DNA from: Pseudomonas sp. B21-048
GTDB taxonomy: Bacteria; Pseudomonadota; Gammaproteobacteria; Pseudomonadales; Pseudomonadaceae
Assembly: GCF_024748615.1 (NCBI RefSeq)
Contig: NZ_CP087168.1
Span: 2,542,001 to 2,606,000 of the forward strand
DNA length: 64,000 nt
Direction: 5' to 3'
The number at the start of each line of letters is the position of its first letter. Within the stretch, counting starts at the first letter, position 1. Below are positions 1-64,000 of this stretch, piece after piece. The translations under genes were made by a program, and so were the position numbers. The notes below the pieces were generated by a model that was not told the DNA's origin, did not search any database, and saw nothing but the letters and a program-made list of their open reading frames with translations.

Positions 1-95
1 ATCGGCGTCATCAGCAGCGCGCCAAAGCCAAGGATGAAGGCATTGGGCTCGATGCTCAAACACTGGCAAATCTGCGGGAGCTGGCCGGGTTCTAG
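1..95 (+). CDS. C-terminal end of an unidentified protein (partial, cut by window edge)
   Basis: The third forward frame is open from the window edge to a TAG at 93-95. It encodes about 30 residues of a hydrophilic, Lys/Arg-rich tail ending in LRELAGF. A charged tail ending just before a compact intergenic stretch fits the end of a real gene, but there is too little sequence to name a family. The other two forward frames are either closed early or run into repeat-like sequence, so this frame is the best candidate. Confidence 0.4.
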   Translation, partial: RRHQQRAKAKDEGIGLDAQTLANLRELAGF

Positions 96-138
96 AGGGA
101 CAGTGTTTTTTTGTAGGTGCAGGTCCAGTGTTTCCCGC

Positions 139-456
139 TTAACGCCGTCCCAACAACAGCCCCACCACCAAACCGAACCCGGCGGAGATGGCCACGGTTT
201 GCCAGGGATGACCGCCGATGTAGATTTCGGTGGCGTCGACGGCGGGTTGGGTTCGGTCACGTACGTTTGCGACTGAGCTGCGGGCCTGCTGGAGTTTCTG
301 GGCGATTTGCCCACGAAGGGTGTCCGCTTCCTCACCGACCAGTGAAGCACTGCTCTTGAGCAGTTTTTCCGATTCTTCGATCAGGGCCTGAAGTTCGCTG
401 AAGACCTGATCCTTGATTTGATCCTCGGCGACTTGATCGATGATTTTTCGGGCCAT
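139..456 (-). CDS. DUF883 family (ElaB/YqjD-type) inner-membrane protein
   Basis: This 105-residue protein starts at the ATG whose complement is at 454-456; the longer open frame upstream of it is not coding. Residues 1-75 are a charged amphipathic helical stretch rich in Gln, Glu and Lys. A GGHPWQ segment follows (about 81-86), then one hydrophobic helix (about 87-102) and an Arg-Arg terminus. That layout matches the C-tail-anchored ElaB/YqjD (DUF883) family, known in Escherichia coli as stationary-phase membrane proteins that bind ribosomes. Whether this one binds ribosomes is inference from the family. It stands alone, with a small plus-strand gene diverging from it. Confidence 0.85.
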   Translation of the reverse strand: MARKIIDQVAEDQIKDQVFSELQALIEESEKLLKSSASLVGEEADTLRGQIAQKLQQARSSVANVRDRTQPAVDATEIYIGGHPWQTVAISAGFGLVVGLLLGRR

Positions 457-621
457 TGGAGTACTCCTTGCAGGTGAATGGACAGTGAACAATGGAGTCT
501 GCCGCCATGGCAAAAGTTGCAGCAATTTTGCCAGGCGACTCAACCCTGAAGAAAAATCCAGCGCAGGACATTTCCTCCTACAGTGTAAGATGTCGCCTAT
601 TTTACGCAGCAGGTATCTTCC

Positions 622-873
622 ATGAGCTTCAATCTGGCCGACAAACCCCTTGCCGAGCGCGCGGCGCTTGAAGATGAAAAGTCCCGTTTGTTCGAGCTCT
701 GGCAAAACAACTTGGGTAAATCCAAGGGTGAAGCCGCACGGTTGTTCGGTGAGCGTGCCAAGCGCAAAGGCAAATGGGCCGAATGGGTGCGCTCCGAACT
801 CGACGGCATGTCGCCCCCGGAATTCGCCAACATGGTGCGCAGTGAAGTCAATCGGCTGATGGCCGCTAAATAA
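622..873 (+). CDS. Conserved hypothetical protein, 83 aa
   Basis: This small soluble protein is rich in Lys, Arg and Glu and has several Trp residues (WQNN, KGKWAEW). It has no signal peptide and no membrane segment. Its composition and predicted helices suggest a compact, possibly nucleic-acid- or protein-binding protein, but I do not recognise a named family. It is divergent from the DUF883 gene and convergent with the LysR gene. The ATG at 622 follows a purine-poor leader, so the ribosome binding site is weak. Coding character is supported by the frame being open from ATG to TAA with typical pseudomonad codon use. Confidence 0.7.
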   Translation: MSFNLADKPLAERAALEDEKSRLFELWQNNLGKSKGEAARLFGERAKRKGKWAEWVRSELDGMSPPEFANMVRSEVNRLMAAK

Positions 874-900
874 GCTTCCAGCACTGACAGTTTCGAATCC

Positions 901-940
901 GCCGAAGATCAAAAGATCGCAGCCTGCGGCAGCTCCTACG
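901..940. repeat. Single degenerate REP-type repeat
   Basis: The segment carries GCCGAAGATC, AAAGATCGCAGCC, TGCGGCAGCTCC and ends CTACGGG. It is a variant of the CCGAAGGCTGCGATC repeat seen as a full hairpin at 27303-27370. It lies between two convergent genes and runs into the last codons of the LysR gene. Confidence 0.5.
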
Positions 941-1850
941 GGTGGGAAAAGGTCGCGATAATCGCCTCGCGCACTCTGAGCACCACCGGATCGAGCTGCG
1001 TAATGGTGCGCCAGCCCAGTTCGATCGGATAGCGTGGCAATGCCAGAGGGCAGGGCAGCAGCGCCAGTCCGCTGAGCGCAGCGATACTTCGAGCCGCGTG
1101 GGCCGGGATGGTCGCCACCGCCTGACTGCCCTTGAGCAGATGCGGCAATGCGGCAAAGTGCGTGGTTGACGCGCATACCCGCCGACTCAGTCCCAACGCC
1201 GCCAGGCCTTCATCGGTAATTCCGATAAAACCGCCCGATGACACCAGAATGTGCTCGCGGGCGACGAACGCTTCAAGGCTGAGCGTCTCCTGTCCTTCGG
1301 CCAGACTGAAGGGATCCACCAGACACAGATAATCGCCTTCACCCAGCACCTGACGACTGAGCAAACGCTCGGCAAACCCGCCTGCCGTGATCGCCAGATC
1401 GATACTGCGTTCCATCAAGGCCTGGGCGACGATCTGGCTATGGGTTTGGCGAAAGATCAGCCGCAGTTTCGGCGCGCGATCAGCGATCTCGTCAATCAAT
1501 CGTCGCCCGTAGGCGATTTCGAAATCATCCGACAAACCCACCGTCACCGAGCGTCCGTCGTAATGATTCGCCGCCGGATCGACCATCGCCAGGCTCTGGC
1601 GGCATTTATTCAGCGCATCGCTGACCACCGGTTTCAACTGGTTAGCCTTGAGCGTCGGTGCAAGGCCGCGACCGGTGCGCACGAACAACTGATCGCCATA
1701 CACCTCTCGCAATCGACGCAACGCCGCGCTGACCGCCGATTGCGTCACGCCCAGACGCAGCGCGGCTCGGCTGGCGCTGGATTCTTCATGCAGCGCTTCG
1801 AAGACTTTGAGCAGATTGAGATCGACGGTCACGATATTCATTGGGTTCAT
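936..1850 (-). CDS. LysR-family transcriptional regulator
   Basis: The 304-residue length is normal for LysR proteins. The N-terminal winged HTH (residues about 8-66) contains the typical pattern [11 protein letters not shown], then [24 protein letters not shown] LysR substrate-binding domain follows (about 95-300) with [11 protein letters not shown] and a second-lobe region ending REAIIATF. It is divergently arranged with the nitrilase gene, with 85 bp between starts. That is the classic layout for a LysR protein controlling its neighbour, so it is likely to regulate the nitrilase; this is inferred. The start could also be the second Met, 9 bp downstream. The inducer is unknown. Confidence 0.92.
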
Positions 1851-1935
1851 ATCATTCAGCAGTGAGTCGGGCTTTATTCATGATCCTGTGGCGCCGGAGA
1901 ATGAGCAACACCTCATTACTGACGGAGTCACCGCG

Positions 1936-2856
1936 ATGCCCAAGTCTATCGTTGCTGCCCTGCAAATCGGCGCCTTGCCCGGCGGCAAGGCCGATACCCT
2001 CGATCAAATCCTCTCCTGGGAAACCGCCATTATCGAATCCGGCGCCGCACTGGTGGTCATGCCGGAGGCGTTGCTCGGCGGGTACCCCAAGGGCGAGGGT
2101 TTCGGCACGCAACTCGGCTATCGACTGCCAGAGGGGCGGGAAGCGTTTGCGCGGTATTTCGACAACGCCATCGACGTGCCCGGTGCCGAGACTGAAGCCT
2201 TGGCCGGATTGTCCTCACGCACTGGCGCCAATCTGGTGATCGGCGTGATCGAGCGCGCGGGCAGCACCTTATACTGCACCGCGTTGTATTTCGATCCGCA
2301 GGCCGGGCTGGTCGCCAAGCACCGCAAACTGATGCCCACCGGCACCGAGCGACTGATCTGGGGCAAGGGCGATGGCTCGACCTTGCCGGTGATCGATAGC
2401 CGGGTCGGGCGAATCGGCGCCGTGGTGTGCTGGGAAAACATGATGCCGCTGCTGCGCACCGCGATGTACGCCAAAGGCGTAGAGGTCTGGTGCGCGCCGA
2501 CGGTGGACGAGCGGGAAATGTGGCAGGTCAGCATGCGCCACATCGCCCATGAAGGACGCTGCTTTGTGGTCAGCGCCTGTCAGGTCCAGGCCTCACCGCA
2601 AGCTTTGGGCGTGGAAATCGCCAACTGGCCGGCACAGCGTCTGTTGATTGCCGGCGGCAGCGTGATTGTCGGGCCCATGGGCGACATCCTCGCCGGACCG
2701 CTGCGTGACAAGGCGGGTTTACTGAGCGCCGAAATCGACACCGACGACCTGATCCGCGCCCGTTATGACTACGACGTGGTCGGGCATTACGCGCGCCCGG
2801 ACGTGTTTGAGTTGACGGTGGATGAGCGGGCCAAACCGGGCGTGCGTTTTATCTGA
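1936..2856 (+). CDS. Nitrilase / carbon-nitrogen hydrolase family protein
   Basis: The 306-residue protein has the full Glu-Lys-Cys triad of the nitrilase superfamily: E44 in [13 protein letters not shown]131 in [12 protein letters not shown] and C165 in [18 protein letters not shown] after the cysteine is typical of true nitrilases rather than amidases, so hydrolysis of an organic nitrile to a carboxylate and ammonia is the best guess. The substrate is unknown. The start at 1936 is preferred over an upstream in-frame start because GGAG lies about 10 bases before it and homologs begin near here. The gene diverges from a LysR gene and its end overlaps the convergent acetyltransferase gene by 8 bp. 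Confidence 0.9.
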
Positions 2857-3394
2857 GGCGCAGCCACTCTTCGCGGGTGATTTCCCAGAGTTCCTTCGGG
2901 AGTCGCCCGCTGACAAAGTCGCCTTCATCAGTGTGTATCAAGCGCATGCCGGTACGTTCCGAGAGTTTGCGCGAGCCGATATTCGGCGCCGCTTTCGGCA
3001 CGCGCAGTAACGGCCGGCCGAGTGTTTCGAACCAGTACTCGGTCACCGCCGCACTGGCTTCAGCCATCAATCCCTGGCCTTGCCATTGCGGGGTCAGCCA
3101 GAAGCCGCGGTTGTTGTCCTGTTCATTCATCAGGCTGACATTGCCGATCAGCTGATCGGGGGCTGACTTCAAGCGGATCGACCAGTGCCATTCTTCGCCA
3201 CGGGCCATCGCCGGCAGGGCAATATCACGCAGATAAGTCAACGCGCCGTCGGCGGGATAAGGCCACGGCACCAGGACGTTCAGGTAACGCACCACGTCCC
3301 AGTGGGGGAAATGTCGCTGAATGGCCTCGGCATCGGCCAGTTCCAACGGACGCAAAATCAGCCTGTCGGTGTAGAGCGTTGGAGCAGTGTGCAT
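2849..3394 (-). CDS. GNAT-family N-acetyltransferase (RimJ/RimL-like)
   Basis: This 181-residue protein opens with [17 protein letters not shown], the standard start of RimJ/RimL-type acetyltransferases. It carries the [17 protein letters not shown] acetyl-CoA-binding region (about 114-130) and ends with a typical [11 protein letters not shown] segment (about 145). It should transfer an acetyl group from acetyl-CoA to an amine, either a protein N-terminus or a small molecule; the substrate cannot be read from sequence. It is convergent with the nitrilase gene and overlaps its last codons. Confidence 0.9.
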
Positions 3395-3421
3395 CGTGGA
3401 TGACCTCCTTGTAGGGACGGG

Positions 3422-3442
3422 CGCTGCGCATCATGCGCAGCG
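3422..3442. terminator. Perfect 9-bp hairpin in intergenic region
   Basis: CGCTGCGCA (3422-3430) and TGCGCAGCG (3434-3442) form a perfect stem with a 3-base loop. It sits in the spacer between the starts of the acetyltransferase and phosphatase genes. No T-run follows, so it may be an operator or a regulatory hairpin rather than a terminator. Confidence 0.35.
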
Positions 3443-3498
3443 TCGATTGTCCGTCTAGTCTCTAGGCGTTCACACCCCTGTCAACGGATGGACTGCCC

Positions 3499-5076
3499 AT
3501 GAGTTTGTTACTCGGCCCGATTCTGCAGTTTCGTGGCATCAACAGTAATGTTTATAACGTGTCTGCTCTAGTGGTTTTACCCTTGGGCGCGACATCACCC
3601 AGCGTAAAAGTACCCGGCGGTGTCACTGCCCGCAAACCGTTGGCCACCGCCGATATCCCGTTGCTCAATCCTCAGTACCGCGTCTGGCGCATCGATTTAA
3701 AAGCGCTGCAAGACCAGGATGTCGCCACTACTTACACGATCAAGATAGAGGGCGCGGAGGCCAACTTCGTCGTTCCGGCCGAGGGGCAATCGCCGCGCAT
3801 GGCTTATGTGTCGTGCAACGGTTTCTCGGACCCCAAGGAGATGGAGAAAGTGGACCGGAACAATGAGCGCTGGGAACACCTGTGGGGGGCTCATCAAAGC
3901 AAGCCTTATCACCTGTTGTTGATGGGGGGCGATCAGGTTTACAGCGACGATATGCGCAGCAATGTGTCGTCGATGAAAACATGGTTTGCCAAACCCTTCG
4001 CCGACCGTCGAAAGGCGGTCTACAGCAAGGTGATCGAAGCCGATCTGGACAAGTTCTTCACCAGACTCTACCTGGAGCACTGGAAGCAGCCTGAGGTTGC
4101 GAAGCTGCTCAGCGCCGTTCCGACGGTGATGATGTGGGATGACCATGACATCATCGATGGCTGGGGTTCTTACGATGAGATTCTGCATTCAAGCCCGGTG
4201 TTCCAGGGGCTGTTTGCCACGGCCAAACGCTATTTCAGGATTTTCCAGCAGCAACTGATCCAGACTCATCCTCACCTCAAACCGTCCGCTGATACTCATC
4301 CCTGTGCCATTCCCGACACCGCCGACGGCTTTCACCTGGGGTTTACCGGCCTAGGCGAATTGGCATTGCTGGTTCCTGACTTGCGCAGTGAGCGTGCGCC
4401 GGATTTGACGACCCCGCCGGCTCGGCAAACCCGGATCATTTCGCCCGTCAGTTGGGATGCGATTTATGCCTGGCTGGGCAAGCTCAAAGGGCATAAGCAC
4501 TTGCTGCTGATGTCGAGTATTCCCGTGGGTTACCTGGATTTGCAGGCGGCCGAAAAGGCACTGGACCTGATTTCGGGGCAACAGGAGCTTGAGGACGATT
4601 TACGCGACCATTGGCGAAGCCAGCCCCACCGAGACGAACGCAAGCGGCTGATCATGCGTTTGCTGGATTTTGCCAATAGCGAATCCTGCAAGGTCACGCT
4701 GGTGTCCGGTGATGTTCATGTGGCAGGGGCCTGCGTGATCGAATCGAAGTTGTCCCGGCATAACATCGACGGCGCAGGAACGATCTACCAACTGATATCG
4801 ACCGGGGTCGTGCATCCTTCACCGCCGGTGCTGGCGGTGCAGTTTCTGGAGTCCATTGGCAAGCACCAGGAACAGATCGACTACGCCGTCACCGGAACAC
4901 TGTTGCCCATCGGCGCACGGGGACGTTACCTGATCGCCGCTCGAAACTGGCTGGCGATAGAGCCGGATGAAGATGGCACTGGAAAAAGTCGGCTATGGGC
5001 CCACTGGCACGTAGAAGGTCTCAAACATTGCGTGACCCAGGTGATCGACCCCGTTAAATCGCGGGCCGAACCGTGA
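3499..5076 (+). CDS. PhoD-like alkaline phosphatase / metallophosphatase family protein
   Basis: The 525-residue protein has metallophosphatase motifs of the PhoD-like class: GDQVYSDD near residue 144, WDDHDIIDG near 213 and a late SGDVHVAG near 403. The first 110 residues form a beta-rich domain. No signal peptide or Tat motif is visible, unlike secreted PhoD, so a cytosolic phosphoesterase is more likely. The substrate is unknown. It is a single gene, with the lipoprotein gene converging on it 3 bp downstream. Confidence 0.82.
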   Translation: MSLLLGPILQFRGINSNVYNVSALVVLPLGATSPSVKVPGGVTARKPLATADIPLLNPQYRVWRIDLKALQDQDVATTYTIKIEGAEANFVVPAEGQSPRMAYVSCNGFSDPKEMEKVDRNNERWEHLWGAHQSKPYHLLLMGGDQVYSDDMRSNVSSMKTWFAKPFADRRKAVYSKVIEADLDKFFTRLYLEHWKQPEVAKLLSAVPTVMMWDDHDIIDGWGSYDEILHSSPVFQGLFATAKRYFRIFQQQLIQTHPHLKPSADTHPCAIPDTADGFHLGFTGLGELALLVPDLRSERAPDLTTPPARQTRIISPVSWDAIYAWLGKLKGHKHLLLMSSIPVGYLDLQAAEKALDLISGQQELEDDLRDHWRSQPHRDERKRLIMRLLDFANSESCKVTLVSGDVHVAGACVIESKLSRHNIDGAGTIYQLISTGVVHPSPPVLAVQFLESIGKHQEQIDYAVTGTLLPIGARGRYLIAARNWLAIEPDEDGTGKSRLWAHWHVEGLKHCVTQVIDPVKSRAEP

Positions 5077-5079
5077 GCG

Positions 5080-5547
5080 CTACCACGCGTCGGTAGTCGG
5101 TCTTGGCAGGCTGAGTTTGCCGCGATCAACGAAACGCATTGTGCCAAACACGCCGCTGGCCAGTTTGCCTCGAAGCACATACGGTAGATTGTCCAGTGTC
5201 TGCGTCTGACTCAGCCCGAGGGTCTGACGCAGCACCGAGAAGGCTGAAACGCTCACTGGCACCACGATCACCGCTTCGGAAAACCGTGGGATCGAGCCCG
5301 ATTGGTCGCTGACGCCGGAGGCTAGCGATTGACCGTTCACCTCCAGATCCAGGGCGACGCCGTTGTAGTCGACCGCCGTTTCATTAGGGTTTTGCACGCG
5401 CAGTTTTAGCGCAAATCGCACTTCCAGCTCCTGGCTTGGCAGCGGCTCGATACCGACTACGTTGATGTTCAGCGGGTCGCGATGGGGGAACAGGGCGCAG
5501 GCGCTCAGGGAGAGCAGCAGGAAGGACAGGGCAAACAATCTGCGCAT
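5080..5547 (-). CDS. LEA type 2 / WHy-domain lipoprotein
   Basis: The 155-residue product begins with MRRLFALSFLLLSLSACAL, a lipoprotein signal with lipobox LSAC. The body holds a WHy/LEA-2 beta domain (about 30-150) with RVQNPNETAVDYNGV, the asparagine-proline-asparagine core typical of this fold. Such proteins are outer-envelope or periplasmic lipoproteins of unclear role, often linked to desiccation or stress protection. The start is set at the Met before the signal peptide; a 15-residue upstream extension has no support. It is convergent with the PhoD-like gene. Confidence 0.82.
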   Translation of the reverse strand: MRRLFALSFLLLSLSACALFPHRDPLNINVVGIEPLPSQELEVRFALKLRVQNPNETAVDYNGVALDLEVNGQSLASGVSDQSGSIPRFSEAVIVVPVSVSAFSVLRQTLGLSQTQTLDNLPYVLRGKLASGVFGTMRFVDRGKLSLPRPTTDAW

Positions 5548-5728
5548 GGACAGGCTCTCGAACAGGAAGTTATTCAGCACGATAGCGCACAACGCGCTAA
5601 CAGTGATTCGAAGATGTTGCGCAGCCTGTTATGACGCGAAGCTTTTCAGGCGGCCAGTCGCTCCTGCCAGTTTCTGACGGCAGCCTCTGCTAAGCTCCGA
5701 CGATTTTTCAGCAAAGAGCCTGCCGACC

Positions 5729-6445
5729 GTGTCGCGAACCACTCGTTTACTGACTTTGCTACAAGTGCTACGGGGCAAAAGTCGCCCGGTGACTGCCGCG
5801 ACATTGGCCAGCGAACTGGAGATTTCCGAACGCACGCTCTACCGCGACATCGCGGAACTCACCGCGCTCGGCGCACCGATTTTTGGCGAGGCGGGGATCG
5901 GTTATGTGTTGCGCAGTGGTCTGTTCCTGCCGCCCTTGATGCTCAATGCCGATGAAACCGAAGCTATCGTGCTCGGGCTGCGCTACGTGGATCAGCGTGG
6001 CGATGAGGTTTTGAGCAAAGCTGCGGCCGATGCCTTGGCAAAAATCGCCGCGGTACTCGACCCCGTGGCCCAGGATGCCTTGCGCAACCCGACGGTGCTG
6101 CCAGGGCCACCAGGTTATGGCTATCCGCAAAATGCCGTGCCCTTGAACGTGTTTCGCCAAGCCATCCGCGATCAGGCCAAGCTGCACATCGATTACGCGG
6201 ACGCCAACCAGGTGCCGAGTCAGCGGCTGATCTGGCCATTGGCCCTGGGTTTTCTCAACGAAGTGCGAATCATCGTCGCCTGGTGTGAATTGCGCAGTGC
6301 CTATCGCACCTTTCGCACCGACCGGATCTCGGCCGCCAGCGAGCAGGGCGAACGCTATCCGGGGCGGCGCAGCGACCTGTTGCGCACTTGGCGCAAGCAA
6401 ATGCAACTGGACGAAGCAGGGCGTTTCACTCCTGACAAGAACTGA
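5729..6445 (+). CDS. HTH-WYL domain transcriptional regulator (YafY family)
   Basis: The 238-residue protein starts with GTG. It has an N-terminal HTH_11-type domain (about 5-60) with RTTRLLTLLQVLRG and LEISERTLYRDIAEL. A WYL-type sensor domain follows (about 135-220), where the conserved WYL is replaced by LIWPLALGFL and WCELRSAYRTFRTDRI is clear. WYL regulators bind ligands such as nucleotides or nucleic acid; the ligand here is unknown. A 52-bp gap separates it from the next gene on the same strand, a SnoaL-like protein that may be its target or co-transcribed partner. Confidence 0.9.
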   Translation: MSRTTRLLTLLQVLRGKSRPVTAATLASELEISERTLYRDIAELTALGAPIFGEAGIGYVLRSGLFLPPLMLNADETEAIVLGLRYVDQRGDEVLSKAAADALAKIAAVLDPVAQDALRNPTVLPGPPGYGYPQNAVPLNVFRQAIRDQAKLHIDYADANQVPSQRLIWPLALGFLNEVRIIVAWCELRSAYRTFRTDRISAASEQGERYPGRRSDLLRTWRKQMQLDEAGRFTPDKN

Positions 6446-6497
6446 CACAGGCTTGTTTTAGCATGGCGCCAGAATCAACTCACAAGGAGTCGTAAAC

Positions 6498-6839
6498 ATG
6501 TCCAGTCCAGCCTCTTCACTGGCCCCCGCCATCGCCGCCTACATTGCCGCCACCAATACTCGCGACACGTCGAGGGTTGCCAGTTTTTTCGCTGAGGATG
6601 CCAACGTGTTCGATGAGGGGCAGCATCAGGTCGGCACACAAGCCATCGCCCAATGGATGCAAGCCACCGCACAACGTTATCAGCCCCGGGTCGAGGTGCT
6701 CGACGTTCAGCTGCGCACCGGCAAAGTGCTGGTGCACAACCTGATCTCCGGTACCTTTCCAGGTAGCCCGCTGGAACTGCGCTACATGTTCCGCCTCAAT
6801 GAACAGGGCAAAATCGCCCGGCTGGATATCTCGCTGTAG
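6498..6839 (+). CDS. SnoaL-like / NTF2-fold nuclear transport factor 2 family protein
   Basis: The 113-residue protein has the NTF2-like pattern: an N-terminal helix AIAAYIAATNTRDTSRVASFF, then AEDANVFDEGQ, then beta strands ending LELRYMFRLNEQGKIARLDI. The fold forms a cone with a pocket and is used by many small enzymes and binding proteins. AAGGAG lies 7 bases before the ATG. It follows the WYL regulator gene directly on the same strand. The exact role is unknown. Confidence 0.82.
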   Translation: MSSPASSLAPAIAAYIAATNTRDTSRVASFFAEDANVFDEGQHQVGTQAIAQWMQATAQRYQPRVEVLDVQLRTGKVLVHNLISGTFPGSPLELRYMFRLNEQGKIARLDISL

Positions 6840-6888
6840 CTCGCTCCCACAGGCATTGAGCTTCGCTAGCTGCTATATACTGCCGCGC

Positions 6889-8004
6889 ATGAATGTCGAC
6901 TCTCCCTTAAGCGCCTGGCAACACGCCATTGAACAGAAGGGCTTCGTCCAGGACGAAGCTCAGGAACACGCTGTATGGGCGCTGCAAAAATGTCACGAAG
7001 CCTTGCATGAAAACCGCACGCCTACCGGCGTGTACCTCTGGGGCCCGGTGGGGCGCGGCAAGACCTGGTTGATGGATCAGTTTTATCTAAACCTGCGCGT
7101 CCCGTCCCGGCGTCAGCACTTTCATCATTTCATGGGCTGGGTGCACCAGCGCTCCTTTCAATTGACCGGCATCGCCGATCCGTTGAAAGCGCTGGCCCGC
7201 GAGCTGAGCGAGGAAGTGCGCGTACTGTGTTTCGATGAACTGTTCGTCAACGACATCGGTGACGCCATCATTCTCGGGCGTTTGTTTCAGGTGATGTTCG
7301 AGGAGGGCGTGGTGGTGGTCTGCACCTCCAATCAGCCGCCGGACCAGCTGTACGCGGATGGCTTCAACCGTGACCGCTTCGTGCCGGCCATTACCGCAAT
7401 CAAGCAGCACATGCAGGTGATTGCGGTGGATGGCGGGGAAGATCACCGCCTGCACCCTGGCGCCGGGTTGCAACGTTACTGGGTGAATGTACCGGGTCAA
7501 CCCGGTGCCTTGAGCGAGGTATTCAAAGCCTTGACCGCCGGCCAGTCGTTGTCCAGCGTTCCGCTCAAGATCGGCTACCGTTCAGTCAATATCATGCAGG
7601 CCAGTCAAACGGTGCTCTGGTGCCGTTACGGCGAACTCTGTGAGCAGCCATTTGCTGCCATGGACTTCATGGCGCTGTGCGACACCTTCAGCGCTATTCT
7701 GTTGAGCGACGTGCCCAACCTCAGCGCGCAAAAACGCGAAGGGCGCATTGCCCGCGGCACTGAAGACGGTGTCGAGCGGGTGGCGGCGGGTGATCGCCAG
7801 TTGCCGCAGTTATCGGTGCATGACGACGGTGTGCGTCGGTTTATTGCCCTGGTGGACGAATGCTATGACCGCAAGGTGCCGCTGTACCTCGAAGCGCAGG
7901 TGCCGATGGAGGCGCTGTACACCGAGGGCTATTTGCAGTTTCCATTTCGCCGCACCCTGAGTCGCTTGCAGGAAATGCAGCTCAAACGTTTCGTCGAGGC
8001 TTGA
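6889..8004 (+). CDS. AFG1/ZapE-type ATPase
   Basis: The 371-residue AAA-like ATPase has Walker A GPVGRGKT (about 52-59), Walker B VLCFDELFVND and a conserved CTSNQPPDQLYADGFNRDRF sensor segment. ZapE in Escherichia coli is a Z-ring-associated ATPase, and Afg1/Lace1 is the mitochondrial homolog. The start at 6889 is chosen because the 30 extra upstream codons overlap the previous gene and lack family similarity. Pseudomonads often carry a second ZapE gene elsewhere, so this may be the accessory paralog; that is inference. Confidence 0.88.
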   Translation: MNVDSPLSAWQHAIEQKGFVQDEAQEHAVWALQKCHEALHENRTPTGVYLWGPVGRGKTWLMDQFYLNLRVPSRRQHFHHFMGWVHQRSFQLTGIADPLKALARELSEEVRVLCFDELFVNDIGDAIILGRLFQVMFEEGVVVVCTSNQPPDQLYADGFNRDRFVPAITAIKQHMQVIAVDGGEDHRLHPGAGLQRYWVNVPGQPGALSEVFKALTAGQSLSSVPLKIGYRSVNIMQASQTVLWCRYGELCEQPFAAMDFMALCDTFSAILLSDVPNLSAQKREGRIARGTEDGVERVAAGDRQLPQLSVHDDGVRRFIALVDECYDRKVPLYLEAQVPMEALYTEGYLQFPFRRTLSRLQEMQLKRFVEA

Positions 8005-8137
8005 TGGCTGGGGGCTTTTGAGAGAGAACGATCACCACAGGATCCAGTTGTCGGCACCCCGGCACTCGCGATAAGGTCGCAGGACCTTTCAGTGCGCAAG
8101 AGGCGAACTGGGGCAACTTGTGTGATTGAGGGTGGAA

Positions 8138-8629
8138 ATGGAATCCGCAGAAATTCTTGTGCTTCAGGCCAGCTACACCAACCCGGTGCATGCCGAGGCG
8201 ATTTGTCTTGTATTGAACCACTACGCCGAAGACCCGATGGGCGGCGGTCATCCGTTACCCGCTCACAGGTTGCAACAACTGCCAGGGGAGTTGGCCAAAC
8301 GTCCCCATGCTTTCAGCGTACTGGCATTTGTCGGCGGTGAGCCGGCAGGGCTGGTCAACTGCTTTGAAGGTTTTTCGACCTTCGCCTGTCGACCGCTGGT
8401 CAACGTGCACGATGTGGCCGTGGTGTCGAAGTTTCGCGGGTTGGGGCTGAGCCAGAAGATGCTGCACAAAGTCGAGGACATCGCACGCCAGCGCGGCTGC
8501 TGCAAAATGACTCTGGAAGTACTCGAAGGCAATGCGGTGGCTCAGGCGTCCTATGGCAAATTCGGCTTTTCGCCAGGCATGTTCGACCCGGTGCATGGGC
8601 GGATGCTGTTCTGGACCAAGGCGCTTTAG
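8138..8629 (+). CDS. GNAT-family N-acetyltransferase
   Basis: The 163-residue protein has the GNAT core: VHDVAVVSKFRGLGLSQKML (about 92-111) includes the acetyl-CoA-binding loop, followed by GNAVAQASYGKFGFSPGMF. The start at the ATG 8138 has GAGGGTGG just upstream and is preferred to an upstream TTG. The acceptor substrate is unknown. It precedes a strong hairpin repeat that also separates it from the convergent cptA-type gene. Confidence 0.88.
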   Translation: MESAEILVLQASYTNPVHAEAICLVLNHYAEDPMGGGHPLPAHRLQQLPGELAKRPHAFSVLAFVGGEPAGLVNCFEGFSTFACRPLVNVHDVAVVSKFRGLGLSQKMLHKVEDIARQRGCCKMTLEVLEGNAVAQASYGKFGFSPGMFDPVHGRMLFWTKAL

Positions 8630-8650
8630 TCCGCAGTCCAAATGAACCGC

Positions 8651-8710
8651 TTTTTGTAGGAGCCAGCGGTGCGGCGATCCGACTTGCCGCACCGCTGGCT
8701 CCTACAAAAA
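8651..8710. repeat. Perfect 24-bp inverted repeat, REPIN-type, bidirectional terminator candidate
   Basis: The arms at 8651-8674 and 8687-8710 are exact reverse complements, running from TTTTTGTAGGAGCC to CCGC and back, with a 12-base loop. The T5 and A5 ends mean it could end transcription from both sides. It lies exactly between the convergent GNAT and phosphoethanolamine transferase genes. Confidence 0.85.
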
Positions 8711-8713
8711 GAA

Positions 8714-10459
8714 TTACTGTTGAACGACTGCCGGCGTGACAGGCGCGCCCTTGGGTTTCATCAGGCTGAAGTCGATCAACGGCCGCTGCTGACGCTCATA
8801 AGGGTTGCCGATCATCAATGGCCGAGGCTTGAAACTGTCGCTGACCAGGCTTTTGCTGCGGTCCAGTTCATCGAAACTCAGGCCCGCCAGATCCGCCCAG
8901 GTGTGAATCAGCTGGGAACTGCTGTACGGCCGACCCAGATCACCGGCAAAACTCCAGTCATGGGTTTCGCGCCATTTCGGCGAGGCCCAGGCCATGAAGG
9001 GAATGGTGTACATCGGTGCGGTCGGCTTGTTCTCGTTACGACCCAGGGTTGTATGACCCGCGGAGTCGAAAACGTCTTCGCCGTGGTCGGAGAGGTACAG
9101 CAGGAAGCCGTTCGGATCAGACTTGGCGTAGTCCTTGATCAGGCTCGACACCACGAAGTCGTTGTACAGCACCGCGTTGTCATAGCTGTTGTACGTCGGC
9201 ACCTGGTCGTCACGCACGCCCTCGGGAACACCTTTGCGGTCGGTGAACTTGTCGAACGTCGGCGGATAACGGTACTGGTAGCTCATGTGCGTGCCGAGCA
9301 AATGCACGACGATTAACTTGCGTGGTGCCGCGTCAGCCAAAGCCTTGTGGAATGGCTCGATCACGTCGCCATCGTATTGGGCGGCGTTCTGGTTGCGGTT
9401 GTTGTTTAAATACACCTGCTCGTCGGCCTGCTCGGAGAAGGTCGTGAGCATGGTGTTGCGCTTGGTCATGGTCTGCTGGTTGGTGATCCAGAACGTCTTG
9501 TAACCTGCCTGTTTCATCATGCTGACCAGCGATGGGGTCGTCAGGTAGAGGTCAGGGTTCTCTTCGTCGGCGAACGTCAGCACCTGCTGCAAGGCTTCGA
9601 TGGTGTAGGGGCGTGGGGTGATGACGTTATCGAAAACCGCCAGTTGATCTTTGAGTTTGTCCAGTTCCGGGGTGGTTTGCCGAGGGTAACCGTACAGGCT
9701 CATGCGCTGACGGTTGGTGGACTCACCGATCACCAGCACCAGGGTCGCCGGCTGATTGGCCATTGAATCGGTGAGGTTTTTGAGCGGTGCAATCTTGCTG
9801 GCGCTGTCGAGCATGTCTTGCATGCCGGCCAGGGTATCGAGGTAACGGTGATAGGCCACCGCCATCTGCCACGGCACCGCGGGTTCGATGCGGGTTTCGA
9901 ATTTCTCGAAGCCGCCCGCCAGGCTGCCAGTGCGCGCGGTTTGCTTGAGCAGCGGGTAACCGACTACCGCCAGCAGAATCGCCGTGGCTGCGACCAAGGC
10001 CTGGCCGCGTGGCAGGTACACCGGGCGCAAACGGGTCCAAAGGAAATACGAGAACGCGGTATGGGCGAGGAATGCCAGTACCATCCACCAGGCAAAATAC
10101 TGGGTCATGTACTCGCCGGCTTCAGACACGTTCGATTCGAACATGATGAAGATGACGCTCTGGGAAAATTCCTGCTGATAGATAAAGAAATAACCGAGAC
10201 TGGCCATCGAGCAGGCCCACAGCACCACGCCGATCAGCGCGGCCATCACACGTGTTTGCTTGGGAAATAGCAGCATGGGCGCGAGCCAGATGGCGCTCAT
10301 CACAAAGGCCTGACGAAACCCGGTAAAACCGGAAGTGCCCGTCAGTTGAATCAGCAGTTGGGTAATGCCCGAAAAATACCAGAAGAACAGAAATAACCAG
10401 AGAAATCCTGCCCAATCAAAACCATTCGCAGATGTTTTGCTGCGTTTAAACAAAGCCAT
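8714..10459 (-). CDS. cptA: LPS phosphoethanolamine transferase, CptA-like
   Basis: The 581-residue inner-membrane enzyme has five N-terminal membrane helices (about 18-190) and a large periplasmic sulfatase/alkaline-phosphatase-type domain (about 235-560). Catalytic features are LVIGESTNRQRMSLYGY, with the nucleophile Thr in GEST, then HLLGTHMSYQYRYP, and LSDHGEDVFDSAGH for zinc. CptA adds phosphoethanolamine from phosphatidylethanolamine to LPS core heptose; the length (CptA is about 577 residues) and the tail NPYERQQRPLIDF fit CptA better than EptA. The acceptor site is inferred from the family. It is a single gene bordered by a strong hairpin. Confidence 0.85.
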   Translation of the reverse strand: MALFKRSKTSANGFDWAGFLWLFLFFWYFSGITQLLIQLTGTSGFTGFRQAFVMSAIWLAPMLLFPKQTRVMAALIGVVLWACSMASLGYFFIYQQEFSQSVIFIMFESNVSEAGEYMTQYFAWWMVLAFLAHTAFSYFLWTRLRPVYLPRGQALVAATAILLAVVGYPLLKQTARTGSLAGGFEKFETRIEPAVPWQMAVAYHRYLDTLAGMQDMLDSASKIAPLKNLTDSMANQPATLVLVIGESTNRQRMSLYGYPRQTTPELDKLKDQLAVFDNVITPRPYTIEALQQVLTFADEENPDLYLTTPSLVSMMKQAGYKTFWITNQQTMTKRNTMLTTFSEQADEQVYLNNNRNQNAAQYDGDVIEPFHKALADAAPRKLIVVHLLGTHMSYQYRYPPTFDKFTDRKGVPEGVRDDQVPTYNSYDNAVLYNDFVVSSLIKDYAKSDPNGFLLYLSDHGEDVFDSAGHTTLGRNENKPTAPMYTIPFMAWASPKWRETHDWSFAGDLGRPYSSSQLIHTWADLAGLSFDELDRSKSLVSDSFKPRPLMIGNPYERQQRPLIDFSLMKPKGAPVTPAVVQQ

Positions 10460-10616
10460 TCAGCACTCCAGCCTGATGATTACTTCGGCCGTCGGCACTT
10501 TCCTTATCGCCGACGAACGGGCGCCGCGCGGATACCGAGCGGCCACAATGAGCCGGAGTATCGACAAGCAGGTGTGAAAACTTTGTGAGTTGCCGGAGCT
10601 GGCAGGTTTACTGCGG

Positions 10617-10644
10617 ATCGGAAACAGCGGTAGCTGTTTCCGAT
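10617..10644. terminator. Perfect 12-bp hairpin
   Basis: ATCGGAAACAGC (10617-10628) and GCTGTTTCCGAT (10633-10644) pair perfectly around a GGTA loop, followed on the plus strand by AAAAATAA. No T-run follows on either strand, so it may be a weak terminator or RNA-stabilising hairpin at the 3' end of the small gene at 10658-10840. Confidence 0.5.
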
Positions 10645-10657
10645 AAAAATAAGGGGG

Positions 10658-10840
10658 TCAGGCGTGGGGAGTGCGTTGGGTGACAGGCAAGGGCTGAGCT
10701 TGATTGCCTTGGGTCAGCAGGCGCAATTGCGCGACTTCCCGCTTCAACTGGTCGCGCTCATCTTTCAACTGGCGCAGTTCATCACGACGGATTGTGACGT
10801 AAAGGGTTTGTGCTGGCAGTGCTGTGTGTACGGTGCCCAT
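10658..10840 (-). CDS. Small conserved protein, 60 aa, coiled-coil core
   Basis: The product has a short N-terminus, then a charged heptad-like helix (RRDELRQLKDERDQLKRE, about 19-36), and a Gln/Pro-rich tail. Upstream on its strand GAGGTGAG sits about 3 bases from the ATG, a strong ribosome binding site, which supports it as a real gene. I do not recognise a named family. It stands alone between cptA and the gnd operon and reads away from the latter. Confidence 0.68.
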   Translation of the reverse strand: MGTVHTALPAQTLYVTIRRDELRQLKDERDQLKREVAQLRLLTQGNQAQPLPVTQRTPHA

Positions 10841-11112
10841 TGCTCACCTCGCAAATGGCTGTCTCAACTATAAGTGCGCTTCGCAGATCGAGTGCTGACT
10901 TACTATCGGCGCCGATTTTGGTTTCTTTTGCCTCGGAAGGGAACTTTTTTATTTTTCATGGTCGTTGTGTCTTCGATGTGATTGCCGACGTTATCCATCA
11001 GGATCGGGCACAATGCCCGGAAACTTCATCCCGCCGCTCTGGACTAACCCTCAAGAGCCGCGTTGGGCTATAACCTTTGACACACTTTATTTGTAGTAGG
11101 GAGCATCAGTAC

Positions 11113-12093
11113 ATGCAACTCGGGATTATTGGACTGGGCCGCATGGGCGGCAATATTGCGCGGCGCCTGATGCTCAACGGGCATACCACCGTTGTTTACG
11201 ACCGCAATACCGCCTTTGTCGACACCCTGGCTGAAGAAGGCGCCACCGGTGTTGCCGACTTGCCAGCCCTGGTCGCTGGCCTGGCCAAACCGCGCGCGGT
11301 GTGGGTTATGCTGCCCGCTGGCGCACCGACCGAAGACACCATCGATACCCTGAGCACCTTGCTTGACGCCGGCGATACCATTATCGATGGCGGCAACACC
11401 TTCTATAAGGACGACATCCGCCGGGCCAAAACCTTGTCGGAAAAAGGTCTGCATTACATCGACGTTGGCACCTCCGGCGGCGTCTGGGGTCTGGAGCGTG
11501 GTTACTGCATGATGATCGGCGGCGATGCCGAGACCGTTAAACGTCTCGACCCGCTGTTCGAAACCCTGGCCCCCGGCCTGGGTGACATCCCTCGCACCAA
11601 GGATCGCCAGTCTGATGACGATCGCGCCGAGCGCGGTTACATCCACGCAGGCCCGGCCGGTTCCGGCCACTTCGTGAAGATGATCCACAACGGCATCGAG
11701 TACGGAATGATGCAGGCCTTCGCCGAAGGCTTCGACATCCTCAAGACCAAGGCCAGCACTAACCTGCCGGAAGATCAGCGCTTTGACCTGAACGTTGCCG
11801 ACATCGCCGAAGTCTGGCGTCGTGGCAGCGTGGTGTCGTCCTGGCTGCTCGACCTGACCGCCGACGCCCTGGCCAGCGACCCGAAACTCGACGGTTACTC
11901 AGGCTCGGTGGCTGACAGCGGTGAAGGTCGCTGGACCATCGAGGCCGCGATGGAGCAATCGGTGCCGGTACCGGTGCTGTCGAACTCGCTGTTCTCGCGC
12001 TATCGTTCGCGCGGGCAAGGCACCTTTGGCGACAAGATTCTCTCTGCCCAGCGTTTCGGCTTCGGCGGCCACGTGGAGACCGCAAAAAAATGA
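11113..12093 (+). CDS. gnd: 6-phosphogluconate dehydrogenase (decarboxylating), short-form
   Basis: The 326-residue enzyme has an N-terminal Rossmann fold with [16 protein letters not shown], the [15 protein letters not shown] substrate segment ([16 protein letters not shown]) and [19 protein letters not shown] with the catalytic Lys/Asn. It is the short class (about 300-330 residues), distinct from the 470-residue enterobacterial Gnd, and often prefers NAD. It oxidises and decarboxylates 6-phosphogluconate to ribulose 5-phosphate and CO2. The start at 11113 fits homologs that begin [12 protein letters not shown]. The stop overlaps the zwf start by 4 bp (ATGA), indicating translational coupling in a pentose-phosphate operon. 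Confidence 0.93.
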
Positions 12094-13616
12094 CCCATGT
12101 GATCCGCAGGAAATCCAAGGCAGAACCCGCACCGCCTACCACGCTGTTTCTGTTCGGTGCCCATGGTGATCTGGTCAAGCGCCTGCTGATGCCGGCGCTG
12201 TACAACCTGAGTCGCGACGGTTTGCTGGGGAATGGACTGCGGATCATCGGCGTTGATCACAATGCTATCAGTGACGAAGCCTTCGCCAAAAAACTCGAAG
12301 ACTTCATTCGGGCCGAAGTGGCGAGCAAGGTCGGCAAGGGCGATGAAGCCCTTGATCCGGCGTTGTGGGCCAAACTGGCCAAGCACATCAGCTACGTCCA
12401 GGGCGACTTCCTTGATGAACGCACCTATGAAGCGCTGGCGGCGAAAATCGCCGCCAGCGGCACTGGCAATGCGATTTTCTACCTGGCCACCGCGCCGCGC
12501 TTTTTCAGTGAAGTGGTGCAGCGTCTCGGTGCCGCCGGATTGCTCCAGGAAACCCCCGAAGCGTTCAGAAGGGTAGTGATCGAAAAGCCGTTCGGCTCCG
12601 ACTTGCACACCGCCGAAGCCTTGAACGCGTGCTTGCTCAAAGTGATGACGGAAAAGCAGATCTACCGGATCGATCACTATCTGGGCAAGGAAACCGTGCA
12701 GAACATTTTGGTCAGCCGGTTCTCCAACAGCCTGTTCGAAGCCTTCTGGAACAACCACTACATCGACCACGTGCAAATCACCGCCGCCGAGACCGTCGGC
12801 GTGGAAACCCGTGGCAGTTTTTATGAGGTCACCGGCGCCCTGCGGGACATGGTGCCCAATCACCTGTTCCAATTGTTGGCGATGGTGGCCATGGAACCGC
12901 CGGCCGCTTTTGGCGCCGATGCGGTACGCGGCGAAAAAGCCAAAGTCGTCGGCGCGATCCGTCCCTGGTCGACCGAGGAAGCGCGAGCCAACTCAGTGCG
13001 CGGCCAATACACCGCCGGTGAGATTGAGGGCGAGCCTCTGCCCGGTTATCGCCAGGAAGCCAATGTGGCGCCCGACAGTACGACCGAAACTTATGTCGCG
13101 CTCAAAATCATGATCGACAACTGGCGCTGGGTCGGCGTGCCGTTCTACCTGCGCACCGGCAAGCGCATGAGCGCGCGCGACACCGAGATTGTCATTTGCT
13201 TCAAACCGGCGCCGTATGCGCAATTCCGCGATACCGAGGTTGATGAGTTGCAGCCGACCTACCTGCGGATCCAGATTCAACCCAACGAAGGCATGTGGTT
13301 CGACCTGCTGGCCAAACGGCCCGGGCAGGCATTGAACATGGCCAATATCGAGCTGGGTTTCGCCTATAAGGATTTCTTCGAGATGCAGCCGTCGACGGGC
13401 TATGAAACGCTGATCTACGACTGCCTGACCGGCGATCAGACGCTGTTCCAGCGTGCCGATAACATCGAGAACGGCTGGCGCGCGGTGCAGCCGTTCCTCG
13501 ACGCGTGGCAGCAGGATGCAACGGTGCAGAACTACGCGGCCGGCGAAGACGGACCACAGGCCGCTGACGAGCTGCTGACCCGCGATGGTCGTGTTTGGCA
13601 CAGCGTCGGTGAGTGA
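12090..13616 (+). CDS. zwf: Glucose-6-phosphate 1-dehydrogenase
   Basis: The 508-residue enzyme opens with the nucleotide-binding segment [22 protein letters not shown] (GAHGDL in place of the usual GATGDL) and contains [15 protein letters not shown], the signature around the substrate-binding Lys and catalytic His. It converts glucose 6-phosphate to 6-phosphogluconolactone, giving NADPH or NADH. Pseudomonads carry several zwf paralogs; this one pairs with gnd and not with the edd-glk or pgl-eda genes, so it may serve the oxidative pentose-phosphate branch rather than Entner-Doudoroff flux. That role is inferred from linkage. Confidence 0.95.
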
Positions 13617-14433
13617 CGTTACGCAACAATCCATCCGTTTTCTGCTCAGTGACATGGACGGCACTTTGCTGCTCCCTGATCACAGCCTCAGTCAGCGCAC
13701 AATCGAAGCGGTCCGCGCCTTGCGCGAGGCTGGCGTGCTGTTCAGCCTGGCCACCGGGCGTCCGCCCAAAGCCATGCTGCAGCAGATCGAAGCCTTGGGT
13801 GTCGATCTGCCGACGGCGGCCTTCAATGGCGGCACAATCGTAAACCCGGATGGCAGTTTGCTGGTTGCGCATTATTTGCCGGCCACGGCAGCGCTGACGG
13901 CGTTGACGCTGTTTGCCGATCAGCCGGACATTGAAGTCTGGGTATTCAGTGACGGCGACTGGTTGTTGAAGGATCCGTACGGCCCGATGGTCCCGCGAGA
14001 GCAGCATGGCTTGGGTTATCCGCCGGTGATGGTCGAGAGTTTTGAGCCTTACCTGGAGGGTATCGACAAAATCGTCGCCGCCAGTAACAACACCGAACTG
14101 TTGATCGAGCTGGAAGCGCAATTGCTGCCCACGGTCGAAGGGCAGGCGCAGGTCTCGCGCTCACAACCGATCTATCTGGACGTGACCGCGATGAAAGCCA
14201 ACAAGGGCGAGGCATTGGCGACACTGGCCGAGTTTCTCGGTGTACCGCTAGAGCAGACCGCCGCACTGGGGGACGGCGGCAATGACCCGGCGATGTTTCA
14301 CCGGGCAGGGTTATCGATCGCCATGGGGCAGGCGGAGGAGGCGGTGAAGCGCCAGGCCGACGTGGTGACCGGGGCCAATACCGAAGACGGTGCAGCCCAG
14401 GCGATCGAGCGGTTTATCCTGAGTTCGGTCTGA
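13609..14433 (+). CDS. Cof-type HAD-IIB family sugar/nucleotide phosphatase
   Basis: The 274-residue protein has HAD motif I FLLSDMDGTLL, a Cof-type cap domain and late motif ALGDGGNDPAMFHRAG with the Mg-binding acidic pair. Family members dephosphorylate sugar phosphates, pyridoxal phosphate or flavins. The GTG at 13609 overlaps the zwf stop by 8 bp and is chosen; an ATG 24 bp upstream is the alternative. Overlap makes it the third gene of the gnd-zwf operon, so a phosphorylated sugar is a fair guess for its substrate. Confidence 0.9.
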   Translation: MSDVTQQSIRFLLSDMDGTLLLPDHSLSQRTIEAVRALREAGVLFSLATGRPPKAMLQQIEALGVDLPTAAFNGGTIVNPDGSLLVAHYLPATAALTALTLFADQPDIEVWVFSDGDWLLKDPYGPMVPREQHGLGYPPVMVESFEPYLEGIDKIVAASNNTELLIELEAQLLPTVEGQAQVSRSQPIYLDVTAMKANKGEALATLAEFLGVPLEQTAALGDGGNDPAMFHRAGLSIAMGQAEEAVKRQADVVTGANTEDGAAQAIERFILSSV

Positions 14434-14452
14434 ACCGCGTTATCGTTCTTCA

Positions 14453-14544
14453 CTGTAGGAGCGGGCTTGCCCGCGAAAGCGGTGTGTCAGGCGACATCAA
14501 TGTTGACTGTACCGCCGTCTTCGCGGGCAAGCCCGTTCCTACAG
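14453..14544. repeat. REPIN (paired REP elements)
   Basis: CTGTAGGAGCGGGCTTGCCCGCGAAAG (split here as CTGTAGGAGCGGGC + TTGCCCGCGAAAG) at 14453-14479 is mirrored by CTTCGCGGGCAAGCC + CGTTCCTACAG at 14519-14544. The paired, inverted arrangement with a short spacer is the standard Pseudomonas REPIN. It lies between convergent genes. Confidence 0.85.
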
Positions 14545-14566
14545 CGAAGGCGTCAGACCTATCACC

Positions 14567-16069
14567 TCAAAGCCAAAAGCTCACCGCATACCAGCCCAAT
14601 ACGCCCATCACCACGGTGTAAGGCAGCGCCATCCATACCATCCGCCCGTACGACAGGCGAATCAGCGGTGCAATCGCCGAGGTTAGCAGGAACAGGAACG
14701 CCGCCTGACCATTGGGCGTTGCCACGCTCGGCAGGTTGGTGCCGGTATTGATCGCAATCGCCAGGGTTTCAAAGTGTTCGCGGCTCATGTGGCCGGCGAG
14801 GAACGCCTGCTTCACTTCGGTGATGTAAATGGTCGCCACGAACACGTTGTCGCTAATGGCCGACAGCAAGCCATTGGCAATAAACAACATGCCCGGCTGT
14901 TGATCCGCTGGCAGCGCCAGCACCCACTGGATCAGCGGCGCGAACAGTTGCTGATCGTGAATCACTGCCACCACCGCGAAAAACACCACCAGCAATGACG
15001 TGAACGGCATGGCGTCCTTGAAGGCGTTGCCCAGACGGTGTTCGTCAGTTATGCCGGTGAACGCAGTGATCAGCACGATCACCATCAAACCGATCAGGCC
15101 GACTTCGGCGATGTGAAACCCCAGCGCGGCAATCAGAATCAGCGCCGCCACCCCTTGAACCAGCAACGCAGCACGCTGACGTGCAGTCCGTGCGGCGTTG
15201 TCTTCGGCGGCGTAATTGGCCAGCACCGTACGTACGTTGTCCGGCAGCAGCGTGCCGTAGCCGAACCAGCGCAGTTTTTCCAGCAGCACACAGGTCACCA
15301 GACCGGCTGCCAGTACCGGCAACGACACCGGTGCGACCTTCAGAAAGAACTCGGCGAAGTGCCAACCCATCTCATGGCCGATCAGCAGGTTCTGCGGCTC
15401 GCCAACCAGCGTGCACACACCACCCAACGCGGTACCGACGGCGCCGTGCATCAGTAGGCTGCGCAGGAAAGCGCGGAACTGTTCGAGGTCAGCATGATGG
15501 AGGCTGGGCAAGTGCCGGTCGTCGCTGAATTCACCGTCCTGACGCGGATCACTGCCCGAGGCGACGCGGTGATATACCGAATAGAATCCCACAGCCGCAC
15601 TGATGATCACCGCGGTCACCGTCAACGCATCGAGAAAAGCCGACAGAAACGCTGACAGGAAACAGAACATCAACGCCAGTAGCGCCTTGGAGCGAACCCC
15701 CAGCAGCAGGCGCGAGAAGAGAAACAGCAACAGGTCCTTCATGAAATAAATGCCCGCCACCATGAACATCAGCAGCAGGATCACCGGGAAATTGTGCACC
15801 AGCTCATCATAGAGCGCCTGGGGCGTGGTCATTTTCAGCAGCAATGCTTCGATCAGCAACAAGCCACCGGGCATCAGCGGGTAACACTTGAGCGCCATGG
15901 CCAGGGTGAAAATGAACTCAATCACCAATAGCCAGCCGGCCGCCACCGGACCGACCGTCCACAACACCAGGGCATTGAGAATCAGAAAGCCGACGATGCT
16001 CGCCTTGTACCAACGAGGTGAGTGCCCGAGAAAGTTGTGCGCGAAGGCCTGGGCCATTGAACCGGACAT
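14567..16069 (-). CDS. nhaB: Na+/H+ antiporter NhaB
   Basis: The 500-residue multi-spanning protein has about 12 hydrophobic segments. The NhaB-typical N-terminus is [21 protein letters not shown], split as [11 protein letters not shown] and [30 protein letters not shown] and [21 protein letters not shown] are the ion-translocation segments conserved in NhaB. It exports Na+ in exchange for protons. It is a single gene bounded by a REPIN downstream. Confidence 0.93.
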
Positions 16070-16134
16070 CGGCTACTCCTTGTATTAAGAAGCGCGCAAC
16101 TTGCCGTAAGAAGAACAGAAGATCAAGTGCTGGC

Positions 16135-17424
16135 CTAACACTGATAACGCACGACAACCGCGCGGCAACTTCCGTCCAGTGAATAGCCACCTATGACAAT
16201 GCAACCGTCGGCCTGAATGGCCAATGAAGTAGCGGTATGCGTACCGCGGCCCAAGCGTGTGCGACACCAGCCGATGCCCTTGGCAAAACTGCGATCCAGC
16301 TGCCCACTGGGTAAATATCGGGCATAAATGAAATCGGCTTCGATCCCGCCGACCGTCGATCCAACTGTTAGCACACGGCCGTCCGGTTGAGTCTCGGCGG
16401 CGGTCCAGCGGCAACTGCTGCGGCCGACGCCCAATAGCTTTGGCTGACCACCGTTGCAATGAATATCGGGTCGGCCATTACTGTGAACTTTCAGAGACAG
16501 ACAGAGCATCGGGTCGCGACTGCTGCCAAAACAATGTAAGTCACCATTTTCATGCTGGACGATCTGGTTGATCTGAGCGCTATGGTTTCGCGCCTTGAAG
16601 GTCATGAAACCCTCAACGGCGAAGCAGTCGTCCAGGCGGCCATCCGGGTGATAACGCGCCAGCAGACCTTCCTCGGGAAAATTGATGGATCCACTCACCA
16701 GAATCCGGCCATCACGTTGCACTATCAGGTTGCTGAGCCAGGTGTTCATCAACAAGTGCCGGACCATGACGAAACCGCGACCGTTGAAGCTGTCGTCCAG
16801 CGAGCCGTCGGCGTTGAGTCGTATCAGCATGCCGGCGTGATCCGCCGGTTCGAAGTCATGATTGGCCAAGAGCAGAATTCGACCGTCGTCCTGCACACAG
16901 AGATCACAGGCTTCGGCACCCGGCACGCCGGGCGGTAACCAGGTATCGCGAGCGCCCCGGGAAAGATCGCCCGGCAGGCGCACCACGCAACGTCCATGGT
17001 CACCAAAACCCTGGACCGGGCAGCCCTGCTGATCAAACATCGCCAGGGCGGGCAGCGAATGGTGAGCGTTTTCGTAGTGCAGGCCGGCCACCAGAATGTG
17101 CCCGTCGGCCAACACCCGCACCTTGCCAGCCATGGCCTCGAAACCCTGTGCGAACTGCCCGCTGATGCTGCCTTGTTTACCGAATGCCAGATCCGCCGAA
17201 CCGTCTGCAAGCAAGCGGGCCAGGCCAAAGCGCTGGCCGCCCGGCGTACCGACCTTTGCCGCCACCAACAACCGGCCGGCGTGGTCAATCGCAATCCCAT
17301 TGGCCATGCTGGAGAGACTGCCGGCGAAATACACTTGAGTTTTGCGGGTACCCGCGAAACTCGTATCGAGTTTCCCGGCGCTATTCATGGTTGCAGGCAA
17401 GACAAAAGCAGTCTGGGGTGACAT
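16135..17424 (-). CDS. Delta-60 repeat (NHL/beta-propeller-like) protein
   Basis: The 429-residue protein is built from repeated units of about 50-60 residues carrying G.ILVAG, DGSLDDSFNGRGF and RILVSGSINF type motifs. Examples are LDTSFAG near residue 19, DLAFGKQG near 80, LDDSFNGRG near 210, LDDCFAVEG near 260 and LDRSFAKG near 375. This matches the uncharacterised delta-60 repeat family, predicted to fold as a beta-propeller. No signal peptide is visible. AAGGAG lies 8 bases before the chosen ATG, and the 96-residue upstream extension lacks the repeat. Function is unknown; such proteins are often surface or adhesin-like when secreted. Confidence 0.83.
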   Translation of the reverse strand: MSPQTAFVLPATMNSAGKLDTSFAGTRKTQVYFAGSLSSMANGIAIDHAGRLLVAAKVGTPGGQRFGLARLLADGSADLAFGKQGSISGQFAQGFEAMAGKVRVLADGHILVAGLHYENAHHSLPALAMFDQQGCPVQGFGDHGRCVVRLPGDLSRGARDTWLPPGVPGAEACDLCVQDDGRILLLANHDFEPADHAGMLIRLNADGSLDDSFNGRGFVMVRHLLMNTWLSNLIVQRDGRILVSGSINFPEEGLLARYHPDGRLDDCFAVEGFMTFKARNHSAQINQIVQHENGDLHCFGSSRDPMLCLSLKVHSNGRPDIHCNGGQPKLLGVGRSSCRWTAAETQPDGRVLTVGSTVGGIEADFIYARYLPSGQLDRSFAKGIGWCRTRLGRGTHTATSLAIQADGCIVIGGYSLDGSCRAVVVRYQC

Positions 17425-17661
17425 GCATGCATCTCCTTGCCAGTCATCCTTATCCGGGTGCCCGGGTGGTGGTGACTGAGAAGAACATTCAATCCCTGAA
17501 TGACCTGGCGCACAACTGTCTTCATGAGCCGGAGGAGGGGCGTTTTGTGCCAGAACGAACCACTGACGAACCTGCCAGGTCATCTGGCGCGTCAGAAGTT
17601 GAAAAGGTGAGTGGTGTCGCGCAGTTGACTGTAGAAAATCGTCAACTAAGAAGAGGAGGGA

Positions 17662-17685
17662 GCGGATTACCATGAGGTAATCCGC
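17662..17685. terminator. Perfect 10-bp hairpin downstream of the 17694 gene
   Basis: GCGGATTACC (17662-17671) and GGTAATCCGC (17676-17685) form a perfect stem with a 4-base loop. On the minus strand it follows the stop of the 87-residue gene and is followed by a pyrimidine-rich CTCCCTCCTCTTCTT tract, so it is a plausible terminator. Confidence 0.5.
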
Positions 17686-17693
17686 GAAAACAC

Positions 17694-17957
17694 TTAGTGC
17701 GGCATGGACCACGATTGCAGCGTGTAACCTTCCTGGCTCAACTCGGCACGGGCTTCTTCCAGCACGTGTTCAAGTTGCGCTGGATCGGAATAGGCGCTGC
17801 TTGGAATTTGCGTGCGGCCGATGCGCGTATTCGTGCGATCAATAATGGCCAGGCTTAGTTCGCCACCGTCTTGTAAGGCCCAGGCCACGCATTGAAAGGG
17901 TTGGAATGCGCGGTCGGCAATCAAAAGTGCTTCGTTGATACGGAGCGGGGCGTTCAT
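17694..17957 (-). CDS. Conserved hypothetical protein, 87 aa
   Basis: A small acidic protein with a beta-alpha look: INEALLIADRAFQPFQCVAWA (about 7-27), then ELSLAIIDRTNTRIGR and a C-terminal helix LEHVLEEARAELSQEG. There is no signal peptide or membrane segment. The frame, codon use and the hairpin just after its stop support it as a gene. I do not recognise a function. Confidence 0.68.
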   Translation of the reverse strand: MNAPLRINEALLIADRAFQPFQCVAWALQDGGELSLAIIDRTNTRIGRTQIPSSAYSDPAQLEHVLEEARAELSQEGYTLQSWSMPH

Positions 17958-18300
17958 GGGGTCTTCTCTCTATATGCCCAATCAAGTGATGTGCCGTCGG
18001 TTGGGCTTACCGTTCGGCTGGTTACTGTACTGATGCCCGAAACGGGGGTCTGGGTCACACACAATCAAAAGAAATTTCAACTTTCTGTCATTGATTCCGT
18101 TTTCCGGCCTTTTCCTGAAAGCTCAACGAAAGGTTCAACTCGATAGGCAACTAACAAAGTGGCTTCTTATAACTAATACGTCAATAACCCTATAAGCAAT
18201 TGATACAAGCCCGCGTCAAATTCTTGCTACTGTTACAACGAAGCCCGCCAAATGACTGTTTTTAATAATATTTCTTAAAATTTGGCGTCAAGGAACAGTC
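17958..18300. promoter_or_regulatory. AT-rich intergenic region upstream of the sigma-54 activator gene
   Basis: This 343-bp spacer holds no gene that I can support. The last 140 bases are markedly AT-rich compared with the surrounding coding sequence and contain TTTTTAATAATATTTC and TTAAAATTTGG close to the ATG. AAGGAA is the ribosome binding site for the gene at 18301. The AT-richness fits a promoter or silencer-protein (MvaT/MvaV-like) binding region; this is inference. Confidence 0.4.
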
Positions 18301-19626
18301 ATGATCGAAGCGCCTGTCTTGCGACGTCTATTAGTGGTGGATCCTTGCGATGCCTGCCACCGTTTATTGCCGGGTTTACGCGCCGTGGGATGGGATGTTG
18401 ACAGCTGTACCTTGGAAAACGCCACTGAACGAAGCTGCGATGTCGGCCTGTTGCGTTTGCAACCCTTTCATCTGGAGCGCCCGGAAGCCGTCAAGGAATT
18501 GATCACCCGTAGCGGTACCGAATGGATTGCGGTGCTTAATCAGGAAGTCTTGCGATTGCAAAATGTCGGGGACTTCGTCTGCGAATGGTTTTTTGACTTC
18601 CATACCCTGCCATTCGATGTCTCACGGGTTCAGGTGACCCTGGGCCGCGCATTCGGCATGGCACGCCTGCGCAGCCAGGGCACGGTTCACATCGATCAGC
18701 CTGAACACGAGTTGCTGGGCGACAGCAAACCGATTCGTGAACTGCGCAAATTGCTGAGCAAACTGGCGCCTACGGAGTCTCCGGTGCTGATCCGCGGGGA
18801 AAGCGGGACCGGCAAGGAATTGGTCGCCCGTACCCTGCATCAACAATCCCAGCGACACAGCAAACCGTTCGTGGCAATCAACTGCGGCGCGATTCCTGAG
18901 CACTTGATTCAGTCCGAACTGTTTGGCCACGAGAAGGGCGCTTTTACCGGCGCTCATCAACGCAAGGTCGGGCGGATCGAGGCGGCCAACGGCGGAACTC
19001 TGTTTCTCGATGAAATTGGTGATCTACCCCTGGAACTGCAAGCCAGTCTGCTGCGCTTTCTGCGGGAAAAACACATTGAACGTGTCGGCGGGCATCAGCC
19101 CATTGCGGTGGACGTGCGGGTATTGGCGGCGACACACGTCGACCTTGAGGCGGCCATCGAGAAAAAAAGCTTTCGCGAAGATCTGTACTACCGTTTGAAC
19201 GTCCTGCAGGTCATTACCGTGCCGTTGCGTGAACGCCATGGCGATCTTGCGATGCTGGCCGACCATTTCTCCCATTTCTACAGCCATGAAACCGGCCGTC
19301 GTCCTCGCAGCTTCAGCGAGGACGCGTTGATCGCCATGGGCAAGCATGACTGGCCAGGCAATGTCCGCGAGTTAGCCAACCGGGTACGGCGCGGGCTGGT
19401 TCTGGCCGAAGGACGGCAGATCGAGGCGCGCGACTTGGGGCTGATCAGTCAACACGGCTTTGCCTCGCCGATGGGTACCCTTGAAGACTACAAGACCCGC
19501 GCCGAGCGTCAGGCGCTGTGCGACGTATTGAACCGCCACAGCGACAACCTCAGCGTTGCTGCCAGAGTCCTGGGGGTGTCGCGGCCGACTTTTTACCGAT
19601 TGCTGCACAAGCATCAGATCCGCTAG
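18301..19626 (+). CDS. Sigma-54-dependent transcriptional activator with VpsR-like N-terminal domain
   Basis: The 441-residue protein has three parts. Residues 1-125 form a receiver-like domain without a convincing phospho-acceptor Asp (the position corresponds to VGLLRLQPFH), similar to the VpsR/FleQ class. The AAA+ domain (about 138-360) has Walker A GESGTGKE (166-173), an intact sigma-54-contacting GAFTGA loop (213-218) and Walker B LFLDEIGD. A Fis-type HTH closes the protein (about 405-441). It should remodel sigma-54 RNA polymerase at enhancer sites. A degenerate receiver suggests control by a ligand such as cyclic di-GMP or by a partner protein rather than phosphorylation; that is inferred. 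Confidence 0.92.
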   Translation: MIEAPVLRRLLVVDPCDACHRLLPGLRAVGWDVDSCTLENATERSCDVGLLRLQPFHLERPEAVKELITRSGTEWIAVLNQEVLRLQNVGDFVCEWFFDFHTLPFDVSRVQVTLGRAFGMARLRSQGTVHIDQPEHELLGDSKPIRELRKLLSKLAPTESPVLIRGESGTGKELVARTLHQQSQRHSKPFVAINCGAIPEHLIQSELFGHEKGAFTGAHQRKVGRIEAANGGTLFLDEIGDLPLELQASLLRFLREKHIERVGGHQPIAVDVRVLAATHVDLEAAIEKKSFREDLYYRLNVLQVITVPLRERHGDLAMLADHFSHFYSHETGRRPRSFSEDALIAMGKHDWPGNVRELANRVRRGLVLAEGRQIEARDLGLISQHGFASPMGTLEDYKTRAERQALCDVLNRHSDNLSVAARVLGVSRPTFYRLLHKHQIR

Positions 19627-19678
19627 GGCGGTGAAGCGGCAAAGGCCCTCTGCGACATCAATCGCAGAATAAGCACGA

Positions 19679-20203
19679 TCAGCGCTCGAGCAGTAACGCG
19701 ACGGCTTGCAATGCCTGAACCCGGCGTTCGGCCCAATCGCCCTGAAGCACTTGAACAGGCTGTCGATGTTGCTCCAGCCATGCCTGAGTCGCGTTGAAAA
19801 AAGCCCGGCGTTCATCCAGCTCGGGCTGACAACGCTGACCGTCATCGGTCCAGACGACCTGTTCGGGCGACAGCAGCAAGTGCAAGTCATAGTGCCGGGC
19901 CAGCAGCGCCTGCTCGAGCCAAGTCGGGCAATCGCCAAACAGGGTCTGGCTCCAGAGCATGTTGCTCAGCAAGTGAGTGTCGAGAATCAGCAGCTGCGGC
20001 CCAAGGGCGCGGGCGTCGTCCTCCCATTGCAGCTGACCGCGAGCGATGTCGGGGATATCGGCCGGGCAGGTGTCTCGCGCCTTCTGCTCAATGAACCAGC
20101 GCACGTATTCGCCCACCAGAGCACCGCCGAATTGCTGTTGCAGTTCGGCGGCCAGCCAGCTCTTGCCGCTGGATTCAGGCCCCGTGAGTACCAGTACTTT
20201 CAT
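19679..20203 (-). CDS. NadR-like nicotinamide riboside kinase (AAA ATPase fold)
   Basis: The 174-residue protein has P-loop GPESSGKS (8-15) and then EYVRWFIEQKA and LLILDTHLLSNMLWSQTLFG, matching the kinase domain of NadR rather than its full three-domain form. It would phosphorylate nicotinamide riboside to NMN with ATP. The start is the Met overlapping the pnuC stop by 4 bp (ATGA), so it is translated together with the transporter. The HTH and NMN adenylyltransferase domains of enterobacterial NadR are absent. Confidence 0.86.
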   Translation of the reverse strand: MKVLVLTGPESSGKSWLAAELQQQFGGALVGEYVRWFIEQKARDTCPADIPDIARGQLQWEDDARALGPQLLILDTHLLSNMLWSQTLFGDCPTWLEQALLARHYDLHLLLSPEQVVWTDDGQRCQPELDERRAFFNATQAWLEQHRQPVQVLQGDWAERRVQALQAVALLLER

Positions 20204-20763
20204 GTGCGCAACGCCGGATCTACGCGCCACGTCCGCCAGCCATGCACCGCCAGCAGCGCGAATAAACCGTACAGGCCGGCGGTGAGGTACATCGCTTTAT
20301 AGACGAAGAGGCCAACAAAAATGATGTCCAGCGCGATCCACAGCGGCCAGCATTGCAGACGTTTTTGCGCCATCCATAACTGCGCCACCAAACTGAAGCC
20401 GGTCAGTGCCGCATCGAGCCAGGGCTGGGCGGCATCGGTCCAGTGGGCCATCGCGGCGCCCAGCAGCAAACTGCCAACTGCGCCCACGACCAGACCGAGC
20501 GCGATGGATTTGCCATCGAGCAGGCTGACCTGCCGCCCGTCATGCGCCGCGCCCGCGCGGGTCCACTGCCACCAGCCGTAGAGCTGCAATGCGGCGTAGA
20601 TCACTTGCAGCAGCATGTCCGAATACAGCTTCACCTCAAAAAAAATCCAGCTATACAGCAGCACCATGACCAGCCCGATCGGCCAGCACCAGGGGTTCTG
20701 TTTGACCGTCAACCAGACGGCAATCACGCCGAGGGCGGCAGCAAACAGTTCAAGCCCGGACAT
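20200..20763 (-). CDS. pnuC: Nicotinamide riboside transporter PnuC
   Basis: The 187-residue protein has seven hydrophobic segments and the PnuC family WxxW-containing stretch QLYGWWQW near residue 63. PnuC facilitates nicotinamide riboside entry, which is trapped by phosphorylation. It is the first gene of a two-gene operon with the NadR-like kinase; the ATGA overlap and the pairing of transporter and trapping kinase support the assignment. Confidence 0.9.
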   Translation of the reverse strand: MSGLELFAAALGVIAVWLTVKQNPWCWPIGLVMVLLYSWIFFEVKLYSDMLLQVIYAALQLYGWWQWTRAGAAHDGRQVSLLDGKSIALGLVVGAVGSLLLGAAMAHWTDAAQPWLDAALTGFSLVAQLWMAQKRLQCWPLWIALDIIFVGLFVYKAMYLTAGLYGLFALLAVHGWRTWRVDPALRT

Positions 20764-20869
20764 GGAGATTCCTTGGTGTTGTACAAATGAGGGGGGCGAA
20801 TTGTACCCGGATTGTGGGGAATGGGGCTTGCCAGTCCCTGTAGGGGCAACGCCGGGTGCTGGGACGGAG

Positions 20870-22504
20870 TCACACCCGAAATTGCTTCAGCAACCCGTTC
20901 AACTGCTCACTCAGTTCCTTGAGATGTACGCTGGCCACGCTCGACTGCTCGGCCGCCAGTGCCGTGCTGTGGGACAACCCGGCTGCTTGGGTGACGTTCT
21001 GATTGATGTCTTCCACCACGTGGGCCTGTTGCAAGGTCGCACTGGCAATCGAAGCGTTCAACCCGTTGAGGTTGCGCAAGGCCTGGCCGATGGCATTCAG
21101 GCTGGCGCCGGCCAGGCCGGCCTGTTCGATAGTCAGTTGTGACGCACGGCTGCTGTCGCCAATCACCTTGACCGCCGCTTCGGAATGGCTTTGCAGGCGT
21201 TCGATCATCGACTGGATTTCCGCCGTGGACTTCTGGGTGCGCTGGGCCAGCAGGCGCACTTCATCGGCGACCACCGCAAACCCGCGACCTTGCTCGCCGG
21301 CCCGGGCGGCTTCAATGGCTGCGTTGAGGGCCAGCAAGTTGGTTTGCTCGGCGATGGAGCGGATCACTTCCAGAACGCTGCCGATTTGTGTGCTTTCGGC
21401 GGCCAGCGTACGAATCACTTCGACGGCTTGATCGATGGTCGAAGACAGCTTGTCGATCTGCTGCAGGCTGCCGTCGATATTGACCTGCCCCTGTTGCGCC
21501 TGAGACTCGGCATTGCGCATTTCGCTGGCCGCGTGCCCGGCGTTTTTGGCCACATCCTGCACACCGTAGGTCACTTCGTTGATCGCGGTCGCCACCAGCT
21601 CCATCTGCTGCGACTGCTGCTGGCTGCGTTGCTGGGCTTGCGCGGCATCGTTGCCCAGTTCGCTGGAAGACTGACCCAGCGCGCTGGCGGAGGTTTGCAG
21701 CTGACAGATCACCAGGCGCAGTTTTGCGGTAAAGGCGTTGAAGTGCCGGGCCAATTGTGTGACTTCGTCCTGGCCGTGGGTATCGAGGCTGCGGGTCAGG
21801 TCGCTTTCACCGCTGGCGATATTGGCCATGGCGTTCACGGTTTCCTGCAACGGGCGCACGATGCTGCGGGCAATCATGATCACCAGCAACGCCATGATCA
21901 GGGCAATCACCAGGCCCACGAAAGAGGCCTTCCAGACCTGAGCATAAAACTCGGCCTGCATGTCATCGATATACACCCCCGAACCGATCACCCAACCCCA
22001 GGGTTCGAACAGTTTGACGTAGGAAGTTTTCTCCACCGGCGCGTTGGCACCCGGTTTCGGCCAGCGATAGTCGACCATACCGGCGTCCTTGGCCTTAGCG
22101 ATGGCGACCATCTCGTTGAACAGCGCGAAACCGTCGGGGTCGCGGATCGTCGACAGGTTCTGGCCTTCAAGTTTCGGATTGGTCGGGTGCATGATCATGA
22201 CCGGCGTCAGATCGTTGATCCAGAAGTAGTCATTCTGGTCGTAGCGCAAACCGCGCACGGCGGTCAGTGCCTGCTTTTGCGCGGCGTCACGGGTGAGGGT
22301 GCCGGCATTTTCCAGGCCGTGGTAGTAGGTAAGGATGCCACTGGCGGTCTGCACCACATGCTGGGTCTTTTGGGCCTTGGCCTGATAAAGGTCGTCGTGA
22401 ATCTGCTTGAGCATCAACACGCCCAACGTCGATAGCATCACCACGGCCACGATCAAGATGAGCCACAAGCGTCGGCTGATCGACACACTGCGCAAGCTGT
22501 TCAT
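20870..22504 (-). CDS. Methyl-accepting chemotaxis protein with sCache_2 sensor
   Basis: The 544-residue chemoreceptor has TM1 (about 13-33), a periplasmic single-Cache sensor (about 35-190) with [16 protein letters not shown] and [15 protein letters not shown]2 (about 192-212), a HAMP domain (about 213-268) and a long MA signalling coiled coil. The receptor tip [20 protein letters not shown] and the following [12 protein letters not shown] lie at about 390-415. The C-terminus lacks a CheR-binding pentapeptide. sCache_2 receptors sense small organic acids or related molecules; the ligand is not readable. Confidence 0.93.
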
Positions 22505-22795
22505 ACGCTGTTACTCCGTTTTCTTGTTCTTGTCATAAACGATCGCCAGCATCCAACCACACTTTGTCGATCGGGCCTATGCGACTCAGGTCCTATTACG
22601 CGGCAGCGAAAACAAGGCGTGTCTGATAGGATTTCGGCCCCACGCGAAAAAACCTGAGTTCCAGTTTGTTTTTCACGGCATTTGTACGGTTTTGTGGGGA
22701 TCTTGTGCGCGCGGCATGTCAGCTACGCTGATCGCAATGAACGCTTAAAAAATATTAACGGAGCATGCCTGGGGGTATTGCTTCTTGGGGGATTG

Positions 22796-23626
22796 ATGGA
22801 TCTTTGGACGGCCTTTCAGGCATTGATTTTAGGCGTTGTAGAAGGGCTGACGGAGTTCTTGCCCATTTCCAGTACCGGGCACCAGATCATTGTGGCGGAT
22901 TTGCTCAATTTTGGCGGTGAGCGCGCCATGGCCTTCAACATCATCATTCAGCTCGGCGCGATCCTGGCGGTGGTCTGGCAGTTTCGCCGCAAGATCTTCG
23001 ACGTGGTTATCGGTTTGCCGACGCAGCCCAGCGCTCGACGCTTTACCGCGAACCTGTTGATTGCCTTCCTGCCGGCCGTGGTATTGGGGGTGATTTTCGC
23101 CGACTTGATTCACGAGTACCTGTTCAACCCGATTACCGTGGCCACTGCATTGGTCGTGGGCGGGATCGTCATGTTGTGGGCTGAACGCCGTCAGCATGAA
23201 GTGCATGCTGAAAGTGTCGACGACATCACCTGGAAAGACGCCCTGAAAGTCGGCTTCGCCCAGTGCCTGGCGATGATTCCGGGGACCTCGCGTTCCGGCT
23301 CGACGATCATTGGCGGCTTGCTGTTCGGGTTGTCGCGCAAGACGGCCACCGAGTTCTCGTTCTTCCTCGCCATGCCGACCATGGTCGGCGCGGCGGTGTA
23401 CTCCGGCTATAAATACCGCGATCTGTTTGTGCCGGCGGATTTTCCGGTGTTTGCCATTGGCTTCATCACTGCGTTTATCTTTGCGATGATCGCCGTCCGG
23501 GCCTTGCTGATATTCATTGCCAGCCACAGCTACGCGACATTCGCCTGGTATCGCATCGCGTTTGGTCTGGTGATCCTGGCCACTTGGCAATTCGGCTGGG
23601 TCGACTGGACAGCGGTCAAACCATGA
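22796..23626 (+). CDS. uppP: Undecaprenyl-diphosphatase UppP/BacA
   Basis: The 276-residue membrane enzyme has [15 protein letters not shown] (about 15-29) with the catalytic Glu/Ser region, and [13 protein letters not shown] with the second active-site Arg/Ser. It dephosphorylates undecaprenyl diphosphate so that the lipid carrier for peptidoglycan and O-antigen can be reused, and confers bacitracin tolerance. The start at 22796 fits the family start [13 protein letters not shown]; an in-frame upstream extension has no homology. The stop overlaps the next gene by 4 bp (ATGA). Confidence 0.95.
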
Positions 23627-24051
23627 GTGACTCCGCCGCACGCCACAACCCCGGGCGCAAGTCCGGGGGAGCCATTCAAAACCTGCGGCTGAAACTGCTG
23701 GCGTTCGCTGTGCTGTGCGCAGTGCCATTATTTGGCTCGGTGTCGCTGTGGCTGCGCGGGGTGTCGGTGATTCCCCTGGCGGCCTACGGCATCGTCAGCG
23801 TGCTGGCGTTTTTCCTGTACTGGAGCGACAAGCACAAGGCCCGCGCCGACAGTTGGCGCACGCCGGAGAACGTGTTGCACGCGGTGGAGCTGGCGGGCGG
23901 TTGGCCGGGCGCCTTGCTGGCCCAGCAAGCGTTTCGGCACAAGACCCGCAAAGTCTCGTTTCAACTGGTGTTCTGGCTCATCGTGCTGATGCATCAGGTG
24001 TTCTGGATCGATCAGCTGTTTCTGGGCGCTAACCTGTTTGCATTGCTTTAA
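23623..24051 (+). CDS. DUF1294 family small membrane protein
   Basis: The 142-residue protein has a basic N-terminus, two to three membrane helices and the DUF1294 signature [26 protein letters not shown], read here as DKHKA..WRTPE..LH..EL.GGWPGA, followed by [14 protein letters not shown]. The family is often fused to cold-shock domains; here it stands alone. It is translationally coupled to uppP by the ATGA overlap, but a functional link with cell-wall lipid recycling is only suggested by that. Confidence 0.9.
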
Positions 24052-24407
24052 AGCAGCAAGCCGACCTGCGTTCGCTTGGGCAACTTACTCACCACCAGTT
24101 GGTGAGAACGTCGCAGCAAGCCTTGCAGCTCTTCGGTGCCCAGCGGGTAGGGCGTTTCCATGATGACCCACTGGGCCCGGGCCAGATACGGCGCCGGGTG
24201 AATGCCCGGCCGGTCGCAATGGCCCAGGAACAGGTCCTTGTCGACCTTGAACGCCAGGGACTGCCCCCGCAGGTTCTGCAAGGCGAACATCTTGTTCCCG
24301 GCAATCGAAAACACCCGCACGCCACCCCACTTGTAGTCTTCCCGCGCACCGGGCAGTGCCAGGCAGAATTGCGCGACGTCCTCTTCGCTCATTAGTCCCG
24401 CTTTCAT
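24048..24407 (-). CDS. MmcQ/YjbR family protein
   Basis: The 119-residue protein has the MmcQ/YjbR (CyaY-like fold) pattern: CLALPGAREDYKWGGVRVFSI, then KMFALQNLRG, LAFKVDKD, and HPAPYLARAQWVIME. The family is annotated as DNA-binding-like but its function is poorly known. The start overlaps the LysR stop by 4 bp, so the pair is transcribed and translated together. The stop region overlaps the DUF1294 gene end by 4 bp on the opposite strand. Confidence 0.9.
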   Translation of the reverse strand: MKAGLMSEEDVAQFCLALPGAREDYKWGGVRVFSIAGNKMFALQNLRGQSLAFKVDKDLFLGHCDRPGIHPAPYLARAQWVIMETPYPLGTEELQGLLRRSHQLVVSKLPKRTQVGLLL

Positions 24408-25312
24408 AACAGTCTGTCCCCACACGCATTGAATGATTCGATCAAATGGTCGATCCAGGCACGCACCGCCGGCATCACCCCGCGTCGATGAGGGTAGACG
24501 GCTTGCAGCCAGCCGCCCGGCAATGACCAGTCGGGAAGCAGTTGCACCAGCGCGCCATTTTTCAGCTCTTGCTCGCAATGCATCATCGGCAGCATGGTAA
24601 AGCCCAGGCCGCTGAGGGTGCAGGCTTTGCGCACGATGAAATCGTCAATTCCCAATCGCGCTTCCAGGCTCAGATCATAGCTTTTACCTGTTTGATCAAG
24701 CAGGCGGATGTGCACCATGCGGTCGGCTTCCAGAGCGCCGAGCACGGGCAGGTTTTTCAGGTCTTCGGGATGATTGATTTCACGGCCGAGCAAAAATGCA
24801 GGGCTGGCAACCATCGCCATTTGGGCCTGCCGCAGGCGGCGGGTGACCAGCAATGGATCTTCATCACCCAAATCCCGCACTCTCAAGGCGACGTCGACGC
24901 CCTCGTTGATCAGGTCAACCCGACGGTTGAGCAACATCATCTCCAGCTGAACCTGAGGGAATTTCTCCAGGAAATGACTGATCACTCCAGGCAGAATTTC
25001 GTGGGCCAACCCGACAGGACAGGACACTCGCAAGCGCCCTCGGGGTTCGCTGGACATGCTGGCCACCGCTTCGTCGGCCATCTCGGCTTCCAGCAGCATC
25101 GCCTGGCAATGGCGCAAATAACGCTCGCCCACGGCGGTCAGGTTGAGCTGGCGAGTGGTGCGTTGCAGCAGACGTGCGCCGAGGCGCTCTTCCAGCTCGG
25201 CGATGCGTCGCGATAACCGCGACTTGGGAATCCCCAGCAAACGCCCGGCCGCCGCGAAGCCACCGGCTTCGACCACCTTGGCGAAGTAGTAGAGGTCGTT
25301 GAGGTCTTGCAT
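24404..25312 (-). CDS. LysR-family transcriptional regulator
   Basis: The 302-residue protein has an N-terminal HTH (about 1-60) with [22 protein letters not shown], written as [15 protein letters not shown] then [22 protein letters not shown]. The [11 protein letters not shown] class is the one seen in many pseudomonad LysR proteins that control azoreductase or quinone-reductase genes. The effector domain is at about 90-295. It diverges from azoR with about 130 bp between starts, so azoR is its likely target. Confidence 0.93.
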
Positions 25313-25441
25313 GATTTAAATCCAATTGTTCTATTAGTGGGACGAACTATCGCATTGTTGCCGACTAATCAGTTATTGGTTTCGTCGATAGGATTGTTTC
25401 CATCAGATCGCCGGTGGCGATCCTCACTTTGGAGATCCCAC

Positions 25442-26053
25442 ATGAAATTACTGCATATCGATTCGAGCATTCTGGGCGACAACTCAGCTTCCCGTCAGTT
25501 GAGCGGCGAAGTCGTCAAAGCCTGGCAAGCCGCGGAGCCTGGCGTCGTGGTGACCTACCGCGACTTGGCCGCCGATGCCATCAGCCATTTCTCTTCCAGC
25601 ACCTTGGTCGCCGCCGGCACAGCCGCTGAGCTGCGCAACGCCGCGCAACAGCACGAAGCCGATCTGAGCGGGCAGGCTCTGGCCGAATTCATCGCCGCTG
25701 ATGCCGTCGTGATTGCCGCGCCTATGTACAACTTCACCATTCCGACCCAACTCAAGGCCTGGATCGACCGCATCGCCGTGGCCGGTCAGACTTTCCGCTA
25801 CACCGAAGCCGGCCCTGAAGGCCTGTGCGGCGGCAAGAAAGTCGTGATCGTCTCGACTGCCGGTGGTCTGCATGCCGGTCAAGCGACCGGTGTTGCGCAC
25901 GAAGATTATCTGAAAGTACTGTTCGGCTTCCTCGGCATCACTGACATCGAGTTCGTTCGTGCCCATGGCCTGGCCTACGGTGATGAAGTGCGCAGCAAAG
26001 CCATGAGCGACGCTCAGGCGCACATCAGCGAGCAATTGTTCGCTGCCGCGTAA
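25442..26053 (+). CDS. azoR: FMN-dependent NADH-azoreductase
   Basis: The 203-residue flavodoxin-fold enzyme starts [21 protein letters not shown], the standard AzoR N-terminus, and has [19 protein letters not shown] (FMN phosphate/isoalloxazine site) and STAGGLHAG. It reduces quinones and azo bonds using NADH. GGAG lies about 8 bases upstream of the ATG. It is divergent from a LysR gene that probably controls it in response to electrophiles. Confidence 0.94.
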
Positions 26054-26221
26054 GGCTTGCGTAAAGTCGTAAACAGTCGGGCAATACCCCTGAAACTCTG
26101 TATTCTGGTCATCGTGATGGCCAGGTACGGAGTTTTTTGTTTCTGGCGGTTATCAGTCTCTGGCCCAGGTTATGCAGTCGAGGGTTAACATCTGCGGTCA
26201 GGTAATAAGGTGGGGCATCCC

Positions 26222-27259
26222 ATGGTGCGTCTTTGTGCAACGCTTCTGATTTGTCTGCTGGGCAGCCTGAATTCAGTGCACGCCGCGCTTGCGCCGCCTC
26301 CTCACTGGAGCGTCGGTTTTCATGAGATGACCTTTCACGATCCGCTGGATTCGCAACCGATGCGTGCCATCGCTTTTTACCCGTCCAGTGAAAAGGAACA
26401 TTCCAGCACGCTCGAGGGCTACACCGTCGAAGCCGGTGAAGACACCAAAGTCGCCATCGGGCGCTTTCCAATGCTGATGCTGTCCCACGGCAACACCGGA
26501 ACCCCGCTGGCCCTGCACGACCTCGCCACCTCATTGGCGCGCAAGGGTTTTGTGGTGGTGGCGGTGATCCATCCCGGCGACAACTCCAAAGACCACAGCC
26601 GCCTCGGCACCTTGAGCAACCTTTATGGGCGGCCGATCCAGATTTCCGAAGCCATTACCGCGACACTCAGCGACCGGATGCTCGCGCCCTTCGTCAATGC
26701 CGAGCAGATCGGGGTGATTGGCTATTCGGCGGGCGGTGAGACCGCGTTGATCCTGTCCGGCGCTACCCCGGACCTGGATCGCCTGCGCCGTTATTGCCAC
26801 GAGCGCCCGGATGATCATGACGCCTGCAACACGCAAGGCGAACTGATCGTCGATCGTGATGATTTGCAGCCCGTGGCGGACCCGCGCGTGCATGCCTTGT
26901 TGCTGATGGCGCCGCTGAGCCTGAAGTTCGGCCGCCATACTCTGGCCGATGTGCATGTGCCGGTGCTGCTATACAGCGGCGATGGCGACAAACTGGTGGC
27001 ATTCGACAAAAACGCCGCAGCGCTTGCGCGCAAACTGCCGACCGCACCGGACTTCAAATTGCTGGCTGGGGCAGGGCACTTCGTGTTCCTTGCACCCTGC
27101 AACGAAGAACAGATCGCCGCCATGCCAGCGCTGTGCACCGATGCCGACGGCGTCGACCGCAAGGATATTCACCGCAACATGATTTCCGAAGCCGGACGGT
27201 TTTTCTCCCGTGCCTTGGGTAAGCCCACCCGCGCCGGCATGCAAACCGCCGATCAATAA
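26222..27259 (+). CDS. Secreted alpha/beta hydrolase (dienelactone hydrolase-like)
   Basis: The 345-residue protein has a cleaved signal peptide (MVRLCATLLICLLGSLNSVHA). The body is an alpha/beta hydrolase with LSHGNTGTPLA (oxyanion region), the nucleophile elbow GYSAGG near residue 165 and a late histidine in GAGHFVFLAP. The sequence resembles platelet-activating-factor acetylhydrolase/dienelactone-hydrolase-type proteins of the periplasm. Substrate unknown. An alternative GTG start lies 12 bp upstream; the ATG at 26222 has AAGGTGGGG ahead of it. Confidence 0.86.
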   Translation: MVRLCATLLICLLGSLNSVHAALAPPPHWSVGFHEMTFHDPLDSQPMRAIAFYPSSEKEHSSTLEGYTVEAGEDTKVAIGRFPMLMLSHGNTGTPLALHDLATSLARKGFVVVAVIHPGDNSKDHSRLGTLSNLYGRPIQISEAITATLSDRMLAPFVNAEQIGVIGYSAGGETALILSGATPDLDRLRRYCHERPDDHDACNTQGELIVDRDDLQPVADPRVHALLLMAPLSLKFGRHTLADVHVPVLLYSGDGDKLVAFDKNAAALARKLPTAPDFKLLAGAGHFVFLAPCNEEQIAAMPALCTDADGVDRKDIHRNMISEAGRFFSRALGKPTRAGMQTADQ

Positions 27260-27302
27260 ATCAACGCTGGCCAATGATGCAATGACGCGGTCCCCGTTGG
27301 CG

Positions 27303-27370
27303 CTGCCGAAGGCTGCGATCTTTTGATCTTGTTCTTAAAAGCAACATCAAAAAATCGCAGCCTTCGGCAG
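27303..27370. repeat. Inverted repeat of the CTGCCGAAGGCTGCGATC type
   Basis: CTGCCGAAGGCTGCGATC + TTTTGAT (27303-27327) is mirrored by ATCAAAA + AATCGCAGCCTTCGGCAG (27346-27370) with an 18-base loop. It matches a repeat class common in Pseudomonas spacers and lies between convergent genes, so it could also end transcription. Confidence 0.8.
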
Positions 27371-27376
27371 CTCCAA

Positions 27377-27430
27377 GGGATTGCGTAAGTGAAGTCACGC
27401 CATTTAGGGATTGCGTGAAGTCACGCCATT
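27377..27430. repeat. Short tandem duplication at the MFS gene 3' end
   Basis: GGGATTGCGTAAG + TGAAGTCACGCCATT (27377-27404) is repeated as GGGATTGCGTG + AAGTCACGCCATT (27407-27430), with only a 4-base difference. The second copy contains the last codons of the MFS gene, so the copy outside it is likely a duplicated gene end. Confidence 0.7.
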
Positions 27431-28608
27431 GCGCGACGTTTTAGTAATAAGGTCAACCCGAGTCCAGTGACTGACAACACCGCCGCACTAAAGAAAATCC
27501 ACGAATACCCCAGGTTCAACGCCACTGCGCCCATCAGCGGCCCGGCAATCGCCAGTGCCAGATCGAAAAATACTGCATAAGCACTTAAACCCGCTCCGCG
27601 ACTGGAATTGGGCACTTGCTTGATCGCTTCCACCCCCAGCGCCGGATACACCAACGACAGGCCGAACCCGGCCAAGCCGGCGCCAATCAAGGCATATCCT
27701 GTAGAGGGTGCCAACCACAGCAAGACCAACCCGACGGTTTCAATGCTCATGCAGGCAATGGCCGAGGTGAAGCCACCGAAACGGCTAATGCTGGAAATGA
27801 GCAACAGTCGCGCCAGAATGAAACAGACCCCGAACACCGTCAGGCAATAAGCCGCCCCGGTCCAGCCAAGGCTGACGTAATACAGGGTAATAAAGGTAGT
27901 GAGCGTGCCGTAACCGATGGACGCCAGGCTCAAGCTCGCGCCGAAGGGTGCAATGCGTCCGAACACCGCCCAGAACGGCAGACGTTCGCCGCGAATCACC
28001 GGTACCGAAGGTTTGTTGCGGATCAACAGCAGCGCCATCAAGGCCAGTAACGACAACGCGATCCCGAGGCTGGCGAACCCCAGTTCAGCGACCATCACCA
28101 CGCCCAGCGGTGCGCCTATAGCGATGGCGCCATACGAGGCGATGCCGTTCCAGGAAATCGAACGCGCCGTATGCTCGGCACCGACCTGACCCACGCACCA
28201 ACTGACTGTGCCGACAGCGATCAACCCTTGGGCGATCCCCAGCAGTAACCGGCTCGCGATCAGGATGATCAGGCTCAACAATGGCACACTTTGCAGCAGG
28301 GTCGACATCAGCGTCAGCACACCGCTCAATGCAATCCCCGACAACCCGTAAACAATCGCCCGCTTGGTGCCAACACTGTCCGACAGACGCCCGGCCATGG
28401 GGCGGGTGAACAGGGTGGCCAGGTATTGAGAGCCGATGGTCAACCCCGCCACGATGGCGCTGAAACCCAACTGTTCATGCACATACCCTGGCAACACGGC
28501 AATCGGTAGGCCGATGCAGAGGAAGGCAATAAAGCTATAGAACACGACGGAAACGATCTGCAGGGTGATCGCCATTGAGCGTTGCGGAGGCAGTTGCAGC
28601 ACAGACAT
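27421..28608 (-). CDS. MFS transporter, YhhS-like
   Basis: The 395-residue protein has 12 predicted membrane helices. The segment LPIAVLPGYVHEQLGFSA (about 39-56) and the loop SQYLATLFTRPMAGRLSD (about 65-82) match the YhhS/YfcJ group of the major facilitator superfamily. Substrates of this group are poorly defined; drug or sugar efflux has been proposed. It is a single gene with repeats at both ends. Confidence 0.88.
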   Translation of the reverse strand: MSVLQLPPQRSMAITLQIVSVVFYSFIAFLCIGLPIAVLPGYVHEQLGFSAIVAGLTIGSQYLATLFTRPMAGRLSDSVGTKRAIVYGLSGIALSGVLTLMSTLLQSVPLLSLIILIASRLLLGIAQGLIAVGTVSWCVGQVGAEHTARSISWNGIASYGAIAIGAPLGVVMVAELGFASLGIALSLLALMALLLIRNKPSVPVIRGERLPFWAVFGRIAPFGASLSLASIGYGTLTTFITLYYVSLGWTGAAYCLTVFGVCFILARLLLISSISRFGGFTSAIACMSIETVGLVLLWLAPSTGYALIGAGLAGFGLSLVYPALGVEAIKQVPNSSRGAGLSAYAVFFDLALAIAGPLMGAVALNLGYSWIFFSAAVLSVTGLGLTLLLKRRAMA

Positions 28609-28718
28609 GAGAGCTCGTTCGGGGGCGGCGGCAGGAGAGCTGCATCATGGCGCGGGTGTGGAATAAAAGGAAGCTGGCTAACTATGTTGGCCTTTGAGTT
28701 TTGCAGCGCTATCGAGGG

Positions 28719-28822
28719 CTTCTTCGCGGGCAAGTCGGATCGCCGCGTCGCTCGCAGGTTTTGTGTCGTTCACGCGTAATGTGAACAACTCGGGACCTGT
28801 AGCGAAGCTTGCCCGCGAAGGT
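28719..28822. repeat. Degenerate REPIN
   Basis: CTTCGCGGGCAAG (28722-28734) and CTTGCCCGCGAAG (28808-28820) are exact inverse copies with about 70 bases between them. The outer flanks are less well conserved than at 14453-14544. Confidence 0.7.
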
Positions 28823-28856
28823 GTTGGCACCAAAGCATCCCTTGGCTCTGAAATGC

Positions 28857-28886
28857 AAAAAGCCCCGTCACCAGGACGGGGCTTTT
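28857..28886 (-). terminator. Rho-independent terminator of ybiT
   Basis: AGCCCCGTC (28861-28869) and GACGGGGCT (28875-28883) form a 9-bp stem with a 5-base loop; read on the minus strand it is followed by TTTTT. It lies 22 bases after the ybiT stop. Confidence 0.85.
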
Positions 28887-28907
28887 CACTTGAAGCTTGC
28901 AGCCGTC

Positions 28908-30497
28908 TTACATCAAAACACCCTGACTACGCAGGTAGTCATCATAGGTGCCGCTGAAGTCGATCACGCCATCGGCGCTCAACTCGATGATGCGGGTGGC
29001 CAGGGACGATACGAACTCACGGTCGTGGCTGACGAAAATCAGCGTGCCCGGATAGTTCTCCAGCGCCAGGTTCAGCGCTTCGATGGATTCCATGTCCAAG
29101 TGGTTGGTCGGTTCGTCCATGATCAGCACGTTTGGCTTTTGCAGGATCAGCTTGCCGAACAGCATGCGACCTTGCTCACCACCGGAGATGACCTTGACTG
29201 ATTTGAGGATCTCGTCGTTGGAGAACAGCATACGACCGAGGGTGCCGCGAACGATTTGCTCGCCGCCCTGGGTCCACTGGCCCATCCAGTCGAACAGGTT
29301 GCAGTCGTCTTCGAAGTCGTGAGCGTGGTCCTGGGCGTAGTAGCCCAGTTCGGCGGCGTCGGTCCACTTCACGGTACCGGCATCCGGGGTCAGTTCGTTG
29401 ACCAGAGTACGCAACAGAGTGGTTTTACCGATACCGTTCGGGCCGATGATCGCTACGCGCTCGCCGGCTTCAACCTGGAAGCTGAAGTCCTTGAACAGCG
29501 GCTTGCCGTCGAAGCCTTTGGCCATGCGCTCGACGATGACCGCCTGACGGTGCAGCTTCTTGGTTTGTTCGAAACGGATGAACGGGCTCACACGGCTCGA
29601 AGGCTTGACTTCGGCCAGCTGGATCTTGTCGATCGCCTTGGCGCGGGAGGTCGCTTGCTTGGCTTTCGAGGCGTTGGCCGAGAAGCGGCTGACGAACGAT
29701 TGCAGTTCCGAAATTTGCGCCTTCTTCTTGGCGTTGTCCGACAGCAGTTGCTCGCGGGACTGGGTCGCCACGGTCATGTACTCGTCGTAGTTGCCCGGGA
29801 ACAGGCGCAACTCGCCGTAGTCCAGGTCAGCCATGTGGGTGCACACGCTGTTCAGGAAGTGACGGTCGTGGGAGATGATGATCATCAGGCTGGAGCGCTG
29901 GGTCAGAATGTTTTCCAGCCAGCGGATGGTATTGATGTCCAGGTGGTTGGTCGGTTCGTCGAGCAACAGCACTTCAGGATCGGAGAACAGTGCCTGCGCC
30001 AGCAATACGCGCAGTTTCCAGCCCGGGGACACTTCGCTCATCGGGCCGAAGTGCTGCTCGATGCCGATACCCAGGCCCAACAGCAATTCACCAGCGCGGG
30101 ATTCGGCGGTATAACCGTCCATTTCGGCGAATTCGGTTTCCAGCTCGGCCACGGCCATGCCGTCTTCTTCGGTCATTTCCGGCAGCGAATAGATGCGATC
30201 GCGCTCGGCCTTGACCTTCCACAGCTCTTCATGGCCCATGATTACGGTGTCGATCACAGTAAATTCTTCGTAGGCGAACTGGTCCTGGCGCAATTTACCC
30301 AGACGCACGTTCGGCTCGAGCATGACCTGTCCGCCGGACGGTTCGAGGTCAGCACCGAGGATTTTCATGAAGGTCGACTTGCCGCAACCGTTGGCGCCGA
30401 TCAGGCCGTAGCGGTTGCCGGCGCCGAATTTGACCGAAACGTTTTCGAAAAGCGGCTTGGCGCCGAACTGCATCGTGATGTTAGCTGTGGAGATCAA
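28908..30497 (-). CDS. ybiT: ABC-F family ATPase YbiT
   Basis: The 529-residue protein has two ABC domains joined by a charged linker. Walker A motifs are GANGCGKS (about 36-43) and GPNGIGKT; the signatures are [14 protein letters not shown] (degenerate LSGG) and [13 protein letters not shown]; both Walker B regions read [10 protein letters not shown] / [10 protein letters not shown]. The linker [22 protein letters not shown] is the YbiT hallmark, in two halves [10 protein letters not shown] and [16 protein letters not shown] proteins act on ribosomes to relieve translation stalls. The start is TTG at 30497, with AGGTAAAG just before. Its upstream region is the integrase remnant, so its native promoter may be displaced. 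Confidence 0.93.
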
Positions 30498-30502
30498 TTA
30501 CT

Positions 30503-30847
30503 TTACCTATCAATGGGTTGCGAGCTGCGCATTGGGCGCTTGGGCCATTCCTGGGACGTTCTGGAGTTTCTCTCCATCTCTCCCCAGTCACCGCTAGAGT
30601 TCAACCGGCGCGCATAAGTCGAGAGCAGCATCTGGACGCTGTGTCCAAGCTGTTGGGCAATAACGGCGGGATTCATGCCAGACATTGCGCATATTGTCGC
30701 ATAAGTGTGACGGCAGTTGTACGGTGGGCGATAACGTGTCGCGGGCTTCTTCCAGGTTCGTCCCCGGTTTGTGCAGACCTGGATCTGTCTGATGGGATGG
30801 CTCATCCTGGAGGGTGGGCAAACGTAGGGACGCTCCTTGATCGCACC
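30503..30847 (-). pseudogene. C-terminal remnant of a phage-type tyrosine recombinase
   Basis: The frame, open from 30847, encodes about 115 residues homologous to the catalytic end of a phage integrase. They carry PPYNCRHTYATICAMSGM with Arg/His of box II, AQQLGHS with the box III His, and the nucleophile Tyr in STYARRL. The N-terminal arm- and core-binding domains and the first catalytic Arg are missing, and an in-frame TGA lies just upstream. The stop is only 5 bp before the ybiT start. It marks a former integration event next to ybiT, and the small genes at 31089-31689 may be what remains of that element. Confidence 0.85.
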
Positions 30848-31088
30848 TCAATGTTATTTTTGTTCGGCGTTGTGTTCGGGACACTTGGCGTGGGTCTGGG
30901 TAAAGTCAGCACTGCTTGCCCGGCCTGGTATGTTTCAGATGGATTGCTGAATGGCCAGCACCTGTTTCTCAACCAAGACGCTCCTCGCCCGCCATTCCCC
31001 CCAGCAGGCTGTGAGTGGATCAATGGGGTACGCTGGAAAGCAGGCAACGTGAGAACGCAAACAGTCTCTCATCATGGATGGGGTCAAA

Positions 31089-31370
31089 ATGAAACTGATT
31101 TTGGTGATGCTTGTTGTTGGTCTGTTGGCTTGGAAGCTTTCCCCTGAATTACAGTCCTGGGCTGCAGCTCAACTATCGAATCCCAAAGAAGTCTCTATAG
31201 TCGTGACTGCGCCGAAGCCTGTTTCAGCGCCATTCAAATGTGATGGGCGAAAATATTGTTCGCAGATGACCTCGTGCGCAGAGGCCAAAAACTTTCTGCA
31301 AAATTGCCCAGGAATGAAAATGGACGGCGACAACGACGCAATCCCCTGTGAGTCGCAGTGGTGCCGATGA
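31089..31370 (+). CDS. Excalibur-domain small secreted/membrane-anchored protein
   Basis: The 93-residue protein has an N-terminal hydrophobic segment (MKLILVMLVVGLLAWKL, signal or anchor). Its C-terminal Cys-rich Excalibur domain (about 52-93) reads CDGRKYCSQMTSCAEAK, then NCPGMKMDGDNDAIPCESQWC. The DGDNDxIPCE signature is the calcium-binding-like Excalibur motif, normally found in extracellular nucleases and surface proteins. Its position beside an integrase remnant suggests acquisition with an element. Confidence 0.85.
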   Translation: MKLILVMLVVGLLAWKLSPELQSWAAAQLSNPKEVSIVVTAPKPVSAPFKCDGRKYCSQMTSCAEAKNFLQNCPGMKMDGDNDAIPCESQWCR

Positions 31371-31482
31371 CTATCCGTCGCTCACCGACAGGCAAACGAC
31401 TCGCTGGCAGCGATTGCAAGTCTGGCTTTGCCGCACGTTGAACTACTACGTGCGACAAGCCGGCGACTGACCAGGTCGAGAC

Positions 31483-31689
31483 TCAGAGCAAGTACCCAGC
31501 GGCTTGTCCGAGATGGTTGTCCTGCCCTCCAGTAATGAGGTGCAGTGGAATGTGTTGTTGTTCATCGATAGAGGGGATTTCGAAACTTCCCACTATTTGA
31601 AGGTGCCGCTCATTCAGTCCGGTCGATTCTTCTTCTTTTGCCTTAGCCATTCTCGCGTGGTTCGCTGCGATTTCATTGAGAGTTGACAC
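31483..31689 (-). CDS. Hypothetical small protein, 68 aa
   Basis: A hydrophilic 68-residue protein with no signal peptide. It starts with GTG, preceded by GGGAGATGTAAC on its strand, a good ribosome binding site at 7-base spacing, which is the main support for it being real. The N-terminal stretch NEIAANHARMAKAKEEE looks helical. No family recognised. It lies in the small-gene region between the integrase remnant and lpxO. Confidence 0.5.
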   Translation of the reverse strand: MSTLNEIAANHARMAKAKEEESTGLNERHLQIVGSFEIPSIDEQQHIPLHLITGGQDNHLGQAAGYLL

Positions 31690-32058
31690 GTTACATCTCC
31701 CGGTGACTGACCAAGCGTATCGCTGGAGTCCTAAACGTTAATTTAATTGCCGCCGCGTCAGAATTACGTCGCTCTGGGGCTGCTAGGTCCGGGCTCTGCA
31801 AGGCCTAAGCCAGACAGGGCCGCGTATTGAGTGTCGTGTTTACATATGCGACGGATGGTGGTATGGCAGGAGGCTACTATCGGGATAGCGTTTCGCATTA
31901 CGGCCGACCGCGCTAACAATAACGTGGACACATTTTCACAGTTGAAGGTTAACTATTAGTTACAAAGTGTGGCTAAAATGCCATCTTTCGACCCCATGCC
32001 GACCGTCGGTATGGCTCAAGAACGCGCCATCGGGACGCAATGTGTTCACTTCTGACGT
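31690..32058. other. Non-coding spacer upstream of lpxO
   Basis: No open frame here is convincing. It is less GC-rich than the flanking genes and contains the PhoP-box-like promoter at 31947-31979. Apart from that I see no clear repeats or RNA structures. Confidence 0.4.
31947..31979 (+). promoter_or_regulatory. PhoP-box-like promoter upstream of lpxO
   Basis: GGTTAA (31947-31952), a 5-base gap, and AGTTAC (31958-31963) resemble the PhoP direct repeat (G/T)GTTTA-N5-(G/T)GTTTA. A good -10 hexamer TAAAAT lies at 31974-31979, 10 bases past the repeat, as at PhoP-activated promoters lacking a -35. The second half-site matches poorly, so this is suggestive only. Confidence 0.35.
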
Positions 32059-32970
32059 GTGACGATTTTCGTGAAACTTATCATTGCCGCTATCTATGTC
32101 ATCTCCATCGCGTATGTTCATTTGCGCGGAAAGGTTCGCCATAAATTAGGCCGTCAACTGAGCGACCACTCGACATTTCTGGCACCGATCAATTGTTTCC
32201 TTTATCTGTTCTCGAAAATCCCCAACAAACCTTATCTCAATCCGGCGGACTTTCCCGACCTGAGCCCTTTGCAGGTTCATTGGGAAGAGATTCGCGCCGA
32301 AGGCCAGAGCCTGCTCAAGGCTGGGGAAATCAAGCGTTCGAACCAATACGACGATGTGGGTTTCAACTCGTTTTTCAAAAGTGGCTGGAAGCGTTTTTAT
32401 CTCAAGTGGTATGGCGACAGTCACCCGTCGGCCGCAAAGCTCTGCCCGCGCACCACTGAACTGGTGCAAAGCATTGGCTCGATCAAGGCGGCGATGTTCG
32501 CCGAACTGCCACCGGGTTCGAAACTGGTCCGTCACCGCGATCCGTATGCCGGTTCCTACCGTTATCATCTGGGGCTGGAAACGCCGAATGATGCCGGTTG
32601 CTACATCAACGTCGACGGTGAGAACTACCATTGGCGCGATGGCGAGGCGGTGATGTTCGATGAGACCTTCATTCACTACGCCGAAAACACCACTGCGCAA
32701 AACCGCATCATCCTGTTTTGTGACATTGAGCGGCCGATGAAGTATCGCTGGGCGGCGGCGTTCAACAGTTGGTTCAGCCGCACGGTGATGGCGGCGGCGG
32801 GCGCGCCGAACGATGCCGGCGACAAGGTCGGTGGTATCAACCGCTTGTTCGCCAGAATCTACAAGATTCGCCTGCGTGGCAAAGCGCTCAAGAAGCGTAA
32901 CCGCACTCGCTACTCCCTGGAGAAGTGGGCGATTTTTGCTGGGTTGCTGGCGATTTTTCTTTTGATCTGA
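32059..32970 (+). CDS. lpxO: LpxO-type lipid A acyl-chain 2-hydroxylase (Asp/Asn beta-hydroxylase family)
   Basis: The 303-residue protein has a short N-terminal membrane helix (about 2-20), a Fe(II)/2-oxoglutarate hydroxylase domain (about 60-235) and a hydrophobic C-terminal segment. The iron-binding triad is visible as HRDP with H159 and D161 and FIHYAEN with H206; RYHLGLETPND and NRIILFCDIERPM are typical of LpxO. It would hydroxylate the secondary acyl chain of lipid A at the 2 position. The start is GTG at 32059. It fits with the cptA-type gene at 8.7 kb as LPS modification, but the two are not linked in an operon. Confidence 0.92.
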   Translation: MTIFVKLIIAAIYVISIAYVHLRGKVRHKLGRQLSDHSTFLAPINCFLYLFSKIPNKPYLNPADFPDLSPLQVHWEEIRAEGQSLLKAGEIKRSNQYDDVGFNSFFKSGWKRFYLKWYGDSHPSAAKLCPRTTELVQSIGSIKAAMFAELPPGSKLVRHRDPYAGSYRYHLGLETPNDAGCYINVDGENYHWRDGEAVMFDETFIHYAENTTAQNRIILFCDIERPMKYRWAAAFNSWFSRTVMAAAGAPNDAGDKVGGINRLFARIYKIRLRGKALKKRNRTRYSLEKWAIFAGLLAIFLLI

Positions 32971-32988
32971 GTTTTGCGTTTTGGCGCA

Positions 32989-33023
32989 TGACGCCTTCGC
33001 GAGCAAGCCCGCGAAGAGGCCGG
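32989..33023. repeat. Single REP element
   Basis: GCCTTCGCGAGCAAGCCC followed by GCGAAGAGGCC is a one-sided copy of the Pseudomonas REP sequence between convergent lpxO and ku. Confidence 0.6.
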
Positions 33024-33062
33024 GATTTTCATCGCATAGTTTACGAATGCTACTGTGACCCG

Positions 33063-33923
33063 TCAGCCACGAGAATGCTTCGTGGCTTTTTTGTCTGTAG
33101 TCGTTTTGGCTTTTGCTGTCGTTTTACCGCCGCCCTTGCCGCCAAGACTGCGTTTGAGCAGCTCGGTCAGATCGATAACATCGGCGGTTTTACGCACCTC
33201 TTCACCCGTCGCCGTTTCGACATCTTCGATCTTGCCTTCATTCGCCTTCTTCTCGACCAGCGCCATGATCTTGTCTTCGAAGCTGTCGTGGTACTCCTCG
33301 GGCGTCCAGTCGGCACTCATGTCCTCCACCAGCCGTTTGGCCATCTCCAGCTCACCTTTGGCCAGATCCGGCTTGGTCACTTCACTGCCCAGCTCCAGTT
33401 GATCCAGGCTGCGCACTTCGGCGGGCCAGCGCAACATCACCAGCACCATGGCTGATTCCAGCGGCATAAGGGCCGCCAAGTGCTGGCGCGAATGCAACAC
33501 CACGCGAGCCAGGGCGACCTTGTCGGTTTTGCTCAGGGTTTCGCGCAACAACGCATAGACCTTGCCGCCGCGTTTGTCCGGCGCCAGGTAGTAGGGCGTG
33601 TCGATGTTTTGCAGGGGGATCTGCTCGCTGCCGACAAAGGCAAAAATGTCGATGGTTTGGGTCGACAGTGGATGAGCCGAGCGAATCTCCTCTTCACTAA
33701 GCACCACGTAACGTCCCTTTTCGTACTCGATCCCTTTGACGATGTGCTCTTGGGTGACGTCCTTGCCGGTGACCTTGTTGATGCGCTTGTAGCCGACCGG
33801 GTCCATGCTGCGGCTGTCGAGCCAGTTGAAATCGATCCCGCGCGAAGACGTCGCCGAAACCAGCGCCACGGGGATGTGCACCAGCCCGAAACTGATTGCG
33901 CCTTTCCAGATTGCCCGTGCCAT
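33063..33923 (-). CDS. ku: Non-homologous end-joining protein Ku
   Basis: The 286-residue protein starts MARAIWKGAISFGLVHIPVA, the standard bacterial Ku N-terminus, and has RVVLHSRQHLAALMPLESAM and LVEDMSADWTPEEYHDSFED in the ring-forming beta-barrel and bridge. The C-terminal tail is Lys-rich, as in bacterial Ku proteins that recruit LigD. No ligD gene is present nearby, so its partner would have to be elsewhere in the genome. It forms a homodimer on DNA ends. Confidence 0.95.
   Translation of the reverse strand: MARAIWKGAISFGLVHIPVALVSATSSRGIDFNWLDSRSMDPVGYKRINKVTGKDVTQEHIVKGIEYEKGRYVVLSEEEIRSAHPLSTQTIDIFAFVGSEQIPLQNIDTPYYLAPDKRGGKVYALLRETLSKTDKVALARVVLHSRQHLAALMPLESAMVLVMLRWPAEVRSLDQLELGSEVTKPDLAKGELEMAKRLVEDMSADWTPEEYHDSFEDKIMALVEKKANEGKIEDVETATGEEVRKTADVIDLTELLKRSLGGKGGGKTTAKAKTTTDKKATKHSRG
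33065..33092 (+). terminator. Rho-independent terminator of lpxO inside the ku coding end
   Basis: AGCCACGA (33065-33072) and TCGTGGCT (about 33080-33087) form a stem followed by TTTTTT on the plus strand, but these bases are also the last codons of ku on the minus strand. The terminator for the convergent gene is embedded in the 3' end of ku. Confidence 0.7.
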
Positions 33924-34133
33924 CGTCGTGATCTCGTCGATTGATGTTCTGGTGACCTGTGGCCAAGGGCAAAAGTTTCAGTCGGCGGCGGCTCGGTCCT
34001 GCGGGCTGATCGGCGGTGCGGTCAACTGGTGTTACATCTTGTGGAGCAGGTTTTGGTTAACAAATCCGGACCCTGGGCGTAGCGTGGCTCTATTCATCCG
34101 TGAAGCATGGCACGCTCATTTAGAGAGGTCCTC

Positions 34134-34493
34134 ATGAACCGATGTGTGCTCGGCGTCATCGCGCTGGCATTGAGTGGCGTGCTGAGCCCTTTGGCTCTGG
34201 CAGACGCCGCATCGCCGTCCTCATCCTTGCTGCTGGCGCAGAACCTGCCGGGCAGCACCAATAACAATCCTTACAACAGCCCGATCCGCCGGGCCAATCC
34301 CAACAGCATGCAAGGCACCCAGCCGAGCATCCCGGTGATTCGCGGCCCAAACACGGTGCCTGTGCCACGACCGCCAACGCTGGATAACGGTGGGATCGGC
34401 AACCGCTATCCGCAAGATCGACAGGCTCCCACCAGCGAACCGAAATTCATTCCCAATCCACCGCCCCGGGACTCGGACCGCAACTACCGTTGA
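34134..34493 (+). CDS. Periplasmic Pro/Asn-rich hypothetical protein
   Basis: The 119-residue protein has a cleaved signal peptide (about 1-24, ending LALADA). The mature part is low-complexity, rich in Pro, Asn, Ser and Arg (NNNPYNSPIRRANPN, RPPTLDNGGIGNRYPQDRQ) with no predicted fold. No known domain. It lies 51 bp upstream of the sugar dehydrogenase gene on the same strand and may be co-transcribed. Confidence 0.7.
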   Translation: MNRCVLGVIALALSGVLSPLALADAASPSSSLLLAQNLPGSTNNNPYNSPIRRANPNSMQGTQPSIPVIRGPNTVPVPRPPTLDNGGIGNRYPQDRQAPTSEPKFIPNPPPRDSDRNYR

Positions 34494-34544
34494 ACGGCAG
34501 GACAGAGGTCTTGCCAGCCATATTGACGACAAAAGGAATCGTGC

Positions 34545-35696
34545 ATGTTGCGTAAAGTCTTCTTGGCCACCGTCTGTGCCAGCGCATTATTGGCAGTCAC
34601 GGCGCCCGTCTTCGCAGCGCCAACACAGGATTTTAAAAGCGAGCAGGGCACCCTTGAGGTCACGCCGATCGTTAAAGGCCTGGAACATCCCTGGGCGCTG
34701 GCGTTTCTGCCCGACCGCCAAGGGATGCTAGTGACCGAACGGCCCGGCAACCTGCGGCTGGTCAGCGCCGACGGCAAACTCTCGGGCCCGCTCAGCGGCG
34801 TGCCTCAGGTCTGGGCCAAGGGGCAGGGCGGATTGCTCGATGTGGTGTTGTCGCCCGACTTCAAGCAAGACCGCATGGTCTATCTATCTTACGCCAAAGG
34901 GGGCGGTGAGGGCGGCAAGGCCGGCACGGCGGTCGGTCGCGGACGGTTGTCCGAAGACCTGACGGCCCTCAAGGATTTCAGGGTGATCTTCCGTCAGGAG
35001 CCCAAGCTCTCAGTCGGCAATCACTTCGGCTCGCGATTGGTGTTCGACCGCGACGGCTATCTATTCATCACCCTGGGCGAGAATAACGACCGGCCCACGG
35101 CGCAGGATCTCGACAAGCTGCAAGGCAAGATCGTGCGGCTCTACCCGGATGGCAAGGTGCCGAAGGACAATCCCTTCGTCGGGCAAAAAGGTGTTCGCCC
35201 GGAAATCTGGTCCTACGGCCAACGCAACCCGCAAGGTGCGGCACTCAACCCCTGGAGCGGCACACTCTGGGAAAACGAACACGGCCCCCGGGGTGGCGAC
35301 GAGATCAACATCATCGAACGAGGCCAGAATTACGGCTGGCCGCTGGCAACCCACGGTATCAATTATTCCGGCCTGCCAATCCCAGAAGCCAAGGGCGAAA
35401 CCGCCGAAGGTACCGTGGGCCCGCACCATGTCTGGGAAAAATCCCCCGGCCTCAGCGGCATGGCCTTCTATGATGGCGATCGCTTCAAGGTCTGGCAGCA
35501 CAATGTGTTTATCGGTGCGCTGGTGAGTCAGGAGCTGATTCGTCTGCAGTTCGACGGCGACAGAGTTGTTCACGAAGAGCGGTTGCTGGGTGAGCTCAAC
35601 AAACGGATTCGCGATGTACGGCAGGGGCCGGATGGGTATCTGTATGTGCTGACGGATGAGGAGGATGGCGTGTTGTACAAGGTTGGGTTGAAGTAA
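34545..35696 (+). CDS. PQQ-dependent sugar dehydrogenase (soluble aldose dehydrogenase, YliI-like)
   Basis: The 383-residue protein has a signal peptide (about 1-24). A six-bladed beta-propeller typical of soluble glucose/aldose dehydrogenases follows, marked by LEHPWALAFLPD, SYAKGGGEGGKAG, NHFGSRLVFDRDGYLF, WSYGQRNPQGAALNP and WENEHGPRGGDEINIIERGQNYGWPL. The YliI/Asd group oxidises aldoses to lactones with PQQ in the periplasm. A separate PQQ biosynthesis operon would be needed; none is in this window. Confidence 0.9.
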   Translation: MLRKVFLATVCASALLAVTAPVFAAPTQDFKSEQGTLEVTPIVKGLEHPWALAFLPDRQGMLVTERPGNLRLVSADGKLSGPLSGVPQVWAKGQGGLLDVVLSPDFKQDRMVYLSYAKGGGEGGKAGTAVGRGRLSEDLTALKDFRVIFRQEPKLSVGNHFGSRLVFDRDGYLFITLGENNDRPTAQDLDKLQGKIVRLYPDGKVPKDNPFVGQKGVRPEIWSYGQRNPQGAALNPWSGTLWENEHGPRGGDEINIIERGQNYGWPLATHGINYSGLPIPEAKGETAEGTVGPHHVWEKSPGLSGMAFYDGDRFKVWQHNVFIGALVSQELIRLQFDGDRVVHEERLLGELNKRIRDVRQGPDGYLYVLTDEEDGVLYKVGLK

Positions 35697-35730
35697 ACGG
35701 GTTTGCCCAAACTTTGTAGCAACTGCAAGA

Positions 35731-35785
35731 TCGCCTTCGCGAGCGGGCTCGCTCGGGTCCGGCGCAGTCCTCCCTGCTCGCGATG
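35731..35785. repeat. Degenerate REP pair
   Basis: CGCCTTCGCGAGCGGGCTCG and CTGCTCGCGATGGC form an imperfect inverted pair. It lies just after the sugar dehydrogenase gene. Confidence 0.55.
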
Positions 35786-35814
35786 GCAATCACCTCAACT
35801 CCACAAATTCCGGA

Positions 35815-36022
35815 TCAGACCTCTTGAGCCGCGCTAACGGAATTTTTCCGCTCCTGAAGACCCCGCACCACCAGATACAACAATGGCCCGACAGACACAA
35901 AAAACACCGTCACCAACAGATAGGGAACCACGGACAATCCCGACTGCCCACGCATCCTGGTACATCCAGATACCGGCAAGCGTCGCCAGCAGGTATAACA
36001 GCGGCCCTTGAAAATTGGCCAT
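35815..36022 (-). pseudogene. Frameshifted small membrane protein gene
   Basis: Two minus-strand frames join to give one plausible two-helix membrane protein. The first, from the ATG at 36020-36022, encodes MANFQGPLLYLLATLAGIW, then MYQDAWAVG. The second, entered near 35940, encodes SVVPYLLVTVFFVSVG, then PLLYLVVRGLQERKNSVSAAQ. One base deleted at about 35938-35945 joins them. The hydrophobic pattern resembles DUF2834-like small proteins. It could be a decayed gene or a sequencing error. Confidence 0.65.
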
Positions 36023-36140
36023 TGACTTGCCATCAGCGTCCGGCTAATTTCCAGCCATGACTTCCACCGTATTGCGCTGCCAGCCAAGCATTATTACCGC
36101 CATTCCTTATTTGGCGGGCTAGCTCACGACTGCAGCACCC

Positions 36141-36164
36141 AACCCGCCCTAGAGGCGGGTTTTT
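36141..36164 (+). terminator. Orphan Rho-independent terminator upstream of the threonine dehydratase gene
   Basis: AACCCGCC (36141-36148) and GGCGGGTT (36154-36161) pair around a 5-base loop, followed by TTT. It is in the plus orientation but no plus-strand gene ends near it. It may end a small RNA, or act as an attenuator in the leader of the gene at 36206. Confidence 0.75.
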
Positions 36165-36205
36165 ACTTTCTGTCTCTGGGCTCCGATCAAAGTCAGGAGA
36201 CGATC

Positions 36206-37219
36206 ATGAACAGCACCCCCGCTCAGCAGAGCTTGCTTGAGCAGTACGTGAAAAAAATCCTCGCCGCGCCGGTTTACGAACTTGCCGTGCGCACGCCGTT
36301 GCAACCAGCACCTGCCTTGTCCGAGGCGTTGGGCAATCAGATCCTACTCAAGCGCGAAGACTTGCAACCGACGTTTTCCTTCAAGATCCGCGGCGCCTAC
36401 AACAAACTGGTGCACCTGAGCGATGAACAGAAGGCCCATGGCGTGATCACGGCCTCGGCGGGCAATCATGCCCAAGGCGTAGCGTTGGCAGCCCGCGAAT
36501 TGGGGATTGCCGCAACGATTGTCATGCCCTGCACGACACCGGAATTGAAGGTGCACGGGGTTCGCAGTCGGGGAGCGGATGCGGTGCTGCACGGCGAGAG
36601 TTTTCCGTTTGCCCTGGAATATGCGCTGGATCTGGCACGGCAAACCGGCCGCACCTTTGTCTCACCCTTCGACGACCCGGACGTGATCGCGGGGCAGGGC
36701 ACCGTCGCCATGGAAATCCTTCGCCAGCACCAAGGGCCGCTGGATGCGATCTTCGTTCCGGTGGGCGGTGGAGGCTTGATCGCCGGCATCGCCGCGTACG
36801 TCAAATACCTTCACCCTGAAGTCCGGATCATCGGCGTCGAGTCGGAACATTCCGCCTGTTTGCAGGCTGCATTGCAGGTCGGTGAACGGGTCGTGTTACC
36901 CCATGTAGGCACCTTCGCCGATGGCGTGGCGGTCGCTGAGATCGGCGCCCATAGTTTCGAGGTCTGCCGGTTTTGCGTCGATGAGGTAATGACCGTCAGC
37001 AACGACGAACTCTGTGCCGCGATCAAGAATATCTATGACGATACCCGCTCAATCACCGAACCTTCCGGTGCGCTGGCGGTGGCCGGGATCAAGCAGTACG
37101 TGGCACGAAACGGCGTCCGGGGGCAGACCCTGGTGGCCATTGATTCCGGAGCGAACATCAATTTCGACAGCCTGCGGCATGTGGCCGAGCGCGCCGCGTT
37201 GTGCGGCGTGCCGGCGTGA
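36206..37219 (+). CDS. Short-form threonine dehydratase (threonine ammonia-lyase)
   Basis: The 337-residue PLP enzyme has SFKIRGAYNKL (about 58-68) with the PLP Lys, ASAGNHAQGVALAA, GQGTVAMEIL and the glycine loop VGGGGLIAGIA. The catalytic domain is complete, but the ~150-residue C-terminal ACT-like regulatory region of biosynthetic IlvA is absent. This short form is catabolic or isoleucine-insensitive: threonine to 2-oxobutanoate and ammonia. AGGAG precedes the ATG. The gene is followed immediately by a truncated NIPSNAP remnant on the other strand. Confidence 0.9.
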   Translation: MNSTPAQQSLLEQYVKKILAAPVYELAVRTPLQPAPALSEALGNQILLKREDLQPTFSFKIRGAYNKLVHLSDEQKAHGVITASAGNHAQGVALAARELGIAATIVMPCTTPELKVHGVRSRGADAVLHGESFPFALEYALDLARQTGRTFVSPFDDPDVIAGQGTVAMEILRQHQGPLDAIFVPVGGGGLIAGIAAYVKYLHPEVRIIGVESEHSACLQAALQVGERVVLPHVGTFADGVAVAEIGAHSFEVCRFCVDEVMTVSNDELCAAIKNIYDDTRSITEPSGALAVAGIKQYVARNGVRGQTLVAIDSGANINFDSLRHVAERAALCGVPA

Positions 37220-37234
37220 GGAGGCATCAGGGGC

Positions 37235-37297
37235 TCAGGCGAGCAGCGGACGCAAAAAGTATGGGTCGATCACATATTTGACATGGCAGGTAATCAA
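37235..37297 (-). pseudogene. Truncated 5' end of a NIPSNAP-family gene
   Basis: From a TTG at 37295-37297, the frame reads ITCHVKYVIDPY and then FLRPLLA and stop. ITCHVKYVIDPY is the N-terminus of pseudomonad NIPSNAP proteins (about 100-110 residues), so the rest of the gene is missing after the twelfth residue. AAAGGAG lies about 7 bases before the start, as for a real gene. It looks like what is left after a deletion. Confidence 0.55.
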
Positions 37298-37356
37298 GAT
37301 AGGCACTCCTTTGGCGTGGTGGTCGGTTATTCCTGAACGGCTTTCTCGACAGGGTT

Positions 37357-37455
37357 CTACGCCGACTCGAGCATGCCGCCCAAGCGTGACGGATGTAGAA
37401 CGACAAAACAGCCAACTATCAGCCCGACGGTCGTGTTAAGCGGAAAAGTCCCCAT
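37357..37455 (-). CDS. Small membrane-type protein, 32 aa (possible)
   Basis: The ATG at 37453-37455 is preceded by AAGGAGG at 4-base spacing, which is a very strong ribosome binding site. The product MGTFPLNTTVGLIVGCFVVL ends in HPSRLGGMLESA and has one hydrophobic helix (about 8-21). It reads into the truncated NIPSNAP stump, and an AAAGGAG lies between them, so both may have shared a transcript. No known family. Confidence 0.45.
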   Translation of the reverse strand: MGTFPLNTTVGLIVGCFVVLHPSRLGGMLESA

Positions 37456-37850
37456 GATGCCTCCTTGCGTGTATGTGGGGTCAGTAGATACTGAATAGAT
37501 GGGCCGCATTTTCACTGCCGTCCTCACCCAATGCAAACCCGCCACACCGGGGTGTTTGCAAAATGCGGGTCTTGAAACAGTCCTTTCTTGCATTTTGCAT
37601 GACGCGTTGTGTTGCCATCTCCCTAAAACCCTTGATTTACCGACGAGGCGCAGAGCGAAATCCCGGGCATGTTTTATGCTGTAGCTGTCTTGAGCTGACC
37701 ACGATTGCTACTGAGTCAGCGCTGAAACAAGAAAGCGGTTGGACGCTGGAATGGAACAAAGAGGCTCCCCACGGAAGAAAAGCAACGGGCATTTGAGCTC
37801 CGACCGACATTGATCTTTGATTGGCAATCTCACAAACCGAGAGGGTGGCC
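37456..37850. other. Intergenic region without recognised features
   Basis: This 395-bp stretch has no open frame that looks coding on either strand and no strong repeat. The terminal AGAGGGTGGCC contains the ribosome binding region for the DUF1652 gene at 37851. Confidence 0.4.
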
Positions 37851-38120
37851 ATGTTTCTTTCTGCCTTGGAACTACGCAATATCATCGAGAGCAGTTTTCT
37901 CCCAAAACGCTGCCAATGCACGCTGTCACCGGACCTGTCGATGACCGTCAAAGTATACGCGGACGATGAAACGGATCATCTCGATCTGTTTGTCACCGGT
38001 ATAGACGCCCAGCGTCTCAATGGATGTAGGGAGATAAAAGAGCTGATCGTCGAGTTGCGTTCGGGCCTTGAACATCACGTTATCGAGCATCCGTACAGCC
38101 CAAAGTCAAAAGCCCATTAA
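37851..38120 (+). CDS. DUF1652 family protein
   Basis: The 89-residue protein starts MFLSALELRNIIESSFLPKR and then CQCTLSPDLSMTVKV, which is the DUF1652 pattern (LELR.IIESSFLP..C.CT), a family largely restricted to Pseudomonas. The rest forms a small beta-alpha domain ending in a helix IKELIVELRSGLEH. Function unknown. It lies upstream of the region disrupted by the IS element. Confidence 0.88.
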   Translation: MFLSALELRNIIESSFLPKRCQCTLSPDLSMTVKVYADDETDHLDLFVTGIDAQRLNGCREIKELIVELRSGLEHHVIEHPYSPKSKAH

Positions 38121-38394
38121 CCGGCCGTTTCACCCCGTTCAACCGATACACGCCGGGTCTGGATAAACCCCAGACCCCGTTCAATTCCACCAGTATCACC
38201 AGCTAAATACCCGGCCCGGCATGACCATTGAGCCTCGCCGAAGCCCAGTGCCGCCAAATCGAAACACCCACCATAAAGCCGCTGCACATCGCGCTTCTCG
38301 CTGCCAGAGCGGTGCCTGCCATACCCGATAAAACATCACCCCCAACGCGCCGAACATTTTTTTCGAGGCAAATTGGCCGTCATGTCAGATAAAA
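38121..38394. other. Intergenic stretch with possible gene debris
   Basis: The minus strand has a frame without Met start that encodes a hydrophobic Gly/Ala-rich stretch (GMAGTALAARSAMCSGFMV) before a stop; it could be the remains of a membrane protein, but I cannot name it. No other feature is convincing. Confidence 0.25.
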
Positions 38395-38504
38395 GGAAGG
38401 CCCCACAGCAGACTGTGTGAAAACGCAGTAATCGCGGCCCAAGCAAACGCCACGGCTTGTTCGGGGCGTTTGCTCTTTGCGGGAAGCAGACGAAAAAAGG
38501 CTAT

Positions 38505-39926
38505 TCAGCCCATTAACGCCATCAGTTGACGTGCTCCCAGCACATTAATCACTCTTTTGAGGTTGTAGGCGTTTATCGCCAGCGCCATTTCCGCTCTCGC
38601 GCCTTCCAATTGACGCAGCAGGAAGCGGCCGTTGCCGAACAGCCATTGTTTGAGGTTGCCGAAAGGGTGTTCAACGATGGATCTTCGGCTGACCATCATC
38701 TCTGGATGTGCCCGCATCCGTTGCCCCATGCGCTCAAAGGCATCTTCGTTTGCATGCCGCGAGACATACCGACGAGGCGCATCGGTGCACTGTGCTTTTA
38801 ATGCACAGGAGGTGCAATCCTTGATGGCCTGGTACTCACGATTGCCGTTGTGCAATTGCTTGAGTGTCAGTAATTGGCCGGCAGGGCATTGGTAATGGTC
38901 GTGCTCTACGTCGTAAACAAAGTCTTTTCGGTCGAAAAAATCCTTACCTTTGCGGCTGGAGTTCTTTGATCGGCTGGGCGGCACATAAGCCGTGATGTTG
39001 GCGTCTTCACATGCCTGGAATTGCTGGCCATTGGAGTAGCCGGCGTCAGCCGTCACGGTCAGCTCTGGCTGCTGCAACTGTTCTTTGGCCTCCTTGGCCA
39101 TCGGCTCCAACTGACGCCGATCGTCGCCATCCTGAGTCACTGCATGGTGCAGGATCAGGCAGTGTTCAGCGTCCACCGCCGTTTGCACGTTGTAAGCAAC
39201 TCGCGGACCTTTGGCGGTGCGCATCATTCGAGCATCGCTTTCGTGAGCGTTGAACTGCTCCAGATCCATAGACTTCATCAAAGCCTGGCAAGTCCGGTTA
39301 TTCGACTGCTTGTCTTCAAGTCGCGCCAGCGCGGTTTTGATCGCGCTGCGATCAACCGTTTCACCCGCCTCGTCCTTGTCGGCCTCATCCAGCTGCACCA
39401 GATACTGGGCAATGCGCTTGTCCAGCTTTTCCTCCTGGAGCTTGAGCTGTTTGAGATTCAGATGCCGTCGTGCAGACGCCACCGTCCGAAATTTACTGCC
39501 ATCGATGGCAACCAGGTCGCCCGCAATCAAACCGACCGCGCGGCAGAATTGGACAAAGGCCCGGCACGTGGCAATGAACGCGGTTTTGTTGTCCCGACGA
39601 AAGTCGGCAATGGTTTTAAAGTCGGGCTTGAGTCGATTGATCAGCCACATGACTTCGACGTTGCGTTGGCACTCGGCTTCAAGTCGGCGCGAGGAGCGAA
39701 TCCGCTGGAAATAGCCGTAGAGATACAGTTTGAGCTGGTCGGCAGGATCGTAAGAGGGACGTCCTGTGCCTTTGGGAGTTGCCCTGCCGAAGCCCAATTG
39801 AACAAGATCCAGTCCTGCGACATAGGCGTCAATCACGCGAACGAGATGATCTTCAGGTATTAAATCTTCCAGAGAAACCGGGAAGAGACTGGTCTGGTTT
39901 CGTGGTTCACCTTGGATATACGCCAC
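38505..39926 (-). CDS. IS1182 family transposase
   Basis: The 473-residue transposase starts MAYIQGEPRNQTSLFP and has the N-terminal DUF772-like domain (SYDPADQLKLYLYGYFQRIRSS split as SYDPADQLKLYLYG + YFQRIRSS). Catalytic DDE candidates are the Asp in AIDGSKFR (about 143), the Asp in VTADAGYS (about 290) and a Glu in SIVEHPFGNLKQW (about 432), with a DDE_Tnp_1-type C-terminal domain. No frameshift or stop interrupts it, so the element could still be active. Confidence 0.95.
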   Translation of the reverse strand: MAYIQGEPRNQTSLFPVSLEDLIPEDHLVRVIDAYVAGLDLVQLGFGRATPKGTGRPSYDPADQLKLYLYGYFQRIRSSRRLEAECQRNVEVMWLINRLKPDFKTIADFRRDNKTAFIATCRAFVQFCRAVGLIAGDLVAIDGSKFRTVASARRHLNLKQLKLQEEKLDKRIAQYLVQLDEADKDEAGETVDRSAIKTALARLEDKQSNNRTCQALMKSMDLEQFNAHESDARMMRTAKGPRVAYNVQTAVDAEHCLILHHAVTQDGDDRRQLEPMAKEAKEQLQQPELTVTADAGYSNGQQFQACEDANITAYVPPSRSKNSSRKGKDFFDRKDFVYDVEHDHYQCPAGQLLTLKQLHNGNREYQAIKDCTSCALKAQCTDAPRRYVSRHANEDAFERMGQRMRAHPEMMVSRRSIVEHPFGNLKQWLFGNGRFLLRQLEGARAEMALAINAYNLKRVINVLGARQLMALMG

Positions 39927-39930
39927 AGCA

Positions 39931-39965
39931 AAAATGCCCCGTATCTTTCAATGATGGGGCATTTT
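39931..39965. terminator. Hairpin inside the IS ahead of the transposase gene
   Basis: AAAATGCCCC (39931-39940) pairs with GGGGCATTTT (39956-39965). It lies between the IS end and the transposase start and could block read-through transcription from outside the element, as in many IS elements. Confidence 0.6.
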
Positions 39966-40032
39966 CTTGAATCGCTGCGCAAATGGCTAGGTTTTCACAC
40001 AGTCTGCACAGGGTGGGGCCTTCCTTTATTAC

Positions 40033-40809
40033 TCAGCTAGAGAACTCAAAGCGATTGCAAAGAAATGGTCGCGCTCTGAAGTCTTGCTGGCTGTCAGCGT
40101 CCATCCACACCCACTGCGTACCGTCGCCTTGCAGATTATTGGTAATGCTCTGAATCTGCGAGTAAACGATCTTGACGTTCCCAGCCGCACTGGCAGTAGG
40201 CCCAATGTTGGTGACCTGATTGGCAAGGAGGCCGTTTGAAGTCTCATTGACGACAAACACGGTCGCTTGCGCCTCACGGAACTGGCAGGAGAGGAACTGT
40301 GTAATGGAGCTGCTGATCGTCAGGTTCATCCATTTCGAGGGGGGGCCGCATAGTAACGGGTGTACTTGTTGAACGGATGCTGCTCACCATCGGCCTGCAG
40401 CGGATAATTACTGAGCCCCGACGTATTGGTCGGCATGCCGACACTTCCCAGCCAGATTTCGACCAGGGACCTACCGGCGTTGCTGGGCAGTGAAACCGAA
40501 ACGGTTTGAGTATCGGTGCCCGAGACAAAACCCAATGATGCCAAGCCTGCATTGGCCGTGGTGCCAGGCACTGTGATCGGTACGGGCGGCTGGCTATTGC
40601 TCCAGTTCACGGAGACCGTGGAATTGTCGATCAGCCAGGCAATCAGCGCCGCCTGGAAGGTACCGCCAGCCCCTCACGGTATTGGCAATCTTCACCGAAC
40701 AAGCCGGCATAGACCACGAACCGTGGGCCACCGTTGCGCCTTCGCCGCCTCGGGCCAGGAACACTAACTGACAGCGATGCTCCAACCCGTTGTGGTCGTC
40801 CATCAACAT
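40033..40809 (-). pseudogene. Disrupted C-terminal half of the PI-PLC-like gene
   Basis: Three frames on the minus strand carry consecutive parts of one protein. The first follows the TAG at 40810-40812 in the same frame (MLMDDHNGLEHRCQLVFLAR to NTVRG). A one-base insertion near 40670-40676 switches to the frame with FQAALIAWLIDNSTVSV. A run of seven G (40339-40345) marks the last switch, to the frame with WMNLTISSSITQFL. The C-terminal half is therefore dead unless recoded. Its content is a beta-rich domain with no clear family. Confidence 0.75.
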
Positions 40810-41742
40810 CTAGGAAGGATAGGTCACTGTGCCAGCCCGAGTAACGTTCAGGCTGGCTCGAGTGGCCATACTATTAATTCGATTGTTCGCTTTTATCAAA
40901 CTCGCGGCTCGGCAATAAAAAACCATTTTTGATTCTTCAATGAAGTCGACGTTGATTATGTTGCACTGGGTTGCCCAGTCGCGCTTGGCGAGATCGAACC
41001 ACCAATTGAGATGTCCTTTGATGTCGACAGGGCCGCTGGTAATGCTGTAGCTGGTTGCGGAAAGCGACCAGGGCGCCCATTCGCCAGGAGGGTTTTTCAG
41101 TACGTCAACGATGTGTTTTTCCAGTTCAGCGGTGTTCGTATCGGCGATGCGACTCCATTGGTGTTCGATTTTTTTGCAAAATAGAGTTTGATCAAGTGCA
41201 CGGTGCGACGGCGTCGCGACCAGAATTCTTTCCAGAGGGCTGATGTGCTTGAGTTGGCCGAGGCTCAGATGCAGGTTTCCGGTGGGAATGATGCGATAGC
41301 CCAAGAAGTGGATAATCATGCTATTGAAGTAGGCAAAATCAAATGCCTGATGACCGCCCTTCAGTTCATGGAAGTCCAGGATGATAAATTCGTCGGGGTT
41401 TTCCTTGAGAAAACGATTCAAGTCCGTCACAAGATTGCCCAAAGTACGGGTGGAGCGGTAACCATTGTGTTGAAAACGGAATTTGCCAAGCCCCGGCGCG
41501 TCGAAGTCAAAATCCAGTCGAACATCCAGCGCTCGCGAACCATTGTTCAGCTGGGCATAAAACGAATCGTGCTGGCACGCCAGCCAGTGAGCGCCTGGAA
41601 TTGTCGGGTAGGACGCTTGCCAGTCGCAGCCCGCATTGTGAGTGCCCGGCAGCGTCAACTCGCAGAGCGATAGTGTATCGAGGGCCGGGGTCGCAGCCAT
41701 CCAGTTGTTGAGTGCGTAATCTTCTGAAGTGGTGTTGTTCAT
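40810..41742 (-). CDS. Phosphatidylinositol-specific phospholipase C X-domain-like protein (truncated by stop)
   Basis: The 310-residue product has a PI-PLC X-like domain (about 20-250): SLCELTLPGTHNAG contains the first catalytic His, SRALDVRLDFDF the second half of the active site, and DLNRFLKENPDEFIILDFHEL a conserved core strand. No signal peptide is evident. Bacterial PI-PLC-like proteins cleave phosphoinositides or GPI-type lipids. The frame ends at TAG 40810-40812 but the homologous protein seems to continue, so this is probably a truncated version. Start at 41742 has AAGGACG just before it. Confidence 0.8.
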   Translation of the reverse strand: MNNTTSEDYALNNWMAATPALDTLSLCELTLPGTHNAGCDWQASYPTIPGAHWLACQHDSFYAQLNNGSRALDVRLDFDFDAPGLGKFRFQHNGYRSTRTLGNLVTDLNRFLKENPDEFIILDFHELKGGHQAFDFAYFNSMIIHFLGYRIIPTGNLHLSLGQLKHISPLERILVATPSHRALDQTLFCKKIEHQWSRIADTNTAELEKHIVDVLKNPPGEWAPWSLSATSYSITSGPVDIKGHLNWWFDLAKRDWATQCNIINVDFIEESKMVFYCRAASLIKANNRINSMATRASLNVTRAGTVTYPS

Positions 41743-41921
41743 TGATGCGTCCTTACATCGATTAATAGAAGCGTCGCCCCTGTTTATTGAAACGGTGAGG
41801 GGCGGCTGCTTCGTATTTATAATGATAAAAGTGCGCATGGCAAATTACTGTTTAATGCAGCGTATGTTCTGTTTTTGTGTTGATTCTATATTTGTTGGTT
41901 GAACTTGAGCTGAATGAGTTA

Positions 41922-43214
41922 CTACTGATTTCGATTTTTTGCCTCAATCCATTGCGCCATATACTGAGTGCTTTTGTGCTGGTGATGACGCAACATGCTG
42001 CCCGTGAAATTGTCCCTTCTAAGTTGAGCGAGATGTACCTGGCAATACAATAATCTCTCGATCAGCGCCGGGCCATGTATCGACGGCCGATAGCGATCGG
42101 CCAACAGCGTCTGCCCATGGGATTGGGCGCTCATCCAAAGGTCTTTGTCTTTATAAAGACGTACCGCACAATCGGCGAATTCGCGCGCGGTTCGGGTCAC
42201 CGCGCCCGGCCACGGCTGTTCTCGGTGCATCGCTTCCGCGCCAATTGGGGTCGTGACATTGGGTGTGCCGCATAGCATGGCGTCGACGATTTTGCCTTTG
42301 ATACCCGCACCGAAACGTAACGGCGCCAGGCATACCCGGGCAGCCGACATGACTTGCAATGCATCTTCTGCCCAGTTCATCACTTGAAACCCTTGGGCCG
42401 GATTGTGCAACGCGGTGGCCTTGGGCGGCGTGTAAGCGCCGTATATGTGCAACTGAGCCGTTGGCAGTTGCTGGCGGATCAGCGGCCAAATGGTCGTTTT
42501 CATCCAGAGCACCGCGTCCCAGTTCGGCGCATGACGGAAGTTGCCGATGCTGAGAAAGTGCGCCCGGTCCTCAAAAGCTTTCGGTGCCTCACTCGGTGCA
42601 TCGACCATCAGCGGACACCAGTGCAGCAAGTTGCGCGGCAGTTTGAACTGCTCGACCAGCAATTCGATCTCCACTTCAGAGATCATCAGGTTCAAGTCGC
42701 AACGATACAGCGCGGCGATCTCACGTTTTGCCAGATCGGTATCGGCCATGAGCTCGAACTCTTCACGCAATGCCGGGGCGAATAACTCACTGAAATCGTT
42801 GGCGTCGTCGCTGGCCTTCAAGCGATCCTTGAGTCGCTGATGCCGGGCATGTCGCAGGCTTTGCAGGTCTGAAGTCTCAAGCACACGCAACGCATCGGGG
42901 CAGTGTTTCTCTACTCGCCAGCCGAACTGTTCTTCCATCATGAACTGATCGAACAACACGATATCCGGGGCCAGTTCACTGACAAAGGTGTCGAAACTGC
43001 TGTTGTTCAACTCGATTGGAACTTCGCGAATGCCCAACGTGCTCAGGTCCGCACGGTGCTCACCGGTGCCAGCGGGGCTGCTGAAGGTAATGTCCCAGCC
43101 TTGCTGCAAAAACGTTTCGAGAATTTGCATGACATGCCCACTGGCCGCAGAAGAGCGGGGCTCGGGCCAGACGTAACCAATCACCAGGACTTTGGTTGCG
43201 CGGGGTTGACTCAT
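41922..43214 (-). CDS. Glycosyltransferase family 4-like protein
   Basis: The 430-residue protein has the two-domain Rossmann look of GT-B enzymes. N-terminal KVLVIGYVWPEPRSSAASGH is the acceptor-side loop; C-terminal FLSIGNFRHAPNWDAVLWM and LAPLRFGAGIKGKIVDAMLCGTP (split FGAGIKGK and IVDAMLCGTP) form the nucleotide-sugar site of GT4-type transferases, followed by PIGAEAM. It likely transfers a sugar in surface polysaccharide or glycoprotein synthesis. No other polysaccharide genes are adjacent. It lies 57 bp downstream of the receiver gene on the same strand. Confidence 0.86.
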   Translation of the reverse strand: MSQPRATKVLVIGYVWPEPRSSAASGHVMQILETFLQQGWDITFSSPAGTGEHRADLSTLGIREVPIELNNSSFDTFVSELAPDIVLFDQFMMEEQFGWRVEKHCPDALRVLETSDLQSLRHARHQRLKDRLKASDDANDFSELFAPALREEFELMADTDLAKREIAALYRCDLNLMISEVEIELLVEQFKLPRNLLHWCPLMVDAPSEAPKAFEDRAHFLSIGNFRHAPNWDAVLWMKTTIWPLIRQQLPTAQLHIYGAYTPPKATALHNPAQGFQVMNWAEDALQVMSAARVCLAPLRFGAGIKGKIVDAMLCGTPNVTTPIGAEAMHREQPWPGAVTRTAREFADCAVRLYKDKDLWMSAQSHGQTLLADRYRPSIHGPALIERLLYCQVHLAQLRRDNFTGSMLRHHQHKSTQYMAQWIEAKNRNQ

Positions 43215-43271
43215 TTAATGGGTATTCCTTGATACAGGTAGGGAGCGGGGAAATCGGGGGGTGAAACCAGC

Positions 43272-43631
43272 CTAGACGAGTATGCCTTTGACCTTGTCAC
43301 GCAACTGATCGATCGAGAATGGCTTGCCGATGAGATGCATGCCGTCAGGTACCTCGATGCTTTCGGCAAAGCCGCTGGCGAACAGGATCGGTAACTCGGG
43401 ACGCAGCATGCGTGCCTGTTTCGCCAATTCCCGGCCATCCATAACGGGTAGCCCCACATCTGTCATCAGCAAATCGATGCCCTGGTCCTCATCGTTGATG
43501 AATTCCAGCGCCATTTCACAACCATCCGCCGCAAGCACCCGGAATTTAAGCTCCTCCAGCACATCGACGATCAGCGTGCGCACGATGGCATCGTCTTCGA
43601 CGACTAGTATGGTGGAGGCATTGGTGGACAT
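43272..43631 (-). CDS. Single-domain response regulator
   Basis: The 119-residue protein is one receiver domain with VVEDDAIVRTLI (acidic pocket), MTDVGLPVMDGREL with phospho-acceptor Asp, SGFAES and KPFS with the conserved Lys. No output domain. It diverges from the large hybrid kinase gene at 43890 and is upstream of the glycosyltransferase gene, so it may pass phosphate from that kinase. Confidence 0.9.
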   Translation of the reverse strand: MSTNASTILVVEDDAIVRTLIVDVLEELKFRVLAADGCEMALEFINDEDQGIDLLMTDVGLPVMDGRELAKQARMLRPELPILFASGFAESIEVPDGMHLIGKPFSIDQLRDKVKGILV

Positions 43632-43889
43632 GGCGGGTTCTCACAGGGCTGGATGTGCGGTTGCGTCGATCGAAGTCGCCGGGTTCGTTGGATGCGTCAG
43701 TGACGGATCACGATGAGTTTGTAAGGCGCTACAAAAACAATAGCCGCACAAGAGCCGCACAGAATAACTGCTCCTTCGCGCCAGAGCAGTTAAATCACGA
43801 TTTTGCCAAAAAACAGGTCATAAAATTGGATCCATTCGTCAGTTATCGGGCAAACTCAATTATTTCCGATAGTCCGATAAGGCTAAGCC

Positions 43890-46800
43890 ATGATCTTTGC
43901 GTCTTCGGTTGATGAGCAACGATTCCGTAAACTGCTGAGCCGTAATATAAGCCTGCCATTGGGTCTGGGTGTCATCAGCGCGTTTTTTTTCGTTGCGCTG
44001 ATTACCTATCTGTTATCGGTAATCCAGTGGGTCCAGCACACCGACCGGGTGATCAATAATGCCAATGAAGCAACAAAGCTGACCGTTGATCTGGAAACCG
44101 GAATGCGCGGTTTTCTGCTCAGCGGCGATGAACATTTTCTTGAACCCTACGAGACGGCCAAACCGAGAATAGCGGTCGCCCTCAATACCTTGCTTGAACT
44201 GACCGCCGACAACCCGATCCAGACTGACCGTCTGCACCGGCTCCAGGCCTTGCACATGGAATGGGTCAATTACGCGCAAACAATGCTCGATTTGCAGCGC
44301 GCCGGGGGGGATTACCGTGGCGCAATCAAGACAGGCCGTGGCAAGCGCCTGACCGATGAGATTCGCAAGCAATTCGAAGATGTGGTTGACATGGAGCAGC
44401 AGCTGCGTGCCACGCGCAACGAGGACGTACGCCGCACCACGATCTGGAGCATTGCCCTTTATTTGTTGTTCGTGGTCGGTATCAGCGGTTTGCTGGCGTA
44501 CATTGGCCGCCGGGATCTACTTAACCTCTCGCGCAGCTACAGTGCCAATCTCGCCGCGCAACAGGCCAGTGCCCGGCGTCTGGAACAGCAGGCCTGGTTG
44601 CGCACTGGCCAGAGTGAGCTGGCCGAGCAAATCCTGGGGCAATTGTCCCTGAATGTGTTGGGTCGACATATTCTGCAGTTCTGCGCGCAATATCTGGGCA
44701 GCGCTGTCGCGGCGCTCTATGTCCGTGAGGAGCATGGCGGACTGAAACGTATCGCGTGTTACGGTTTTTCCCGGGAACAGGAAGCGCTTGAGCAGCAACT
44801 TTCCAGTGGCGAGGGGATTGTCGGCCAGGTGGCGCAACAGGCTCGTTTGATTCGTCTTGATGATGTGCCAAACGACTACTTCAAAGTCAGTTCCGGCCTC
44901 GGCGAAGGCCTTCCCCATAGCGTCCTGGTGGTGCCGACCAGCGACGATAATCGGGTTAACGGGGTGATCGAACTGGGTTTCCTGCGGGCGCTGACGGATC
45001 GCGACGTCGAACTGCTCGAGCTGATTGCCGGTAATATCGGCAGCTCGATCGAGGCGGCGCGCTATCGTCAGCGCTTGCAGGCAGTACTCGCCAAAACCCA
45101 GCAACTCAACGAAGAGCTGCAAGTCCAGCAAGAAGAACTCAAAGCCGCCAACGAAGAACTGGAAGAACAGTCGCGGAGTCTGAATGAGTCCCAAGCCAAT
45201 CTGGAAACCCAGCAGATCGAGCTGGAGCAAGCCAACGAACAACTCGCCGAACAGGCGCAGATTCTGGTCAGGCAACGCGATGCCATGGACCTGAAGAACA
45301 CTGAACTGAATCAGGCCCAGGTGGAACTCGAAGCGCGCGCCGAAGCGTTGCAGCGCTCCAGCCAGTACAAATCAGAATTCCTCGCGAACATGTCCCACGA
45401 ACTGCGCACGCCGCTGAACAGTTCGTTGATTCTGGCCACGCTGCTGGCGGAAAACCCGCAGGAAAACCTCAGCGCCGAGCAGGTCAGATTCGCCGAGTCG
45501 ATCTACTCTGCCGGCACCGACTTGCTCAATTTGATCAACGATATTCTCGATCTTTCCAAGGTCGAGGCCGGCAAGCTTGAAATCCGTCCGGAAAACACCA
45601 GCGTCGCGCGTCTGGTGGAAGGTTTGCAGGACACGTTCCAGCCATTGGCCGCCGACAAGAAACTGGATTTCCAGGTGCAACTGCAGGCTGATGCACCGTT
45701 GATGCTGTTCACCGACCGCCAGCGTCTGGAGCAAGTGATCAAGAACCTGCTGTCCAACGCGGTGAAATTCACCGAAAAGGGCACTGTCAGCCTGAATGTC
45801 TGCGCTCAGTCGGGCGAGGGCATTGCCTTTATCGTTCGCGATTCCGGGATTGGCATTGCGCCGGATCAGCAGCAAAGCATTTTCGAAGCCTTCCGTCAGG
45901 CCGATGGCGCCCTTAACCGTCGTTACGATGGCACCGGCCTTGGCTTGTCGATTTCCCGTGATCTGGCCAGGTTGTTGGGCGGTTCCATCAGCCTGATCAG
46001 CGAGCCAGGGCAGGGCAGTGTGTTCACCCTGGTGTTGCCGCGGCACTACGTCGAGCCGGGCGACGCGCCTGTCGAGACGATGAGCGCCACGCCGGTGGCC
46101 ATGCCGAAAAGCATCACGGTTACCGCGCCTGTGTCGCTGATTGCCGCCGACATTCCGCGTTTCGACGATGATCGCCACAAGGCGCCATTTGCCACTCGCT
46201 GCATTCTGGTGGTGGAAGATGAGCCGAACTTTGCGCATATTCTCTACGATCTGGCCCATGAACTGGGTTATCAGTGCCTGGTGGCCCACGGCGCCGACGA
46301 AGGCTGTGACCTGGCCAGCCAATTCATCCCCGATGCGATCCTGCTGGACATGCGCTTGCCGGATCATTCCGGGCTCACTGTATTGCAGCGTCTTAAAGAG
46401 CACGCCGAAACCCGGCACATTCCCGTGCACGTGATTTCGGTCGAAGACCGCGTAGAGGCCGCCATGCACATGGGGGCCATCGGTTATGCGCTCAAGCCCA
46501 CCACCCGCGAGGAGCTCAAAGCGGTGTTTGCCCGCCTCGAAGCCAAACTGACACAGAGGGTCAAACGGGTATTGCTGGTCGAAAACGACGATGTGCAACG
46601 CGACGGCATCGCCCGACTGATCGGCGAGGAAGACATCGAAATCACCGCCGTCGGCCTAGCGCAGGATGCGCTCGACCTGCTGCGCACCACGATTTTCGAC
46701 TGCATGATCATCGACCTGAAGCTGCCGGACATGCTCGGCAACGACTTGCTCAAGCGCATGTCCACCGAAGATATCTGCTCGTTCCCGCCGGTGATCGTCT

Positions 46801-47378
46801 ATACCGGACGTAACCTGACCCGGGACGAAGAGGCCGAGCTGCGCAAGTATTCGCGCTCGATCATCATCAAGGGCGCGCGCTCGCCCGAGCGCTTGCTGGA
46901 CGAAGTGACACTTTTTCTGCACAAAGTCGAATCCCGGTTGTCCCTGGAACGCCAGACGATGCTCAAGACAGCCCGCAGCCGCGACAAGGTTTTTGAGGGG
47001 CGTAAAGTGCTGCTGGTGGACGACGATGTACGCAACATCTTTGCCCTCACCAGTGCGCTGGAGCAAAAAGGCGCTATCGTGGTCATTGGCCGCACTGGCC
47101 GTGAGGCCGTTGAAAAACTGAATGAAGTCGAGGACATTGATCTGGTGCTGATGGACGTGATGATGCCGGAGATGGATGGTTTTGAAGCCACCCTCGAAAT
47201 CCGCAAGGACCCGCGCTGGCGCAAGCTGCCGATCATTGCGGTGACGGCCAAGGCCATGAAGGACGATCAGGAGCGCTGCTTGCAGACTGGCGCCAGCGAC
47301 TATCTGGCCAAGCCGATCGATCTGGACCGCCTGTTCTCGCTGATTCGTGTGTGGTTGCCGAAGATGGAACGCATCTAA
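43890..47378 (+). CDS. Hybrid sensor histidine kinase: CHASE3-GAF-HisKA-HATPase-REC-REC-REC
   Basis: The 1162-residue protein has TM1 (about 25-45), a CHASE3 sensor (about 48-185: VINNANEATKLTVDLETGM and RGFLLSGDEHFLEPY), TM2 (about 188-208), a GAF domain (about 245-390) and a coiled coil rich in QEEL/EELEEQ (about 395-495). The HisKA domain has H503 in SHELRTPLNSS, and an HATPase has ARLLGGSISLISEPGQGSVF. Three receiver domains follow with acceptor Asp D820, D942 and D1089. This build is common among pseudomonad phosphorelay hubs. It is the first gene of an operon with CheR and a receiver. Confidence 0.93.
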   Translation: MIFASSVDEQRFRKLLSRNISLPLGLGVISAFFFVALITYLLSVIQWVQHTDRVINNANEATKLTVDLETGMRGFLLSGDEHFLEPYETAKPRIAVALNTLLELTADNPIQTDRLHRLQALHMEWVNYAQTMLDLQRAGGDYRGAIKTGRGKRLTDEIRKQFEDVVDMEQQLRATRNEDVRRTTIWSIALYLLFVVGISGLLAYIGRRDLLNLSRSYSANLAAQQASARRLEQQAWLRTGQSELAEQILGQLSLNVLGRHILQFCAQYLGSAVAALYVREEHGGLKRIACYGFSREQEALEQQLSSGEGIVGQVAQQARLIRLDDVPNDYFKVSSGLGEGLPHSVLVVPTSDDNRVNGVIELGFLRALTDRDVELLELIAGNIGSSIEAARYRQRLQAVLAKTQQLNEELQVQQEELKAANEELEEQSRSLNESQANLETQQIELEQANEQLAEQAQILVRQRDAMDLKNTELNQAQVELEARAEALQRSSQYKSEFLANMSHELRTPLNSSLILATLLAENPQENLSAEQVRFAESIYSAGTDLLNLINDILDLSKVEAGKLEIRPENTSVARLVEGLQDTFQPLAADKKLDFQVQLQADAPLMLFTDRQRLEQVIKNLLSNAVKFTEKGTVSLNVCAQSGEGIAFIVRDSGIGIAPDQQQSIFEAFRQADGALNRRYDGTGLGLSISRDLARLLGGSISLISEPGQGSVFTLVLPRHYVEPGDAPVETMSATPVAMPKSITVTAPVSLIAADIPRFDDDRHKAPFATRCILVVEDEPNFAHILYDLAHELGYQCLVAHGADEGCDLASQFIPDAILLDMRLPDHSGLTVLQRLKEHAETRHIPVHVISVEDRVEAAMHMGAIGYALKPTTREELKAVFARLEAKLTQRVKRVLLVENDDVQRDGIARLIGEEDIEITAVGLAQDALDLLRTTIFDCMIIDLKLPDMLGNDLLKRMSTEDICSFPPVIVYTGRNLTRDEEAELRKYSRSIIIKGARSPERLLDEVTLFLHKVESRLSLERQTMLKTARSRDKVFEGRKVLLVDDDVRNIFALTSALEQKGAIVVIGRTGREAVEKLNEVEDIDLVLMDVMMPEMDGFEATLEIRKDPRWRKLPIIAVTAKAMKDDQERCLQTGASDYLAKPIDLDRLFSLIRVWLPKMERI

Positions 47379-48188
47379 GTGCGCAGTACCGAAATCGAAT
47401 TGAGGTTGTTGATCGAGGCGATCTACCTTAAGTACAGCTACGATTTTCGCGATTACTCCGCCGCCTCGATCAAACGCCGGGTCAATCATGCGTTGAGCCA
47501 ATTCGAATGCAATACCATCCCGGCGTTGCAAGAGAAGGTCTTGCATGATCCGACCGCGTTCATGCAACTGCTGCAATGGCTGACGATCCCGGTCAGTGAA
47601 ATGTTCCGCGATCCTTCGTATTTTCTGGCGCTGCGCCGCGAAGTGGTGCCACTGCTTAAGACTTATCCATCGATCAAGGTCTGGATCGCCGGTTGCAGCA
47701 CTGGCGAAGAGGTCTATTCGATGGCGATTCTGCTGCGCGAAGAAGGCTTGCTGGATCGCACCATCATCTATGCCACCGACATCAACCCGCGCTCGCTGGA
47801 TAAAGCCAGGCAGGGGATTTTTTCCCTGGAGAATGTCCGGGCCTACACTCACCACTACCAGCAGGCTGGTGGTCAGCGTTCATTCGCCGACTACTACACG
47901 GCGGCCTATGGCTACGCCATTTTCGACAAGAGCCTGTGCGACAACGTGACTTTCGCCGATCACAGCCTGGCCACCGACAGCGTGTTCTCGGAAACTCAAT
48001 TAATTTCGTGTCGTAATGTATTGATTTATTTCAATAAAAAACTTCAGGATCGCGCGTTCGGGTTGTTTCATGAATCTTTGTGTCGTCGGGGTTTTCTGGC
48101 ACTGGGCAGTAAGGAAACCCTTGAGTTCTCGGCCTATGGCGATCAGTTTGAACCGTTGGTCAAGCAAGAACGGATCTACCGCAAATGA
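47379..48188 (+). CDS. CheR-type protein-glutamate O-methyltransferase
   Basis: The 269-residue protein has CheR_N (about 1-70: LLIEAIYLKYSYDFRDYSAASIKRR split as LLIEAIYLKYSYDF + RDYSAASIKRR) and CheR SAM-binding domain with IAGCSTGEEVYSMAI, then ATDINPRSLDKAR and LISCRNVLIYFN. It methylates receptor glutamates with SAM. It starts with GTG immediately after the kinase stop (0-bp gap), so it is translationally linked. A partner CheB is not in this cluster. Confidence 0.92.
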   Translation: MRSTEIELRLLIEAIYLKYSYDFRDYSAASIKRRVNHALSQFECNTIPALQEKVLHDPTAFMQLLQWLTIPVSEMFRDPSYFLALRREVVPLLKTYPSIKVWIAGCSTGEEVYSMAILLREEGLLDRTIIYATDINPRSLDKARQGIFSLENVRAYTHHYQQAGGQRSFADYYTAAYGYAIFDKSLCDNVTFADHSLATDSVFSETQLISCRNVLIYFNKKLQDRAFGLFHESLCRRGFLALGSKETLEFSAYGDQFEPLVKQERIYRK

Positions 48189-48290
48189 TGAACACGTTTG
48201 TCTGCCGCTGCAGGAAAACAGCCAGATAAACGCAACCTCTGAATGACCGTATGGTCGTATCAGCAGTTATTGACCGAGCAAAGGCTACCC

Positions 48291-48668
48291 ATGAGTGAAG
48301 ATGCACAAGACGTGGTATTGATCGTCGAGGATGACCCTTCGATCTTGATGGTGTTGTCTGCTTATTTGTCGGGCGAAGGTTACCGCGTGCTGCAAGCCGA
48401 AAATGGCGAGCAGGCCTTTGAAATTCTGGCGAGCAAGCCGCACCTGGACATGATGATCACCGACTTCCGCTTGCCGGGGGGAATCTCTGGCGTACAGATC
48501 GCCGAACCCGCCGTGAAGCTGCGACCGGAACTCAAGGTCATCTTCATCAGCGGCTATCCCCAGGAAATTCGTGAGACCGACAGCCCGATCACCCGCACAG
48601 CACCAATCCTGGCCAAGCCGTTCGATCTGGATGAGTTGCAACGGATCATGCAGGCCATGCTGTCCTGA
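48291..48668 (+). CDS. Single-domain response regulator
   Basis: The 125-residue receiver has LIVEDDPSILMVLSAYL, MITDFRLPGG with the acceptor Asp, ISGYPQEI and AKPFDLDEL with the conserved Lys. A longer frame would start upstream at 48243, but the start at 48291 fits receiver length and lies after CTACCC; support for the exact start is modest. It follows the CheR gene by about 100 bp and likely belongs to the same signalling unit. Confidence 0.9.
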   Translation: MSEDAQDVVLIVEDDPSILMVLSAYLSGEGYRVLQAENGEQAFEILASKPHLDMMITDFRLPGGISGVQIAEPAVKLRPELKVIFISGYPQEIRETDSPITRTAPILAKPFDLDELQRIMQAMLS

Positions 48669-48779
48669 AAGGACCGTTCCGGTGTAGCCGCTGCTGAAAC
48701 CTGCTTCCGGGGACGAAGTCCTCGTCAAGGCATGTATGGCGCTGTCTTCTGCGCGCCCGAGCCACTACAGAACGACCGT

Positions 48780-49871
48780 TTACAACCCTTGCTGCAACGC
48801 CGGATCGTCCGGATTTAGCTGTTCCAGCTGCGCCAACAGGATCTGCACGTTCTGCAACTGTCCGCTTTCTTTCCAATAGTTGATTAGCAGCACGCGCGCC
48901 TTGCGATCGGCCGGGTGACGCTGGACGATTTCCTGCAGCTGGTTCTGCGCCGCTTCCAGCTCTTGCTCACCGTGCAGCGTAGTGGCCAGATCGTAGCGGT
49001 AATCCTTGTTGTCCGGCTCAAGTTCAACGGCTTTGGACAACCCGAGCAAGGCGAACTCACTTTGCCCGTGATGCAGCAACCAGAGTCCCAGCGCATGTTG
49101 CAGGTAGGCCGAGTCAGGCTGGGCCTTTAATTGTTTCGCCAACAATTGCCTGGCAGCGTCACTTTGGCCCTGTTTATCCAGCACTTCAATTTGCATCACC
49201 AGCGCCGGCAGGTTACCAGGCGCCAGTTGCAACGTGCGCTCCAAGGCCTGCTGCGCGTCCTTCAGTTCGGCATTGTGCAAGTGCAGGCGCGCCAGTTGGT
49301 ACTGGGTTTCGGCGCTTTCCGGCTGCCCCTTGAGGAGTTGCTCCCAGGCATCGATGGCTTGCTCCAATGGGCCGAAGTACAACCCTAGCTCATCCGGCGT
49401 CAGCCCCAGTAAGGCATTGACCGCCGCAAACCGGACGCTAGGGTCGCTGTCATCGAGCAAGGGCCCCAGCAAAAGGCTGCGTTGCCCACTGGACACCAGC
49501 CCGTTGATGCTTTTGATCGCTGCGATGCGCACATCCGCCGAGGCATGTTGCAGGTCTGCATCCGCCAGTTTCAGGGCTTGCGGGCTCGGGTAGTTGGGCA
49601 GTTCGGCGTGCAACCAGACACGGCGCTTGGTCGACAGGTCAGGGCGGCCCAATTGCTGATAAAGCACCCGCGCCGCCCCCGGTTGACCCGCGCGTGCCTG
49701 GGCCAGCGCTTCGCTGTAGCCGTGCTTGATCGCCGCCGGCACCACAGGCGTCGTGCTACGCAGGAAAAACCAAGCGAGGGCGAAGGCAAACAATACGCAG
49801 AGGCTGATGAGCAAGTAGCGGCGGGACTGAGGCATGCAGGAATCCGGGGTGACAGGTTTTTGCAAAGTCAT
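48780..49871 (-). CDS. Membrane-anchored TPR/HEAT repeat protein
   Basis: The 363-residue protein has one N-terminal membrane helix (RYLLISLCVLFAFALAWFFL, about 17-36) and then helical repeats. HEAT-like units sit at about 95-155 (ADVRIAAIKSINGLVSSG, DPSVRFAAVNALLGL); TPR units follow from about 175 to 345 (AWEQLLKGQPESAETQYQLARLHL in halves). Such proteins act as periplasmic scaffolds, for example in cytochrome or envelope assembly. The partner is unknown. A later Met (MPQSRRYLL) is an alternative start. Confidence 0.82.
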   Translation of the reverse strand: MTLQKPVTPDSCMPQSRRYLLISLCVLFAFALAWFFLRSTTPVVPAAIKHGYSEALAQARAGQPGAARVLYQQLGRPDLSTKRRVWLHAELPNYPSPQALKLADADLQHASADVRIAAIKSINGLVSSGQRSLLLGPLLDDSDPSVRFAAVNALLGLTPDELGLYFGPLEQAIDAWEQLLKGQPESAETQYQLARLHLHNAELKDAQQALERTLQLAPGNLPALVMQIEVLDKQGQSDAARQLLAKQLKAQPDSAYLQHALGLWLLHHGQSEFALLGLSKAVELEPDNKDYRYDLATTLHGEQELEAAQNQLQEIVQRHPADRKARVLLINYWKESGQLQNVQILLAQLEQLNPDDPALQQGL

Positions 49872-49970
49872 CAGCTTCGGTCAGGCCGGGCTGTGAGTCA
49901 AACCACGAGTGAGGTTTTCGCGATTTGAGCCTTGGAATCAGTAGAACTATCCAATCATGATCCCCCGCAA

Positions 49971-50194
49971 TCCCTGTGGGAGCGGGCAAGCCCTAATGCC
50001 AGTCAGTTAAGCGTGATACTGAACCTGTGGCGAGGGAGCTTGCTCCCGCTGGACCGGTCCGCGCTCGGGCGAAGCAGTCCCCTCTTTTTGGGTTAAAGGG
50101 GCCGCTCCGCGGCCCAGCGGGAGCAAGCTCCCTCGCCACGGGTTACTCATTGCTTGTTCTATCTCTTAACTGGGCAAGCCCGCTTCTACAGGGA
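49971..50194. repeat. Outer REPIN interrupted by a second REPIN
   Basis: TCCCTGTGGGAGCGGGCAAG + CCC (49971-49993) is mirrored by GGGCAAGCCCGCTT + CTACAGGGA (50172-50194). The flanking CAGTTAAG (50002-50009) and CTTAACTG (50164-50171) extend the symmetry. The inner element at 50027-50139 lies between the arms. Confidence 0.75.
50027..50139. repeat. Inner REPIN, 26-bp arms
   Basis: GTGGCGAGGGAGCTTG + CTCCCGCTGG (50027-50052) and CCAGCGGGAG + CAAGCTCCCTCGCCAC (50114-50139) are exact reverse complements. The 61-base centre contains a further small inverted segment (GGTCCGCGCTCG... and GGGGCCGCTCCGCGGCCC). Confidence 0.85.
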
Positions 50195-50217
50195 TATGCG
50201 TTGAATTAAAGATGGCC

Positions 50218-50251
50218 AAAAAAAGCCCCGCGACCGAATGAGGCGCGGGGC
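50218..50251 (-). terminator. Terminator of the RND efflux operon
   Basis: GCCCCGCG (50225-50232) and CGCGGGGC (50244-50251) pair; read on the minus strand the stem is followed by a TTTTTTT tract. It lies 47 bases after the stop of the outer-membrane factor gene, the last gene of the efflux operon. Confidence 0.85.
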
Positions 50252-50297
50252 AAAAGAATTGGTTGATTGCGGTCAACCAAAGGAGCGCTTTAAAACG

Positions 50298-51719
50298 TTA
50301 CTTGCTGGCGACCGTCTCTGGCTGCCAGCCGCCGCCGAGGGCTTTGTAGATCGCGACGATGCCGCGATATAAATCGACTTCGGCCTGGGCCTGGGTGTCT
50401 TCGGCTGCCAGGCGCTCACGCTGAGCATCGAGCAGCACGAGGAAGTCCACGGTGCCTTCGCGGTAGCGAATGTCGGCGAGATCGGCCGCGGCGCGGCTTG
50501 ATTCGCTTTGACGAATCAGCGAGATCAGGCGCTGCTGACGTTTACCGTAATCGCTGAAGGCATTTTCCGACTCTTCCAGCGCCAGCAGTACTTGCTGTTC
50601 GTAAGTCGCCAGGGCGCCTTCGGCTTCAGCATCGGCGCCGCGCAAACGGGCGCGCACGCTGCCTAGGTCGAACGCCGCCCAGGTGATGCTTGGGCCCAGT
50701 GCCCAGGCATTGGCCGCCGACGAGCCGATCTGTGATCCGCGCCCGGCGGTGAAGCCAAGGAAGCCGCTGAGGCTGACCCGTGGGAACAAATCAGCCTTGG
50801 CCACGCCGATACGGGCGGTGGCGGCCGCCAGTTTGCGTTCGGCGCTGAGGATGTCCGGGCGCCGTTGCAGCAGCTCGCCCGGATCACCGATCGGCAATGC
50901 CTTGGCGATTGCCGGCAAGTCTTTTGGACTCAAATCGACTGTCAGTTTTTCCGGACGTTCACCCAGCAGGGTGGCGATGCGGTTGCGCTGACGCACCTGT
51001 TCGGCCTGCAGTTGCGGCATGCTGGCTTCGACAGATGCCAGGCGCGCATCGGCGCGAACCACGTCCAGCTGATCGCCGACACCGGCATCACGCAGGCTTT
51101 CGGTGATCTTGCGCGATTCCTGCTGGTTGTTCAGGTTGGCCAGGGCGATCTTTTCCCGCAGTTGCGCGCCGCGCAGTTGGCCATAGGCGTCCACCAGTTC
51201 GGCAATCATGCTGACTTGCAGTTGGTAAAGATCGGCTTCGGCCGCCTGCTGTTCGGCGTCGCTGGATTCCAGGTTGCGCTGGATGCGACCGAACAAGTCC
51301 AGTTCCCAGGCCATGTCCAGGCCCAGGTCATAGCGTTCACTGCTGACGCGTTTAGTGGTCTGGCCGGGAATCTGCCCTTTGGCCAGATCACTGCTCGCGC
51401 GGCTGGTGATGGTCGGCATGGCGTCATTGCTCGCGTCGTCGCGAATTGCCCGGGCCGCTTTCCAGCGGGCGAAGGCCACGCGCAAATCGCGGTTGCCTTG
51501 CAAGGATTGCGTCACCAACTGGTTGAGGGTTGGATCGTCGAACTGCTGCCACCAGATGCCTTCGAAACGTGCACGGTCAAAATTCTTCTGACCGGCGCTG
51601 CCATCGGTGGCGGCCGTGATGTTGGCCGCCTCCGTGGTGGGGGTTTTGTAGTCCGGGCCGACGGCGCAGGCACTCAGGGCCAGTACCAGAAGGCTCGGCA
51701 GGAAGGCTTTCAGGCTCAT
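50298..51719 (-). CDS. Efflux outer-membrane factor lipoprotein (OprM/OprN-like)
   Basis: The 473-residue protein has a lipoprotein signal (MSLKAFLPSLLVLALSAC) and two repeated OEP domains (about 50-240 and 260-465) with typical VGDQLDVVRADARLASVEA and TATIRGVAKADLFPRVSLSGFL-like segments (here ATARIGVAKADLFPRVSLSG). It forms the trimeric channel of the tripartite pump. Its start overlaps the pump gene stop by 4 bp, so it is the third gene of the operon and part of the same complex. Confidence 0.93.
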   Translation of the reverse strand: MSLKAFLPSLLVLALSACAVGPDYKTPTTEAANITAATDGSAGQKNFDRARFEGIWWQQFDDPTLNQLVTQSLQGNRDLRVAFARWKAARAIRDDASNDAMPTITSRASSDLAKGQIPGQTTKRVSSERYDLGLDMAWELDLFGRIQRNLESSDAEQQAAEADLYQLQVSMIAELVDAYGQLRGAQLREKIALANLNNQQESRKITESLRDAGVGDQLDVVRADARLASVEASMPQLQAEQVRQRNRIATLLGERPEKLTVDLSPKDLPAIAKALPIGDPGELLQRRPDILSAERKLAAATARIGVAKADLFPRVSLSGFLGFTAGRGSQIGSSAANAWALGPSITWAAFDLGSVRARLRGADAEAEGALATYEQQVLLALEESENAFSDYGKRQQRLISLIRQSESSRAAADLADIRYREGTVDFLVLLDAQRERLAAEDTQAQAEVDLYRGIVAIYKALGGGWQPETVASK

Positions 51720-54700
51720 TGTTGCGCCTCCAGTTGCTTTTCCAGTTTCAGCGCCTTGGCCGCTTTGCGCGCTTCACCGCGCTCCACAAAGTTGCGAATC
51801 AGTACGTAGAACACCGGCGTCAGCAACAGACCGAAGAAGGTCACCCCGAGCATCCCGGAGAACACCGCCACACCCATGGCATGACGCATTTCGGCACCGG
51901 CACCGCTGGAGAAAACCAGCGGCACAACACCCATGATGAACGCGAAAGAGGTCATCAGGATCGGCCGCAGACGCAGACGGCAAGCTTCCAGCACCGCGGC
52001 CAGCGGGCCGAGGCCTTCTTCCTGTTTATCCTTGGCAAACTCGACGATCAAAATCGCGTTCTTACACGCAAGTCCCACCAGTACGATCAGGCCGATCTGG
52101 GTGAAGATGTTGTTGTCGCCGCCCGAGGCAATCACCCCGGTAATGGCCGACAGCAGGGTCATCGGCACAATCAGGATCACCGCCAGTGGCAGGCTCCAGC
52201 TTTCGTATTGAGCCGCGAGCACCAGGAACGCCAGCAGCACGCAGAGCGGGAACACGAACAGCGCTGTGTTGCCGGACAGAATCTGCTGGTAGGTCAGGTC
52301 GGTCCACTCGTAGGTCATGCCGTTGGGCAATTCGTCCTTGAGCAGTTTCTCGATGGCTTTCTCGGCCTGGCCGGAGCTGTAGCCGGGGGCTGCCGCACCG
52401 TTGATTTCAGCGGTGATGAAGCCGTTGTAGTGCATCACACGGTCCGGCCCCGAGGTGTCGCTGACCTTGATGAAGGTCGCCAGCGGAATCATCTCGCCCC
52501 GGTTGTTACGCACTTTCAGCTGACCGATCTGGTCCGATTCAAGGCGGAACTGTTGCTCAGCCTGAACGTTGACCTGATAGGTGCGACCGAAGCGGTTGAA
52601 GTCGTTGGCATACAGCGAGCCCAGATAGATCTGCAGGGTGTCGAAGATGTCACTGACGGCCACGCCGTGGGTCTTGGCTTTTTCGCGGTCAATGGCGGCA
52701 TCGACCTGCGGCACGTTCACCGTGTAGCTGGTGAACAGGCCAGCCAGTTCCGGCACGCTGTGGCTTTTGGTGATGATGTTCATGGTTTCTTTGTACAGCT
52801 CGTCATAGCCCAGGTTGCCCCGGTCTTCGATCTGCAGGCGGAAACCGCCAATAGTCCCTAGGCCTTGTACCGGTGGCGGCGGGAAGATCGCCATGTAGGC
52901 TTCCTGAATCCCCGCGTACTGGCCGTTCAATGCACCGGCAATCGCACCGGCGGACATGCTCGGATCCTTACGCTCGTCGAACGGTTTGAGGGTGACGAAC
53001 ACGATGCCGGAGTTAGGGCTGTTGGTGAAGCCGTTGATCGACAGACCCGGGAAGGCCACCGCGCTTTCTACACCAGGCTGCTTCAGGGCCAGGTCGGACA
53101 TGCGTTTGATCACGTCTTCGGTACGGTCCAGGCTCGCGGCGTCCGGCAATTGCGCGAAGGCCACCAGGTATTGCTTGTCCTGGCCGGGTACGAAACCGGT
53201 CGGGGTATTGGAGAAACCGAAGAACGTCAGCACCATCAGCCCGGCGTACAGCAGCAGGGCGATACCGCTGCTGCGGATAACCCGGCCCACGGTGCCGACA
53301 TAACCATGGCTGGCCTTGTCAAAGAAGCGGTTGAACGGACGGAACAACCAGCCGCCAAAGATCTTGTCCAGAACCTTGGAGAAACGGTCTTTCGGCGCGT
53401 CGTGGCTCTTGAGCAACACGGCGGCCAGCGCCGGCGACAAGGTCAGCGAGTTGAAGGCCGAGATCACGGTCGAAATCGCAATCGTCAGGGCGAACTGTTT
53501 ATAGAACTGCCCGGTCAAGCCGGAGATGAACGCAGCCGGGATAAACACCGCACACAGCACCAGCGCCGTCGCAATGATCGGACCGGTCACTTCGCGCATC
53601 GCACGTTTGGTGGCTTCTACAGGGGTTAATCCGAGCCCGATGTTTCGCTCGACGTTCTCCACCACCACAATCGCATCGTCGACCACGATACCGATGGCCA
53701 GTACCAGCCCGAACAGCGACAGGGCGTTCAGCGAGAAGCCGAACAGGTGCATCACGGCAAACGTACCGATCAGCGAAACCGGCACCGCCACCAACGGGAT
53801 GATCGAAGCGCGCCAGGTTTGCAGGAACAGGATCACCACCAGCACAACCAGGATCAGCGCTTCGAAGAGGGTGTGAACCACCGCCTCGATAGAGCCGCGC
53901 ACGAAGATCGTCGGGTCATAGACGATGCTGAAATCCATGCCTTCCGGGAAGTTCTTCTTCAGCTCGGCCATTTTCTCCCGAACGTCGTTGGAGATCTGGA
54001 TTGCGTTGGAGCCAGGGCGCTGAAAGATCGGGATCGCCACCGCCGGCTGGTTGTCCAGCAGGGAGCGCAGGGCGTATTGGCTGGAGCCGAGTTCGACGCG
54101 GGCGATGTCTTTCAGGCGAGTGATTTCACCATTTTCGCCGGAACGAATGATGATGTTCTCGAACTCTTCCTCAGAAACCAGACGACCTTGCGCGTTGATC
54201 GACAGCTGGAACGCCGTGGCATTCGGTGCCGGCGGAGCGCCCAGGGCACCGGCCGCCACTTGGCGGTTCTGTTCGCGAATCGCGGTGACCACGTCGGTGG
54301 CGGTCAGGTTACGCGAAGCGGTCTTGTTCGGATCGAGCCATACCCGCAGCGAGTAATCGCCCATACCAAACAGTTGCACATCACCGACACCGCCCAGACG
54401 CGCCAGCTCATCCTTAATGTTGAGCAAGGCGTAGTTGGACAGGTAGAGCATGTCGTAGCGTTTGTCCGGCGAGGTCAAGTGCACAACCATGGTCAGGTCG
54501 GGCGACGCCTTGTCCACGGTGATACCGATGCGCGTCACTTCCTCGGGAAGTTTGGGCTCGGACCGGGTCACGCGGTTCTGAACCTGCACCTGTGCGTTAT
54601 CCAGGTCCGTGCCCAGGGCGAAGGTAATGGTCAGGGTGATCTTGCCGTCAGCCGTGGACTGCGAGGACATATACAGCATGTTCTCGACGCCGGTGATGGC

Positions 54701-54907
54701 TTGCTCCAAAGGAGCGGCCACGGTTTCGCCTATGACTTTAGGGTTGGCGCCCGGGAAGTTGGCACGCACCACCACGGTCGGCGGCACGACTTCCGGGTAT
54801 TCACTGATCGGCAACTGGAACAGCGAGATCGCACCGGCGATCAGGATCAGCAGCGACAACACCGCTGCGAAGATCGGCCGTGAAATGAAGAATTGGGAAA
54901 AATTCAT
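51716..54907 (-). CDS. RND multidrug efflux permease, HAE1 family (MexF-like)
   Basis: The 1063-residue inner-membrane pump has 12 TM helices and two large periplasmic loops. It starts MNFSQFFISRPIFAAVLSLL as MexF-type pumps do, and carries VGLVLAIGIVVDDAIVVVENVERN-type proton-relay sequences (LFGLVLAIGIVVDDAIVVVE) with adjacent Asp residues in TM4 and FIPAAFISGLTGQFYKQFALT (split here) in the middle. It exports drugs or organic compounds in exchange for protons. The residue pattern is closest to the MexF/MexB class, but the substrate range is unknown. Confidence 0.94.
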   Translation of the reverse strand: MNFSQFFISRPIFAAVLSLLILIAGAISLFQLPISEYPEVVPPTVVVRANFPGANPKVIGETVAAPLEQAITGVENMLYMSSQSTADGKITLTITFALGTDLDNAQVQVQNRVTRSEPKLPEEVTRIGITVDKASPDLTMVVHLTSPDKRYDMLYLSNYALLNIKDELARLGGVGDVQLFGMGDYSLRVWLDPNKTASRNLTATDVVTAIREQNRQVAAGALGAPPAPNATAFQLSINAQGRLVSEEEFENIIIRSGENGEITRLKDIARVELGSSQYALRSLLDNQPAVAIPIFQRPGSNAIQISNDVREKMAELKKNFPEGMDFSIVYDPTIFVRGSIEAVVHTLFEALILVVLVVILFLQTWRASIIPLVAVPVSLIGTFAVMHLFGFSLNALSLFGLVLAIGIVVDDAIVVVENVERNIGLGLTPVEATKRAMREVTGPIIATALVLCAVFIPAAFISGLTGQFYKQFALTIAISTVISAFNSLTLSPALAAVLLKSHDAPKDRFSKVLDKIFGGWLFRPFNRFFDKASHGYVGTVGRVIRSSGIALLLYAGLMVLTFFGFSNTPTGFVPGQDKQYLVAFAQLPDAASLDRTEDVIKRMSDLALKQPGVESAVAFPGLSINGFTNSPNSGIVFVTLKPFDERKDPSMSAGAIAGALNGQYAGIQEAYMAIFPPPPVQGLGTIGGFRLQIEDRGNLGYDELYKETMNIITKSHSVPELAGLFTSYTVNVPQVDAAIDREKAKTHGVAVSDIFDTLQIYLGSLYANDFNRFGRTYQVNVQAEQQFRLESDQIGQLKVRNNRGEMIPLATFIKVSDTSGPDRVMHYNGFITAEINGAAAPGYSSGQAEKAIEKLLKDELPNGMTYEWTDLTYQQILSGNTALFVFPLCVLLAFLVLAAQYESWSLPLAVILIVPMTLLSAITGVIASGGDNNIFTQIGLIVLVGLACKNAILIVEFAKDKQEEGLGPLAAVLEACRLRLRPILMTSFAFIMGVVPLVFSSGAGAEMRHAMGVAVFSGMLGVTFFGLLLTPVFYVLIRNFVERGEARKAAKALKLEKQLEAQQ

Positions 54908-54922
54908 CGAAGTTGTCGCCCC

Positions 54923-56176
54923 TTAACCGCGTGGAGTCGCAGCAGCCAGTTTCACAACCGTACCCGGCGCGACCTTGGCAGGTGCGACTTGGGGCAGGTT
55001 GCTGGCTTCCAGCGCTTGTCGTTGTTGAGCCAGAGCCGCGAGGGTTTGTTCGCTGGCCATCGGGATCACTTCAGGGGTGACCGGTGAACCCGGGCGAACC
55101 CGCTGCAAGCCCTTGACGATGATGGTGTCGTCTTTATTCAGGCCGCTACGCACGATGCGCAGACCTTCGATTTTCGGACCCAGCTCGACAGGGCGGTAAG
55201 CCGTTTTGTTGTCGACATCCATCACCAGCACGAACTTTTTGCCCAGGTCGGTACCAACCGCTTCGTCGTTGATCAACACGGCGGAATAGGTGCCGCTGCC
55301 CACCAGTTTCAGGCGCGCATAAAGGCCTGGGGTGTAGGTGCCGTCGCTGTTGTCGAACACCGCGCGACCGCGGATGGTGCCGGTCTTTGGGTTGACCTGG
55401 TTGTCGACGAAGTTCATCTGGCCCTGGTGGGGGTTGCCGTCTTCATTGGACAGGCCGAGGTAAACCGGCGTGGTTGCGCCGCGTTGGCCCTGGCGGGCGA
55501 GCTGGGTGTATTTGAGGAACACACGCTCATCGGCGTCGAAATAGGCGTAGACCTTGTCGGTGGACACCACGCTGGTCAGCGCGGTGGTATCGGCGGTCAC
55601 CAGGTTGCCGGCGGTGATTTCCGCACGGCTGACACGGCCGCTGATGGGGGCAGTCACACGGGTGAAACTCAGGTTTAGTTTGGCCAGGTCCAGTTGGGCC
55701 TGGAGGGCGCCGACGGCGGCGCGGGCTTCTTGAGCCGCGCTGGTGCGCGAGTCAGCGAGTTCGGCGGAAATCGCATTGCTGGTGCGCAGACGTTCGCCGC
55801 GCTGGGATTCGTTTTCGCTGCGGGTGGCGGTGGCGCGAGCTTGGGCAACCAGGGCTTCGAGGCGGCGGACCTCAGCCTGGAATGGACGCGGGTCGATCTG
55901 GAACAACAGATCGCCTTTCTTCACCAGCGCGCCTTCGGTGAAGGCCACGTCATCGATCTGGCCTGAGACCCGCGGACGAATCTCTACCGTTTCCGGCGCT
56001 TCAAGGCGCCCGGTGAATTCGTCCCACTCGTTGACCGGTTGTTCCAGCACCTTGGCTACGCTGACTTTGGCCGCGGGCATGGTAGCGGCAGCGTCCGGGG
56101 TCTTGCCGCAAGCGCTCATCACCAGCGCGGCCAACAGGGCCAAGGGGAAGCGCAAATGTTTGAGTGATTGTTCCAT
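54923..56176 (-). CDS. RND periplasmic adaptor (membrane fusion protein), MexE-like lipoprotein
   Basis: The 417-residue protein starts MEQSLKHLRFPLALLAALVM and then SACGK, a lipoprotein signal. It has an alpha-hairpin (about 95-175), barrel-sandwich domain with VEIRPRVSGQIDDVAFTEGALVKKG (in two parts, VEIRPRVSGQIDD and VAFTEGALVKKG) and beta-barrel domain ending near 370. It links the permease to the outer-membrane channel. First gene of the operon; 15 bp separate it from the permease. A palindrome 83 bp upstream may control it. Confidence 0.93.
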   Translation of the reverse strand: MEQSLKHLRFPLALLAALVMSACGKTPDAAATMPAAKVSVAKVLEQPVNEWDEFTGRLEAPETVEIRPRVSGQIDDVAFTEGALVKKGDLLFQIDPRPFQAEVRRLEALVAQARATATRSENESQRGERLRTSNAISAELADSRTSAAQEARAAVGALQAQLDLAKLNLSFTRVTAPISGRVSRAEITAGNLVTADTTALTSVVSTDKVYAYFDADERVFLKYTQLARQGQRGATTPVYLGLSNEDGNPHQGQMNFVDNQVNPKTGTIRGRAVFDNSDGTYTPGLYARLKLVGSGTYSAVLINDEAVGTDLGKKFVLVMDVDNKTAYRPVELGPKIEGLRIVRSGLNKDDTIIVKGLQRVRPGSPVTPEVIPMASEQTLAALAQQRQALEASNLPQVAPAKVAPGTVVKLAAATPRG

Positions 56177-56258
56177 GGATGCATCCGCCAATGTATTGAG
56201 ATGGGCGGATGATGCTTGGCGGGGTTGTATGGCACGAATCGAATGGGGCGAAGATAAC

Positions 56259-56275
56259 TATCATTCGGAATGATA
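56259..56275. promoter_or_regulatory. Perfect palindrome upstream of the efflux operon
   Basis: TATCATTC G GAATGATA is a 17-base perfect palindrome with one centre base, 83 bp before the adaptor start. It is AT-rich in its arms and well placed for an operator. The shape could suit a TetR/MarR regulator or a Fur-like box; no regulator gene lies next to the operon. Confidence 0.5.
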
Positions 56276-56757
56276 TCAGCTCAAGGCGAGCCCTCTAGCA
56301 TGCACCTTCCATTAATGGGCTATCAAATGAAATGATGACAATTGAGTGTTGCAGGGAGTGCAGAGGACAAGTTTGAAACCGAGTCATGGCCATCGCGAGC
56401 AAGCTTGTCCTACAGGGGATTTGTGTACGCCGCCGATCCACTGTAGGAGCGAGGCTTGCTCGCGAAGAGGCCATCAGCCTCAATACAACATCAGGATCAA
56501 ACCAGACTATCCGGATCCCCAAAGTACATTTTGACTGGGCTCTAGGGCGGTGGTTTCAGGTGATAAAAAACTACTGATGCCCTTATACCCCCACTCGCTC
56601 GCGATACACGAGCGAACGAAAATGACGAGTGCTGGCATAATTCCATTCGGGTTCTAATGGTTTCTGTTAACTCCACATTGAAGTCAGGGCATCGTGCGCA
56701 GCTGTCAGGGCGTCTAGAAAATTCAGGGCGATTCACGCCGTGTCGATGGCACCCACC
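56276..56757. other. Long intergenic spacer with one REPIN
   Basis: This 480-bp stretch between the efflux operon and the XRE-cupin gene holds the REPIN at 56389-56474. I see no convincing open frame and no other strong structure. Confidence 0.4.
56389..56474. repeat. REPIN
   Basis: GGCCATCGCGAGCAAGCTTG + TCCTACAG and CTGTAGGAGCGAGGCTTGCT + CGCGAAGAGGCC are inverted copies about 25 bases apart. Confidence 0.8.
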
Positions 56758-57339
56758 TCAGGAATGCTCTATCACCATCACCGCAGTGGTGTCCGCCTCG
56801 AGTGCTTCGAAGACGTGAGGCACATTCGCCAGGTAGCTGATGTAGTCGCCAGCGTTCAGCAATATAGGTCCAGTCGCCGGGCCGATATGGGCACTGCCAC
56901 TGCACAGCACCACGTGCTCTACGGTGCCCAGTGGGTGGGACTGAGACAGACGAACTTCCCCGGGCTGCACTTTGAGCCGGTAGATATCGCGTTGTACTCC
57001 CGCCGGGCAATCGGCAAGCAGTGTCGCTGCATAATTGGCAGTCTCGGCATAGGTCGTCATACCCTCGTCGGCGCGAATCACCCGCAGGGTCTGCTGGGGT
57101 TGCTCGAAGAACCGGGTGACTTGCAAGCCCATTGCCATCGCCAGCGACCACAAGGTTTCAATGCTGGGGTTACCGATTCCCGACTCCAATTGAGACAAGG
57201 TCGACTTCGCCACCCCGGCGCGCTTCGCCAGCTCAGTCAAGGAAAGCCCGGCGGCCAGGCGCTCGCGTTTGATCGAAAGGGCCAGCAGATCGATTCGGCT
57301 CGGGTTATTTCTCAGTAGCGTGTTCGTTATATCGGTCAT
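56758..57339 (-). CDS. XRE-family regulator with C-terminal cupin domain
   Basis: The 193-residue protein has an HTH_XRE (about 15-72: KRERLAAGLSLTELAKRAGVAK + STLSQLESGIGNPSIETLW) and a cupin sensor (about 110-185) with VQPGEVRLSQSHPLGTVEHV and DYISYLANVPHVFEA, where the ligand would bind. Regulators of this type often control amino-acid, polyamine or drug export genes. It diverges from the DMT exporter with about 155 bp between, so it probably regulates that gene. Confidence 0.92.
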   Translation of the reverse strand: MTDITNTLLRNNPSRIDLLALSIKRERLAAGLSLTELAKRAGVAKSTLSQLESGIGNPSIETLWSLAMAMGLQVTRFFEQPQQTLRVIRADEGMTTYAETANYAATLLADCPAGVQRDIYRLKVQPGEVRLSQSHPLGTVEHVVLCSGSAHIGPATGPILLNAGDYISYLANVPHVFEALEADTTAVMVIEHS

Positions 57340-57494
57340 TTGTTTTATAAATAATCCTGAATTGGGTTGACGCTCTCAGACGCATTGTTCAGTATAGCGG
57401 TCGTTAGTTCATTATAAAGCACGATTTGCCGACCCAATCCCCACGAATGACGGCTTAGGTTACGGCAATGCCGGCAGCAAGGAAGCAGTGAGTG

Positions 57495-58370
57495 ATGAAG
57501 TCGCAAACTCGTGGGACGCTCGAAATGATTTCGGCCATGGTGATTTCCGGCACGGTGGGCTGGTTCGTCATCATGTCGGGGCAGAGTCCGGAGGCCGTGG
57601 TGTTCTGGCGTTGCTTGTTCGGCGCCATGGCGATGTTGGTCGCGTGCCTGGTGCTCGGGGGGCTGCGCCGCTCCCGGATCAACGCCCGGCAGTTCATTCT
57701 GGTATGCCTGGGTGGGGTGGCGCTGATACTTAACTGGCTGCTGCTGTTCAGTGCCTACAAACATTCCTCTATCGCCATTGCGACGGTGGTCTACCACGTT
57801 CAGCCATTCATGCTGGTCGGTCTGGGTGTGCTGTTCTTCGCCGAGCGCCTCAGCGCCGCCAAGGTCGGCTGGCTGCTGTTGGCCTTCTCCGGTCTGATGT
57901 TGATCGTGTCCGCCAAAGGCAGTGGGCAGGCCACCGGCGCCGACTACCTGCTGGGCATCTGCCTGGCCCTGGCTTCAGCCTTCTTCTACGCTGTGGCGGC
58001 GGCGATCACCAAGCGCCTCAAAAACTTACCCGCGCACCTGATCGTGCTGATCCAGATGGTGGTAGGCGTGCTGGTCCTGGCACCGTTCGTGGACTTCACC
58101 AGGGTTGATACGGTCGAAGGTGCCTGGACTTACCTGATCATTATCGGCGTGGCCCATACCGGGCTCATGTCGACCCTGCTGTACAGCGCCATCCAGAAAA
58201 TCCCCACGGCGCTGGTCGGGGCGCTGTCGTTCATCTATCCGATCGTCGCCATCCTGGTCGACTGGGTTGCCTTCGCCCACCCGCTCGGCGTCCTGCAAAT
58301 GATTGGTGCGAGCGCCATCCTGCTGGCGGCTGCGGGCATGAACTTCGGTTGGTCGCTGGGCCGTGCCTGA
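57495..58370 (+). CDS. DMT superfamily transporter (EamA domain)
   Basis: The 291-residue protein has 10 hydrophobic segments and two EamA repeats, the first with VFWRCLFGAMAMLVACLV, then ASAFFYAVAAAITKRLKN at the start of the second. Such proteins export amino acids or metabolites. The start is the ATG at 57495 (a GTG lies 3 bases earlier) with AAGGAAG upstream. It is divergent from the XRE-cupin gene. Its stop coincides with the end of the degraded gene on the other strand. Confidence 0.9.
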   Translation: MKSQTRGTLEMISAMVISGTVGWFVIMSGQSPEAVVFWRCLFGAMAMLVACLVLGGLRRSRINARQFILVCLGGVALILNWLLLFSAYKHSSIAIATVVYHVQPFMLVGLGVLFFAERLSAAKVGWLLLAFSGLMLIVSAKGSGQATGADYLLGICLALASAFFYAVAAAITKRLKNLPAHLIVLIQMVVGVLVLAPFVDFTRVDTVEGAWTYLIIIGVAHTGLMSTLLYSAIQKIPTALVGALSFIYPIVAILVDWVAFAHPLGVLQMIGASAILLAAAGMNFGWSLGRA

Positions 58371-58673
58371 CGGCCAATACCTGCAGTACCACTACGATCA
58401 CGTGCAGCAAGGCACTGAGACGGGCGTGTTCGCGCGTGGGGGCTCGCCAACGCACAAAGCCCCACACAAGGTATGCCCAGGCGCCGATGTTGAGCAGGAA
58501 CATGGCCGTGGGGTCGAGCGTCGAAAAGCGGCTGTCGAAGCCCAGTTGATGATCGAGCCATTGGATCAGTGAATAGCCCAGACGGACACCATCGGCAAGG
58601 CGAATGGGGCCATTGCAAGAATGTCGTATACAGCGCCAACGCGTACGATTTTCTCATGTGTGGATTGGGTCAT
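58371..58673 (-). pseudogene. Frameshifted membrane-protein gene at the 3' end of the AfsA operon
   Basis: From the ATG at 58671-58673, with GGAGGAG about 8 bases before it, the frame encodes MTQSTHEKIVRVGAVYDILA, then MAPFALPMVSVWAIH and a TGA at 58566-58568. The adjacent frame continues LIQWLDHQLGFDSRFSTLDP, then MFLLNIGAWAYLVWGFVRW and VIVVVLQVLAVRHG, a four-helix-type membrane protein. One base change near 58570 would restore it. The 3' end runs into the DMT gene on the other strand. It is the last gene of the operon and no longer intact. Confidence 0.75.
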
Positions 58674-59421
58674 TGCGAGTCTCCTCCTGGAGTGGCCGGT
58701 TCAACACGTCGCGAATTTCCTGGAACTCCCCCGATTTCAGTCCATTACGATGGCGCTCGGCCAAGACTTGGATGATATGCCCAGCGCGGGACTCGGCGTC
58801 GACGATGTAGCCGGGAACTGCCGCTCGTTGCCGCAGCGCGACAAGATCGCTGAAACGTTCATCCGCCGCCATGATGGTCCGCGCCACAGTTGTCTGGACG
58901 TTACAGAGCCCCAGAACTGCAAAGAATGTGTGTGGGTTTTCCAATTGATAGATTTTTGCCAGAGCGTTCAACGCCGCCTTGGATACCGAATATGAGAGCA
59001 TCCCGGCACGTTGGCGCAGTGCTGAAATCGATGATGAGAAGACCACGGTACTGGGGGGCTGCGTCGCACTCAGCACAATGTCCAGGACCATTTTCACGGC
59101 GCCCAGATTGAGCGCCAGGACGCTATTGAACTCCTGCATCGAGGTCTGCGTGGCCAGTTGGGGCGGGCTGCCGAACCTTCCCGCATTCAGGTAGACGGTC
59201 TCTACCGGGTTAGGGGTGCGCGACAGCAACGCCTGCAAGATTGCCGGCGCGCGCTCGATATCGGTTAAGTCGCACCGCAGGAAGTGGAAGTGCTCCTGTG
59301 GCGGGATATTGGCCGCAGGATTTCGTGACACAGCGAACACCTCGTCGCCCCTGGCCAGGTGATTGCGTGCCAGAGCGTTGCCGATACCGGTGCTTACACC
59401 GGTGATCAATATGCTAGCCAT
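58654..59421 (-). CDS. SDR-family oxidoreductase (operon gene 6)
   Basis: The 255-residue classical-size SDR has cofactor motif GVSTGIGNAL (about 8-17), YLNAGRFG in place of NNAG, and the catalytic Tyr-Lys in SYSVSKAALNAL (Y/K with Ser in STVVFSSSIS). It would reduce or oxidise a carbonyl/hydroxyl with NAD(P)H. Its end overlaps the start of the next, broken gene by 20 bp and the gene begins 8 bp after SDR1, so it belongs to the AfsA operon. Confidence 0.9.
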   Translation of the reverse strand: MASILITGVSTGIGNALARNHLARGDEVFAVSRNPAANIPPQEHFHFLRCDLTDIERAPAILQALLSRTPNPVETVYLNAGRFGSPPQLATQTSMQEFNSVLALNLGAVKMVLDIVLSATQPPSTVVFSSSISALRQRAGMLSYSVSKAALNALAKIYQLENPHTFFAVLGLCNVQTTVARTIMAADERFSDLVALRQRAAVPGYIVDAESRAGHIIQVLAERHRNGLKSGEFQEIRDVLNRPLQEETRNDPIHT

Positions 59422-59429
59422 GATTGCCC

Positions 59430-60200
59430 CTAGAATTTTCCGATGTGATAGCCGCCATCGGCGCTGAGCACCGTGCCGGTGATGTAGCTGGATCTCTTGC
59501 TCAGCAAAAACACGATCGCGTCGGCGATTTCCTCTGGCTGGGCAAAGCGCTTCATGGCCGTCACGTCGCGCTTGCGCTGGGTGTTTTCCGGATGGGCAGC
59601 CAGCCGTTCCGGAGAGTTCATGCCTCCCAGTGTCGGCCCGGGCGCTACGGCGTTGACGCGCACGGCAAAGCGGGATTCGCTGTCGCAGGCATTCTCCATG
59701 GCGGCGACTTGCGTCAAGGCATTGAGCGCTGCCTTGCTGGCGACGTAGGCCGCCTGATTGGCCATAGGCATCACGCCAGCGCACGAGGACACATTGACGA
59801 TCGCTCCATCGGGGTACTGGCTGATCAATGCCAGTTCTTTTTGCAGGCAATACAGGGGGCCGTTCAGGTTGGTGTGGATGACCCTGTTCCAGTCCTGCGG
59901 TTGGACTGTCGCGATCGGCGCATAGGGGGCGGTAATGCCTGCGTTGTTGATTGCGTAGTGCAAGCGATCAACCTCGCCAGCCACCTTCGCGAATGCTTCG
60001 GCTACTGAAGTTTCCGACGCTACATCGCAAAAAATGAACTGTGCCGAAGTACCCAGTATCTCCAGAGCGGCGGCGGCCTTTTGCTGGTTCCTGCTCATCA
60101 GGAACAGCCGCGCGCCCGCTCCGGCCAATTGCTTTGCCACCGCCAGGCCGATGCCGCTTGCACCGCCGGTGATGACGATGTTCTTGTCTTGAAATTCCAT
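59430..60200 (-). CDS. SDR-family oxidoreductase (operon gene 5)
   Basis: The 256-residue SDR has GGASGIGLAVAKQL (about 12-25), INNAGITAPYAP, Ser in VNVSSCAG, and the catalytic YVASK in AAYVASKAALNAL; the C-terminus GTVLSADGGYHIGKF is the common FabG-like ending. It would use NAD(P)H to reduce a ketone. In A-factor-type pathways a reductase of this kind reduces the butenolide or the side-chain ketone; here that is inferred from its position. The gene starts 1 bp after the OYE gene stop. Confidence 0.92.
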   Translation of the reverse strand: MEFQDKNIVITGGASGIGLAVAKQLAGAGARLFLMSRNQQKAAAALEILGTSAQFIFCDVASETSVAEAFAKVAGEVDRLHYAINNAGITAPYAPIATVQPQDWNRVIHTNLNGPLYCLQKELALISQYPDGAIVNVSSCAGVMPMANQAAYVASKAALNALTQVAAMENACDSESRFAVRVNAVAPGPTLGGMNSPERLAAHPENTQRKRDVTAMKRFAQPEEIADAIVFLLSKRSSYITGTVLSADGGYHIGKF

Positions 60201-60201
60201 G

Positions 60202-61350
60202 TTATTGATTCCCGTAATGGATGTGAGCGGGACGCTTGTAGTGCTCATTCACACAGCAATACACCCGATCGAGTTGCGGATTGCTCTTGTCCCGAAAGCA
60301 GTTACCGTCAAACCGGCATTGCTGGACCTGATCTTCATGACCGGCGAGTGACTTGCTGATCAGGTCGTTATCGGCAAAAAGGGCTCGGCTCATGCCGATC
60401 AGATCGCAGTGACCAAGCCGCAGTTGATCTTCTGCCTCCTGCAGGGAGCCAATGAAACCGGCATAGCCGACCGGGAGAGAGGTGAACGACTTGATCAGGC
60501 GTACCCCTTCGACGAACTGTCGCTGAATCGTCGGATGGGCAGAAAGCATGTAGCGGAAGGTTTCCTTGATGGTGATCGAGCACATGATTGCCGACGTCCC
60601 GGCGTCCGCCAGGGCAGCCACGACGTCCTCGAGCAGTTCCGGTTGCTGCCCGTTGGCGCCCAAACAATCATCGATGCCCAAGCGCACGGAAACCTCCAGG
60701 TCTCCAGCGGTAACCCTGTGAATGCGGTCGATGACTTCCAACAGGAACCGCGCTCGCTTGAGTGGGCTGGCGCCATAGGCGTCACGGCGATGGTTGGTCC
60801 AGGGCGACAGAAAACTGCTCAGCAGATAGCCGTTGGATGCCTGAAGCTGGACCATCCTGGCGCCGGCCTGTCTGGCACGCAGAGCCGCTTGGGCAAACTG
60901 ATCGCAGACAGCGTCGATGTCCTCGACACTCATCTCTACCAAGAGATCGGCGCCGCTGCTGCCGGATAACGCACTGCGGCTCGGGCAAAGCAACGGCTGG
61001 CCGCTGATCTGCGTGCCGCCTTGGGCTCCGTAATGCTGAAGTTGCACCACCACCGGACAGTCCCGCTGGTGGCCGTACTCCACCAGCGGCGCGAGCTTTT
61101 CCATGTTGGCATCGCTGTGCAGGCACAGGCCGCGCGCATGCAGGCGCGTGGAGGGCGCTATGGAGGAGTTGCCCAGCACCACCATGGCGCAGCCACCATC
61201 GATCACATGTTGATAGAAAGTGAGCATTTCTTCGGACAGCGAACCGTCCGAGGTGGCCAGGTCGATGCCCATCGGGGCGAAATACAATCGGTTTTTCAGC
61301 GAAACGCTCTGACCGATCACCAGTGGGCTTTGTGACATCTCATAGCTCAT
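60202..61350 (-). CDS. Old-yellow-enzyme-type NADH:flavin oxidoreductase
   Basis: The 382-residue protein has the OYE TIM barrel: LKNRLYFAPMG at the start, VVQLQHYGAQGG, a substrate loop, SVRLGIDD and FMN phosphate segment GHCDLIGMSRALFADNDLI. The C-terminus is Cys-rich (CRFDGNCF and YCCVN), recalling the 4Fe-4S site of dienoyl-CoA reductases but missing at least one of its cysteines. OYE enzymes reduce C=C bonds next to carbonyls, so a butenolide or enone intermediate is a plausible substrate. Start MSYEMS has GAGGATCG just before. Confidence 0.9.
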   Translation of the reverse strand: MSYEMSQSPLVIGQSVSLKNRLYFAPMGIDLATSDGSLSEEMLTFYQHVIDGGCAMVVLGNSSIAPSTRLHARGLCLHSDANMEKLAPLVEYGHQRDCPVVVQLQHYGAQGGTQISGQPLLCPSRSALSGSSGADLLVEMSVEDIDAVCDQFAQAALRARQAGARMVQLQASNGYLLSSFLSPWTNHRRDAYGASPLKRARFLLEVIDRIHRVTAGDLEVSVRLGIDDCLGANGQQPELLEDVVAALADAGTSAIMCSITIKETFRYMLSAHPTIQRQFVEGVRLIKSFTSLPVGYAGFIGSLQEAEDQLRLGHCDLIGMSRALFADNDLISKSLAGHEDQVQQCRFDGNCFRDKSNPQLDRVYCCVNEHYKRPAHIHYGNQ

Positions 61351-61363
61351 GGGCGCACGATCC

Positions 61364-62563
61364 TCATGCCACGGTTTGCTCGTGGGCGAGTGGGGCAGGC
61401 GAAGAGGCAGCGGCCGATTGCATCTGTCCGGCAAAGAAGCAGTGGCACTTGATCGTTTCACGGAGCTCGCTGGCCTGGTCCTTGGACAGCTTGCCGAACA
61501 CCAGCACCCGCTGATCGGGTTCGCTGGTGGAGCAGGTCGAAGCAACTGGCAGGCTGAGGAAACCACCCCCTTCGATGTAGAGCGATACGGTACTGACCGT
61601 GCTCCAATCGATGGCCCCGGCTTGATGAGTCACCAGCACTCCCAGTACCGAGAGCAGGCTCAGCCTGGCTTGCAACACGCTATCGGCGTAATGCACGAGA
61701 ATGTTCTTGGGCAAGCGATCGGAGGGGGCAAACCAGTGATCCTGAGGGTAGTTCAACGAGCGCATGCGTTTGAACAGCGGTAACTTGATCACTGCGCCTT
61801 GCAGCCAAAGACGCGACACCAGCCGACCGTTCTGATAGAAGTGCGCGCACTTGTCGATGGTCTTGGGCTGTGATCGTTTGAGGCCCTTGGCCTGCTGCAC
61901 CATGATTTCGACTTCATAGGCCGATTCGATGTAGGCACTGAAGGAAATGCGCAAGTCTTCGATGGAAATGGAAACTGCGCCGCGCTGGTGTCCCAAGTGG
62001 TTGTAGACATAGTGGTACATGGCTTGCCTGGCCACTTCGATCAGCATCAGGCCAGGCACATGTTCGTGCTGCTTGTTGTAGAAGTAGTAATTTTTGGTGT
62101 CGTTGATCAACAGATAAGACCCCCGCCTGGCCTTGTCCCACTGCGCGAGCGCTTCAAGGCATTCGATCATGCGTAATACTTGGTCGGGCGGTATCTCGGC
62201 ATCAACGCCCTGAAAATGCTGGGCAAGGTAGCGTTGGGTCTGCTGAGGGATGAATTCAGCCGTGAGGACGAAGTGGTCGCCGCACTCGGTATAGAAATCG
62301 TTCAGGCGGATCTCGAAGGTGGAGAGTGTGGTCGCCTGTTCCGCGCTGATGGTCAAGGGCAGATAGTGCAGCACATACTGGCCATCTTGTGCACGGTACA
62401 GTTTCTTGAACAGGGCCTGATCCTCCGCGTTGCCAGCCAGTATTTCGGCGCCGATCGGAGCACTGAGAAAGCTGGGCAGAATCAGCCTTGGTCGAGCGAC
62501 CAGGACATCCTTGGGTGTGTCTTTGTGCAACAGGTGAGGGTCAATCGAGTATGCGCTGTTCAT
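61364..62563 (-). CDS. AfsA-type hotdog protein (A-factor/gamma-butyrolactone synthase family)
   Basis: The 399-residue protein carries the AfsA active-site segment HEHVPGLMLIEVARQAMYH (about 166-184), closely matching the family pattern DHVPGMLLLEAARQAA. It also has DPHLLHKDTPKDVLVA near the N-terminus, the usual start of AfsA repeats. A second hotdog-like half follows (about 215-385, SISIEDLRISFSAYIES) without a clear second HVPG motif. AfsA condenses a beta-ketoacyl group with dihydroxyacetone phosphate to start gamma-butyrolactone signals in Streptomyces. It lies in a six-gene operon of reductases. Confidence 0.82.
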   Translation of the reverse strand: MNSAYSIDPHLLHKDTPKDVLVARPRLILPSFLSAPIGAEILAGNAEDQALFKKLYRAQDGQYVLHYLPLTISAEQATTLSTFEIRLNDFYTECGDHFVLTAEFIPQQTQRYLAQHFQGVDAEIPPDQVLRMIECLEALAQWDKARRGSYLLINDTKNYYFYNKQHEHVPGLMLIEVARQAMYHYVYNHLGHQRGAVSISIEDLRISFSAYIESAYEVEIMVQQAKGLKRSQPKTIDKCAHFYQNGRLVSRLWLQGAVIKLPLFKRMRSLNYPQDHWFAPSDRLPKNILVHYADSVLQARLSLLSVLGVLVTHQAGAIDWSTVSTVSLYIEGGGFLSLPVASTCSTSEPDQRVLVFGKLSKDQASELRETIKCHCFFAGQMQSAAASSPAPLAHEQTVA

Positions 62564-63089
62564 GAGTTGCGATCTCCAGTGAGCGAGTTGGGGAATGTAG
62601 GGGGAGATGGGACAGCAAAAGATTGATGATGACCCCATGTACCGGCGCCACCGGCAGCATGTACAGGCGGCCGAAAGTATTGAAGGTCTTGACGGAGGTG
62701 GTGATATGCAGGCAACGCCGTTGCGTGAGTGTTGCATCGATCGAGACCATGACCGCCAGATGGGTATCGCGTGAGGTCAGTACCAGCTTCTGTGCGCTGA
62801 TGACCTCGACGGTGAAGAAATCGAGCTTTTCGCCGACCGCCGGGACGCACTGTGGTGTAACGCCCGAGAACCCGCCGATCCTCTCGACGTGAAAGTGCTG
62901 CGAGATACTGTCGCGCAGCCTGAACGCGCCTTTGAGCCAAGCGGGCGTGGCGGCCGTCATCAGGCAGTACAGTTCGAATACCGTGGCTTCGGTGTCGATG
63001 ATCGCGCTGGCCGAATGCAGAAAACCCAGTTCATGGTGCGCGGCCACCAGGCTGGCGCACGGTGGGATCTGGTCGTTCGGCGTCTTCAT
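62541..63089 (-). CDS. DUF2867 family protein (operon gene 2)
   Basis: The 182-residue protein has the DUF2867 look: an N-terminal helix region with LMTAATPAWLKGAFRLRDSI, a beta barrel with VGEKLDFFTVEVISAQKLV, LTSRDTHLAVMVSIDATL and TSVKTFNTFGRLYMLPVAP, and a hydrophobic C-terminal helix. DUF2867 proteins share a lipocalin/START-like fold and are usually next to NAD(P)-dependent redox enzymes. It overlaps the AfsA gene start by 23 bp, so the two are translated together. A role in binding the hydrophobic product is a guess. Confidence 0.82.
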   Translation of the reverse strand: MKTPNDQIPPCASLVAAHHELGFLHSASAIIDTEATVFELYCLMTAATPAWLKGAFRLRDSISQHFHVERIGGFSGVTPQCVPAVGEKLDFFTVEVISAQKLVLTSRDTHLAVMVSIDATLTQRRCLHITTSVKTFNTFGRLYMLPVAPVHGVIINLLLSHLPLHSPTRSLEIATHEQRILD

Positions 63090-63102
63090 GATCGATGACA
63101 CC

Positions 63103-63696
63103 TTATTGCAACAGGGCGACTTGCGCCTGCTCGGCTTGCAACAGCATGTTTTCGTAGAGCCGGTCGGCGGATGCCTGGTCCTCGACAACCTGTTCGGCGA
63201 CGTTCTGAGCGGTGACGTCGATTGACTCGTCATCGATGAATACCGATTCGTAAACCCCGACGACAGGCAGGTAGATACCTTTGACGTACGCCACCGTCTG
63301 CTGCAAAGGCCTGAGCAATTCATCCAGTGTGTAACGGTTGAACCCGCCAGCGCGGTAGCCTATGGATGGCACACCCACTGTGGCGATGATCAAGAATTCC
63401 TTGTTCTTGAGCTTGTCGCCGCCGCGTGCGTAGGCATAGCCGGGGGTGAACACTTCGTCGATCCACTGCTTCATGATTGCCGGGCAGGAATACCAATACA
63501 GCGGAAACAGCAACACGATGCGGTCATGGGCATCGAGCAACGCCTGCTCTGCACGAATATCGAACCCGGTGGGCGTTACCGCGCAGGCCAGGCTATGGAC
63601 CTTGACGCCACGATGGCTGATCTTGCTCATGATCGCGATATTGACGCGGGAAACCGAGAGATCAGGATGGCCAGAAATGACAATGACTTTTTTCAT
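63103..63696 (-). CDS. Flavodoxin-fold NAD(P)H-dependent oxidoreductase (MdaB/NQO-like)
   Basis: The 197-residue protein starts MKKVIVISGHPDLSVSRVN and has FPLYWYSCPAIMKQWIDEVF (FMN site) and VGVPSIGYRAGGFNRY, matching NQO1/MdaB quinone reductases. It is the first gene fully visible in the operon, 13 bp before the DUF2867 gene. An upstream GTG (63705) is an alternative start; AAAGGA lies before both. It would reduce a quinone or enone with NAD(P)H. Confidence 0.9.
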   Translation of the reverse strand: MKKVIVISGHPDLSVSRVNIAIMSKISHRGVKVHSLACAVTPTGFDIRAEQALLDAHDRIVLLFPLYWYSCPAIMKQWIDEVFTPGYAYARGGDKLKNKEFLIIATVGVPSIGYRAGGFNRYTLDELLRPLQQTVAYVKGIYLPVVGVYESVFIDDESIDVTAQNVAEQVVEDQASADRLYENMLLQAEQAQVALLQ

Positions 63697-63840
63697 GTAG
63701 GGCACGTGTCCTTTATATAAATAAGTCGATTGAAATTCCGATGCAGCACTATTTAAGAGCAGGTGCCTGAAGTTGTAACCTAACCTTTTGGGGAGGCGGC
63801 TTGGCCAATTTGCCGGCAGCGGCAGGCCATTCGTAGTGCT

Positions 63841-64000
63841 TCAGGCCACTTCTCGATCAACAAGGCTGGGCGGTACCCTGATCCAGTTGACCATGATCTT
63901 GTGCCCGTCGATTACGGTCAGCTTGTCCTCGCAATGAGCATCGAAGCCCGCTTTGCGCAACAATCGGGTAATCCCCGGCGGAGATACCGTGATCAATTGG
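63841..64000 (-). CDS. C-terminal part of a gene cut by the window edge; possible LuxI-type synthase
   Basis: The minus-strand frame ends at the stop complement 63841-63843 and encodes about 52 residues: ITVSPPGITRLLRKAGFDAH, then CEDKLTVIDGHKIMVNWIRV, then PPSLVDREVA. The stretch with RLLRKAGF after a TVSPPGI strand resembles the C-terminal region of LuxI-type autoinducer synthases (for example ERMLRRSGW in RhlI), but too little is visible to claim this. It is on the same strand as the AfsA operon, about 140 bp upstream of its first gene. Confidence 0.35.
   Translation of the reverse strand, partial: QLITVSPPGITRLLRKAGFDAHCEDKLTVIDGHKIMVNWIRVPPSLVDREVA

Follow-up and report, generated by a model that had tools for sequence, protein, structure and literature searches.

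An AHL-linked AfsA-type operon in Pseudomonas, probably for a small fatty-acyl butenolide or butyrolactone

A 64,000-nucleotide stretch of the Pseudomonas sp. B21-048 genome (positions 2,542,001 to 2,606,000 of contig NZ_CP087168.1, hereafter the window) ends in a gene set that is probably a horizontally exchanged operon, linked to AHL quorum sensing, for the synthesis of a small fatty-acyl butenolide or butyrolactone. Lactones of this type act as hormones in Streptomyces. The gene content, the recurrence of the gene set, the domain families and the predicted fold are established. The locus joins LuxI/LuxR and AfsA, both classic lactone systems of bacteria, in one small movable unit, which makes it directly testable whether Gram-negative butyrolactones serve as second-tier signals or are quorum-controlled antibiotics. 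The genes of the operon are also candidates for the synthesis of acaterin and similar Pseudomonas butenolides.

Six close-packed genes on the minus strand form the core of the locus, as the original prediction had described, and with gene starts picked from the sequence the spacing is the one it gave (13, -23 (an overlap), 13, 1 and 8 bp, from the NQO to the SDR2 gene). They encode a Flavodoxin_2 (KefF/NQO-like) oxidoreductase (63103..63696; PF02525, 1.1e-37), a DUF2867 protein (62541..63089; PF11066, 1.2e-25), an AfsA-type synthase of 399 aa (61364..62563; PF03756, 2.7e-7), a YqjM-type ene-reductase of the OYE family (60202..61350; PF00724, 4.1e-52) and two reductases, SDR1 (59430..60200; PF13561 (adh_short_C2), 1e-54) and SDR2 (58654..59421; PF00106 (adh_short), 2.6e-21). 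All six products score above the Pfam cut-off, including the AfsA-type protein (31.1 bits, cut-off 24), on whose PF03756 membership the original prediction depended. The operon continues past the end of the window with luxI directly upstream, whose 3' end lies at 63841..64000 on the minus strand (full gene L004:9842-10504, L004 being the extended neighborhood of the locus), followed by luxR outside the window (L004:10577-11293). The expected Pfam domains are all present, Autoind_synth in the AHL synthase LuxI (PF00765, 3.5e-21), Autoind_bind and GerE in LuxR (PF03472, 1.4e-33; PF00196, 1.3e-16). Downstream of SDR2, a minus-strand remnant (58360..58673) is left of a gene whose 145-aa product is hydrophobic and, judged from its sequence, probably a membrane protein; the reading frame is interrupted and the 3' end missing here, and the gene is intact in two other loci (L006 and L007). 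With the last gene broken, which counts against the main reading, the final product may not be made by this copy. Neither this remnant nor luxI and luxR appeared in the earlier account, which missed the latter two because the window ends there.

P. fluorescens EK007-RG4 and P. paralactis have the same nine genes at 90% DNA identity, next to different flanking genes. Since the nine genes are conserved but their flanks differ among genomes, the set is a discrete cassette of ~7 kb. AfsA, OYE and SDR1 constitute a core common to all 11 Pseudomonas loci compared, and the recurrence of the gene order in three diverged loci (L019, L020 and L021; 43-64% protein identity) marks the set as more than a chance assembly. 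In 9 of the 11 loci luxI and luxR adjoin AfsA. The remaining two lack this pair beside AfsA, a point against the main reading; the KAS III, the AMP-ligase and the acyl carrier protein (the last a weak match) encoded in these two loci point to a beta-ketoacyl substrate. A search for an empty cassette site with the window flank returned matches in 8 of 10 genomes, at 64-69% except for one 29-base match, and the L007 flank gave nothing but short matches in the window's genome. An AfsA profile (A1), run on 398 genomes of a phylum sample and 390 of an order sample, recovered the window's own genome only, with at most four candidates scored per genome among the results shown; a plain protein search of 57 relatives gave the same outcome. 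Rarity outside Pseudomonas cannot be claimed from these runs, because so few candidates were scored per genome and AfsA homologues in other Proteobacteria turn up in protein searches. A plasmid or phage origin of the AfsA gene was considered and dropped, as tblastn gave no match and viral contigs held no relative. In the 12 kb surrounding the cluster, Rfam detected the end of a group II intron only, and no tRNA that could serve as integration site was present in L004. Anti-phage defense was likewise set aside after PADLOC yielded no match for the DUF2867, AfsA and small membrane proteins.

The adjacency of luxI and luxR suggests AHL control of the operon, and with the gene set lying directly behind them, a first lactone signal may trigger the synthesis of a second lactone. 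A possible regulatory site, AGGTTACAA, lies between luxI and the NQO gene (63773..63781, minus strand) and was found by eye in all six full-type loci. The exact lux-box CTGNCAN4TGNCAG occurs only in L022-L024. When up to three mismatches were allowed, L004 contained 105 matches compared to 94.6 expected, a number reached in 35 of 200 shuffles and thus not above chance, which speaks against the main reading. The best lux-box-like match inside the cluster has two mismatches and lies within the luxR gene.

In the proposed pathway, LuxI would produce an AHL that, together with LuxR, would turn the operon on. The AfsA hotdog protein would then join a beta-ketoacyl thioester to a C3 unit, e.g. dihydroxyacetone phosphate, to give a 2-acyl-butenolide. 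The thioester could be drawn from fatty acid synthesis here and from the dedicated ligase, carrier and KAS III in the sister clusters. The activated C=C bond of the butenolide would be reduced by the OYE and the side-chain ketone by SDR1, leaving later or accessory steps to SDR2, the NQO, DUF2867 and the small membrane protein. The dihydroxyacetone phosphate route yields a phosphate, yet the cluster has no phosphatase, and this weighs against the main reading. The OYE itself is a family member (PF00724, 178 bits, cut-off 27) with a C-terminal Cys motif. Old yellow enzymes hold the substrate carbonyl with a His/His or His/Asn pair. This pair is missing from the cluster OYE, which has Gln/Asn for His/His: QASNGYL occupies the position of YqjM HAAHGYL in all 11 loci. 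Its reaction may differ for want of the usual His residues, a further observation against the main reading. The product could be an antibiotic instead of a signal. A tentative extension, for which the odds are somewhat below even, is a Gram-negative equivalent of the A-factor system: an AHL would elicit a second, AfsA-made lactone, with a distinct proteobacterial AfsA class (hotdog plus PilZ-like), an altered-site OYE and a mobile 7-kb cassette.

Within the lactone reading, one special case, unlikely but deserving consideration, is a 4-methyl-2-alkyl(1-hydroxyalkyl or alkenyl)-butenolide of the acaterin or P. aureofaciens 63-28 type, hence an antibiotic and not a signal. Elimination of the C3 phosphate would create an exocyclic methylene, to be reduced by the OYE, and would explain a cluster without phosphatase. 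The OYE and SDR1, AfsA's two constant partners in the loci compared, fit this scheme, but its ring connectivity would need a C3 acceptor geometry other than the known one of AfsA. It builds on the structure of acaterin, on elimination/reduction logic and on a 'dehydroacaterin reductase', which a literature search for these items did not find. We know of no gene cluster for acaterin or the 63-28 butenolide, which counts against the scheme, and no gene cluster for an acaterin-type Pseudomonas butenolide was found in the accessible parts of the literature searched. In its favor, compounds of this type are known from Pseudomonas: going by the available sections of the reports, acaterin is produced by Pseudomonas sp. 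A92 (PMC2633664) and 4-hydroxy-4-methyl-2-(1-hexenyl)-2-butenolide by P. aureofaciens 63-28 (PMC10192879). The same sections of the latter suggest an unknown butyrolactone cluster as the butenolide source in its own strain (PMC10192879).

A true A-factor-like signal, i.e. a butyrolactone that is itself sensed through either a dedicated receptor or the neighboring LuxR, is improbable. Membership in the AfsA family and the LuxR gene adjoining AfsA in 9/11 loci argue for it, but the two loci without luxR/luxI beside AfsA do not fit, and a complete LuxI is at hand to supply LuxR's usual ligand. Streptomyces AfsA systems have two PF03756 domains, arranged as tandem hotdogs in the AfsA/ScbA synthases, and an ArpA-type receptor. 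The Pseudomonas locus resembles them in a PF03756 hotdog with an HEH.PG.M.IE..RQ-like motif and in linked reductase genes, and differs in the single PF03756 match, the C-terminal PilZ-like domain, the OYE partner and the presence of LuxI/LuxR in place of the receptor. It tells against the signal that no TetR/ArpA-type receptor exceeded the cut-off among 10 proteins scanned (the eight cluster genes and two nearby regulators, one of which gave a TetR_N match of 13.4 bits, cut-off 24). No phosphatase was present among the cluster genes scanned. The AfsA protein also scores far below the cut-off of the NCBIfam ScbA/BarX equivalog NF041195 (36.3 versus 200 bits), again at odds with the main reading. 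Of the dedicated lactone product, possibly a signal, that was originally proposed, the AfsA/OYE/SDR lactone pathway stands as the best reading, and a Streptomyces-like signal is unsupported given this score, the single PF03756 match and the lack of an ArpA-type receptor or phosphatase in the cluster. On the other hand, according to the accessible text on Ruegeria pomeroyi, its AfsA gene is required to transcribe most of its own cluster (PMC7426152), which would suit a signal.

The PF03756 match is confined to residues 146-252 (61808..62128, minus strand), where the HEH.PG.M.IE..RQ motif is invariant. The ExxR of the hotdog helix, which has a catalytic role in AfsA proteins, is present, E176 and R179 being invariant across 57 aligned sequences. 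The structure model (mean pLDDT 88.6) finds its closest matches in FabZ dehydratases and hotdog thioesterases, and a family profile searched against solved structures gave one chance match (0.21). That the protein has one of these two activities and the operon yields a non-lactone, reduced fatty-acyl compound is very unlikely: these matches, the single PF03756 domain instead of AfsA's pair and the score under the ScbA/BarX cut-off would agree with it, but the matched structures all share the general hotdog fold, so that fold alone cannot discriminate, and Pfam AfsA is matched at E <= 1 by 57/57 and 52/52 family members scanned, compared to a FabA-like match in 1/52 (0.05) and none listed for the set of 57.

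Returning to the AfsA-type synthase of the preferred lactone reading, its residues 274-377 (61433..61744, minus strand) have a predicted PilZ fold by structure comparison, and the relation is weak by sequence. The PilZ profile reached 70.6% with the C-terminal part, 34.4% with the whole protein, 0.1 and 0.4% with the other two parts and 25% in a second sequence set; Pfam PilZ matched 4/57 members (best 0.006) and 0/52 of the other set. A phmmer search of the C-terminal part against solved structures is no help to the PilZ reading, with 20 weak matches to E 5, none named PilZ, and a light-harvesting protein as the best (0.0082). PilZ receptors bind c-di-GMP through the motifs RxxxR and (D/N)xSxxG. 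Among 57 sequences, both Arg of the first are found in 1, one in 49 and neither in 7; for the second, D/N at position 303 is found in none, S305 in 53 and G308 in 35. The full motif occurs in 0/57 sequences, which speaks against a c-di-GMP role, and the domain is probably a structural or docking/allosteric part and not a c-di-GMP receptor. As modeled, the AfsA protein is one hotdog followed by a PilZ-like domain, unlike the Streptomyces double hotdog, and many proteobacterial AfsA-like proteins seem to have a domain layout unlike that of the Streptomyces enzymes.

Several described systems share parts of this arrangement. LuxI/LuxR beside a biosynthetic gene cluster is common in Proteobacteria, as the available text of a survey of luxR-linked clusters indicates, whose main text, so far as available, has 0 occurrences of 'AfsA' (PMC5872303). 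The AfsA-like (phosphorylated butenolide synthase) domain of gladiostatin biosynthesis in Burkholderia gladioli is likewise a Gram-negative PF03756 enzyme; it acts on beta-keto thioesters and terminates a polyketide synthase, unlike the stand-alone protein found here in a small operon without PKS (PMC7756379). The A-factor-like cluster of Pseudomonas Ps664 has an AfsA-like gene in the same genus, but its partners are a hydrolase, a P450 and an MFS transporter, and a reductase is reported missing (PMC8719888). The putative butyrolactone cluster of R. pomeroyi DSS-3 also combines an AfsA-domain gene with a Gram-negative secondary-metabolite cluster and, in the text available, differs in gene set and regulators and is needed to kill competitors (PMC7426152). 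Further Gram-negative AfsA-hotdog genes are known from Chromobacterium subtsugae (PMC12114271) and Pantoea ananatis ICEPan (PMC4458695), one from a quorum-sensing study and one on a mobile element, with neighbors (HAD hydrolase, DUF2165, efflux; other cargo genes) that differ from the OYE and SDRs of the Pseudomonas cassette.

The six tightly packed minus-strand genes of the original prediction are real, with gaps of 13, -23, 13, 1 and 8 bp, and the families named for them were borne out by Pfam matches that all exceed the cut-off: Flavodoxin_2 (the oxidoreductase NQO), DUF2867, AfsA, Oxidored_FMN (the old yellow enzyme-type reductase, OYE) and two SDR reductases (SDR1 and SDR2). With 31.1 bits, the AfsA match clears its cut-off of 24; it spans residues 146-252. 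Residues about 20 to 145, in front of this hotdog part (62129-62506), form an alpha/beta region in a confident structural model. The window covers bases 2542001-2606000 of a single-contig genome of 5.71 Mb, and the operon runs past its end. Upstream of the six genes lie luxI (L004:9842-10504, on a fetched stretch of the same genome; the last 160 bases fall within the window) and, beyond the window, luxR (L004:10577-11293), both identities being confirmed by Pfam. Judged by alignments and the known residue roles, LuxI and LuxR look complete. Downstream, the end of SDR2 is overlapped by a gene (58360-58673) coding for a small, hydrophobic protein; the gene's frame is interrupted and its 3' part is absent. 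A Pfam scan of this protein gave no match over the cut-off; it is probably a membrane protein, given its sequence.

At E <= 1e-5, an AfsA homologue was found in 10 of the 398 sampled genomes of the genus, the window's own included. Surroundings were compared for nine of these ten, leaving out G285 with its weak match in a 1093-aa frame; with P. fluorescens EK007-RG4 added, the comparison comprised 11 loci in 10 genomes (G346 contributes two, and L007 and G237 count as one assembly). Six loci are of the full type (the window's own, L006, L007, L019, L020 and L021), and three are of a reduced type (L022, L023 and L024), in which divergent luxR and luxI are followed by AfsA-OYE-SDR1. The remaining two, L025 and L026, carry AfsA-OYE-SDR1-SDR2 without an adjoining luxI and continue with a 103-104-aa protein, an AMP-ligase, an 80-aa protein and a KAS III. 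All the loci have the core AfsA-OYE-SDR1 in common, and luxI-linked clusters were seen in 8/398 sampled genus genomes. The 80-aa proteins have a PP-binding match of 19.1-19.5 bits, slightly under the cut-off of 20.8; a Pfam scan of the 103-104-aa proteins gave no match, and one of them, scanned against NCBIfam, gave a weak AcpM match alone (16.5 vs 146 bits). Both kinds of protein may be carriers. A family profile search matched one of 398 phylum-sample and one of 390 order-sample genomes, both the window's own, with at most four candidates per genome scored among the matches listed. By record names, relatives in protein searches include Methylosinus, Burkholderia, Paraburkholderia, Paracoccus, Xenorhabdus, Vibrio, Azotobacter and others.

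A scan of named genomes located the AfsA gene in P. fluorescens EK007-RG4 and P. paralactis DSM 29164, the proteins being 86-87% identical to the window's. Both share the order luxR-luxI-NQO-DUF2867-AfsA-OYE-SDR1-SDR2-small protein, the last being intact and 145 aa long. The two loci are 90% identical in DNA to the window's genome over 6970 and 6989 bases; similarity breaks off sharply at both cassette ends (10.5 kb compared), and the flanking genes in the ORF lists differ. We infer that the cassette moved horizontally. The G+C content of the cluster (57.6%) is like that of the window (58.0%), and composition is therefore no sign of foreign origin. DNA similarity stops at about the same place as the damaged small-protein gene. 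About 2.2 kb beyond luxR lies a group II intron end (L004:13519-13594), and the adjoining ORF (L004:13029-13514) looks by eye like a maturase fragment; together they may point to an earlier rearrangement.

Between divergent luxR and luxI, the three reduced clusters carry CTGTCAAGGGTGACAG, an exact match to the lux-box consensus (L022:8299-8314, L023:8784-8799, L024:11810-11825). Among 40 loci, the exact consensus occurs only at these sites (six entries for three places, each listed twice). Lux-box matches with up to three mismatches are not in excess in L004 (105 vs 94.6 expected; 35 of 200 shuffles reach 105), and the best match inside the window's own cluster, with two mismatches, lies within luxR. 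The six full-type loci have in common AGGTTACAA upstream of the NQO gene, spotted by eye. The window's genome harbours a second luxI at 3.52 Mb (3519915-3520415) and five further Autoind_bind proteins, one of them adjoining this luxI as its own LuxR-type neighbour; cross-talk between quorum-sensing circuits is therefore possible.

The best match of the OYE (60202-61350) among solved structures is YqjM, whose active-site residues have known roles. At the position of YqjM's HAAHGYL, all 11 loci have QASNGYL, in which Gln and Asn replace the His pair, and the window's OYE has a glycine in place of the cysteine of YqjM's PMCMY. A C-terminal four-Cys motif, C-x5-C-x13-C-C, is present in all 11 loci and resembles the iron-sulphur loop of dienoyl-CoA reductases in a degenerate form.

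A pathway can be proposed because AfsA-family chemistry is known, for example from gladiostatin, whose AfsA-like domain joins a 3-ketothioester and DHAP (PMC7756379, in extract). By analogy, a beta-ketoacyl thioester and a C3 unit would yield an acyl-butenolide, the OYE would reduce its C=C bond, SDR1 would reduce the ketone and the other cluster members would carry out further tailoring, presumably under control of an AHL, the LuxI-type lactone signal. Known Pseudomonas butenolides in the extracts consulted are acaterin (PMC2633664) and a compound of P. aureofaciens 63-28 (PMC10192879); the latter source describes one Pseudomonas with butyrolactone and hserlactone clusters and proposes an unknown butyrolactone cluster as the butenolide source. 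By our own reasoning, a phosphatase would be dispensable for a product of the acaterin type.

According to extracts of the literature, AfsA-like genes of Pseudomonas and other Gram-negatives are already on record (PMC8719888, PMC7426152, PMC12114271, PMC4458695), and luxR-linked clusters have been surveyed (PMC5872303). For the luxR-luxI-AfsA-OYE-SDR combination, the literature matches listed, as far as their extracts go, hold no earlier description.

The genome has a second PF03756 locus (L005:4625-8065, on another fetched stretch; genome 3134624-3138064), encoding a 1146-aa protein that combines ketosynthase domains with two hotdog stretches of AfsA type. A KS-AfsA domain protein is mentioned for Pseudomonas Ps664 in the extract of PMC8719888. 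The 1146-aa protein adjoins a protein with two PP-binding stretches, and its further neighbours are, from sequence alone, probably an FAD monooxygenase and a ligase.
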